This document shows positions 1-36,307 of a DNA stretch of 36,307 bases, piece by piece. The stretch covers positions 1 through 36,307 of the forward strand of contig JAFWLP010000031.1 of NCBI GenBank assembly GCA_017511005.1. The letters are read 5' to 3'. The notes under the pieces are model-generated. The model saw only the letters and a list, made by a program, of their open reading frames with translations. It did not search any database and was not told where the DNA came from. The position numbers and the translations under genes were made by a program. Source of the DNA: Clostridiales bacterium (lineage in GTDB: Bacteria; Bacillota; Clostridia; Saccharofermentanales; Saccharofermentanaceae). Position 1 is the first letter of the stretch. The number at the start of each line of letters is the position of its first letter.

Positions 1-138
1 AAATTACTTTATAAAACTCAATTCTTAGAATTGAAAAAGGTCCGTTTTACTTCAAGTTTTGCATTCTATTCAATTTTCAAGATCCGCGCTTTTCCTTTGA
101 TTTTTCCGCACGGTCAGACCGTGCCTCCGTCAAAGTGC
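1..138 (-). other. Probable rRNA operon leader (upstream of a 16S gene lying outside the window)
   Basis: On the minus strand this stretch follows a sigma-A-like promoter. It contains a 7-bp hairpin (positions 108-124, GCACGGT/ACCGTGC), then the sequence GGATCTTGAAAATTG (about 71-85), which resembles the boxA-type antitermination element in 16S leaders of Bacillota (CTTTGAAAACT-like). A second perfect inverted repeat, CAATTCT/AGAATTG, lies at 19-33. Together with the promoter this reads as a pre-16S leader, so the 16S gene should begin just left of base 1. No coding sequence is visible between base 1 and the carboxypeptidase gene that ends at 306. The 16S itself is not seen, so the call is inference. 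Confidence 0.55.
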
Positions 139-144
139 TTGTAA

Positions 145-210
145 AGGATATACCACAGAGAAGATTAAGTCAAGAAGTTTTTTCGACCTTTTTAAAATTT
201 TTTTCAAAAG
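145..210 (-). promoter_or_regulatory. Strong sigma-A-type promoter with UP-like A/T tracts, probably of an rRNA operon
   Basis: The minus strand carries TTGACT (168-173), a 17-bp spacer and TATCCT (145-150), with a predicted start near 138. Immediately upstream, 177-210 is a run of A- and T-tracts like an UP element, as expected for rRNA promoters. It fires leftward, away from the carboxypeptidase gene and out of the window. Bases 211-305 separate it from that gene and show only weak imperfect inverted repeats, none followed by a T-run. Confidence 0.6.
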
Positions 211-305
211 TCGCAAAACCCTTTATCCGATTAAATTACAGGCACAGGCAGGATCGAAGAAATACACATCCTGAAACAGCATGAAAATGCCGGTGTCTCA
301 GCCTC

Positions 306-1739
306 TTACTTCCTGTTCGCGGACTTCTTCGCCCTTCTCTCAGCCGAATGCTTGATACGGTTGATCCTTACCCATAAAACGATATTTAATATCATTATAA
401 GAAGCATAAGTCCGCCGATGATGCCGGATACCACCGGATTATGCTTAACAAAGAGTTCGAGTGTATGCCCTGTCTCGATCTCCTCTTCCCCGGTCTCTTC
501 ACTTTCAGGCACCGGAGTGGGAGTCGGAGTATCCTCAGCGATATCAAAACCGGTAAGCTCGTCTCCGGGATTTACGAGCGGATCGTATACCGGCTGTTCT
601 GACTTCGGGGCATTGACCCATCTGTAGTCACCAGTGGTGCCGTATACTCTCGTGACCGGATCTGATTCCCAGCACGCAAGATTCCCGTACGCCGTGACAG
701 AAGCAAGATACATAGTAGTATAAAAATAATAGTCCTGAGGGATTCCGCAGATAGATATCATGAGATCATGGCCATTCTCGTTTACGGTATAGATCGTCAG
801 ACCCTTTCCGGCCTGGGATGTTGTTCCGGTCTTGCCTCCGACAACAGCTGAAAGATGCGAATCGGTTCCGTTTGCGGTCTTGCAGGCGATCCACGGATCA
901 TAAAGAAGATAATTGGAATTCTTAACATAACTCCAGGCATCGGATTTGTGCCTGTTGGTTGCCACAAAGACATGTGAAGGAGCACTGATGAGAGTCTTGA
1001 AATCCTCATACTCGGATGCGGCAGCCATGATGATGGTAAGATCGTATGCCGTTGTGTAATGATTGTCATCAGGAAGACCACAGGCGTTTACGAAGTGCGT
1101 CCCCTTGCAGCCGAGCTTCTCGGCACGGAGATTCATAAGGACCGCAAAGGCTTCGAGCTTGCGGGATGACAGGATGTGATCCTGAGTGTCATGCAGGTTA
1201 TCGAGAATATACTGGGCATTGACACCGTCGCTGTTGACCGCGGCGCCGCCGGCGGGATATTTCACGAAAAACGCATCAACACAGCCTTCACCCAGAACAT
1301 TGGCAGCATCGTTGCCCGAGGGAAGCATCAGTCCGTATAAGAGCTCGCTCACCCTGACCTTCTCACCTTCAAGAACACCCATGAGAGATGAATCCGCATC
1401 GAGACCCGCAAGCGCGGAAGTACTTACCTCAAGCTTTGCCGAAGTGTCCAGATATTCCAGGCTCAGCATGCAGGTCATTATCTTGGTCATGGAAGCCGGA
1501 TAGATGCGGTCATCGGGATTCATGCTGATGACTATATAACCGGTGGTCTTATCGTATACGCAGTAAGACGCGCAGTGAACGTCACTCAAAGCCGGAACCG
1601 GAATGTCAGGCTGTCCGACATCGGCCTTTGCAGAACGCGCGGGAAGAACAAATAAGGCCGCATAACAGACAAGGAATACCGCAGCGGTAAATGCCGCCGC
1701 GGTCTTAATGATCCGTAATGTAACCTTACCGTTCCTCAT
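306..1739 (-). CDS. Membrane-anchored D-alanyl-D-alanine carboxypeptidase (peptidase S11 family)
   Basis: A 477-residue low-molecular-weight penicillin-binding protein that should remove the terminal D-Ala from peptidoglycan stem peptides outside the membrane. All three active-site motifs are present: SMTK with nucleophile Ser83 and Lys86, SGN at 141-143, and KTG at 303-305. An N-terminal hydrophobic segment (about 11-33) acts as export signal. After the catalytic region comes a Pro/Thr/Glu linker (about 400-425), a transmembrane helix (about 436-458) and a basic cytosolic tail, so it is held by a true TM helix rather than the amphipathic anchor usual for DacA. Its ATG overlaps the gyrA TGA by one base, so translation is probably coupled to gyrA. 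No promoter of its own is visible. The S11 assignment is firm; the exact paralogue (DacA, DacF-like) is not. Confidence 0.93.
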   Translation of the reverse strand: MRNGKVTLRIIKTAAAFTAAVFLVCYAALFVLPARSAKADVGQPDIPVPALSDVHCASYCVYDKTTGYIVISMNPDDRIYPASMTKIMTCMLSLEYLDTSAKLEVSTSALAGLDADSSLMGVLEGEKVRVSELLYGLMLPSGNDAANVLGEGCVDAFFVKYPAGGAAVNSDGVNAQYILDNLHDTQDHILSSRKLEAFAVLMNLRAEKLGCKGTHFVNACGLPDDNHYTTAYDLTIIMAAASEYEDFKTLISAPSHVFVATNRHKSDAWSYVKNSNYLLYDPWIACKTANGTDSHLSAVVGGKTGTTSQAGKGLTIYTVNENGHDLMISICGIPQDYYFYTTMYLASVTAYGNLACWESDPVTRVYGTTGDYRWVNAPKSEQPVYDPLVNPGDELTGFDIAEDTPTPTPVPESEETGEEEIETGHTLELFVKHNPVVSGIIGGLMLLIMILNIVLWVRINRIKHSAERRAKKSANRK

Positions 1740-4462
1740 CAGATATCGTCACCTTCGCCGTTGCCGTCAGAATCATCCGGTTCTTCACTGGAAGCTATAC
1801 CGTCAGCTTCTATCTCTGTAGCCAGCGTATCAGCCAGTTCCTGAACTTTGGATGCATTGGGACTGAGGCCGGAATCAATATTCGGAACTGCTTCCGTGTT
1901 TACCGTTTCTCCGGCGTTATCGGCGCCTTCTTCACCTTCTGCAGGCTCTTCTTCCTCTTCCCTGTCAGTAAGGGCAAAGTCAACTACCATGGCGTTATTG
2001 GCCTTGATAAGCTTGACACCCGATGTTGCTCTCGACAGAGTAGGGATCTCATTGGCCCTGACTCTGATGATAACGCCCTGGCTGGTAATTATGAGAAGAT
2101 CATCATCATCGGTAACGGAAACCGTACCGCAAAGCCTTCCTGTCTTCTCGGAAACCTTATACGTGATGATGCCCTTACCGCCTCTGCTCTGAACGCGGTA
2201 ATCATCGATCTTGCTCCTCTTGCCGTATCCTTTCTCGGAGATAACAAGTATCTCGCGTGAAGGATCGACCGGTTCCATGCCGACTACCTCATCATCGTCA
2301 GCAAGTCTCATCGCTCTGACACCGGTGGCGCCACGACCCATGTCGCGCGCGTCATCGGAATTGAATCTTACCGACTTGCCGGCGGCACTTACAACGATGA
2401 CTTCCTGGCCGGCTCTTGTGAGCTGGACAGCAACAACACTGTCTCCCTCACGTATCTTCGTTGCGATAAGACCGTTCTTATTGATATTTGCATACTTGTC
2501 GATCGAAGTCTTCTTAATAACGCCGTATCTGGTTACGGTCGTGAGGTAGAGATCCTCCTCCTCGAAGCTGTCGATCGGGATGATGTTCCTGATAGTCTCA
2601 CCGTCATTGAGATTCAGGAGATTGACCAGCGCCGTGCCTCTTGCGGAACGCGAAGTCGTCTCGGGGATCTTGTATCCCTTGATCTTAAACACACGGCCCG
2701 TGTTGGTAAAGCAGAGGAGAAACTTGTGCGTGGTCGTCGTGATTATCTTCTCGACATAGTCCTCTTCACGGGTTGACTGTCCGGAGATTCCCCTTCCGCC
2801 TCTGTGCTGCGCCTTGTACGTATCGACTCTCTGACGCTTGATATAGCCGAAATGAGTAAGGGTGACAACGATATTCTCTTCCTGGATCAAAGACTCATCA
2901 TCGATGTCCTCGAACGAACCGTTGATTATCTCCGATACTCTCGGTGTGGCAAACTTGTTCTTGATCTCAGTCATCTCCGTCTTGATGATGTCATCAAGCA
3001 ATGTCTTGTCGGAAAGGACTCTGTGGAAGTATTCGATCTCTTCCGTGAGAGCCTTGATCTCAGCCTCGAGCTTCTCCCTCTCAAGACCGGTAAGACGTCC
3101 GAGCCTCATGTCAACAATATGCTGAGCCTGCTTGTCAGTCAGGCCGAAACGCTCACACATACGGACTTTGGCTTCAGCCTCGGTACGCGATGATCTGATT
3201 ATCGCGATGATCTCATCGATGTAATCCATCGCGATAAGGAGACCCTCGTCGATATGTTTCTTCGCTTCATCCTTTTCAAGATCGTACTGCGTGCGGCGTG
3301 TTACGACATCTTCCTGATGCTTTATGTAGTAGAAGAGCGCATCCTTAAGGCCTACGAGCTTAGGCTCAAGCTTACCCTCACTGTCAGGTACGAGCGCGAG
3401 CATATTGGCGCAGCATGCGTCCTGAAGGGAGCAGTTCTTATAAAGCTGGTTGAGAACAACATCAGCGTTGGAATCCTTCTTAAGTTCGATTACGATACGG
3501 ACCTGCTCATTACGGTCAGACTCATCCCTTAATCCCGAGATGCCTTCAACCTTCTTCTCTTTTACGAGATCGGCCATGCGCTCGATAAGCCTCGCCTTGT
3601 TGACCGCATAAGGAATGTCGTGAATGATTATCCTTGTCTTGCCCGCATGTTCTTCGATCTCGGCATGAGCGCGGACCATTATGCGTCCCTTGCCTGTAAG
3701 ATAAGCCTCTCTTATTCCGGAAGTACCGAGAATGGCACCGCCGGTCGGGAAATCAGGTCCCTTTACGACAGTCATGAGCTCATCAACGGTAACATCAGGA
3801 TTGTTCATCATCATGATGCATCCGTCGATAACCTCGCCGAGATTATGGGGAGGTATGTTGGTAGCCATGCCTACGGCAATACCTACCGCACCGTTAACAA
3901 GGAAGTTCGGGAAACGCGAAGGAAGCGATACCGGTTCCATCTCGTGCTCATCAAAGTTCGGTCTGAAATCAACAGTATTCTTGTTGATGTCCCTCATCAT
4001 CTCGAGAGCGATCTTCTCAAGCCTCGCCTCCGTATAACGGTAAGCTGCCGGCGGGTCGCCGTCCAGGGAACCGAAGTTGCCGTGTCCGTCAACCAGAGGA
4101 TGTCTCAACGAGAAATCCTGGGCAAGTCTTACAAGCGCATCGTAAACTGACGCGTCGCCGTGAGGATGGAAACGTCCCAATACGTCACCGATCGTGGTTG
4201 CGCACTTACGGAACGGTTTATCCGGGGTAAAACCCTGGGTGAACATCGAATAAAGGATCCTTCTGTGAACCGGCTTGAGTCCGTCCCTTATGTCCGGAAG
4301 AGCACGGTCGGAAATAACCGACATTGCGTAGTCGATGAAGGACTTCTTCATCTCGCCGTCCAAGTCTACCGGAACTATCGTTGTCTGTTCTGACTTGAAT
4401 ACCTCGTCCATCTCGGCTTCCTGTTGAAGCCTGGCCTGTTTCTTGTCGTCGCTGTCTGCCAT
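1739..4462 (-). CDS. gyrA: DNA gyrase subunit A
   Basis: The breakage-reunion subunit of type IIA topoisomerase, which introduces negative supercoils with GyrB. The winged-helix/tower core is complete, with the catalytic tyrosine in RYTE at about residue 143. The C-terminal beta-pinwheel carries a GyrA-box variant QHRGGRG and a later QSRGGKG, which favours GyrA over ParC. I chose the ATG at 4462 because GGAGG sits six bases upstream (4469-4473); an in-frame GTG at 4492 adds ten residues but has no such site. The 907-residue product is longer than most GyrA proteins because of a strongly acidic tail of about 75 residues. In the quinolone region the sequence is HGDASVYD: alanine where E. coli has Ser83, and Asp retained at the position of Asp87. 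Transcribed with the downstream carboxypeptidase gene. Confidence 0.97.
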
Positions 4463-4545
4463 CTGTTGCCTCCGCCCGCGAAAACCAGTCACGCAGGATA
4501 ATATAGATCTTTTTAGGTAAATAGATTATTTACTCAAACTAAAGT

Positions 4546-4580
4546 ATTATACCATAAGTATTCGCGCACGCGCGTATATA
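4546..4580 (-). promoter_or_regulatory. Extended -10 promoter of gyrA with an alternating pyrimidine-purine tract
   Basis: The minus strand shows TGGTATAAT (4546-4554), a perfect extended -10, but the -35 position (4569-4574) is CGCGCG and matches nothing. The strand here alternates pyrimidine and purine for 18 bases, CGCGCACGCGCGTATATA at 4563-4580, a composition prone to Z-DNA under negative supercoiling. The start would be near 4539, giving a leader of about 75 nt. The rest of the 148-base gap between rsmG and gyrA is AT-rich without other features. Confidence 0.6.
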
Positions 4581-4610
4581 ATTATAATATATGGCACAAA
4601 TGTCCTCTTA

Positions 4611-5480
4611 TCAGGCAATTGGGGTTTTGGAAGGAATGCCCGCTTTTCTCGGGAACCTTGCAGGAGTGGGCCGGATCTTTCTGACGACGATAATGGTCCT
4701 TTCCATATCCGTACCCGGAAGCTTGAACGTGTCTGTCTTCTCTATGGTGCCGCCAAGAAGAGCAATGGCCTTTGCGCCCTCTGCTTCCTCTTCCTCAGAA
4801 TGAGCTTTCATGGCTAGGAAAACTCCTCCGACCTTGACCAGCGGGAGACAATATTCCGCCAATACGGACAGTCTGGCAACGGCTCTTGCGGTCGCTATGT
4901 CATACTTCTCCCGGAATTTCTTGTTCCTGCCTGCGTCTTCGGCTCTGGAATGGACCGTAGTGCAGTCCGTAAGACCCAATGCGTTAATTACCTCATCCAG
5001 GAACTTGAGACGCTTCTCAAGCGAATCCATGAGAGTTACGGACAATCCGGGGCAAGATATCTTGACCGGAAGGCCGGGAAAGCCCGCGCCCGTTCCCACA
5101 TCGATAAAGGTAAGCGCTCCGGAACCCTTTTTCTTTTCCTCTTCCGCCCTGATATACGGGCAGAGAGTAAGTGAGTCCACAAAGTGCTTCATGGCTATTC
5201 CCTTATCATCGTCAACGGCGGTAAGGTTCATTACCTTATTCTTCTCTTTGAGCATTGTTGCATAGATCTGGAAGGCACGTATCTCTTCGGCAGACAACGG
5301 GACGCTTATCTCTCCGGAACGTGACTCAAGGATGGGGGCAACATCAGCGGGCTCTTCATCATGCTCCGTGATCTTTGTTCCCTCAATGTTTATCTCGACC
5401 TTCTTCGGAAGGCTCTTTCTCAAACGCTTTATGTCGTCTTTGGTAAGAGGTTTTCTTTTGGGGAACAAACCGTCAGCCAT
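4611..5480 (-). CDS. rsmG: 16S rRNA (guanine-N7) methyltransferase RsmG (GidB)
   Basis: An AdoMet-dependent methyltransferase that makes m7G at position 527 (E. coli numbering) of 16S rRNA. The SAM-binding motif DVGTGAGFPG (about 127-136), ATARAVA (197-203) and the family C-terminal RFPRKAGIPSK (275-285) are all visible. The ATG at 5480 is preferred: AAGGAG ends eight bases upstream, and the start overlaps the mnmG stop by eight bases. Earlier in-frame Met codons lack comparable spacing. At 289 residues it exceeds the usual size of roughly 210-240, because about 60 extra Lys/Glu-rich residues precede the normal start of the fold (around LSAEEIRAF at 62). Co-transcription with mnmG and mnmE is the classical arrangement. 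Confidence 0.96.
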   Translation of the reverse strand: MADGLFPKRKPLTKDDIKRLRKSLPKKVEINIEGTKITEHDEEPADVAPILESRSGEISVPLSAEEIRAFQIYATMLKEKNKVMNLTAVDDDKGIAMKHFVDSLTLCPYIRAEEEKKKGSGALTFIDVGTGAGFPGLPVKISCPGLSVTLMDSLEKRLKFLDEVINALGLTDCTTVHSRAEDAGRNKKFREKYDIATARAVARLSVLAEYCLPLVKVGGVFLAMKAHSEEEEAEGAKAIALLGGTIEKTDTFKLPGTDMERTIIVVRKIRPTPARFPRKAGIPSKTPIA

Positions 5481-7410
5481 TATCATGTCTCCTTCTGAGC
5501 TGTTCGAGGTATACGAGAAGGACTTCACAGTCCGCAGGTGAAACGCCTGATATCCTTGAAGCCCTGCCCACGCTCTCCGGCTTCATGCTTGACAGCTTCT
5601 GCGTGGCTTCGATCCTCAGGCCTTTTATCAGCGAATAATCTATATCCTCAGGTATCCTTATCTTCTCGAGGTTCTTGAACTTCTCGATCTTCTCTTTCTC
5701 GAGCGACAAGTATCCTTCGTATTTGATGTTCGTCTCACATGCAAATGTTATGTTGCGCGCCAAAGGCTTTCTTGCCTTGTCGACCGGTGCCAGAAGATCG
5801 TAAGTAACTCCCGGACGCTTGATAAGATCTGCAAGGCTCTCGCCTGATTTGGGCAATGTCTGTCCGCAGGTATCAAGAAGAGCCTTAAGCTCATCCGTCG
5901 GCGCAACATATGTCTTCTTCAATCTTTCTGTCTCAGAGGCGATCGCTTCCGTCTTTTTCACAAACTTATCGAAAACCTCATCGCTGATGAGGCCTATCGC
6001 ATGACCGACCGGAGTAAGTCTCTCATCAGCATTATCCTGTCTTAAGAAGAGTCTGTACTCGGCTCTGGAAGTCATCATGCGGTACGGTTCGTTGGTTCCC
6101 TTGGTAACAAGGTCATCTATCAGAACACCGATGTAGCCCTGCGATCTGTCGATGATCACCGCCTCTTTCCCAAGGCATCCCATGGCGGCATTTATTCCGG
6201 CAACGATACCCTGAGCCGCCGCTTCCTCATATCCGGAGGAACCGTTGATCTGTCCCGCCGTGAAAAGACCGGGAACGATCTTGGACTCAAGGCTCGCCTT
6301 GACCGAGAGCGGATCCACAAGATCATATTCGATGGCATATGCCGCTCTCTGTATCTTCGCATTTGAAAGACCCGGCAGGGACTTTACCATCTTCTCCTGT
6401 ATCTCTTCAGGAAGGCTTGTGGAGAATCCCTGAAGGTACATCTCATTTGTATGCCTTCCCATTGGTTCGACGAAGATCTGATGCCTTGTCTTGTCCTTGA
6501 ACCTCATGAATTTATCTTCTATCGACGGACAGTATCTCGGACCTATGCCTTTGATCTCGCCGCTGTACAGAGGCGATCTGTCCATGTTGTCGGAAATCAC
6601 TTTGCGAGTTTCTTCCGTTGTCCAGATGGACCAGCAGGGGATCTGCTCTTCAGAAGGTGCGGGAAGCTTTCCTTCCATCTCGTTTCTGTATGAGAAAGGC
6701 GGAATGTCATCCTCGCCGTCCTGTCTCGTCATCTGTGAGAAGTCGATCGAGTTTGAATTAACTCTCACCGGTGTTCCAGTCTTAAATCTCAAGAGCGGGA
6801 CGCCGAGCGCATTAAGCGATGAGGATAATCCGACCGATCTCGGAAGTCCGTCAGGACCGCTCTCGACGATAACTTCTCCTCTTATTATCCTGGCTTTCAT
6901 GTATGTACCGGAACATATGACTACGGCACGGCTCCTGTAAACGGCCCTACCTTCAGTCATGACGCCGGCGGCTCTGCCTTCATCATCAACAAGAAGGTCC
7001 GTTATGTGTGCCTGCTTCAAAGTAAGGTTGGGAAGATCCTCAAGATAATGCTTCATCTCTATGGAATACATGGCACGGTCTTCCTGGGCTCTGGGTGAAT
7101 ATACGGCAGGACCTTTGGAACGGTTGAGCATTCTCATCTGAACGGCACACCTGTCCGCCATTATTCCCATGATGCCTCCAAGAGCATCTATCTCCCTGAC
7201 GAGCTGGCCTTTGGAAGTCCCTCCGATACTCGGGTTACAGGGAAGGTTAGCAAGACTGTCCAGTGAAAGCGTGAAAAGAATGGTATCCAGACCGAGCTTT
7301 GCACAGGCATGCGCGGCTTCACATCCGGCATGGCCCGCTCCGACAACGGCAACGTCAAAAGTTCCCGCTTCAAAGCTTTTATCGAGCTCAAGAGCTTCCC
7401 GGACAGTCAT
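5473..7410 (-). CDS. mnmG: tRNA uridine-5-carboxymethylaminomethyl modification enzyme MnmG (GidA)
   Basis: FAD-dependent partner of MnmE that builds the cmnm5 group on the wobble uridine of certain tRNAs. The dinucleotide-binding motif VVGAGHAGCEA (22-32), the active-site stretch CNPSIGG (58-64) and the family signature GPRYCPSIEDK are present. The length of 645 is close to the family norm; the FAD motif starts near residue 22, a slightly longer N-terminus than usual. The ATG follows the mnmE TAA with no gap, so translational coupling is likely; only a weak AGGT lies upstream. Nothing in the sequence suggests damage. Confidence 0.97.
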   Translation of the reverse strand: MTVREALELDKSFEAGTFDVAVVGAGHAGCEAAHACAKLGLDTILFTLSLDSLANLPCNPSIGGTSKGQLVREIDALGGIMGIMADRCAVQMRMLNRSKGPAVYSPRAQEDRAMYSIEMKHYLEDLPNLTLKQAHITDLLVDDEGRAAGVMTEGRAVYRSRAVVICSGTYMKARIIRGEVIVESGPDGLPRSVGLSSSLNALGVPLLRFKTGTPVRVNSNSIDFSQMTRQDGEDDIPPFSYRNEMEGKLPAPSEEQIPCWSIWTTEETRKVISDNMDRSPLYSGEIKGIGPRYCPSIEDKFMRFKDKTRHQIFVEPMGRHTNEMYLQGFSTSLPEEIQEKMVKSLPGLSNAKIQRAAYAIEYDLVDPLSVKASLESKIVPGLFTAGQINGSSGYEEAAAQGIVAGINAAMGCLGKEAVIIDRSQGYIGVLIDDLVTKGTNEPYRMMTSRAEYRLFLRQDNADERLTPVGHAIGLISDEVFDKFVKKTEAIASETERLKKTYVAPTDELKALLDTCGQTLPKSGESLADLIKRPGVTYDLLAPVDKARKPLARNITFACETNIKYEGYLSLEKEKIEKFKNLEKIRIPEDIDYSLIKGLRIEATQKLSSMKPESVGRASRISGVSPADCEVLLVYLEQLRRRHDNG

Positions 7411-8832
7411 TTACTTACCTATGCAGAATCTGGAGAATATCGTATCGGCAAGAGTTGCGGATACGGTCTTTCCTGTTACCTCGCCTATCTCATCCAGACA
7501 TGCTCTTAACGCGGACGCACAGACTTCGGTTCCCAGACCGTTGTCGAGCGCATCCAGTGCAAGCGCAAGCTTTTTGGAAGCCTTCAGGAATTTGGTATAG
7601 TGCCTGCTGTTAGTGATAAGCAGTCCCTCCGACGCGCCGCCGCCCAGTTCCTGATAATAATCGATGATGGCATCTTCGAGTTTGTCTATATTGAGATCTT
7701 CTTCCGCGCTTATCGAGATAAAACTCTTTATGCCGAGAGACCTGAGTCTTTCCTCTATCTCTTCCCTGTCGGGATTGTCGCCTGTATCGCTTTTCGAGAA
7801 AACGGCAGTGACGGAATCGCAGTCTTCGATAATGCCGTTAACACCGGAATATGCTTCTGCGGCAGTCATGTCCGGAGGGATCATGTAGAAGATCATATCC
7901 GCCCCGCGGCCTGCTTCATAAGCCTTGCCGATACCCATGGACTCGATGATGTCATCGGTCTCACGGATGCCTGCCGTATCTATAAGTGTTACGGGAATTC
8001 CGTTTATGTTCAGCTGAACCTCGATCGTATCCCTGGTCGTTCCTGCCACCTCGGTTACGATCGCTCTGTCAAAACCGGTAAGAGTATTAAGGAGTGTGCT
8101 TTTGCCGCTGTTGGGGAGGCCCAGGAGCGCAACACGCAGACGTTCGGAAAGGATCCTTCCCTTGCCGTAACCTTTGCAGAGTGCCGTCAGCCTGTCATGG
8201 CAGTCGCTGAGGCTGTCTTTTACGGCCTCGAGCCTGGTCTCTTCCTCCGCAGGATCCTCCGTATCAAATTCCGTGAATGTCTCAAGAGTGGCTGCCTGAT
8301 CATATAGATCGTGTTCTATGTTATTTATCTCTTCGGCAAGCTTGCCCGACAAAAGACTTCCGGCAGCCTCAAGCTGCCTCTCCGTCTCAGAATTGATCAC
8401 ATCCATTACGGCTTCCGCTGAGGCAAGGCTCATCTTACCGTTTATGAACGCCCTTCTGGAGAACTCTCCGGGATAAGCCATCCTGATGCCCGACATGCCG
8501 AGGCACTTCAAGATCTCCTGTTTGACCGCACCTGAACCGTGGGAGGATATCTCCACCATCTCTTCGCCCGTATAGGAATGAGGCTCTTCAAAGTGCGTGA
8601 AAATGACTTCGTCAACTTTGACGTTGCTGGAGGGATCCTTGACATAGCCGAATGCGCAGGTGTAGCCGGGAAGTTCTGACAGCTTTGAATAATCACCGCT
8701 GCTTCTGAGGATCACGGAACATTTATCGGCAAGCTTTCCACAGCCGTTACCCGAAATGCGGATAACCGCTATGCCAGATATTCCGGCCGGCGTGGAGCAG
8801 GCGCAGATGGGTTCATCATCATATGAATACAT
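7411..8832 (-). CDS. mnmE: tRNA modification GTPase MnmE (TrmE)
   Basis: A homodimeric GTPase that acts with MnmG on wobble uridines. It has the N-terminal folate-binding domain (1-120), a helical domain interrupted by a G domain with P-loop GLPNSGKS (238-245) and DTAGI switch, and the C-terminal CIGK whose cysteine (Cys470) is conserved in the family. The length of 473 is normal. The start is fixed by the family N-terminus (ICACSTPAGISG), although the ribosome binding site is weak. A 40-base gap separates it from jag. Confidence 0.97.
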   Translation of the reverse strand: MYSYDDEPICACSTPAGISGIAVIRISGNGCGKLADKCSVILRSSGDYSKLSELPGYTCAFGYVKDPSSNVKVDEVIFTHFEEPHSYTGEEMVEISSHGSGAVKQEILKCLGMSGIRMAYPGEFSRRAFINGKMSLASAEAVMDVINSETERQLEAAGSLLSGKLAEEINNIEHDLYDQAATLETFTEFDTEDPAEEETRLEAVKDSLSDCHDRLTALCKGYGKGRILSERLRVALLGLPNSGKSTLLNTLTGFDRAIVTEVAGTTRDTIEVQLNINGIPVTLIDTAGIRETDDIIESMGIGKAYEAGRGADMIFYMIPPDMTAAEAYSGVNGIIEDCDSVTAVFSKSDTGDNPDREEIEERLRSLGIKSFISISAEEDLNIDKLEDAIIDYYQELGGGASEGLLITNSRHYTKFLKASKKLALALDALDNGLGTEVCASALRACLDEIGEVTGKTVSATLADTIFSRFCIGK

Positions 8833-8872
8833 CGGGAAATTCCGGGTGATCCTGGATCAGGATATTGCCGTA

Positions 8873-9592
8873 TTACTTCTTGTCCGTATCAGGAGTTACA
8901 ACGACGCATCTGTTGGGCTCTACACCCTCGCTGTGTGTTGTTACGCCGTTTACATCCTGGAGATAAGAGTGAACGATCCTTCTCTCTGCTGGGCTCATGG
9001 CCTCCATCATAACCTTGCGGCCGGAGCGTCTTACCTTGGATACAGCCTTGTCTGCGAGACCCTTGATGACCTGCTCTCTGTGCTTTCTGTATCCGCCTAC
9101 GTCGAGATATACGTGAACGCGCTGTTCACTGTGCTTGTTCGCAATGAGATTTGTCATGTATGAGATGGCTTCAAGAGTCTCACCGTGGCGTCCGATTGCG
9201 GCACCGCAGTCAGAACCTGTAACGGAGATGTAGATCGTGTCATCTTCCCTGTAGGAATCCATGTTGCCGTGAATGCCTATGCCGGAGAGAACTTCCGCAA
9301 CAAAGTTGGCAGCTGCATCTTCAGCTTCGCTGACTGCATCACCTTCAAAGCTCTCGTCATCACCGAAATACGTGTCATCGGATTCTGCAGCAGCATTGTT
9401 CTCGGCTGTCTCTTCAGAATTGAATGTTACTTTTACTTCAGCGTCTTTTCTTCCCAATCCGAGGAAACCGCCTTCGGTTCCTTCCTCGATAACTTCTATG
9501 GTTGCCTGTTCTTTTGTACAGCCAAGCTCGGAAAGAGCTGCCTCTATTGCTTCATCAACTGTTGCACCTGTCTTGATTACTGTCTTCTCCAT
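8873..9592 (-). CDS. jag: RNA-binding protein Jag/KhpB (SpoIIIJ-associated)
   Basis: A 239-residue protein with three recognisable parts: a Jag N-terminal domain (1-55, with GGFLGLGRKDA), an acidic linker (60-95), a KH domain with the GxxG loop GRHG (134-137), and an R3H domain with Arg204 and His208 (AERRIVHSYL). In Bacillota this protein (KhpB, also EloR) binds RNA, often together with KhpA, and influences cell division and wall elongation. AAGGAGG lies upstream of the ATG. It sits directly after yidC, the usual order in this phylum. Its presence does not prove sporulation. Confidence 0.96.
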   Translation of the reverse strand: MEKTVIKTGATVDEAIEAALSELGCTKEQATIEVIEEGTEGGFLGLGRKDAEVKVTFNSEETAENNAAAESDDTYFGDDESFEGDAVSEAEDAAANFVAEVLSGIGIHGNMDSYREDDTIYISVTGSDCGAAIGRHGETLEAISYMTNLIANKHSEQRVHVYLDVGGYRKHREQVIKGLADKAVSKVRRSGRKVMMEAMSPAERRIVHSYLQDVNGVTTHSEGVEPNRCVVVTPDTDKK

Positions 9593-9619
9593 ATTTACAA
9601 GGCCTCCTTCGAGCCAAAA

Positions 9620-10741
9620 TTAATTCTTCTTTTTCTTGCCGTTCTTCTTTGAAGTATCAGCCTTAGCTTCTCCGTCAACACCTGCAAGCGCAGCTTTGCC
9701 GGACTTCTTGAAAACAGCGTCCTTCTTTGCCTCTATCTCAGCCTTCTTAGCTTCATAGGGCTTAGTGAACATATAATAAACGATGATGCTGGAAATGATG
9801 CTCATGAGTCCGGACATGATCCAGTAGATACCCATGGCAGCAGGCATCGAGAAAGTCGTTACGAGCATGAGGATCGGCATCATCCAGTTCATCATCTTCA
9901 TGGTCATCTGGGTGCTGTCTTCCACAGCGCTCTTGCCGTCGCCTGCCTGACCTGCTCTTGCAGGATTCATCTTGGCACGCTTCTTGGCCTCTTCCTCTTC
10001 CTTCCAGCCCGGCTTCATGATCTTGGTCAGCTGCATCATCAGTATGTTCGTAAGAACTACAAGAACGGGAATGATGAGCATCGGAACATATGTGGCGGGA
10101 TCTTTGGCGATCTCCAAAGGATTCCATGCCGGTGTAACCGTAAGGTCCATTCCGAGGAAATGCAGATCGATCATCTGATCGAGCTTTATGAATCCCTGGT
10201 TGATACACTCACCGAGGAACTGCGCATTCTCATTGAGTGCCTTGATAAGACCGATGTGGTTCTCGGGAGTAACTCCCTTTGCAAGGATGCCGCTCTCACC
10301 CATCCTGCCTGCAAGCTCTATCATGGACTGGATGTTATCTTTGCTGACCTGTGAAAGGTAGATCAAAGGTCCGCTGACAATACGGAACATAGGCCAGATG
10401 AAAAGGATCTGAAGGAAAGGAAGCAGACATCCGGAAAGACCGCCCGCGCCGTTCTCCTTCTGCATCTTCATCAAGGCTTCCTGGTAAGCCTCTTTATCGT
10501 CTCCGTAGATCCTCTGAAGCTCTGCCTGCTTGCCGCTCAAAGCCTGCATCTTGAGCATCGCCTTCTGGGATCTGATATTAAGCGGGATAAGCGCTCCTCT
10601 GATGATTATGGTAAGGAATATGATCGCCAAACCGTAATTGCCGAAAAAGTTGAACAGTATTCTCGTAAGCCAGCCGAACAGCGTGTAAAGCGGTCCGAGA
10701 ATAGTGTCAAAAAATGATAACTGAACTATAAAATCTCCCAT
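9620..10741 (-). CDS. yidC: Membrane protein insertase YidC/Oxa1 family
   Basis: Inserts proteins into the cytoplasmic membrane alone or with SecYEG. The 373-residue protein is the Gram-positive short type without the large periplasmic domain. Several membrane segments are clear, including 36-55 with the hydrophilic-groove arginine (Arg48 in TIIIRGALIP), a pair near 98-122, one near 215-240 and a C-terminal pair. A cytosolic coiled hairpin (about 62-95) follows the second segment, and the C-terminus is lysine-rich, as in forms that contact ribosomes. No lipobox is seen, unlike Bacillus SpoIIIJ. GGAG precedes the ATG by seven bases. Confidence 0.96.
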   Translation of the reverse strand: MGDFIVQLSFFDTILGPLYTLFGWLTRILFNFFGNYGLAIIFLTIIIRGALIPLNIRSQKAMLKMQALSGKQAELQRIYGDDKEAYQEALMKMQKENGAGGLSGCLLPFLQILFIWPMFRIVSGPLIYLSQVSKDNIQSMIELAGRMGESGILAKGVTPENHIGLIKALNENAQFLGECINQGFIKLDQMIDLHFLGMDLTVTPAWNPLEIAKDPATYVPMLIIPVLVVLTNILMMQLTKIMKPGWKEEEEAKKRAKMNPARAGQAGDGKSAVEDSTQMTMKMMNWMMPILMLVTTFSMPAAMGIYWIMSGLMSIISSIIVYYMFTKPYEAKKAEIEAKKDAVFKKSGKAALAGVDGEAKADTSKKNGKKKKN

Positions 10742-10779
10742 TAATGATCTCCGGTTCTGTTAATGAATGCTATATCTGC

Positions 10780-10992
10780 TTATCTGACGGGATCGTATCC
10801 GCCCTTGGAGAAAGGATTGCACCGCAGGATACGCCATATTCCCATAAGTCCGCCTTTTACGACACCGTACTTTGTAACCGCATCGACCATGTACTGTGAA
10901 CATGTGGGCTGATACTTACAGTGAGGCCCTATCGCAGGTGAAATATGCTTCTGATACCAGCGGACCATTCCTATAACGGCTTTTCGGATCAT
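10780..10992 (-). CDS. yidD: Membrane protein insertion efficiency factor YidD
   Basis: A 70-residue protein with the family signature: an N-terminal amphipathic/hydrophobic stretch, WYQKHISP, and the cysteine pattern [10 protein letters not shown] followed by RILRCNPF. YidD assists YidC-dependent insertion at the inner face of the membrane. Its ATG overlaps the rnpA stop by four bases (ATGA), a sign of coupled translation. Length and order (rnpA-yidD-yidC) are standard. Confidence 0.96.
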
Positions 10993-11366
10993 GCGGATAC
11001 ACCATCAATAAGATCAAGCCTGGACAGGCATTTCCCCATATCTGTGCTTAATTCGTGAAAACCGGGAATACCGCCTTTGGACTTTAAAGTAAAAACATAA
11101 TCGTATCCTTGAGGAAGTCTGTCTTCCAGTTGCCTGTAGGATTCCCTCATAAGCCGCCTTGCACGGTTTCTTCCGACTGCGCCGAGTTCTTTCTTGTTTG
11201 CGCAAAAGCCGGTCCGTCTTAAGGCTGGATCTACTTTATAGCCGCTTTGCGTGGTTCCCTCACGTCTTTTAAGCACGTGAACCGACAGGTATCTGCCGGT
11301 TGCGAATTTCCCGTACCGGTAAACCCTGTTGAATTCAAAATTGAATCTGAGCGCTACCGATTTCAA
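10989..11366 (-). CDS. rnpA: Ribonuclease P protein component
   Basis: The protein subunit that, with the RNase P RNA, matures the 5' end of tRNAs. The RNR motif [14 protein letters not shown] (about 65-78) and the N-terminal [11 protein letters not shown] block are present. The length of 125 is typical. The start is a TTG at 11366; no ATG or GTG occurs in frame before the rpmH stop, and the family N-terminus aligns here. No good Shine-Dalgarno is seen. The frame runs open back to the rpmH TGA, which is in the same frame. Confidence 0.95.
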
Positions 11367-11393
11367 AGCGAGATTGTGACCGTGGTCCTGAGA

Positions 11394-11531
11394 TCAGACC
11401 GCGAGCCTCTTTCTGCCCTTAGCTCTTCTTGCAGCAAGAACCTTGCGGCCGTTAGCCGTCTCCATTCTTGCTCTGAAGCCGTGAACCTTTGCCCTCTGTC
11501 TCTTCTTGGGCTGGAAAGTCATTTTTGCCAT
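11394..11531 (-). CDS. rpmH: Large ribosomal subunit protein bL34
   Basis: A 45-residue, very basic protein reading [19 protein letters not shown] at the start and ending KGRKRLAV; it matches bL34 over its whole length. GGAGG sits eight bases upstream of the ATG. It is the first gene of the leftward rpmH-rnpA-yidD-yidC-jag cluster and has a perfect-consensus promoter. In most bacteria dnaA lies just upstream on the other strand; here it does not. Confidence 0.97.
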
Positions 11532-11623
11532 AATATAATCCTCCGGATCGTTGTTTTGTTTCAGTTGCACACCCGCGTTTCTGGCGGCAGCGCATAATAC
11601 GACAATCTTAATATAACCTGAAA

Positions 11624-11652
11624 ATTATATTAGGGCATTGGATTATTGTCAA
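11624..11652 (-). promoter_or_regulatory. Perfect-consensus sigma-A promoter of the rpmH operon
   Basis: The minus strand reads TTGACA (11647-11652), 17 bases, then TATAAT (11624-11629), a full match to the consensus. The start is expected near 11617, leaving a leader of about 86 nt before rpmH. The promoter begins 30 bases after the stop of the upstream YesL-like gene, with no clear terminator between them. Confidence 0.85.
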
Positions 11653-11681
11653 GCAGATCTACAGCCTGCCGGCTTGAATCC

Positions 11682-13187
11682 TCAGCACTTTCCGAAAAGA
11701 TACTCTATAAACTTAAGATAATCGGCATTCCCGTTTGATGAGGTGGAGTACGCAAAAGCAATGTAGTAATCGTACTGCTCATCCAGTCCGAGCTTCTTCT
11801 CGATATCATCTGTCAGCTTCAAGGCAAGAGGCACCGGTACGTCCTCGTCTTCCTCTTCTCCGGAGTTGAGAAGATCCTTCAGTGATATGCCCTTGTTGTT
11901 TCTTGCCTTCTCCTCTTCCGTTGCGACATAATAATAGAAATCATCTTCCGTGAAATTATCCATGTTTACGAGGTCTGACATATCCTGGAAATAGTCAGGC
12001 GTCGAGTAGTTATAAACGGCATCATCACGCATGATGAGGTAATCGTAGGTACCGGTCAGGAGTGAAGCCCTGAACGAAACCTCAAGATACTTGCTCTCAT
12101 ATTCGCTGTCACTGGAGAAATTAAGATCCTCAGCATCGATAACGGCCGCAGTCCTTGAATCAGGATATCCGCCCCAGTCAAGGAATCCGTCAGTGGCATA
12201 AGTCTTGCCTTCTTCGGATATGTAACAGTTAACGAGTCCTCCTGCAAGGACCCTCATCTTATCCTTGTAGACATCGTGCGCATACCAGCATATCGCTCCT
12301 ATGAGTAATAAAATGATGAGCGTACCCGGCAGATAATACTGTGCAAGATACTGGGCTTTCTGCTTGACCGTAAGACCTTTAAGCTTCTTTTTCTCTGCTT
12401 TTATAAAACGTGTGAATTTATTGCCGGACTTGTCCTGTTCCTCATCCGGAGCCTCAAGGTTCTTCTCGAGTTCTTTAATGTCTTTTTTCGCTGCTGCGAG
12501 GGAGATGTTGCCTGCGGCATCGGTCTCGGGATCATATTCGACTGAATCCTTAAGAGCCTGGAGCTTATCGGCCTGGGCTTTCTCGAGCTTATCAAACTGC
12601 TTGATGAATACGATGCAAAGAAAATAAGTTATCGTCGTAGAGCAGAAAACATAGATCAGCGGAAACCACTGTGCATACCAGAGACAGGCAACGGCGGATC
12701 CTATTATGAAGATCAGGATAAGCGCCAGCGGGATGAATTTTATGATAACGAAGATCAGGGCGGCCTTGAACACTTCCGTGGTCTTCATCTCATATCTTGC
12801 TATGGTCGGGAATATGGTTATTGTCATGAGCAATGCAATGACACTGAACACGATGACTCCGATCCTGTAGATCACCGGGGTTTCTGACCATCCGTTATAC
12901 ATGATCCACTGCCAGTCAAGGCCGATGATCGATATGGTGATCAGCATTATGATCCACACTAACGTCGACTGCTTGAAATTGCGCTTGAAGGCTTTGAAAA
13001 ACGGTTTTATCGTACCGGAGTCCTCGCCTCTGACCTTTTTCATGGCAACATAATACTTTGCCGAATATGCGGCGCCGAAAGTAACGATCGGAATGCTGCA
13101 GATGATAAAGAGCAGATTAAGGATGATCAGATCTGCTATCGTGCTTATAAAATCCATTACCGGACTGTCCGGTTTCAATATATTCAT
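11682..13187 (-). CDS. YesL-like (DUF624) membrane protein with an added extracytoplasmic domain
   Basis: The first 200 residues match the DUF624/YesL family: five or so membrane helices (about 12-40, 74-90, 106-130, 138-168, 172-196) with the early SIPIVTFGAAY motif. YesL proteins are usually near 200 residues and are encoded beside YesM/YesN and sugar transporters; their role is not established. Here a charged cytosolic region (200-280), a further TM helix (about 285-302) and a C-terminal domain of about 195 residues follow. That domain is acidic and aromatic-rich and would lie outside the cell; its YDYLIMRD and DYLKFIEYLFGK stretches recall parts of solute-binding folds, but I cannot name it. 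The gene follows the permeases after a terminator and ends just before the rpmH promoter. Confidence 0.75.
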   Translation of the reverse strand: MNILKPDSPVMDFISTIADLIILNLLFIICSIPIVTFGAAYSAKYYVAMKKVRGEDSGTIKPFFKAFKRNFKQSTLVWIIMLITISIIGLDWQWIMYNGWSETPVIYRIGVIVFSVIALLMTITIFPTIARYEMKTTEVFKAALIFVIIKFIPLALILIFIIGSAVACLWYAQWFPLIYVFCSTTITYFLCIVFIKQFDKLEKAQADKLQALKDSVEYDPETDAAGNISLAAAKKDIKELEKNLEAPDEEQDKSGNKFTRFIKAEKKKLKGLTVKQKAQYLAQYYLPGTLIILLLIGAICWYAHDVYKDKMRVLAGGLVNCYISEEGKTYATDGFLDWGGYPDSRTAAVIDAEDLNFSSDSEYESKYLEVSFRASLLTGTYDYLIMRDDAVYNYSTPDYFQDMSDLVNMDNFTEDDFYYYVATEEEKARNNKGISLKDLLNSGEEEDEDVPVPLALKLTDDIEKKLGLDEQYDYYIAFAYSTSSNGNADYLKFIEYLFGKC

Positions 13188-13214
13188 GTCTGTTTTCTAC
13201 CTGATAAAGTTTTA

Positions 13215-13240
13215 CGTTGCCTATGTTATCACGGCAACCG
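13215..13240. promoter_or_regulatory. Inverted repeat GTTGCC/GGCAAC upstream of the YesL-like gene, possible operator
   Basis: GTTGCC (13216-13221) and GGCAACC (13233-13239) form a gapped inverted repeat about 28-52 bases before the start codon. The same half-site, GGTTGCC, appears in the promoter of the solute-binding-protein gene and in the hairpin behind it. The link to the AraC-type regulator of this locus is inference. Confidence 0.3.
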
Positions 13241-13280
13241 TTATATTCTAACACCAAATTCCTTCTTATTTGTTTAAATA

Positions 13281-13312
13281 AGCAGGCTGTCTCAGATCAG
13301 AGACAGCCTGCT
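13281..13312 (-). terminator. Rho-independent terminator after the YtcP-like permease
   Basis: A perfect 13-bp stem, AGCAGGCTGTCTC paired with GAGACAGCCTGCT, with a 6-base loop. It lies 27 bases beyond the permease stop; on the minus strand a moderately T-rich stretch follows. The core GGCTGTCTC/GAGACAGCC is the same as in the secY terminator at 33721-33749. Confidence 0.75.
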
Positions 13313-13339
13313 GTAATCATTCAAAATTGAATAATGAGA

Positions 13340-14275
13340 TTATTCCTTAACACCGCCGATCGTGAGACCTGTAACGAAGTATCTCTGCAGGAACGGATAG
13401 AGGGCAACGATAGGTGCCATTGTCGCGATTGTAGCGGCAGCTCTGACCGTGATAGGCGTGATCGTGTTCTGTGCAGATGCACCCATCTGCGCACCGGATG
13501 CAACACCCGTGCTGGCAGATACTGAATCCAGCAGTTTCATAAGCTCGTACTGAAGTGTCGTGTACTGAGGATCGAATCTGTTATAGAGCATAGCATCGAA
13601 CCATGAGTTCCAGTGATATACCGCAACAAACAGTGCGATCGTGGCATAAACCGGCTTGCACAGAGGAGTGATGATGCTCCAGAATACTCTCATATAACCC
13701 GCACCTTCGAGCTGGGCAGCTTCTTCCAGTGAATCCGGAATGCCGAGCATGTAAGTTCTCATAACCATGACGTTAAAAGCAGCTACCATGCCGGGGATGA
13801 TGTATACCCAGAAACTCGATGTCAGGTGGAGATATCTGAAGAGGATCAGGACAGGTACCAGACCGCCTGAAGCGTACATCGTTACGATCCAGAACAAAGA
13901 CAGACCTGACTTGAAAAGGAACTTCTTACGGCTGAGGATATACGAAAGCATAGCATTTGCAAACAGCGATGAAAGCGTACCCAGAACAGTTCTTAAAATT
14001 GTGATCTTCGCTCCTACGCGGATACCGGCTCTCTCGAAGATGATCTCATGATAACTTCTCAAAGACCATTTACGCGGGAACAGGTAGATTCCGCCTCTGA
14101 CGGCATCGTTACCGTCATTGAACGAATATGCCAATGTGTTGAGGATCGGGTAAAGCGTTATGACTGCAAACAAAACGAGGAAAGTGGTGTTTAAGATCGT
14201 GAAGATAATATCTTCCGTAGCCATCTTCTTCTTATGCTTGATTTTCTCAAAATTTATACCTGAAATATCTGACAT
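13340..14275 (-). CDS. Carbohydrate ABC transporter permease, YtcP/LplC type
   Basis: A 311-residue MalG-like permease with six predicted membrane helices; the first begins near residue 24. The EAA loop that docks the ATPase reads EEAAQLEGAGYMRVFWSI at 184-201. YtcP-type permeases pair with LplB-type permeases and YtcQ/LipO-type binding proteins to import complex oligosaccharides. AAGGAGG precedes the ATG, and only 18 bases separate it from the upstream permease gene. No ATPase gene lies in the locus. Confidence 0.93.
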   Translation of the reverse strand: MSDISGINFEKIKHKKKMATEDIIFTILNTTFLVLFAVITLYPILNTLAYSFNDGNDAVRGGIYLFPRKWSLRSYHEIIFERAGIRVGAKITILRTVLGTLSSLFANAMLSYILSRKKFLFKSGLSLFWIVTMYASGGLVPVLILFRYLHLTSSFWVYIIPGMVAAFNVMVMRTYMLGIPDSLEEAAQLEGAGYMRVFWSIITPLCKPVYATIALFVAVYHWNSWFDAMLYNRFDPQYTTLQYELMKLLDSVSASTGVASGAQMGASAQNTITPITVRAAATIATMAPIVALYPFLQRYFVTGLTIGGVKE

Positions 14276-14293
14276 AATGGTTTCCTCCTTTCC

Positions 14294-15262
14294 TTAGAAC
14301 AAGCGCTCGTCGCCTTTTTTCTTGGCGATGTAGTTAGCTATTACGATAAAGGACATGGATACCACAGTCTTAAAGATACCGGCGGCAGTACCTAACGAAT
14401 AGTCCATGTTACGTGCATCCATTGCCCAGTCGAGGACATAGATATCGATCGTTCTGGCTACGTTCTGTACAAGACCGTTACCAAGCAGGTACTGAAGCTC
14501 GAATCCGGCATTCAATACGTTACCGATATTCATCAAGAGGAGGATCATTATTGTAGGACGGAGACCCGGAAGAGTTACATAAAGCATCTTCTGGAAACGT
14601 CCTGCACCGTCGATCGAGGCGGATTCATAGAGGCAGGGATCGATGGAAGTGATCGCTGCAAGATAGATGATAGCATTCCAACCTGTTTCTTTCCAAAGGT
14701 TACTGAGAACGACTATGCCCCAGAACAGCTTTGGATCACCCAGGAACTGGTATGGCTGTTTCAAGATTCCGAATCTCATAAGGAGATCGTTGATAATACC
14801 TGTTGAAGTCAGAGCATCGTGTACGATAGCTACAACTATGATCCAAGAAAGAAAGTGAGGCAGGTATGAAATCGTCTGAATGGACTTCTTGAATAATCTG
14901 TTCTTAACCTCATTCAAGAGTATGGCGAAAACAATTGCCATTACTGTGCTGAAAATAAGGTTAAGAGCACCCATGCAGAACGTATTTCTGATTACCATGA
15001 GGAACTTCTTATCTTTGAACAGGAATTTAAATTTGTCGAGACCGACCCACTTAGAGCCGCCGATTCCCTTGGCATATACGAAATTCTGGAAAGCTATTAT
15101 CCAGCCTGCAAGCGGCAGATAATAAAAGATAATTCCGTAAATGACATAAACGACACTGATCGCGATCAATACCCACTGTCTTTTGAATTCTTTGACAGTG
15201 AGCTTCGGCTTGTTTATGTCGACCTCTTTTGTTCTTTTCGACTTTAATATCGAATTTTCCAT
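14294..15262 (-). CDS. Carbohydrate ABC transporter permease, LplB type
   Basis: A 322-residue MalF-like permease, the partner of the next gene. A basic cytosolic N-terminus (1-28) is followed by six membrane helices, and the EAA loop is YESASIDGAGRFQKMLYVT (212-230). Substrate is not fixed by the sequence, but the GH43-esterase encoded divergently upstream points to decorated plant oligosaccharides such as arabinoxylan fragments. The ribosome binding site GGGAGAGG follows a strong hairpin that separates this gene from the binding-protein gene. Confidence 0.93.
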   Translation of the reverse strand: MENSILKSKRTKEVDINKPKLTVKEFKRQWVLIAISVVYVIYGIIFYYLPLAGWIIAFQNFVYAKGIGGSKWVGLDKFKFLFKDKKFLMVIRNTFCMGALNLIFSTVMAIVFAILLNEVKNRLFKKSIQTISYLPHFLSWIIVVAIVHDALTSTGIINDLLMRFGILKQPYQFLGDPKLFWGIVVLSNLWKETGWNAIIYLAAITSIDPCLYESASIDGAGRFQKMLYVTLPGLRPTIMILLLMNIGNVLNAGFELQYLLGNGLVQNVARTIDIYVLDWAMDARNMDYSLGTAAGIFKTVVSMSFIVIANYIAKKKGDERLF

Positions 15263-15284
15263 TTTTGACCTCTCCCGTTAAAAA

Positions 15285-15320
15285 TGGTGGCAACCATAAG
15301 TTGCATTATGGTTGCCACCA
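15285..15320 (-). terminator. Intercistronic hairpin between binding-protein and permease genes (partial terminator or mRNA stabiliser)
   Basis: A perfect 15-bp stem, TGGTGGCAACCATAA paired with TTATGGTTGCCACCA, around a 6-base loop. On the minus strand it is followed directly by TTTTTAAC, so it has the shape of a rho-independent terminator. Placed after the binding-protein gene, such a hairpin would lower permease expression relative to the binding protein and protect the upstream mRNA end, as described for mal-type operons. Confidence 0.8.
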
Positions 15321-15355
15321 CACGATTAGTTAATCCAGACTGATTAATTCAATAA

Positions 15356-17125
15356 TCAGTTAGGGGCTGTCCAACCAAAAGACTGTGCTGTAGCAAGTCT
15401 TGCTTCAACTTCTGCCTGAGCTTCGTTGAGGAAGGCCTGAGGATTTACAGCATTGTAAGCATCCATGTAGCTTGCCCAATCGCTCTCGAAGTCGCTGCTC
15501 ATAACGACTGTAGGGAGCCAATAGTGCTTAACTTCGCCCATATCCTTCCAAGCGACACCACCTTCGGAGTCGGAAGAAAGGTTGTTGGACCATGACCAGA
15601 GAGGATACCAAGGACCTGTCTGAACCTTAGCGGAGCCGAGGAAGTCGGTATATGTACCAACACCATAAGCCTCGAATGTCTTCTGGAGAGGTTCTGCAAG
15701 GCTGAGGATGAACTCAGAAGGCTGCTCGCCGGGCATCATACGGTTGATGCCGTCTCTGCTCATACCCTGCCACTGAGGGCAATAAGAGTATTCGCATGTA
15801 TGCTTAGCCTTGAAGCTGTCGCTCTTCCAATTCTCTCTCATTTCTTCTGTTCTGTAGAAGAGACCGTTCTCATCAACGAGATAGTCTTCACCCTCAATAC
15901 CCCAGAAACGGAGGTTGTGGATGTCCTGATCGAGGAGCTGGCTGAGGAACTTGAAAGCGAGATCAGGATCCTTGCAGCTTGTTGTAACTGCGCAACCGGA
16001 AGACTGGTTGAGCTCGTCACCGTAGGAATTCCACTGCTGAGCCATACCCTTCTTAGCTGTGAGACCGAGAGGTACGTAGTCGCATCCGATCTGGTCGAGA
16101 CGGAATGTTGTACCGTCAGTAGCCTGGAGTTCAGAAGCGAAGGGTCCCATGATGTTGTATGCGAAATCCCAGTACTGATCGCAGAGACCGAGAACACGGC
16201 CTGTGGAAAGCTTAGCGATGTACTCATCGTATGTCTGTGTAGCGAAGTCAGGATCGATTGCGCCCTTAGCATACTCTTCGTTGAGCTTCTTGAAATACAT
16301 CTTAGCTGTGTCTGTTGTGTTGTAGTCTACAACCTTCGGCTTGTCCATGCCTGCGTCGATGTTAACGATAACGCAGCCGTCATTCGGATAACCGTCGAGG
16401 AACATAGGAGCATTCTCAAGGCAGAAATACTTCCAGTCTTCGCAGAGACATGTGTAAGGGATTACAGGTGTGCCGTCCGGAAGTTCCGGGTTAGCTGCTG
16501 CATATCTCTCGAGGAGATCAAAATACTCATCAAGAGTCTCGATCTTAGGATAGCCGCCCCACTCAAGAACGCGGTTCTGAATCCAGAAAGCCTCGCCGTT
16601 TACACCTGTAGGTGTAGCTGTGTTGTTGTAGGAGTTACCGAAAACGTTAGCCCAATAAATGTGGCCGTCGTCCATACGGAACTTATCCCACTCTTCTTCA
16701 GAGTACAGTTCCTTGAGGTTAGGATACTTCTCAAGATAAGGATCCCAAGCTACGAGCAAACCATTCTCATAGAGAGTAACGGAACCGTCGCCGCCGTCGA
16801 TGAGATCAGGAAGTTTACCGGATGCGATGATGGATCCGATAGCTTCGCCTGCGTCCTGACCTGTGAGCCATGTCTCCTTAACACGAACACCGGTCTTCTC
16901 AGCGATGATCTCCATAATATCGTTACCTTCAGCCTTCTCTTTGCCTGACATAGCAGCAAACATTGTGAAGTCAACGATTCCATCTCCACCATCAGTTACT
17001 GCGGCTGTTTCGCCGCCTGTAGCAGCGGTTGTCTCACCACCGGGTGTACCGGTAGAGCATGCAGCAAGAGATGATACCGCAAGCATTGATCCAAGAACCA
17101 ATGAAACGATTTTCTTAGTCTTCAT
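15356..17125 (-). CDS. Extracellular solute-binding lipoprotein of a carbohydrate ABC transporter
   Basis: A 589-residue family-1 type sugar-binding protein. The signal peptide ends in a lipobox, LAAC, with the lipidated Cys23, so it sits on the outer face of the membrane. A Thr/Gly/Ala-rich linker (24-45) leads into the mature fold. Size and gene order match YtcQ/LipO-type binding proteins that work with LplB and YtcP permeases. GGGAGGT precedes the ATG. It is the first gene of the transporter operon, downstream of its own promoter (17178-17206), and its transcript probably stops in part at the 15285-15320 hairpin. The ligand cannot be read from sequence. Confidence 0.92.
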   Translation of the reverse strand: MKTKKIVSLVLGSMLAVSSLAACSTGTPGGETTAATGGETAAVTDGGDGIVDFTMFAAMSGKEKAEGNDIMEIIAEKTGVRVKETWLTGQDAGEAIGSIIASGKLPDLIDGGDGSVTLYENGLLVAWDPYLEKYPNLKELYSEEEWDKFRMDDGHIYWANVFGNSYNNTATPTGVNGEAFWIQNRVLEWGGYPKIETLDEYFDLLERYAAANPELPDGTPVIPYTCLCEDWKYFCLENAPMFLDGYPNDGCVIVNIDAGMDKPKVVDYNTTDTAKMYFKKLNEEYAKGAIDPDFATQTYDEYIAKLSTGRVLGLCDQYWDFAYNIMGPFASELQATDGTTFRLDQIGCDYVPLGLTAKKGMAQQWNSYGDELNQSSGCAVTTSCKDPDLAFKFLSQLLDQDIHNLRFWGIEGEDYLVDENGLFYRTEEMRENWKSDSFKAKHTCEYSYCPQWQGMSRDGINRMMPGEQPSEFILSLAEPLQKTFEAYGVGTYTDFLGSAKVQTGPWYPLWSWSNNLSSDSEGGVAWKDMGEVKHYWLPTVVMSSDFESDWASYMDAYNAVNPQAFLNEAQAEVEARLATAQSFGWTAPN

Positions 17126-17177
17126 TACTAGACCTCCCGAAATAGATTCTCGCTAAAAACGAGTATTTAGCAATTAG

Positions 17178-17208
17178 ATTATATGGTTGCCCCATTTTTG
17201 CCACAACC
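17178..17208 (-). promoter_or_regulatory. Promoter of the sugar-transport operon with GGTTG/CAACC repeat
   Basis: The minus strand has TATAAT (17178-17183) at a 17-base spacing from TTGTGG (17201-17206), a poor -35 typical of activated promoters. The spacer carries an inverted repeat on the plus strand: GGTTGCC at 17185-17191 and CAACC at 17204-17208. ATGGTTGCC is shared exactly with the hairpin at 15308-15316. Expected start near 17171. Confidence 0.55.
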
Positions 17209-17279
17209 CGAAAAAGTCTAACTAAACAACCGATAAACTCTACAAAAATGCAATAATTTCTACATCAATAAACAAAGTT

Positions 17280-17319
17280 CGCCTGCCTCGTTTGTGCATG
17301 TTGCACAATTTGGCAGGCG
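17280..17319 (-). terminator. Putative terminator after the AraC-type response regulator
   Basis: A long interrupted hairpin: CGCCTGCC pairs with GGCAGGCG, and after a short internal bulge TTGTGCA pairs with TGCACAA around a 3-base loop. It lies just beyond the regulator stop. Only a modest T-rich stretch follows, so termination may be incomplete. Confidence 0.55.
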
Positions 17320-17341
17320 TTCATTGAACAAAACAGTCAAA

Positions 17342-18943
17342 TTATTCCCCCCGGTTGGTCTTTCGGTACTTTGAAGGCGTACAGCCCATGATCTCAATGA
17401 ATTTGCGGATAAAGTAATCACTGTCCTTATATCCGACATTCTCGGCAATGCGGTTGATCTTCTCATCGGTATTGATGATCTGCTTTGCGGCTTCCCTGAT
17501 CCTGTAATTTGTCAGGTAATTCTTAAAAGACATCCCGTACTTTTTCCTGAATATCTGTCCAAGGTAGGAATTATTAATATGGTATTTGTCACCGAGATCC
17601 TTAAGGCTGATGTTGTCTGCGAAGTTTTCCTTGATCTCCGCTTCGACTTCGGCCAGTATTCCGTGGGATATGCTTTTCCGGAGATCCGAAAGATATGCCG
17701 CATAATCCAGGGCAAATTTCTTCAGGTGCTGATGGCTTCCCCTGAGGAAGACCCCTTCCGAAGCCTGATCGGAAATATACTGGATGATCTCCTCCTGGTT
17801 AACGGTATCATCAAGTTCACTGGCAAGATGGATAAGCTGGAAGAGCAGGTAATTGATGTTAAGGTCAAATGCCCTGTTGTTTCCTTCCTTGCCCTGAAGT
17901 TCCCCGTAAAGTCTCTCTATGCCCGCCTCGATGGCCTGAGGTTCGTTCTTTACTATGGAATCGATGATCTCGTCTATGGTGTTCTTACAGAGTACTATGC
18001 CTCCGTAAGATCCGTGTGTCTCTTCCGTCTCCTCCGCAAAATAGAGTTTCTTGGTATTGTGGAATCCGGTAATGCTCCTGAGTCTCCTGCAGGAAACATA
18101 TGATCTCGACAGGGAAGCCAGATCCGAGACCAGCTTTCCGCAAAGCATTCTTACGGGCTTTATCATGAGCACTTCGATCTTTCTGATAAGCGCATTCAGG
18201 AACTCCGTCTCGGTCATGTCGCGCATGACGGCCATGTTCTCGCAGTATACGAAGCTGACGCTGTATGTGTCTTCATCGTAGGTGAAGTCAAGCGCAAAAT
18301 GGTTTGAATACTCCTTGAGCACTTCCCTGCAGGCATTGCAGAGCTGCCTCTGCATGACGCTCAGATCATCCGAATCACTGTTCTCCTCGTCGGTTTCCCT
18401 GTGGACGTACTCGATGTCGATAAACCTCAGGCTGCCCGCAAGCTGAAGATGCTTATTGGCATAGTCTACGTCCTCATCATTGAACTTGCCCTTTATTATG
18501 TGCCTGATTATCCTCGCAAGATAAGCATCCTCCATCTTCTCCCGGTCTTTTTTCAGGATGATGGATTCCCTGTTGAGATTGGTTACCTTCCTGAGTACCG
18601 CTATCAGTTCCTCTTCTATGACAGGCTTTAAGATATAGTCCAGACAGCCGTTCCTTATCGCTCTCTGCGTATAAGCAAAATCGTCATAACCGGTAAGGAG
18701 AACGAATGCCGCATCGGATATCTTCTCCCTCTTCACTGTCTCAAGGAGTTCAAGACCCGTCATTTCCGGCATCCTGATGTCGGATATTATGAGATCAACG
18801 TGATTCTCGTACAGATATCTTAATGCTTCCTTTCCGTTCGAGCAGGTCGCGGCTATCTCGAACCCGCCGCTCTCCCAGTCGATAAGGACCTGAAGACCCT
18901 GCAGGATATAAGGTTCGTCATCAACAAGCATAACTTTAAGCAT
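17342..18943 (-). CDS. YesN-like response regulator with AraC-type DNA-binding domain
   Basis: A 533-residue regulator. The receiver domain (1-120) has the acidic pair near residues 8-9, the phosphoacceptor Asp55 in SDIRMP, and the conserved lysine in LKPV near 106. A long middle region (about 130-425) has no family I can name. The C-terminus (about 430-530) is a double helix-turn-helix AraC domain ending in the usual YFIRKF...PSKYRK pattern. It follows the sensor kinase by eight bases and should activate the adjacent transporter operon, and possibly the divergent GH43 gene, when phosphorylated by that kinase. No autoregulation site is evident. Confidence 0.93.
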   Translation of the reverse strand: MLKVMLVDDEPYILQGLQVLIDWESGGFEIAATCSNGKEALRYLYENHVDLIISDIRMPEMTGLELLETVKREKISDAAFVLLTGYDDFAYTQRAIRNGCLDYILKPVIEEELIAVLRKVTNLNRESIILKKDREKMEDAYLARIIRHIIKGKFNDEDVDYANKHLQLAGSLRFIDIEYVHRETDEENSDSDDLSVMQRQLCNACREVLKEYSNHFALDFTYDEDTYSVSFVYCENMAVMRDMTETEFLNALIRKIEVLMIKPVRMLCGKLVSDLASLSRSYVSCRRLRSITGFHNTKKLYFAEETEETHGSYGGIVLCKNTIDEIIDSIVKNEPQAIEAGIERLYGELQGKEGNNRAFDLNINYLLFQLIHLASELDDTVNQEEIIQYISDQASEGVFLRGSHQHLKKFALDYAAYLSDLRKSISHGILAEVEAEIKENFADNISLKDLGDKYHINNSYLGQIFRKKYGMSFKNYLTNYRIREAAKQIINTDEKINRIAENVGYKDSDYFIRKFIEIMGCTPSKYRKTNRGE

Positions 18944-18951
18944 AATTCACC

Positions 18952-20718
18952 TCACGTTGAAGTAGTGATCATTTCCGACGGTATCGTGATTATGACGCTC
19001 ATTCCGATACCCTTCTCGCTCTCTATCGCAAACTTCGCCTGATCCCTGAACATCATCTTTATCCTGAGACAGGCATTAAGGATTCCTACGTGCTTCGCCT
19101 TCTTTATGGTATCAATAGTAACATTATTCATTCTTTCCTGAAGAGCCGCGGCATCTTCCTCATCCATTCCGTCTCCCGTATCCTCGACTTCTATTACGAG
19201 ATCGTCCTCTTTCTTATAGACTCTTACAAATATCCATCCCTGTGAAGATTTGGACTCGATCCCGTGGACACACGCATTCTCGACGAAGGTAACCAGCGTG
19301 AGCTTCGGGATAAGTATATGCTTGCATTCGTCATCGATATCGATGTCAAAAGAGATCCTTTCGCCGAACCTGTAGCTCTGGAGCTGAAGATAAGCGTCTA
19401 TGAAGCCTTCTTCCTCTTCTATCGTAACCGCGTCATCATGCCATTCGACATTCTGTCTCTGCATTACGGCAAGCTTCTGAACCATCTCGGCAGTCTCAGT
19501 CTCACCTTTAAGGATACTGTGCATCCTGATGCTCTCTAGAGCGTTGAAAAGGAAGTGCGGATTGATCTGACTCTGAAGTGCCAGGAGTTCGGCATTCTTT
19601 CTGGCAATATCGATCTCACGTTCACGGAGTTTGTCTTTGTAGATGGTGTTGGTAAGCTCGCTGTTGATGCCAACGATCCTGTTGTAGTTGTGCATGAGGG
19701 CTGATATCTCATCGGAACCCTTGATCTCTTTGATCGGCTGGAAGATGTCATTATCGCCTTCGCCGAACGCTTTTCCCAGGATGCTTATCCGCTCAGTAAT
19801 GGAACGTTCAAGTATCTTCATGAGAAGGATCGGGATGATGAGCGTTACGATGATGAGCAATAGGATAACGGGAATATTATTGCTTATTACATTGGTGATA
19901 GTCAGGTCCTCCGTAAAAGCATAGACAGTCAGCGTATTGCCGTACATCGGATATTCCTTGACGGTCATATAAGTCTTTTTTGCAGCCTTATCCTGAAGTG
20001 ACTGATAATCGGTGTTGGGATATTTGTTGGAATAGATTATGTAATCGTCACAGCAGACGAACATCGCACAGTCAACGAGTATCTCCGAGAGATCCTCACT
20101 TATCCTCCAGTTTTTGTGTTCTATTGTTACGAGCTTGTCAACGGCGGATTTTGTATTAGTCATTCTCCTGATATATATGAACCGCTTCTGGTCAAAAGAT
20201 CTCATGACCGGTTCATAATCGTAGTAGGCGTAAAAAGCCTCGTTGACCCCGCTCTCCATGTACTTTGTGTACCACACTTCATCCTCGGCTTCCGACAGCG
20301 GATGAAAATAATTTCCGTTCAGCATCGTCCTGTTATTTGAGTAGATAACAATCCTGTCCCTGTTATAGTCGGCAAATGTGGTGAAAAACGAATTCTCGAT
20401 GGTGGTGTTGTAAGCGTGATAATAATCGTAAGGCGATTCGTATAAAGCATTGATAAACGAGTTAAGTGATTTGTTAAGATCGAAGGCTGATGCGACCGAA
20501 GCATCATTTTTCAGAAGGTTATCGAAATAATTTGCATACGAATCGATCGCGTTCTCCCTGGTGAATGCCTGTTTCTTGAGCTCCGCCTCATATATGGATC
20601 TGATCAGGAAAACGTCGGTAATTACGAGCGGCAGGATGATGCCGAAAATATACATCAGAAGGAACTTCTTACTCAGCTTCAGATTTCCGAACAGATTGCC
20701 TCTGGTGTGCTTATCCAT
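18952..20718 (-). CDS. YesM-like sensor histidine kinase
   Basis: A 588-residue membrane kinase. TM helices at about 19-40 and 282-302 flank an extracellular sensor region of about 240 residues; a HAMP-like linker follows (about 303-355). The phosphoacceptor is His388 in QINPHFLFN, the signature of the YesM class (His_kinase domain), followed by an ATPase domain with FVENACVHG and EDTGDGMD. This class usually senses sugars or their binding proteins and signals to YesN-type regulators, here encoded next. The start has only a GGGG-type ribosome binding site but aligns well. Confidence 0.93.
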   Translation of the reverse strand: MDKHTRGNLFGNLKLSKKFLLMYIFGIILPLVITDVFLIRSIYEAELKKQAFTRENAIDSYANYFDNLLKNDASVASAFDLNKSLNSFINALYESPYDYYHAYNTTIENSFFTTFADYNRDRIVIYSNNRTMLNGNYFHPLSEAEDEVWYTKYMESGVNEAFYAYYDYEPVMRSFDQKRFIYIRRMTNTKSAVDKLVTIEHKNWRISEDLSEILVDCAMFVCCDDYIIYSNKYPNTDYQSLQDKAAKKTYMTVKEYPMYGNTLTVYAFTEDLTITNVISNNIPVILLLIIVTLIIPILLMKILERSITERISILGKAFGEGDNDIFQPIKEIKGSDEISALMHNYNRIVGINSELTNTIYKDKLREREIDIARKNAELLALQSQINPHFLFNALESIRMHSILKGETETAEMVQKLAVMQRQNVEWHDDAVTIEEEEGFIDAYLQLQSYRFGERISFDIDIDDECKHILIPKLTLVTFVENACVHGIESKSSQGWIFVRVYKKEDDLVIEVEDTGDGMDEEDAAALQERMNNVTIDTIKKAKHVGILNACLRIKMMFRDQAKFAIESEKGIGMSVIITIPSEMITTST

Positions 20719-20921
20719 AATCCCCGGACCCGTAAAGAGACCTTCTCCTTTGTTAGTCTTTCAATATGTTATTAGAAAGATACGGCCTTTGCAAACAGGT
20801 CCATTGATCAAAGTGTTTGATTATCACCCTCTCTTATCAGCAATTTATCCCGTTGAATAATGATGATCGATTATCTACTATAAATATTGTGCTTATAAAA
20901 TATATTTATGAGGAGTTCCAT
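20719..20921. promoter_or_regulatory. Divergent promoter region between the kinase and the GH43-esterase genes
   Basis: The 203-base gap must hold leftward and rightward promoters. Leftward, TTGCAA and TAACAT lie 17 bases apart on the minus strand. Rightward, TATAAA-like boxes occur near 20880 and 20895 without a good -35, consistent with an activated promoter. TTGATCAAAGTGTTTGATTA near 20804-20823 is a repeated TTGAT element that could be an operator. All assignments are weak. Confidence 0.3.
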
Positions 20922-23894
20922 ATGCTTAGAATCGTTAAGACCGAGAACGGACTTGTAAGAGGCCTTCCCGGAAACAATACCCGTATATCTGTTTTCAAAG
21001 GAATACCGTTTGCGCAGCCGCCGGTTGGAGAAAACCGCTGGAAGGCACCTCAGCCCTGCAAAGACTGGGACGGTATTTACGATGCATATAAGTTCGGTCC
21101 CATTCCCTATCAGGATCAGCCCGGTGTCGGCACGGACATCTACTGCAGGGAATGGCATGTTGACCCTGACATCGAGCGTGAGGAAGACTGCCTCTACCTG
21201 AACATATGGACCAATGCCAAGAGTGAGAACGATAAACTCCCCGTTCTCATCTGGATCTACGGCGGCGGATTCCAGTGGGGTTATTCCGCGGAGATGGAAT
21301 TCAACGGAGAGAATCTGGCAAAGAAAGGCATCATCGTCGTAACCGTAAACTACCGTCTCGGCGCTTTCGGTTTTCTGGCCCACCCGGATCTTTTCGAAGA
21401 ATCCCCTGAAGCTCCGGCAAACTTCGGATTGCTTGACCAGCAGGCTGCGATGAAATGGGTTAAGAGAAACATTGCCGCATTCGGAGGCGACCCCGACAAC
21501 ATTACAATTGCAGGCCAGTCGGCAGGCGGCGGAAGCGTGCTTAACCACCTTACCGCCCAAACGAGTATCGGTCTGTATGACAGGGCCATCATCCTCTCGG
21601 GAATAATACAGTTTCCCTACATCAAAGACTTCGTAATGACACCCAGGGACATCGATGACGCATGCTCATACGGCAGGAAGTTTTTTGAGAAGCTCGGAGT
21701 CAGCACTGTTGAGGAAGCAAGAAAACTCGATCAGGAATTCATCCGTGAGACATACGGCAAGTTCAGGGAGACCGAGAATTTCTTCTTTACTCCCATGATC
21801 GACAAAGTCTTCATGGACGATGACCCTTATAAGCTCTTCCTCGAAGGAAAGCATGCTCACGTTCCCGTCATGTCAGGCAACACATACGATGAATTCCCGA
21901 GTTTCATTTTCGCGGACTCAAAGGAAGGATTCGAAGCACAGGCAAGAGAACTCTTCGGCGATAAGGCTGATGAATTCCTTTCATTCCCCGAAGCGCAGGC
22001 TCACAACGGCAACATGTACGCATCCGTACGCGCGATCGAGTGCGGGGTCAAAGCCGCATTTGCCCACAATGACAAGGCCGGATATTACTACAGTTTCGAA
22101 CCTGACATTCCCGGAGAGGACGATCCGGGAACCTTCCACTCCGTAGATCTCTGGTTCTTCTTCGACAACCTCGACAAATGCTGGAGACCCATGACAGGAA
22201 GACACTTTGACATTGCAAGACAGATGAGCACGTACTTTGCAAACTTCGTAAAGAACGGCGATCCGAACGGCAATGATGTCGACGGAAGCGCACTCCCTCT
22301 TTGGAAGCCATATACACCGGCTTCACAGAACGAGATGCACTTTACCCGTGACGGTGCAAGACCGGCCGTTCAGGAAGACAATCCGGAGAATGCTTTCTAC
22401 ACGTTCATGACAAGGCACATCGAAGAATCCGCAATGGGTTCCGCCGTTGAGCGCAGCGGTGAGTCCAAGCCCAGAGTCGAGCTTTACGATGTTCCGAAGA
22501 AACAGGCATTCAACCCTTATCTTCCCAACTGGGAATACATCCCTGACGGTGAGCCCTACGTATTTAATGACCGGGTCTATGTTTATGGTTCCCATGATAT
22601 CTTCAACGGACACGCTTTCTGTCTGGACGATTACGTAACATGGTCTGCTCCCGTAAACGATCTCGGCAACTGGACATATGAAGGAGTTATCTTTAAGAGG
22701 ACTGATGATCCCGCCAACAAAGACGACCGCGGCTGCCTTTACGCACCTGACGTTACGGTCGGACCTGACGGAAGATACTATCTCTTCTATGCTCTCGACA
22801 ACGACTGCGTTATCTCCGTTGCGGCAAGTGACTCGCCTTCAGGCAGATTCGAGTTTATTGGAAACGTTCACTATGAGGACGGGACTCTCCTGGGCAAAAA
22901 GGAAGGCGACGAGCAGCAGTTCGATCCGGGCGTCATCACGATCGGCGATACAACGTATATGTACACCGGATTCTGCGGACAGGGCGACAAGTCGCGTCAC
23001 GGATGCATGGTGACAGTTCTTGACAAGGACATGCTGACGGTAAAGCGCGCTCCGGAATTCATGATCCCCTCGACACAGTACAGCCAGGGAACCGAATTTG
23101 AAGGCCACGCATTCTTCGAAGCTCCTTCAATAAGAGAGAGAAACGGTATCTTCTACCTTATCTATTCTTCCCAGGTAATGCACGAACTCTGCTATGCAAC
23201 CTCAGACAACCCGCTGGGACCCTTCAGTTACGGCGGAGTCATCGTAAGCAACTGCGACATCGGTATCGGCACATACAAGCCCGCTGACAAGCCGGCATGC
23301 TTCGGCGCGAACAATCACGGGAGCATTGTGCAGATCGGCGATGATTGGTACATCTTCTATCACAGACAGACCAACAACGACTGGTATTCACGCCAGGGCT
23401 GCGCCGAGAAGATCAGCTTCGGGGAAGACGGATCGATCAGTCAGGTCGAGATCACTTCCTGCGGCCTCAACGGCGGACCTCTGTCCGATAAAGGCGAATA
23501 TCCCGCACACATTGCCTGCAACATCTTCGATGACAGGGACAAGATGTATGTAGGCGAGCCCAAGGCTGCCAACATCACCATGGATATCCGCGACATCGTA
23601 AAGGGTCCCTCCCACATCAGGGACATAGGCAACAATACCACGGTCGGATTCAAGTATTTCGATCTCAAGGGTGTAAAGGGACTGAGGCTCACGACCAGAG
23701 GTTACGGTCAGGGCGAATTCGAGATCAGGACTTCAATTGACGGTGAGGTGCTCGGAAAGATATCCGTAAGATTCTGCACGGCATGGGAAGACGGCAAGGC
23801 AGAGTTCACCGTGCCTGACGGTGTATATCCGCTCTACCTGACATTCAAGGGCGGCGGAAGCACTTCACTCCTGAGTTTTGAATTCCTGCACTGA
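20922..23894 (+). CDS. Carboxylesterase-glycoside hydrolase family 43 fusion with C-terminal CBM-like module
   Basis: A 990-residue enzyme. Residues 1 to about 500 form a type-B carboxylesterase: nucleophile Ser200 in GQSAGG, oxyanion WIYGGGF, probable acid Glu324 and His406. Residues about 530-850 form a five-bladed GH43 domain with the expected acids Asp542 (base), Asp610 (YAPDV) and Glu733 (FFEAPS), and His799 in NNHGS. The last 120 residues look like a CBM6-type beta-sandwich. GH43 enzymes are mainly beta-xylosidases and arabinofuranosidases, so the protein may deacetylate or deferuloylate and then trim imported arabinoxylan fragments; exact specificities are unknown. I chose the ATG at 20922, with AGGAG six bases upstream and the family N-terminus, over an upstream frame extension. 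No signal peptide is present, so it should be cytosolic, fitting the adjacent transporter. Confidence 0.9.
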   Translation: MLRIVKTENGLVRGLPGNNTRISVFKGIPFAQPPVGENRWKAPQPCKDWDGIYDAYKFGPIPYQDQPGVGTDIYCREWHVDPDIEREEDCLYLNIWTNAKSENDKLPVLIWIYGGGFQWGYSAEMEFNGENLAKKGIIVVTVNYRLGAFGFLAHPDLFEESPEAPANFGLLDQQAAMKWVKRNIAAFGGDPDNITIAGQSAGGGSVLNHLTAQTSIGLYDRAIILSGIIQFPYIKDFVMTPRDIDDACSYGRKFFEKLGVSTVEEARKLDQEFIRETYGKFRETENFFFTPMIDKVFMDDDPYKLFLEGKHAHVPVMSGNTYDEFPSFIFADSKEGFEAQARELFGDKADEFLSFPEAQAHNGNMYASVRAIECGVKAAFAHNDKAGYYYSFEPDIPGEDDPGTFHSVDLWFFFDNLDKCWRPMTGRHFDIARQMSTYFANFVKNGDPNGNDVDGSALPLWKPYTPASQNEMHFTRDGARPAVQEDNPENAFYTFMTRHIEESAMGSAVERSGESKPRVELYDVPKKQAFNPYLPNWEYIPDGEPYVFNDRVYVYGSHDIFNGHAFCLDDYVTWSAPVNDLGNWTYEGVIFKRTDDPANKDDRGCLYAPDVTVGPDGRYYLFYALDNDCVISVAASDSPSGRFEFIGNVHYEDGTLLGKKEGDEQQFDPGVITIGDTTYMYTGFCGQGDKSRHGCMVTVLDKDMLTVKRAPEFMIPSTQYSQGTEFEGHAFFEAPSIRERNGIFYLIYSSQVMHELCYATSDNPLGPFSYGGVIVSNCDIGIGTYKPADKPACFGANNHGSIVQIGDDWYIFYHRQTNNDWYSRQGCAEKISFGEDGSISQVEITSCGLNGGPLSDKGEYPAHIACNIFDDRDKMYVGEPKAANITMDIRDIVKGPSHIRDIGNNTTVGFKYFDLKGVKGLRLTTRGYGQGEFEIRTSIDGEVLGKISVRFCTAWEDGKAEFTVPDGVYPLYLTFKGGGSTSLLSFEFLH

Positions 23895-23922
23895 TATCCA
23901 AAATCAATAAAATCAAAACCGC

Positions 23923-23949
23923 AACGGCTGAACTTAAAGTTCAGCCGTT
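23923..23949. terminator. Bidirectional terminator between convergent genes
   Basis: AACGGCTGAAC pairs perfectly with GTTCAGCCGTT around the loop TTAAA. T-rich sequence follows on the minus strand, and a looser T-rich stretch on the plus strand. The TAA stop of the leftward kinase gene falls in the loop. It serves the GH43 gene (rightward) and the kinase gene (leftward). Confidence 0.8.
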
Positions 23950-25172
23950 ATTCTTATCTCTTTATCTTTGCCCTCGGCATATATCTTTCCGCCGTGGGCT
24001 TCTGTTATCCCTCTTGCGATCGACAGACCGATGCCGTAACCTCCTGTCTCCGAATTCCTGGATTCATCCGTTCTGTAGAAACGGTCGAACATGTGGTCAA
24101 GATCTTTTTTCGATACCGGATCCACCGTATCATTTGCAACCGATAACCTGACCCCCTGGCCGTTCCTGACAAGCGAGACTTTCACGGTGCTTCCTTCGGG
24201 AGAATACTTGATCGCATTATCCATCAGGACAGACACCAGTTCCCTTATCGCTTTCTGGTCACCTTTATAGCTGATATCCGGAGTGATGCTTGTCTCAATG
24301 TTTCTGCCTCCCGCTATTGCAAGTCCCCTGAAGGATTCAACGTCTTCAGCTACCACGTCGGAAATGGGAAAATCGATCCTGTTCATCTTGTCCTTCGAGC
24401 CTTCTTCGGTCTTGGCAAGATAGATGAGCCTGTTCGTAAGCTCGGTAAGTCTTTCCGTCTGCTTTCTGATATCGGTGAGCCACTCATTGTTCTCGCTTTC
24501 CATCTCGATGACATCGCAGTCCGCGTTAATGACGGCAAGCGGAGTCTTTATCTCATGTCCCGCATCGGTAATGAACCTCTTCTGTTTCTCATATGCTTCG
24601 GCTACAGGTTTTACGACAGCCTTTGAAAATATGGCTATGAGCGAGAAAACAACAAGCAGGCCGATCACTGAGATGGCAATGCTTATTCCCAAAAACGATC
24701 TGGCATTGTCAAGGCTCCTTCCGCAGTCGTAGAAGACTATCAGCGTGATATCACCGTTGCCGGCCCTTCTGTATCTGTAATCATCAACAAAACCCTGTAT
24801 CTTTCTGGAAGCGTATACGCGTTTAGCAAGAGATACGGCTCCTGATGAGTCAACTGCCGCTATCCTTCCGGTATCAACAGCCACGGAGTTACCTGACTTG
24901 TCAAAAGCAACTGTGAAAAACCTTGCCTCGAAACGCATCTCGGGAGACATGCGGCCTCCCCTTCCGACGTCAAAGAATCCTCCAAATGGCATGGGACCCA
25001 TATCAGCAGGGAACTCGCCCTCGTTTGCAGTAAGTATGTTAAGGACATTATCCGCATCCCTGATGACTTCCCTGAAGTTGAATATATTGATCGAACCGAT
25101 CAGCACCGCAAGGACTGCCGTTACCGACAGCATTGCAATGACAATGAACTTCCTGCGGAGCTTTCCGATCAT
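23934..25172 (-). CDS. Two-component sensor histidine kinase (HisKA/HATPase), partner of the OmpR-type regulator at 25169
   Basis: A 412-residue kinase with TM helices at about 9-31 and 159-182 and an extracellular region of about 125 residues containing a Gly/Phe/Met-rich patch. The phosphoacceptor is His206 in DAGHEIKTPL. The ATPase domain has the N box MDNAIKYS and the late GYGIGLSIA, but the segment where DxGxGI is expected reads VANDTVDPVSKK, a divergent G1 box seen in some Clostridial kinases. It overlaps the regulator gene by four bases. The pair is divergent from the VTC operon and is the natural candidate to control it. Confidence 0.92.
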   Translation of the reverse strand: MIGKLRRKFIVIAMLSVTAVLAVLIGSINIFNFREVIRDADNVLNILTANEGEFPADMGPMPFGGFFDVGRGGRMSPEMRFEARFFTVAFDKSGNSVAVDTGRIAAVDSSGAVSLAKRVYASRKIQGFVDDYRYRRAGNGDITLIVFYDCGRSLDNARSFLGISIAISVIGLLVVFSLIAIFSKAVVKPVAEAYEKQKRFITDAGHEIKTPLAVINADCDVIEMESENNEWLTDIRKQTERLTELTNRLIYLAKTEEGSKDKMNRIDFPISDVVAEDVESFRGLAIAGGRNIETSITPDISYKGDQKAIRELVSVLMDNAIKYSPEGSTVKVSLVRNGQGVRLSVANDTVDPVSKKDLDHMFDRFYRTDESRNSETGGYGIGLSIARGITEAHGGKIYAEGKDKEIRITAEL

Positions 25173-25843
25173 TTGATCTCCTCCAGGGTGTATCCGGCAT
25201 TTCTGACGGCTTTTATCTGAACGTCGGCTTCAAGAGCCGCAAGCTTCTTCCTCAGATAAGAAATGTATGTCCAGGCCGTGCTTATGTCTGATTCCGAATC
25301 CAGACCCCAGATCTTATCCATGAACTTCTCCGTGGAGATCAGGATGCCGGGATTGATCATGAGCATTTCCATCATCTGGAATTCCTTGCCGGCAAGTCTG
25401 TACTTTCCCTTTGGTGATGAGAGCTCGAAGCTGCCCCTGTCCAATTTAAGATTCCCGAATTTAAGGACATTGTCATTGGCGACCGCAGGCTGTCTCGTGA
25501 GCACTCTTATCCTTGCGAGAAGTTCTTTTGTGGCAAACGGCTTCGTGAGATAATCGTTTGCCCCGGAATCCAGTCCCTCAACCTTGTCATCGATCTCGGA
25601 TTTTGCAGTGAGCATAAGGACCGGGACACTGTTGCCCTTAGACCTTATCTCCTTTAAGGCGGAGATGCCGTCCTGCTTAGGCATCATGATGTCCATGATC
25701 ACCAGATCATATTCGCTCGCCATTGCGTAGAGTACAGCTTCTTCACCGTCGAAAACACAGTCGACCGAATAATTGCTCTTGGTAAGGATCGCCTTTAATG
25801 CTTTGGATAAAGATCTCTCGTCTTCCGCCAGAAGTATTCTCAT
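25169..25843 (-). CDS. OmpR/PhoB-type response regulator
   Basis: A 224-residue regulator with receiver domain (1-115; acidic pocket Glu7-Asp8, phosphoacceptor Asp51 in IMDIMMP, conserved Lys in TKPFATKELLAR) and a C-terminal winged helix (about 125-222, with the usual SxAWTYISYLRKK pattern). AGAGGTG precedes the ATG. It is the first gene of the leftward regulator-kinase pair and faces the VTC operon across 161 bases containing a TTTAAG direct repeat. Confidence 0.95.
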   Translation of the reverse strand: MRILLAEDERSLSKALKAILTKSNYSVDCVFDGEEAVLYAMASEYDLVIMDIMMPKQDGISALKEIRSKGNSVPVLMLTAKSEIDDKVEGLDSGANDYLTKPFATKELLARIRVLTRQPAVANDNVLKFGNLKLDRGSFELSSPKGKYRLAGKEFQMMEMLMINPGILISTEKFMDKIWGLDSESDISTAWTYISYLRKKLAALEADVQIKAVRNAGYTLEEIK

Positions 25844-25940
25844 ATAACACCTCTTTGATCATGCTTTTAATCTTAATATACCACCATATTCATTAAACAC
25901 CGTTGCCGGCACGTTTTTCACTCAGATTTCACCCGTTTGC

Positions 25941-25977
25941 TTTAAGGTCTGTTTTAAGTTCGCACCATAAGATTAAG
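25941..25977 (+). promoter_or_regulatory. Probable activated promoter of the VTC operon with a TTTAAG direct repeat
   Basis: TTTAAG occurs at 25941-25946 and 25953-25958, a 12-bp period, and TTAAG again at 25973-25977. Nine bases after the second copy lies TAAGAT (25968-25973), a possible -10, while no -35 is present. Direct repeats replacing the -35 are how OmpR/PhoB-type regulators activate promoters. The start codon follows at 26005. The link to the divergent regulator is inference. Confidence 0.4.
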
Positions 25978-26004
25978 ACAGCAAACTTAAATGAGGTTAA
26001 AAAC

Positions 26005-26730
26005 ATGGCTTATCTGGATGTTTTCGAGAGATATGAATATAAATACCTTCTTACCACATCACAGAAGAATGCCCTCCTATGTGAGACGGGAGACAGGCTT
26101 ATACTTGATCAGTACGGACGGACCACGATCAGGAACGTCTATTACGATACTGACAGCTTCAGGCTCATAAGAGAGTCGCTGGATCATCCCGTATACAAGG
26201 AAAAACTGAGAGTCAGGTCATATCAAAGGGCAGATGGCGAAGACATGGTCTTCGTCGAGATAAAGAAGAAGTTCGAAGACGTGGTCTATAAAAGACGCGT
26301 GGCAGTTCCGAAGATGACTGCGGGATCGTGGATAGACGGCGGCATGAGTATTCCGTTCACGACGCAGATAACTTCCGAGATAGACTACTTCCTGAAATTC
26401 TATGAAGGAATATCGGCAAAAGCCTTCATCAGTTACGAGAGGGAAGCATATACATGCAGGACTGATCCGGATTTCCGCCTGACATTGGACGAGAACATCC
26501 TGGCAAGAGATACGGACCTGGATCTCGGAAGTGACATTTGGGGAAGCTCCCTCCTTCCCCCGGGGACAACACTCATGGAAGTGAAGATACCGGGCGTAAT
26601 GCCTTTGTGGATGGCAGGATTCCTGAGCCGTCACGGTATAAGAAAGATCACATACTCGAAATACGGAACATACTATCAGGATCATCTGGCTGCGGGCAGA
26701 GATCCGGAAAGGAACATCATATATGCTTAA
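26005..26730 (+). CDS. VTC-domain protein (polyphosphate polymerase-like)
   Basis: A 241-residue soluble protein matching the VTC domain, the catalytic tunnel fold of the eukaryotic vacuolar polyphosphate polymerase within the triphosphate-tunnel (CYTH-like) group. Basic and acidic tunnel motifs are visible in order: RYEYKYLL (9-16), YKEKLRVRSY (64-73), VFVEIKKKF (82-90), YKRRV (95-99), SYERE (143-147), MEVKIPG (191-197) and SKYG (218-221). In yeast Vtc4 the fold makes polyphosphate from ATP; for bacterial homologues the product is not established. I chose the ATG at 26005, where GAGG lies eight bases upstream and the family N-terminus begins; 34 codons of upstream open frame are probably untranslated. 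It overlaps the DUF4956 gene by eight bases. No membrane segment is present. Confidence 0.88.
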   Translation: MAYLDVFERYEYKYLLTTSQKNALLCETGDRLILDQYGRTTIRNVYYDTDSFRLIRESLDHPVYKEKLRVRSYQRADGEDMVFVEIKKKFEDVVYKRRVAVPKMTAGSWIDGGMSIPFTTQITSEIDYFLKFYEGISAKAFISYEREAYTCRTDPDFRLTLDENILARDTDLDLGSDIWGSSLLPPGTTLMEVKIPGVMPLWMAGFLSRHGIRKITYSKYGTYYQDHLAAGRDPERNIIYA

Positions 26731-27403
26731 TCTTTTTGATTCGATAATACCTTCAACCGGAATAACTCCGGTCATATTCATCATACTCGTTCTCGTTACT
26801 CTTGTGCTCGGAGGCATCCTTGCGCTGATACACACTTACAAAAACGATTACACCAGAAGCTTTGTTATGACACTGGCGATCCTCCCCGCAGTCGTCGCAG
26901 TCGTCATACTCATGGTCAACGGCAACATCGGCGCGGGAGTTGCCGTCGCGGGAACATTCAGCCTAGTAAGATTCAGATCTGCGCCCGGAACCGCAAGAGA
27001 GATCGGCGCGATATTCGCCGCCATGGGCATGGGGCTGATAATGGGAATGGGTTATGCCGGATATGCCGTGCTCTTCACCTGCCTTATCGGTCTTGCAATG
27101 CTGATCTACGCCGGTTTCTCCGCTGAAACAAAGGAGAGTCTCCGTAAGAGCCTCAGGATAACGATTCCCGAGAATCTCAACTACACGGACGTTTTCGATG
27201 AGATCTTAAAAAAGTATACAAAGTCTTACAAGCTGAAACAGGTAAAGACCAGCAACATGGGCTCGCTGTTCAAGCTCAGCTACGAAATAGTAATGAGCGA
27301 TCCCTCACTCGAAAAAGAATTCCTTGATGCCATCCGCGTTAGGAACGGAAACCTCGAGATCTCAATCTCGGAATACCAGACACAGGGTACGGACCAGCTT
27401 TAA
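26723..27403 (+). CDS. DUF4956 membrane protein
   Basis: A 226-residue protein with about four membrane helices (15-37, 46-65, 93-110, 112-132) and a cytosolic C-terminal domain of about 90 residues. The most conserved-looking stretch, VRFRSAPGTAREIG (82-95), between glycine-rich segments, is typical of DUF4956 and recalls the layout of MgtC-type proteins. Function is unknown. DUF4956 genes are commonly found next to VTC-domain and CotH genes, and overlap with the VTC gene here implies a shared complex or pathway, perhaps as membrane partner of the tunnel enzyme. AAGGA precedes the start inside the VTC gene. Confidence 0.85.
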   Translation: MLNLFDSIIPSTGITPVIFIILVLVTLVLGGILALIHTYKNDYTRSFVMTLAILPAVVAVVILMVNGNIGAGVAVAGTFSLVRFRSAPGTAREIGAIFAAMGMGLIMGMGYAGYAVLFTCLIGLAMLIYAGFSAETKESLRKSLRITIPENLNYTDVFDEILKKYTKSYKLKQVKTSNMGSLFKLSYEIVMSDPSLEKEFLDAIRVRNGNLEISISEYQTQGTDQL

Positions 27404-27425
27404 CTCACGGAAAGGAGAAACGAAA

Positions 27426-28964
27426 ATGAAACGCTTTAACATAAATCCCAGACTGCTTGCAGCACTTACAGCCGGAACACTCATGCTTCTGCCGCTTTCG
27501 TCATGCACAACTCCGGCAGTGACTTCCAATGTCACGGAGGAGACCGTTTCCGCTGCGGAGACCGTGCCTTCAATGACCTCCGGGGAAACTTTCTCGGGAC
27601 AGGATCTTGAGATCGGATATGACGAGAATGAGTCAGAGACAATAACGCTCAACGGTTCTTCTGCCGTATCGAGTTCATCCTCGGTAATCATCTCGGGATC
27701 GGTGATAACGATCACGTCAAAAGGCACATACATCATATCGGGTACGCTTGACGACGGCAGCATAATAGTAGACGCGGGCGACTCGGATGACATCAGGCTC
27801 ATCCTTAAAGGAGCATCCGTCTCATCATCAGATTACGCCGCCATATACTGTCTCAATGCGGACAACGTCTACATCACACTGGATGAAGGCACGGAGAACC
27901 TTCTCGCCAACAGCGGAGACTTCGAATCAAAAGATGACAACAAGGTCGATGCGGCGGTCTTTGCCAAGACGGATCTAACGATCAACGGCTCCGGAAGCCT
28001 TGAGATAATTTCAACTGCACACGGAATTGCAGGCAAGGATGACGTCAACATTACCGGAGGCAGCATAACCATCGAAAGCGGAAAGGACGGGATCCAGGCA
28101 AACGATTCCGTTGCGATCCAAAACGCATCGGTCGATATTACCTGCGGAAAAGACGGGATCCAGGCTGACAACGAAGACGATCTGAGCAAGGGTTATGTCT
28201 ATATCTCATCAGGCAACATCTCGATCACCGCGGGAGATGACGGCATCACGGCAACATCCTTCCTCCAGATAGATGACGGCACGGTCAGCATCAAAGGTTC
28301 TTACGAAGGGCTTGAAGGTCAGAACATCACGATAAACGGCGGTGACATCTCGATAGTCTCATCAGATGACGCAGTCAATGCGGTATCGGCATCATCTTCC
28401 GGAGAAATGATGAATTCTGACGGAGTCAGCAGCATTACGGTTACCGGAGGAAACATATATATATTAAGTGAAGGTGACGGCATCGATTCCAACGGCTCAT
28501 TCGAGATGACCGGCGGAACACTCACCGTTATGGGACCCGCCATGGGAGCAAACGGATCTCTCGATGTAAACGGCAGCGCCTCCATTACCGGAGGGACAGT
28601 CATAATGGCCGGAGCTTCAAGCATGGCAACTAATTTCACGAACGCTTCACAGGGTGCGGTCCTGATCAATACAGGCAATCAGGCGGAAGGAACGGAGATC
28701 AGCATCTCGGATGAATCAGGCAACGTGATCCTGACAGTTGAATCAGAATGCTCTTATCAGACGGTACTCATAAGCAGTCCTGAGCTTTTAATGGGAAACA
28801 CTTATACCGTCACGGCAGGAGACTACTCTGAAACAGTTACACTTACGGATTACATTTACGGTTCCGGTTCAGGAATGGGCTTCCCGGGAGGCCGGGGTGA
28901 CAGAATGCCCCAAAACAATGATCCGTGGGGATTTCCGGGAGACTTTTCTGACAAAGGTTTTTAA
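27426..28964 (+). CDS. Lipoprotein with carbohydrate-binding beta-helix domain (Cthe_2159/DUF4353-like)
   Basis: A 512-residue lipoprotein. The signal peptide ends in LSSC with lipidated Cys27, then a Thr/Ser/Glu-rich linker. From about 75 to 410 the sequence has regular short beta-strands with Gly/Asp turns, a right-handed parallel beta-helix of the Cthe_2159 family, whose founding member binds plant polysaccharide and calcium. The element GKDGIQA recurs at 219-225 and 241-247, exactly 22 residues apart, one coil. A beta-sandwich-like region (410-475) and a Gly/Phe/Pro-rich tail follow. I chose the ATG at 27426 because AAGGAG lies eight bases upstream and the signal peptide starts there. It closes the VTC operon, suggesting a surface partner of the VTC/DUF4956 pair. 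Confidence 0.87.
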   Translation: MKRFNINPRLLAALTAGTLMLLPLSSCTTPAVTSNVTEETVSAAETVPSMTSGETFSGQDLEIGYDENESETITLNGSSAVSSSSSVIISGSVITITSKGTYIISGTLDDGSIIVDAGDSDDIRLILKGASVSSSDYAAIYCLNADNVYITLDEGTENLLANSGDFESKDDNKVDAAVFAKTDLTINGSGSLEIISTAHGIAGKDDVNITGGSITIESGKDGIQANDSVAIQNASVDITCGKDGIQADNEDDLSKGYVYISSGNISITAGDDGITATSFLQIDDGTVSIKGSYEGLEGQNITINGGDISIVSSDDAVNAVSASSSGEMMNSDGVSSITVTGGNIYILSEGDGIDSNGSFEMTGGTLTVMGPAMGANGSLDVNGSASITGGTVIMAGASSMATNFTNASQGAVLINTGNQAEGTEISISDESGNVILTVESECSYQTVLISSPELLMGNTYTVTAGDYSETVTLTDYIYGSGSGMGFPGGRGDRMPQNNDPWGFPGDFSDKGF

Positions 28965-29000
28965 CAATGTCTGATTATTCCGAAGAGTATGGAAGTTTCG

Positions 29001-29059
29001 TTAATATAACGGTAAAATCCTTAATATTCTTTTCAAATTACATTAATACAACATTAAAT
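29001..29059 (+). promoter_or_regulatory. Phased TTAATA array upstream of an orphan promoter
   Basis: TTAATA occurs at 29001, 29021 and 29043, and TTAAAT at 29054: spacings 20, 22 and 11, so all lie on one face of the helix. The last two are part of ACATTAA repeated with an 11-base period (29040 and 29051). This is the layout of PhoP/OmpR-type boxes (TTAACA-like direct repeats, 11-bp period). The region is AT-rich, so chance is not excluded. Confidence 0.4.
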
Positions 29060-29067
29060 ATAGGTCG

Positions 29068-29096
29068 TTGAAATTCGGGAACAAATAAACTATACT
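29068..29096 (+). promoter_or_regulatory. Strong sigma-A-like orphan promoter
   Basis: TTGAAA (29068-29073), a 17-base spacer and TATACT (29091-29096), each one base off consensus. The start would be near 29103. No coding sequence on the plus strand follows before the terminator hairpin at 29144; the next rightward gene begins only at 29873, behind a convergent gene. Confidence 0.6.
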
Positions 29097-29102
29097 TCAA
29101 GT

Positions 29103-29176
29103 ATCAACAAAGACATTTTTCTATTCCTATTATCCCCATATTTGCGGCCACCCTTCGTGGGTGGTCGCTCCTTTTA
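29103..29176 (+). ncRNA. Candidate small RNA (about 74 nt) bounded by promoter and terminator
   Basis: Between the orphan promoter and the hairpin at 29144-29168 lie about 41 bases of AU-rich sequence with C/U-rich single-stranded stretches (CUAUUCCUAUUAUCCCC) and no start codon with a ribosome binding site. The unit has the size and shape of a small trans-acting RNA. The 3' end overlaps the stop codon of the convergent phosphatase gene, so antisense contact with that mRNA end is also possible. No known RNA family was recognised. Confidence 0.4.
29144..29176 (+). terminator. Rho-independent terminator (rightward)
   Basis: GCGGCCACCC pairs with GGGTGGTCGC (one G-T pair) around the loop TTCGT, followed by TCCTTTTA. 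It can end the VTC operon transcript as well as the candidate small RNA. The T-run is short. Confidence 0.65.
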
Positions 29177-29722
29177 TATAAGCTTTATCAGACGGCAGTT
29201 TTCAAGGCCCTCCACCCAGAAATCCTTCAGGGGCAGATTCCTTACCTGACCTATGAGAGCGGAGTTCATGGCACCGTGACCGACGATAAACACGTCTTTG
29301 CCTTCGTTTACCAGAGGATAGGCGGTCTCTTTCAAAAATGAGCCGGTCCTGGCGATCAGTTCCTCAAGACTCTCGGCACCTCCGACGGCTTTATAGTTTT
29401 CCGGATCGAAGAAAAGTACCCTTACGGGGCATTCGGGTTTCTCGAAAACGTTTTCGACTCCTTCATATATCCCAAAACTCATCTCGGAAAGCCGGTCATC
29501 AACGATAACGGGTACATCCCTTCCCTTGAGCACGAGTTCCGCTGTCTCCCTTGCCCTTATGAGAGGCGAACAGTAGCAGACGTCAAAATGAACATCCCTG
29601 TATTGTTTTCCGGCCTCTTCCGCCATCTGTCTTCCCATGTCGTTCAACGGGATATCTGTTTTTCCCTGGAGCTTATGCTTCAGATTCCAGTCTGTCTTCC
29701 CGTGTCTCATTATGTACAGCAT
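29174..29722 (-). CDS. Histidine phosphatase family protein (phosphoglycerate mutase-like)
   Basis: A 182-residue cytosolic phosphatase of the branch-1 histidine phosphatase superfamily. RHG with the phosphorylated His7, Arg6, the general acid candidate Glu80 (LSEMSFGIYEG) and second catalytic His149 (VGHG) are present. The substrate cannot be read; relatives include broad-specificity sugar phosphatases, CobC-like and PhoE-like enzymes. It is a single leftward gene with AAGGA upstream, convergent with the VTC operon and divergent from the next regulator gene. Confidence 0.88.
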   Translation of the reverse strand: MLYIMRHGKTDWNLKHKLQGKTDIPLNDMGRQMAEEAGKQYRDVHFDVCYCSPLIRARETAELVLKGRDVPVIVDDRLSEMSFGIYEGVENVFEKPECPVRVLFFDPENYKAVGGAESLEELIARTGSFLKETAYPLVNEGKDVFIVGHGAMNSALIGQVRNLPLKDFWVEGLENCRLIKLI

Positions 29723-29781
29723 TCTTTATTCCTTTTCCTGTTTTCCGTTTTTTCAGGGGCTATTTTGCCATATAATCATAT

Positions 29782-29839
29782 TCTTAATCAAATCTTAAGG
29801 AATTAACGCCTTTGATGTTAATGGTTTTATCCGTACAAT
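29782..29839 (+). promoter_or_regulatory. Promoter of the second regulator-kinase pair with TCTTAA direct repeat
   Basis: TCTTAA at 29782-29787 and 29793-29798 form a direct repeat with an 11-base period; two more TTAA elements follow (29803, 29818). A promoter TTGATG (29812-29817), 16 bases, TACAAT (29834-29839) is placed downstream. The leader of about 27 nt ends in GGGGGG before the ATG at 29873. The repeat is a plausible site for autoregulation by the OmpR-type regulator. Confidence 0.45.
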
Positions 29840-29872
29840 TGCATTATCTCAAACAGCTTTGGGGGGAACGAC

Positions 29873-30571
29873 ATGTATAACATTCTTATCTGTGATGACG
29901 ACAAAGATATCGTAAACGCTTTGAAGATCTATCTGCAAAATCCGGATTACAGATTGCTTGAGGCTTTTAACGGCATCGAAGCAGTTGAACTCGCAGAGAA
30001 GGAAGACATCCACCTCATATTGCTTGATATCATGATGCCGCAAATGGACGGGATAACAGCGATGGCAAAGATCAGGGAGAAGTTCAATATGCCGATCATC
30101 CTCCTGACTGCAAAATCAGAGGACCAGGACAAGATATTGGGACTTAACATAGGGGCTGATGATTATATCACCAAGCCCTTTAACCCCCTGGAGGTTGCGG
30201 CAAGAGTCGGTTCACAGCTCAGGCGTTATACAAAGCTCGGCTCAGGAACAGTATCCAAGGAACTGCTTACAGTCGGCGGGATCGAACTTGATGACACTAC
30301 CAAGACCGTTACAGTTGACGGAAAAGAAGTCAGCCTCACGCCTACAGAGTTCGACATCCTGAAACTCCTGATGGAAACACCGGGCAAAGTGTTCTCTCCT
30401 AAGGAAATATACCGGAAGGTATGGGGCGAGGATGCTCTGTCGGCAGGAGACAACACCGTTGCGGTTCATATCAGACATTTACGCGAAAAGGTTGAGATAA
30501 CCCCGAACGAACCGAGATACATAAAAGTCATCTTCGGTCAGGGTTATAAGATCGAGAAGGGGAGAAACTAA
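29873..30571 (+). CDS. OmpR/PhoB-type response regulator (VanR-like)
   Basis: A 232-residue regulator with acidic pocket at 8-10 (DDD), phosphoacceptor Asp52 in LLDIMMPQMDG, the conserved lysine in TKPFNPLEV, and a C-terminal winged helix (about 130-230) with the usual EIYRKVWGE and HIRHLREKVE motifs. Its TAA overlaps the kinase ATG by one base. The arrangement and kinase type resemble the VanRS-like pairs common in Clostridia, but no resistance genes are nearby, so its target is unknown. Confidence 0.94.
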   Translation: MYNILICDDDKDIVNALKIYLQNPDYRLLEAFNGIEAVELAEKEDIHLILLDIMMPQMDGITAMAKIREKFNMPIILLTAKSEDQDKILGLNIGADDYITKPFNPLEVAARVGSQLRRYTKLGSGTVSKELLTVGGIELDDTTKTVTVDGKEVSLTPTEFDILKLLMETPGKVFSPKEIYRKVWGEDALSAGDNTVAVHIRHLREKVEITPNEPRYIKVIFGQGYKIEKGRN

Positions 30572-32475
30572 TGGAAAAGAAGAGCAAACAGTTTTTAAGG
30601 ACAATTCCGGGAAAAACCCTTTTGTTCCTTGTCATCAACATCCTGTTGATAATCGCTTTCGGATGCGTATGTGCTTCCGTGGCATGCATACAGGAAGACC
30701 TTTACAATATGACCGAAGAGGAATTCTATCAGACTAAGGACGATTCAAACGTCTACTATGATGTTATGGACCAGACGGAATACCTTATCGGCATCGATAA
30801 ATATCATGTTGACAACATGAGTATCAAAGTTACGGGCAAAGACGGAAAACTAATCGCGGCCACACATGATTTTGATGATGTAGCTGCAGCCGCAGGCAAA
30901 TCCGGCGAATTCCAGAATTACAAACTCTACACATACGACATCAAACTTGTTTACGGGGAAGACGGAGAATACAAGCACTCTCATGACCGTTATTCAGAAC
31001 CGGGAGATACAGTTGTCGATGCCACAGTCGAAGCTTATGCAGATCCTGTACTCTTATCACAATACTCAGCATTTGACAGACAGGTCATCCACTTCGTTAT
31101 GAGCATCCGCTACGCGGTCTACCCTGTTGCCTTTTTATGCTTAATCGCAGGCATTGCCGCATTTATTGCTCTTATGTGCGTTGCAGGAAAAAGACCCGGT
31201 ACGGAGGAAGTGTTCCTCGGACCTGTCGGTAAAGTTCCGTTTGATGTTCTTGCAGTTGTTACACTGTTCATTACTTCAGGCCTGTTCTTATTATCAGGCG
31301 CTACAGGCAGGCAGCTAGCCGAAGCTTTGATCTTCGCTTTTGCATCCTTCGTATTTGTCAATGCCATGCTCGGACTTTGCATGAGCTTTGCAGCCAGAGC
31401 AAGACTGCATGTTCTCTTTAAGGGAACCCTGATTTATAAGACTGTCCACCTCATCATAAAGGGTATACTCGCTATCCCTCTTGTGTGGAGAACCATATTG
31501 ATCCTTGCTTCATTATCATTTATTGAGTTCATAGTTATTGTGGGCTCAAGAGCCGATGAAGAGGTCTTTATTATCGGCTGGTTCTTAGAAAAGCTCGTCT
31601 TCTATCCCTTCATTCTCTACATAGCGTTTATGCTCAAAAAGCTTAAAACCGCCGGTGATAAACTTGCTTCCGGAGATATTACATACCGTGCAAGCACAAA
31701 GGGACTCTGGGGAGATTTCAAAAAACATGCCGTAAATCTTAATGCGGTTTCAGATTCCGTAACTATCGCAGTTGAAGACAGGCTTAAGTCAGAGCGCATG
31801 AAGACCGAGCTTATCACCAATGTCTCTCATGACATCAAGACACCTCTTACTTCTATCATAAATTACGCGCAACTTATGGGAACAACTGATCCCTCCGATC
31901 CCAAGATGAGCGAATATTCCGAAGTAGTCGTAAGGCAGTCTGAAAAGCTGAAAAGACTCATTGAAGATCTGGTTGAAGCATCAAAAGCATCTACCGGCAA
32001 TCTTGAGATCGTTCCCGCTCCCCTCGACTGCTGCACTTTTGTCTCACAGACGGCAGGCGAATTCAAGGAAAGACTCGACAGCTGCGGTCTCTCACTTATA
32101 ACAAACGCACCTGAAGACAAGGTCATGATAATGGCTGACGGCAGACGCATGATGAGGATCTACGATAACCTAATGAATAACATCTGCAAATATGCACAGC
32201 CCGGAACAAGGGTCTATCTGACACTCGAGGTCAAAAACGGAAGAGCTGTCACGACATTCAAAAACACATCAAGTGCCGAGCTGAACATCAGTGCTGAAGA
32301 ACTGGTCGAGAGATTCGTAAGAGGAGATTCGTCACGCAATACCGAAGGCAACGGTTTGGGTCTCTCGATTGCCAAAAGCCTTACCGAGCTTCAGGACGGA
32401 ATTTTCGACATATCGATAGACGGAGATCTCTTCAAGGTTACACTGTCATTTCCGGTTATCGTACAACAGTCCTGA
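30571..32475 (+). CDS. Six-TM sensor histidine kinase
   Basis: A 634-residue kinase. A first TM (17-39) precedes an extracellular region of about 140 residues rich in Tyr and acidic residues; then come five further helices (about 180-204, 224-243, 248-272, 303-324, 333-355). A HAMP-like linker leads to HisKA with His420 in NVSHDIKTPL and a HATPase domain with DNLMNNICKYA and GNGLGLSIA. The segment where DxGxGI is expected reads FKNTSSAELN, again a divergent G1 box. The multi-helix block is unusual for a simple periplasmic sensor and may sense within the membrane. GGGGAG precedes the ATG. Confidence 0.92.
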   Translation: MEKKSKQFLRTIPGKTLLFLVINILLIIAFGCVCASVACIQEDLYNMTEEEFYQTKDDSNVYYDVMDQTEYLIGIDKYHVDNMSIKVTGKDGKLIAATHDFDDVAAAAGKSGEFQNYKLYTYDIKLVYGEDGEYKHSHDRYSEPGDTVVDATVEAYADPVLLSQYSAFDRQVIHFVMSIRYAVYPVAFLCLIAGIAAFIALMCVAGKRPGTEEVFLGPVGKVPFDVLAVVTLFITSGLFLLSGATGRQLAEALIFAFASFVFVNAMLGLCMSFAARARLHVLFKGTLIYKTVHLIIKGILAIPLVWRTILILASLSFIEFIVIVGSRADEEVFIIGWFLEKLVFYPFILYIAFMLKKLKTAGDKLASGDITYRASTKGLWGDFKKHAVNLNAVSDSVTIAVEDRLKSERMKTELITNVSHDIKTPLTSIINYAQLMGTTDPSDPKMSEYSEVVVRQSEKLKRLIEDLVEASKASTGNLEIVPAPLDCCTFVSQTAGEFKERLDSCGLSLITNAPEDKVMIMADGRRMMRIYDNLMNNICKYAQPGTRVYLTLEVKNGRAVTTFKNTSSAELNISAEELVERFVRGDSSRNTEGNGLGLSIAKSLTELQDGIFDISIDGDLFKVTLSFPVIVQQS

Positions 32476-32491
32476 TCAAATCTCAAAATTT

Positions 32492-32527
32492 AAAAACGGG
32501 AAGCAGATATCATTGCTTCCCGTTTTT
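32492..32527. terminator. Bidirectional terminator
   Basis: AAAAACGGGAAGCA pairs with TGCTTCCCGTTTTT (14 bp) around an 8-base loop, with U-runs for both directions. It ends the kinase transcript (rightward) and the DUF2974 transcript (leftward). The TGA of the leftward gene lies at 32510-32512 inside the loop. Confidence 0.88.
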
Positions 32528-33682
32528 CTTGCTTATGTTTGCCACAAGAGCGATCTTTTTTGTCCTGTCCTCAAATCTTTCTCTGACCACATTGTCTTTT
32601 AATACATTGAAATTAACAAAGAACATCTTCATGAGGGTTCTTATCTTCGCTCCGGAATCATTTCTGATCTCACGCATCCTCTCGATCATCGCTTTGGTTC
32701 CCCTGACACCGACTTTTGTCATCATGCTCAGGTTCTCGCATCCGGAAGCCTCAAAGACCGAGAACAGTTCGTCGACGAAGACTTTACGTTCCTCAAAACT
32801 CATCTCGCCAAGCCATGTGGTCATGGTCTCATCAAAAAGATCACTGATCTTATCGGTAGTATCACAGACACTGAATCTCCTGCCCTCGAGCTGCCAGGTA
32901 AGCGGATCATGCTGCATAATGCCCATCTCCGTGCTCTTAACGATCAGCGGCTGTGTTGAATTCTCGAGGAGCCTTCCGACAATGGAGCCTTCAGGTATCA
33001 CCTTTATGATCCTGGGCTGAACATTCCTGAACTGCTCTGCTTCCATCGCTTCATGATTAAATCCCGGACCGTCAAAGTTATAGATGGTCTCGATCCTGGA
33101 AGCCATGTCGGATGATACCGCTGTGGCGGCATATACCGCGAGATGCCCTCCCTTAGAGTGACCTCCTGTCCTTATCCTGTTATCTCTTCCGTCCATTACT
33201 TCTTGAAGATATTTAACAGCCTCGCTCTCAGCCGGAACCGTCATGAAACTCAGGTTGAAATCTTCCTTCCATCCGATGATGGTGTCGTCTGTTCCTCTAA
33301 AAGAGATAAAAGAAACTCCGTCAGACGTATCGATCTCGACAGCAACAAACTGGATCTCTCTGGAGATGTCAGTATCGTCAACAAAATTAAGCAGATAAGC
33401 ATCCTTAAATCTTTCTGATGCCGCAAGACCCCTTAAAAGCTTTGGCCCGAAGTTGATAAATGACTTATCCTGCGCAAGTTCTTCTTCGGAGTGAAGACTG
33501 AAAAACTTTTCCGAAGCCTCCCGTACGGTTATCATTCCTCCGCCTTTTGACGGAACAACATCAGTAAAATCCACATAGGACAGACTCGATAAAAGGAGTG
33601 CGTCTATGCAGTTGAAAGAATCCTGTGCCAGGGTCAGATCTCCCCGCCATGTCAGATAATCAAGCATGTTACTCATGGACAT
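32510..33682 (-). CDS. DUF2974 (Mbeg1-like) alpha/beta-hydrolase
   Basis: A 390-residue putative serine hydrolase. The nucleophile elbow is GGHSKGGH (Ser176 from the chosen start), preceded by the FRGTDDTIIGWKEDF stretch typical of lipase-like folds; this matches the DUF2974/Mbeg1-like family, whose substrate is unknown. No signal peptide or TM helix is present. The frame opens at a TTG at 33715 that overlaps the upstream spacer; I prefer the ATG at 33682, just before the conserved DYLTWRGDLT. A TATAAT hexamer (minus strand, 33683-33688) directly abuts that ATG, so the mRNA may be leaderless and start at an ATG at 33676 or 33667. Confidence 0.82.
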   Translation of the reverse strand: MSMSNMLDYLTWRGDLTLAQDSFNCIDALLLSSLSYVDFTDVVPSKGGGMITVREASEKFFSLHSEEELAQDKSFINFGPKLLRGLAASERFKDAYLLNFVDDTDISREIQFVAVEIDTSDGVSFISFRGTDDTIIGWKEDFNLSFMTVPAESEAVKYLQEVMDGRDNRIRTGGHSKGGHLAVYAATAVSSDMASRIETIYNFDGPGFNHEAMEAEQFRNVQPRIIKVIPEGSIVGRLLENSTQPLIVKSTEMGIMQHDPLTWQLEGRRFSVCDTTDKISDLFDETMTTWLGEMSFEERKVFVDELFSVFEASGCENLSMMTKVGVRGTKAMIERMREIRNDSGAKIRTLMKMFFVNFNVLKDNVVRERFEDRTKKIALVANISKKNGKQ

Positions 33683-33720
33683 ATTATAATCCCGGAAGAA
33701 TGCAATAACTAACAAAAAAT

Positions 33721-33749
33721 AGAGGCTGTCTCACTTTGAGACAGCCTCT
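33721..33749 (-). terminator. Rho-independent terminator after secY
   Basis: AGAGGCTGTCTCA pairs perfectly with TGAGACAGCCTCT around a 3-base loop, followed on the minus strand by ATTTTTTG. It closes the spc-type operon 23 bases after the secY stop and shares its stem core with the terminator at 13281-13312. Confidence 0.92.
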
Positions 33750-33772
33750 TTGAATACTTTTAGAACAGTTAA

Positions 33773-35116
33773 TTACCTTCTGCCTGACTTGATCGTCAGA
33801 TCCTCAAGGAATCCCTTCGGGCTTCTGATCTCAAGTTCGCCTTCGACCTGAACGATGAGGTCATTGGCAACACCCGTAAGGATCAGTACTGAAGTACCTG
33901 CAAACCATACGTTCTCAAATCCGGTAAGGATACCGACAATCGTCGGAACTATGCAGACGAGAACAAGGAAGAATGCTTCTACCCAGTTGAGCCTGAAGGC
34001 CGTAGCCTTGATGAAATCGGTTGTAGGCTTACCCGATCTGATACCGTTGATCATACCGCCGTTCTTGTTGATGGAGTTTGCGATCTCCACAGGATGGAAA
34101 TTGATCGATGTGTAGAAGAACGTAAACGCGATAACAAGAAGGAAATATACTCCATAATACCAAGGACTGCCGGTAAAGCTTGACTTTATCCAGAGTGCAA
34201 CCGCATTCGTGCTGTTATTGAAGAACAACGTAACGATAACTGAAGGGATTGCAAGAAGTGACATAGTAAAGATGACAGGCATAACACCGGACATGTTTAC
34301 TTTGAGCGGGATATAGTCTCTGTTACCGCCGCGGGCCTGTCTTCCGATAACCTTCTTTGAGTACTGTACAGGGATCCTTCTCTCAGCGTTCTGAACATAA
34401 AGAACAAATACGATGATTATGATGGAAACTGCTGCTACAGCGAGGAAAGCAAGAACTCCGAGTATGATTCCCAAAGCCGGATTCTCGATGGAATCACTGA
34501 TGCTTACACACTTATAGTAGAGAGTTTTAACCATGTCAGGAAGACGAGTTACGATACCTGCGAAGATCAACAGCGATACGCCGTTACCGATTCCTTTGTC
34601 GTTGATCTTCTCACCTAAGAAGACAACGATTGCGGCACCTGCAGTGAACGCAAGAGCAACAAGTGCGGCATTGAGCCATACGGGAAGGCTCGAATTAAGT
34701 GCCGAACGTGTTGAATAGGTGAACAGACATGACTGTATGAATGCCAGACAGATCGCAGAGATCCTCGTGATCTTATCCATCTTCTTTCTGCCTGATTCAC
34801 CCTCTTTGGACATATCCTCCAAAGCAGGGATGACGACAGTCAGGAGCTGGATGATGATCGACGCGTTGATGTACGGTGATACACCAAGTGAAAGGATCGA
34901 TGCATGGAAAAGACCACCACCTGAGATGAGATCCATGATGCTTCCGAGCTGACCCCACTGACGGATAACGTCGGTGAATACCTCACCGTCGATTCCGGGT
35001 ACAGGTACAAGTCCGCCGAGCATAAAGATACCAAGGATCATGAAGGTATAGAGCAGTCTTTTGCGTATAGACTCTACGCGAAAAGCATTAACTGCAGTAT
35101 CAAAAATACCATTCAT
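33773..35116 (-). CDS. secY: Preprotein translocase subunit SecY
   Basis: The channel subunit of the SecYEG translocon, 447 residues, with ten predicted membrane helices. Family signatures are clear: the N-terminal RKRLLYTFMILGIFMLGGLVP, the plug region with MDLISGGG, the cytosolic loop with RRIPVQYSKK and the FNPVEIAN-like region written FHPVEIANSINKNGG. It follows rplO by five bases. Here it is the last gene of its operon; in most bacteria adk, map, infA and further ribosomal genes follow. Confidence 0.97.
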   Translation of the reverse strand: MNGIFDTAVNAFRVESIRKRLLYTFMILGIFMLGGLVPVPGIDGEVFTDVIRQWGQLGSIMDLISGGGLFHASILSLGVSPYINASIIIQLLTVVIPALEDMSKEGESGRKKMDKITRISAICLAFIQSCLFTYSTRSALNSSLPVWLNAALVALAFTAGAAIVVFLGEKINDKGIGNGVSLLIFAGIVTRLPDMVKTLYYKCVSISDSIENPALGIILGVLAFLAVAAVSIIIIVFVLYVQNAERRIPVQYSKKVIGRQARGGNRDYIPLKVNMSGVMPVIFTMSLLAIPSVIVTLFFNNSTNAVALWIKSSFTGSPWYYGVYFLLVIAFTFFYTSINFHPVEIANSINKNGGMINGIRSGKPTTDFIKATAFRLNWVEAFFLVLVCIVPTIVGILTGFENVWFAGTSVLILTGVANDLIVQVEGELEIRSPKGFLEDLTIKSGRR

Positions 35117-35121
35117 GCCTA

Positions 35122-35565
35122 TTAGCCCTCCGTAGCCGTGCCTCCGGCCTTTTCAATCTTCTCCTTAGCAGTAGCCGTGAACTTTGCTGCCTTTACATCG
35201 AGCTTCTTTGTAAGCTCACCGTTACCGAGAATCTTGATGCCGTCATTGTTCTTAGGAACAGAAATGATGCCCTTCTCAGCGATTGCCTTTGCATCTACTG
35301 TTGTTCCGTTATCAAAGACCTCAAGATCTTTAACGTTGATGGTGATATAAGCAGGAGCAAATCTCTTGTTGTTGAAGCCTCTCTTAGGGAGACGTCTGTA
35401 AAGGGGCATCTGGCCGCCTTCGAAACCGGGTCTTACACCGCCGCCTGAACGGGCATTCTGACCCTTGTGACCACGGCCGGCAGTCTTGCCGTTGCCTGAT
35501 CCGGGACCTCTTCCCTTACGATAAGCCTTTTCGTTGCCTGCGGAAGTCATTTCATTGAGCTTCAT
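35122..35565 (-). CDS. rplO: Large ribosomal subunit protein uL15
   Basis: A 147-residue protein with the glycine/arginine-rich N-terminus [19 protein letters not shown] and RLPKRGFNN that insert into 23S rRNA, and the usual C-terminal domain. Length and position between rpmD and secY are standard. GGAGG lies upstream of the ATG in the 16-base gap after rpmD. Confidence 0.97.
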
Positions 35566-35581
35566 TGCTGTGGCACCTCCA

Positions 35582-35761
35582 TTAATTCTCTTCTACGGCT
35601 ACATAGTTAACAGCTTTTCTGATCATGCCGCGTGTAGCCTCATTGTCAGTCTTCTCAACAGTCTGACCGATCTTCTTTAAGCCCAGAGCTCTGATTGTAG
35701 CCTTCTCGGACTCTCTTGCCTTGTTTGTGCTATTGACAAGCGTAATCTTAATGCTAGCCAT
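35582..35761 (-). CDS. rpmD: Large ribosomal subunit protein uL30
   Basis: A 59-residue protein starting [15 protein letters not shown] and containing the family stretch [15 protein letters not shown]. It is complete from ATG (35761) to TAA. GGAGG lies 12 bases upstream, near the end of rpsE. Position between rpsE and rplO is canonical. Confidence 0.97.
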
Positions 35762-35778
35762 ATTCAGTTCCGGCCTCC

Positions 35779-36297
35779 TTACTTAATCTCGTCAACAGAC
35801 TTGCCGCGGAGTCTTGCGACCTCTTCAGCGGACTTAAGGGACTTAAGGCCCTCGATAGTAGCGTTGACCATATTGTTGGGGTTGTTGGATCCGATAGACT
35901 TTGTACGGATATCCGTGATGCCTGCGAGCTCGCAAACTGAACGTACGGGACCGCCTGCGATAACACCGGTACCGTTTGCGGCAGGCTTCATAACGATGTG
36001 AGCTGCAGCAAATTCACCGATCGTCTCGTGAGGAATGGTACCGTTAACGATGGAAACATCAACGATGTTCTTCTTTGCTTCCTCGATACCCTTTCTGATA
36101 GCATCCGGAACCTCGGTGGACTTACCGATTCCCTTACCTACACGGCCCTTTCTGTCACCGATAACGACGAGAGCAGCAAATCTCATGTTCTTACCGCCCT
36201 TAACAGTCTTGGAAACACGGCCGATGTGGATAACGCGCTCTTCGAACTCCTTATCCTTCTTTTCTTCTCTTGAAATGTTCTTAGACTCTAAAGCCAT
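35779..36297 (-). CDS. rpsE: Small ribosomal subunit protein uS5
   Basis: A 172-residue protein with the N-terminal double-stranded RNA-binding-like domain ([32 protein letters not shown]) and the C-terminal [18 protein letters not shown] domain. It contributes to decoding accuracy and the spectinomycin site. The gene is complete; its start lies ten bases from the right edge, so upstream rplR and the rest of the spc operon are outside the window. Confidence 0.97.
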
Positions 36298-36307
36298 CTA
36301 ATTTGCT

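Follow-up and report, generated by a model that had tools for sequence, protein, structure and literature searches.

A conserved VTC-DUF4956 module with alternative exported partners and a possible role in supplying phosphate polymer to the cell surface

What would a polyphosphate-polymerase-like enzyme do in one operon with a membrane protein and a beta-helix lipoprotein? The question is raised by a 36,307-nucleotide contig (the window; JAFWLP010000031.1, assembly GCA_017511005.1) from a Clostridiales bacterium of the Saccharofermentanaceae, in which VTC, DUF4956 and Cthe_2159 lipoprotein genes form a tight operon, opposite in direction to an OmpR-type regulator/kinase pair.

Layout and gene identities

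The features of the locus are:

23934..25172, minus strand: sensor histidine kinase (Pfam HisKA and HATPase_c)
25169..25843, minus strand: OmpR-type response regulator (Pfam Response_reg/Trans_reg_C; NCBIfam)
25941..25958, plus strand: candidate operator, direct repeat TTTAAG-N6-TTTAAG, 46 bp before the VTC start
26005..26730, plus strand: VTC-domain protein (polyphosphate-polymerase-like tunnel enzyme), 241 aa (PF09359)
26723..27403, plus strand: DUF4956 membrane protein (MgtC-like transmembrane part and ACT-like C-terminal part), 226 aa (PF16316)
27426..28964, plus strand: Cthe_2159-type beta-helix lipoprotein, 512 aa, with a short Gly/Pro-rich C-terminal tail (PF14262)
29144..29168, plus strand: terminator-like hairpin 3' of the operon, 10 pairs, 8 of them G-C
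29873..32475, plus strand: second regulator/kinase pair downstream of the operon (regulator by Pfam; kinase by position and profile match)

The original prediction had recognized VTC, DUF4956 and Cthe_2159-like genes beside a divergent two-component pair; its coordinates are correct, and Pfam confirms the identities, the three operon proteins matching their families at 112.9 (VTC, cut-off 23), 57.6 (DUF4956, cut-off 30.6) and 239.5 bits (Cthe_2159, cut-off 25.8). The best NCBIfam match of the response regulator is RppA, at 205.6 bits and under the cut-off of 250. VTC starts at ATG 26005 and is overlapped by 8 bp by DUF4956 (ATG 26723), and the lipoprotein gene runs from ATG 27426, preceded by an AAGGAG ribosome-site-like stretch, to a stop ending at 28964. 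The hairpin is weak on its own, the stretch holding three terminator-like sites against 2.9 expected; no tRNA genes or Rfam families were found in the window. The lipoprotein signal had been called correctly (lipobox LSSC, Cys27), and the protein matches 4peu_A at 5.2e-36. The entry title of this structure is just 'uncharacterized protein', and we take it and 4phb to be Cthe_2159 of Clostridium thermocellum, which belongs to the same family and differs in that the present protein is a lipoprotein within a VTC-DUF4956 operon. Binding of cellulose and polygalacturonate is reported for the family (PMC6712302); polysaccharide binding by the present protein is putative.

Linkage, alternative partners and regulation

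In 115 genomes of the family, each of the 83 DUF4956 places has VTC on the same strand at a distance of at most 3.5 kb; Cthe_2159 is the further neighbour at 66 of them, CotH at 10, and at none are both partners present. In a phylum sample of 299 genomes, VTC and DUF4956 are present in the same 48, with VTC adjoining DUF4956 at 54 of 55 DUF4956 places and Cthe_2159 at 15 of 55. The survey, which could have found the linkage lost in related genomes, found it kept, as had been predicted. VTC lacks a DUF4956 inside 3.5 kb at 3/86 (family) and 3/57 (phylum) VTC places; in each set of three, one borders a contig end or has its DUF4956 on a different contig, and the rest are partial matches. Fourteen family-survey VTC matches at E > 1e-7 were set apart and unused, and both surveys left out some weak matches as well as additional matching segments within one and the same Cthe_2159 or CotH protein. 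The DUF4956-to-Cthe_2159 gap has a median of 13 bp (104 pairs), and in the set of fetched loci this adjacency spans 10 family codes. Paenibacillus cellulosilyticus shares the layout of the present locus. The lipoprotein is less bound to the VTC-DUF4956 pair than VTC is to DUF4956, since in the phylum sample DUF4956 is not a neighbour at 20 of 36 Cthe_2159 places (14 of these in genomes with DUF4956 elsewhere); 6 of 33 genomes there carry Cthe_2159 without any DUF4956. Across 161 loci, wide recurrence is confined to VTC, DUF4956, the partner and the regulator pair. The next-commonest neighbour cluster is an ABC-transporter ATPase (28 of 161 loci), and of the seven further clusters found in at least eight loci five were identified (ABC ATPase, Mbeg1-like, MatE, histidine phosphatase and YidC-type). 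The 80 named loci are the best 80 among 564 confirmed ones; a Cthe-type DUF4956 profile was used to retrieve them, and the Cthe type is therefore over-represented. The loci as a whole include two duplicates (L155/L209, L162/L208).

At most loci the exported partner is a CotH-family or Cthe_2159-family protein with export signals or anchors, and the two behave as alternative partners of two VTC clades. Partner type tracks VTC phylogeny with 3 changes against a shuffled mean of 12 (phylum sample only), a count that stayed at 3 after relabelling of one CotH of about 1000 aa (G211:C80, locus L128), which our own CotH profile had missed and Pfam detected. A permissive lipobox pattern occurs in 96/109 Cthe_2159 partners versus 5/35 CotH partners, whereas a hydrophobic C-terminal segment occurs in 21/35 CotH partners versus 1/106 Cthe_2159 partners. 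The original prediction had Cthe_2159 standing in the place of a missing CotH. The replacement is confirmed, and CotH had no match in the source genome (assembly 76% complete); its absence is, however, not mere loss, as the two families alternate between the clades. Segments of 40 aa rich in Gly/Pro/Met/Gln/Asn (at >=0.6 in 72/109 Cthe_2159, 22/35 CotH and 10/695 other ORFs) were dropped as a defining mark of both partners because values go up to 0.57 among Cthe_2159 proteins from VTC-less genomes, and the protein encoded in the window has just 0.47. RGG-type tails were also rejected as polyanion binders, with 18 of 23 recognizable tails (from 106 proteins) against a shuffled expectation of 12.0 (maximum 18) and a median net charge of zero.

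The predicted association with an OmpR-type pair holds up: a response regulator lies within 5.5 kb at 57 of the 72 Cthe-type loci with more than 5.5 kb on both flanks, and a divergent regulator or kinase lies upstream at 42 of the 89 with more than 4.5 kb upstream. Regulator density is 2.12 per 10 kb at -3.5 to -1 kb versus 0 in the two outermost bins, and compared with the regulator at 25169..25843, upstream regulators of other loci score medians of 294 (divergent) and 267 bits (codirectional) versus 126 and 110 bits for downstream ones. The TTTAAG direct repeat sits in the intergenic region common to regulator and operon and is the sole match to TTTAAG-N4..6-TTTAAG in the window (expected 0.02); a degenerate form with spacers of 4-7 is enriched in 51 divergent intergenic regions.

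The second pair, at 29873..32475, is kept in close relatives, and its tie to the operon is putative; across the examined loci, 21 regulator genes were counted at 0.5-6.5 kb downstream in the same orientation as the operon.

The tunnel enzyme and its membrane partner

The solved structures that the VTC family profile hits at E < 1e-8 are all VTC subunits, yeast Vtc4 (3g3q, E 1.9e-20) being the best. The tunnel residues, on whose presumed triphosphate binding the predicted enzyme role depends, are retained in 154-156 of 156 VTC proteins. Among them are basic residues, kept in 155-156 of 156, that match Vtc4 R264 and R266 (R69 and R71, counted along the alignment to 3g3q/5iiq) and what we take to be K200, K281, R361 and R373. 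E192 (156/156) and K219 (155/156) lie outside the stretch aligned to Vtc4 and are presumably, by motif, the equivalents of E426 and K458. R9 and K194, as placed by the EXEXK motif, tentatively occupy positions where hydrolytic TTMs have Glu. Where Vtc4 has a Thr, the RxExK motif presents E11, an acidic residue like that of hydrolytic TTMs. In yeast, R264 and R266 are two of three residues altered to inactivate VTC (PMC9911596). The yeast complex (Vtc1/Vtc3/Vtc4) likewise joins a Vtc4-type tunnel to a membrane part, in one complex there and in one operon here, but the bacterial VTC protein has no SPX or further Pfam domain, its membrane partner is MgtC-like, and the setting is the bacterial cell membrane and not the vacuole. 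PPK1 is found in 107 of 115 family genomes, the source genome among them, making VTC a second polymerase and bulk phosphate storage an unlikely role.

DUF4956 had been described as a membrane protein of unknown function; the membrane part of that description stands, and profile homology now makes it a relative of MgtC. A 24-sequence DUF4956 alignment matched an MgtC alignment in hhalign at 96.8% (E 2.5e-10, 204 columns, across the transmembrane and C-terminal parts) versus at most 1.5% for reversed and shuffled controls, although the halves taken singly gave just 39% and 57%; a narrower alignment gave 91.7% over 124 columns, and the MgtC profile matches 129/162 DUF4956 ORFs at E < 0.01. DUF4956 differs from the MgtC/SapB family in keeping a nearly invariant RFR motif and in its VTC neighbour. 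We know of no MgtC protein established as a transporter. The Hymenobacter DUF4956 has no VTC beside it and is flanked by a TolC-type protein on one side and an HlyD-like adaptor, a weak match, on the other, which is an export context.

Possible roles of the module

Part of this system is known. The set CotH-polyphosphate polymerase-DUF4956 (-DUF4832) is an accessory of Gram-positive Pel operons (PMC7112168, PMC12345266), sharing with our locus the DUF4956 family, a polymerase gene and one exported partner; ours differs in its Cthe_2159 partner, its adjacent regulator pair and its VTC, which falls in the other large clade. The system had been called poorly described; its CotH version is already known from Pel loci, and the Cthe_2159 version is absent from the papers searched. 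According to PMC12345266, the three-gene arrangement was not found away from the Pel locus, a statement on which our sample bears, as 40 of 43 sampled CotH-type places are in genomes without PelG over the cut-off (hand count). Most sampled copies of the Cthe_2159 version also lie in PelG-less genomes; PelG over the cut-off is lacking in 73 of 75 searched DUF4956-bearing genomes, it had no match in the source genome (76% complete), and a scan of 18 proteins of the window turned up no pel families. In Streptococcus intermedius, the DUF4956 homologue SIR_1592 is said to combine an MgtC transmembrane part with an ACT domain; its deletion gives more Pel and less aggregation, deletion of the CotH homologue less of both, and for the VTC homologue SIR_1593 the deletion has no reported effect (PMC12345266). 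The Clostridium perfringens NELoc-2 locus also has two polyphosphate-polymerase-domain genes and a CotH gene, and differs in that DUF4956 and Cthe_2159 are unmentioned for it in the accessible part of PMC11677781.

The reading we favour, at somewhat less than even confidence, is that a Vtc4-like polymerase and an MgtC-like membrane subunit feed a polymer to an anchored surface protein under their own regulator. On the cytoplasmic side of the membrane, VTC would polymerize phosphate from nucleoside triphosphate; DUF4956, with its cytoplasmic ACT-like part and its RFR motif near the presumed cytoplasmic face, would dock VTC and gate or pass the chain; the lipoprotein would use or hold the polymer at the surface and may tie it to plant or cell-wall polysaccharide; and the divergent regulator would control the operon through the tandem TTTAAG repeat. 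We count in its favour the VTC linkage, the kept tunnel residues, the tentatively placed basic R9 and K194, the MgtC homology, the presence of PPK1, the partner anchors, the Hymenobacter context and the regulator density. Against it we count the many Cthe_2159 places away from DUF4956, the acidic E11, a Vtc4 alignment that stops short of the C-terminal part, the weak halves of the MgtC alignment, the lack of a reported SIR_1593 deletion effect or of an established MgtC transporter, and the VTC-less Hymenobacter locus.

A possible though rather unlikely alternative is that the module exports no polymer and tunes an exopolysaccharide or surface-adhesion pathway, with the ACT-like part of DUF4956 as metabolite sensor and local phosphate or nucleotide signalling set by VTC. 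The S. intermedius deletion effects are consistent with this, as is Salmonella MgtC, cited as acting on ATP synthase and PhoR (PMC12345266); the scarcity of PelG, the lack of other widely recurring neighbours and the retained tunnel residues speak against it. A bolder form of the favoured reading, which we consider unlikely, would make the module the bacterial equivalent of the VTC machine of vacuoles, in which VTC makes polyphosphate and an ACT-gated, MgtC-like DUF4956 passes the chain out to two interchangeable partners, CotH using it as phosphate donor and Cthe_2159 serving as surface polyphosphate receptor or plant-fibre cross-linker. It is likewise improbable that, with ATP scarce outside the cell, the exported partner receives an energy-rich phosphate chain there from VTC-DUF4956 as phosphoryl donor or modifying group, namely as a kinase donor for CotH and as a bound or attached polyanion for Cthe_2159: CotH activity in these proteins is putative and we know of no transferase role for Cthe_2159, although the partners' export signals and anchors would fit, and Cthe_2159 proteins bind another polyanion, polygalacturonic acid (PMC6712302). 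That the tunnel enzyme hydrolyses or otherwise converts triphosphate like many TTM proteins, making no polymer, is very doubtful; E11 and AtTTM3, which has a Vtc4-like tunnel centre and made no detectable polyphosphate (PMC4641920), point that way, while the VTC-only structure matches, basic R9 and K194 and the Lys at the presumed K458 position point the other. Last, an ordinary cellulose or pectin adhesin beside unrelated genes by chance, to which Cthe_2159 copies lying away from DUF4956 would be agreeable, is contradicted by the family and phylum linkage counts, the 10 family codes and the short gaps, and we reject it.

VTC and DUF4956, with their near-perfect co-occurrence, are a two-gene candidate for moving polyphosphate across the bacterial membrane. 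The locus gives the DUF4956 family a supported homology and, were the counterpart of the VTC machine with passage through DUF4956 true, MgtC-like proteins would be polyanion gates. Since the exported partner exists in two clade-bound versions, its function can be approached by comparison, and the module as a whole suggests that a phosphate polymer may be made at the membrane for surface use in many gut and soil bacteria.

Organization and conservation of the operon

The operon lies in an assembly of 1.84 Mb (82 contigs, 76% complete), and the products of its three genes score well over the Pfam cut-off. The features are as follows:

26005-26730, + strand, VTC-domain protein
26723-27403, + strand, DUF4956 membrane protein (8-bp overlap with the VTC gene)
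27426-28964, + strand, Cthe_2159 protein
29144-29168, 3' of the operon, terminator-like hairpin (weak evidence on its own)
25169-25843, divergent from the operon, response regulator
23934-25172, divergent from the operon, kinase of this regulator

The Cthe_2159 protein carries an N-terminal lipoprotein signal (LSSC, Cys27), and 161 bp separate the divergent starts of the regulator and VTC genes. The closest DUF4956 proteins among named records (best 80 of 564) come from rumen and gut clostridial assemblies, including Mageeibacillus and Saccharofermentans. A single ORF at 20817-23894 (+) fuses a carboxylesterase (PF00135) to a GH43 glycosidase (PF04616), and this two-enzyme protein may act on substituted plant polysaccharide.

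Among 115 genomes of Saccharofermentanaceae, VTC was detected in 81, DUF4956 in 77, Cthe_2159 in 81 and CotH in 14, and VTC lay within 3.5 kb on the same strand at 83/83 DUF4956 places. The partner alongside was Cthe_2159 at 66 of these 83 places and CotH at 10, with both at none and neither at 7; of the partnerless places, two (genomes G055 and G034) have a contig end directly past DUF4956, one (G036) has Cthe_2159 approximately 9 kb further along, and in one (locus L158 of G008) the genes that flank the window's operon are present and the lipoprotein gene is absent. In a sample of 299 genomes spread evenly over the phylum, VTC and DUF4956 were confined to the identical 48 genomes and adjoined at 54/55 DUF4956 places, the remaining place being near a contig end. 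Partners at these 55 places were CotH only (32), Cthe_2159 only (14), both (1) or neither (8). Cthe_2159 was present in 33 genomes of this sample, 27 of which also carry DUF4956, and 20 of its 36 places were not next to DUF4956 (14 of the 20 in genomes with DUF4956 elsewhere). The linkage counts in both samples thus show that VTC is bound to DUF4956, and that Cthe_2159 accompanies it often but less tightly. Three of 14 named control genomes matched the VTC-DUF4956 pair by presence, not position: Bacteroides ihuae with Cthe_2159, and Corynebacterium glutamicum and Methanosarcina acetivorans with CotH.

Gaps between the module genes, computed from longest-frame starts, are operon-like, with a median of -8 bp from VTC to DUF4956 (50 bp or less in 146/155) and 13 bp from DUF4956 to Cthe_2159 (50 bp or less in 94/104). 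Paenibacillus cellulosilyticus, of the class Bacilli, shares the layout of the window, kinase and regulator included.

Two exported partners and the CotH version

A VTC tree built from 54 proteins of the phylum sample, 45 of which have one known partner each, requires 3 changes of partner type, compared to a mean of 12.1 and a minimum of 8 in 200 shuffles of the labels, and the DUF4956 tree (53 proteins) likewise gives 3 changes (shuffles: mean 12.1, minimum 9). Three loci are exceptions: L101 and L115 group with the Cthe side but have CotH, and L136 groups with the CotH side but has Cthe_2159 as its partner. The motif RN[GS]N[LM] near the DUF4956 C-terminus occurs in 94/107 Cthe-type, 2/32 CotH-type and 11/20 partnerless proteins. 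A lipobox (permissive pattern) was found in 96/109 Cthe_2159 and 5/35 CotH partners, and a hydrophobic C-terminal segment in 21/35 CotH and 1/106 Cthe_2159 partners, so that the third gene looks like an exported, anchored component in both versions.

One locus (L107:5500-9400, genome G306) has all four genes, VTC, DUF4956, CotH and Cthe_2159, side by side and is the sole two-partner place among the 55. Six loci (L104, L118, L119, L127, L128, L132) whose VTC proteins form a subgroup within the CotH part of the tree (97% support) have the gene order DUF4956 then VTC, with a CotH of approximately 1000 aa close by in 2/6 (L104, L128). Segments rich in Gly/Pro/Met/Gln/Asn are frequent in CotH (L122, L133, L144, L180) and Cthe_2159 (L237, L238, L250) partners and rare in other ORFs of those loci.

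In streptococci and clostridia, Pel operons are described as having adjoining accessory genes for CotH, DUF4956, DUF4832 and a polyphosphate polymerase (available text of PMC7112168). In S. intermedius, deletion of the DUF4956 or CotH homologue lowered aggregation by more than 50% in one medium, and Pel was increased in the former mutant and decreased in the latter; for the polymerase mutant, there is no report of an effect (available text of PMC12345266). In our data, PelG exceeded the cut-off in 2/75 DUF4956-bearing genomes searched (75 of 124 such genomes), beside the locus in one and on another contig in the second, with two further matches under the cut-off; the count uses a single marker gene and includes several incomplete assemblies. 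Of 43 CotH-type places, 40 (hand count) lay in genomes where PelG did not exceed its cut-off, which is at odds with the statement, in the available part of PMC12345266, that the three-gene arrangement is absent outside the Pel locus. The C. perfringens element NELoc-2 contains two polyphosphate-polymerase genes and CotH, and its gene list, as far as available (PMC11677781), resembles a row on a Planococcus plasmid (L330:4160-10354) of polymerase, DUF4956, CotH, unknown gene, HEAT-repeat gene and glycosyltransferase. A literature search, with most subscription journals outside it, found neither the VTC domain together with DUF4956 nor a pairing of Cthe_2159 with VTC or DUF4956. What is already known is the CotH-polymerase-DUF4956 gene set, and the Cthe_2159 version is a new variation on it.

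Regulators upstream of the module

An upstream regulator or kinase was divergent at 42 and codirectional at 19 of 89 Cthe-type loci with more than 4.5 kb upstream, and divergent at 8 and codirectional at 5 of 30 CotH-type loci. Regulator gene density was 2.12 per 10 kb at -3.5 to -1 kb and 0 in both outermost bins, one spanning -8 to -6 kb (138 kb in total) and the other +6.5 to +8 kb (115 kb). A regulator lay within 5.5 kb at 57/72 Cthe-type loci with more than 5.5 kb on each side and at 11/24 CotH-type loci. Upstream regulators resembled that of the window with median bits of 294 (divergent) and 267 (codirectional), versus 126 and 110 downstream.

With a 5-base spacer, the direct repeat [CT]TTAA[GTA] was present in 15/51 divergent intergenic regions (dinucleotide shuffles: mean 0.6, maximum 3) and in 15/109 regions without a divergent regulator (mean 0.9), counts that are inflated by related loci. 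Among the 51 divergent regions, spacers of 4, 6 and 7 gave 9, 9 and 6, and spacers of 9 and 10 gave none. The window has one strict match (25941-25958; expected 0.02), in a shape that we take to resemble PmrA/QseB-type boxes. A histidine-phosphatase gene separates the operon from a second OmpR-type regulator/kinase pair (29873-32475, +), which lies 0.9 kb downstream and has the same place in close relatives.

The polymerase-like enzyme, its membrane partner and a proposed mechanism

Yeast Vtc4 (3g3q) was matched at E 1.9e-20 by a profile built from 19 bacterial VTC proteins. Each of R9, K13, R69, R71, K87, K96, R146, R158, E192, K194, S218 and K219 is conserved in 154 to 156 of 156 VTC proteins. 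Counted along this alignment, R69/R71 fall on Vtc4 R264/R266; changes at R264, R266 and E426 inactivate yeast VTC (available text of PMC9911596), and the plant TTM AtTTM3 has four Glu at places where Vtc4 has basic residues (available text of PMC4641920). The bacterial residue set is polymerase-like, yet not identical to that of Vtc4. By the EXEXK motif, R9 and K194 would presumably occupy two of the AtTTM3 Glu positions and E11 a third, a tentative assignment. PPK1 is present in 107/115 family genomes, including that of the window (G000:C82), and VTC would therefore be a second polymerase in these genomes.

A 24-protein DUF4956 profile matched a 17-protein MgtC profile at a probability of 96.8% (E 2.5e-10, 204 columns), with reversed and column-shuffled controls at 1.5% or less. 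When the MgtC alignment was split, its membrane half alone gave 39% and its C-terminal half alone 57%; with DUF4956 narrowed to 12 proteins, the probability was 91.7% over 124 columns. The MgtC profile matches 129/162 DUF4956 ORFs at E < 0.01, and the Pfam MgtC model matches one (7.7e-4, under its cut-off); a separate MgtC was not found in the window's 76% complete assembly. These results agree with the available text of PMC12345266, in which SIR_1592, the homologue in S. intermedius, is described as combining a transmembrane MgtC part with an intracellular ACT domain. Within DUF4956, G77, R85 and G104 are kept in 160/160 and R83 in 159/160, and the charge distribution suggests that the RFR segment lies on the cytoplasmic side. 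On S. meliloti pSymA (L332:2790-5160), a caspase-like C14 peptidase gene precedes DUF4956, with no VTC in the 9.6 kb covered, and DUF4956 may have a different role there.

An export context for DUF4956 was seen once, on a Hymenobacter plasmid (L327:3637-6877), where an HlyD-like adaptor (weak match, E 6.3e-6) and a TolC-type outer-membrane protein flank DUF4956 and no VTC adjoins it. The S. intermedius polymerase-mutant result speaks against a simple version of the mechanism that we propose below. Yeast VTC couples polyphosphate synthesis to membrane passage (available text of PMC9911596), and Cthe_2159 family members bind cellulose and polygalacturonate (available text of PMC6712302). The VTC-DUF4956-partner set is a real and strongly conserved module, and as to its function, which we infer, most likely the VTC-DUF4956 pair would make polyphosphate at the membrane and pass it outward, and the anchored partner would use it outside.
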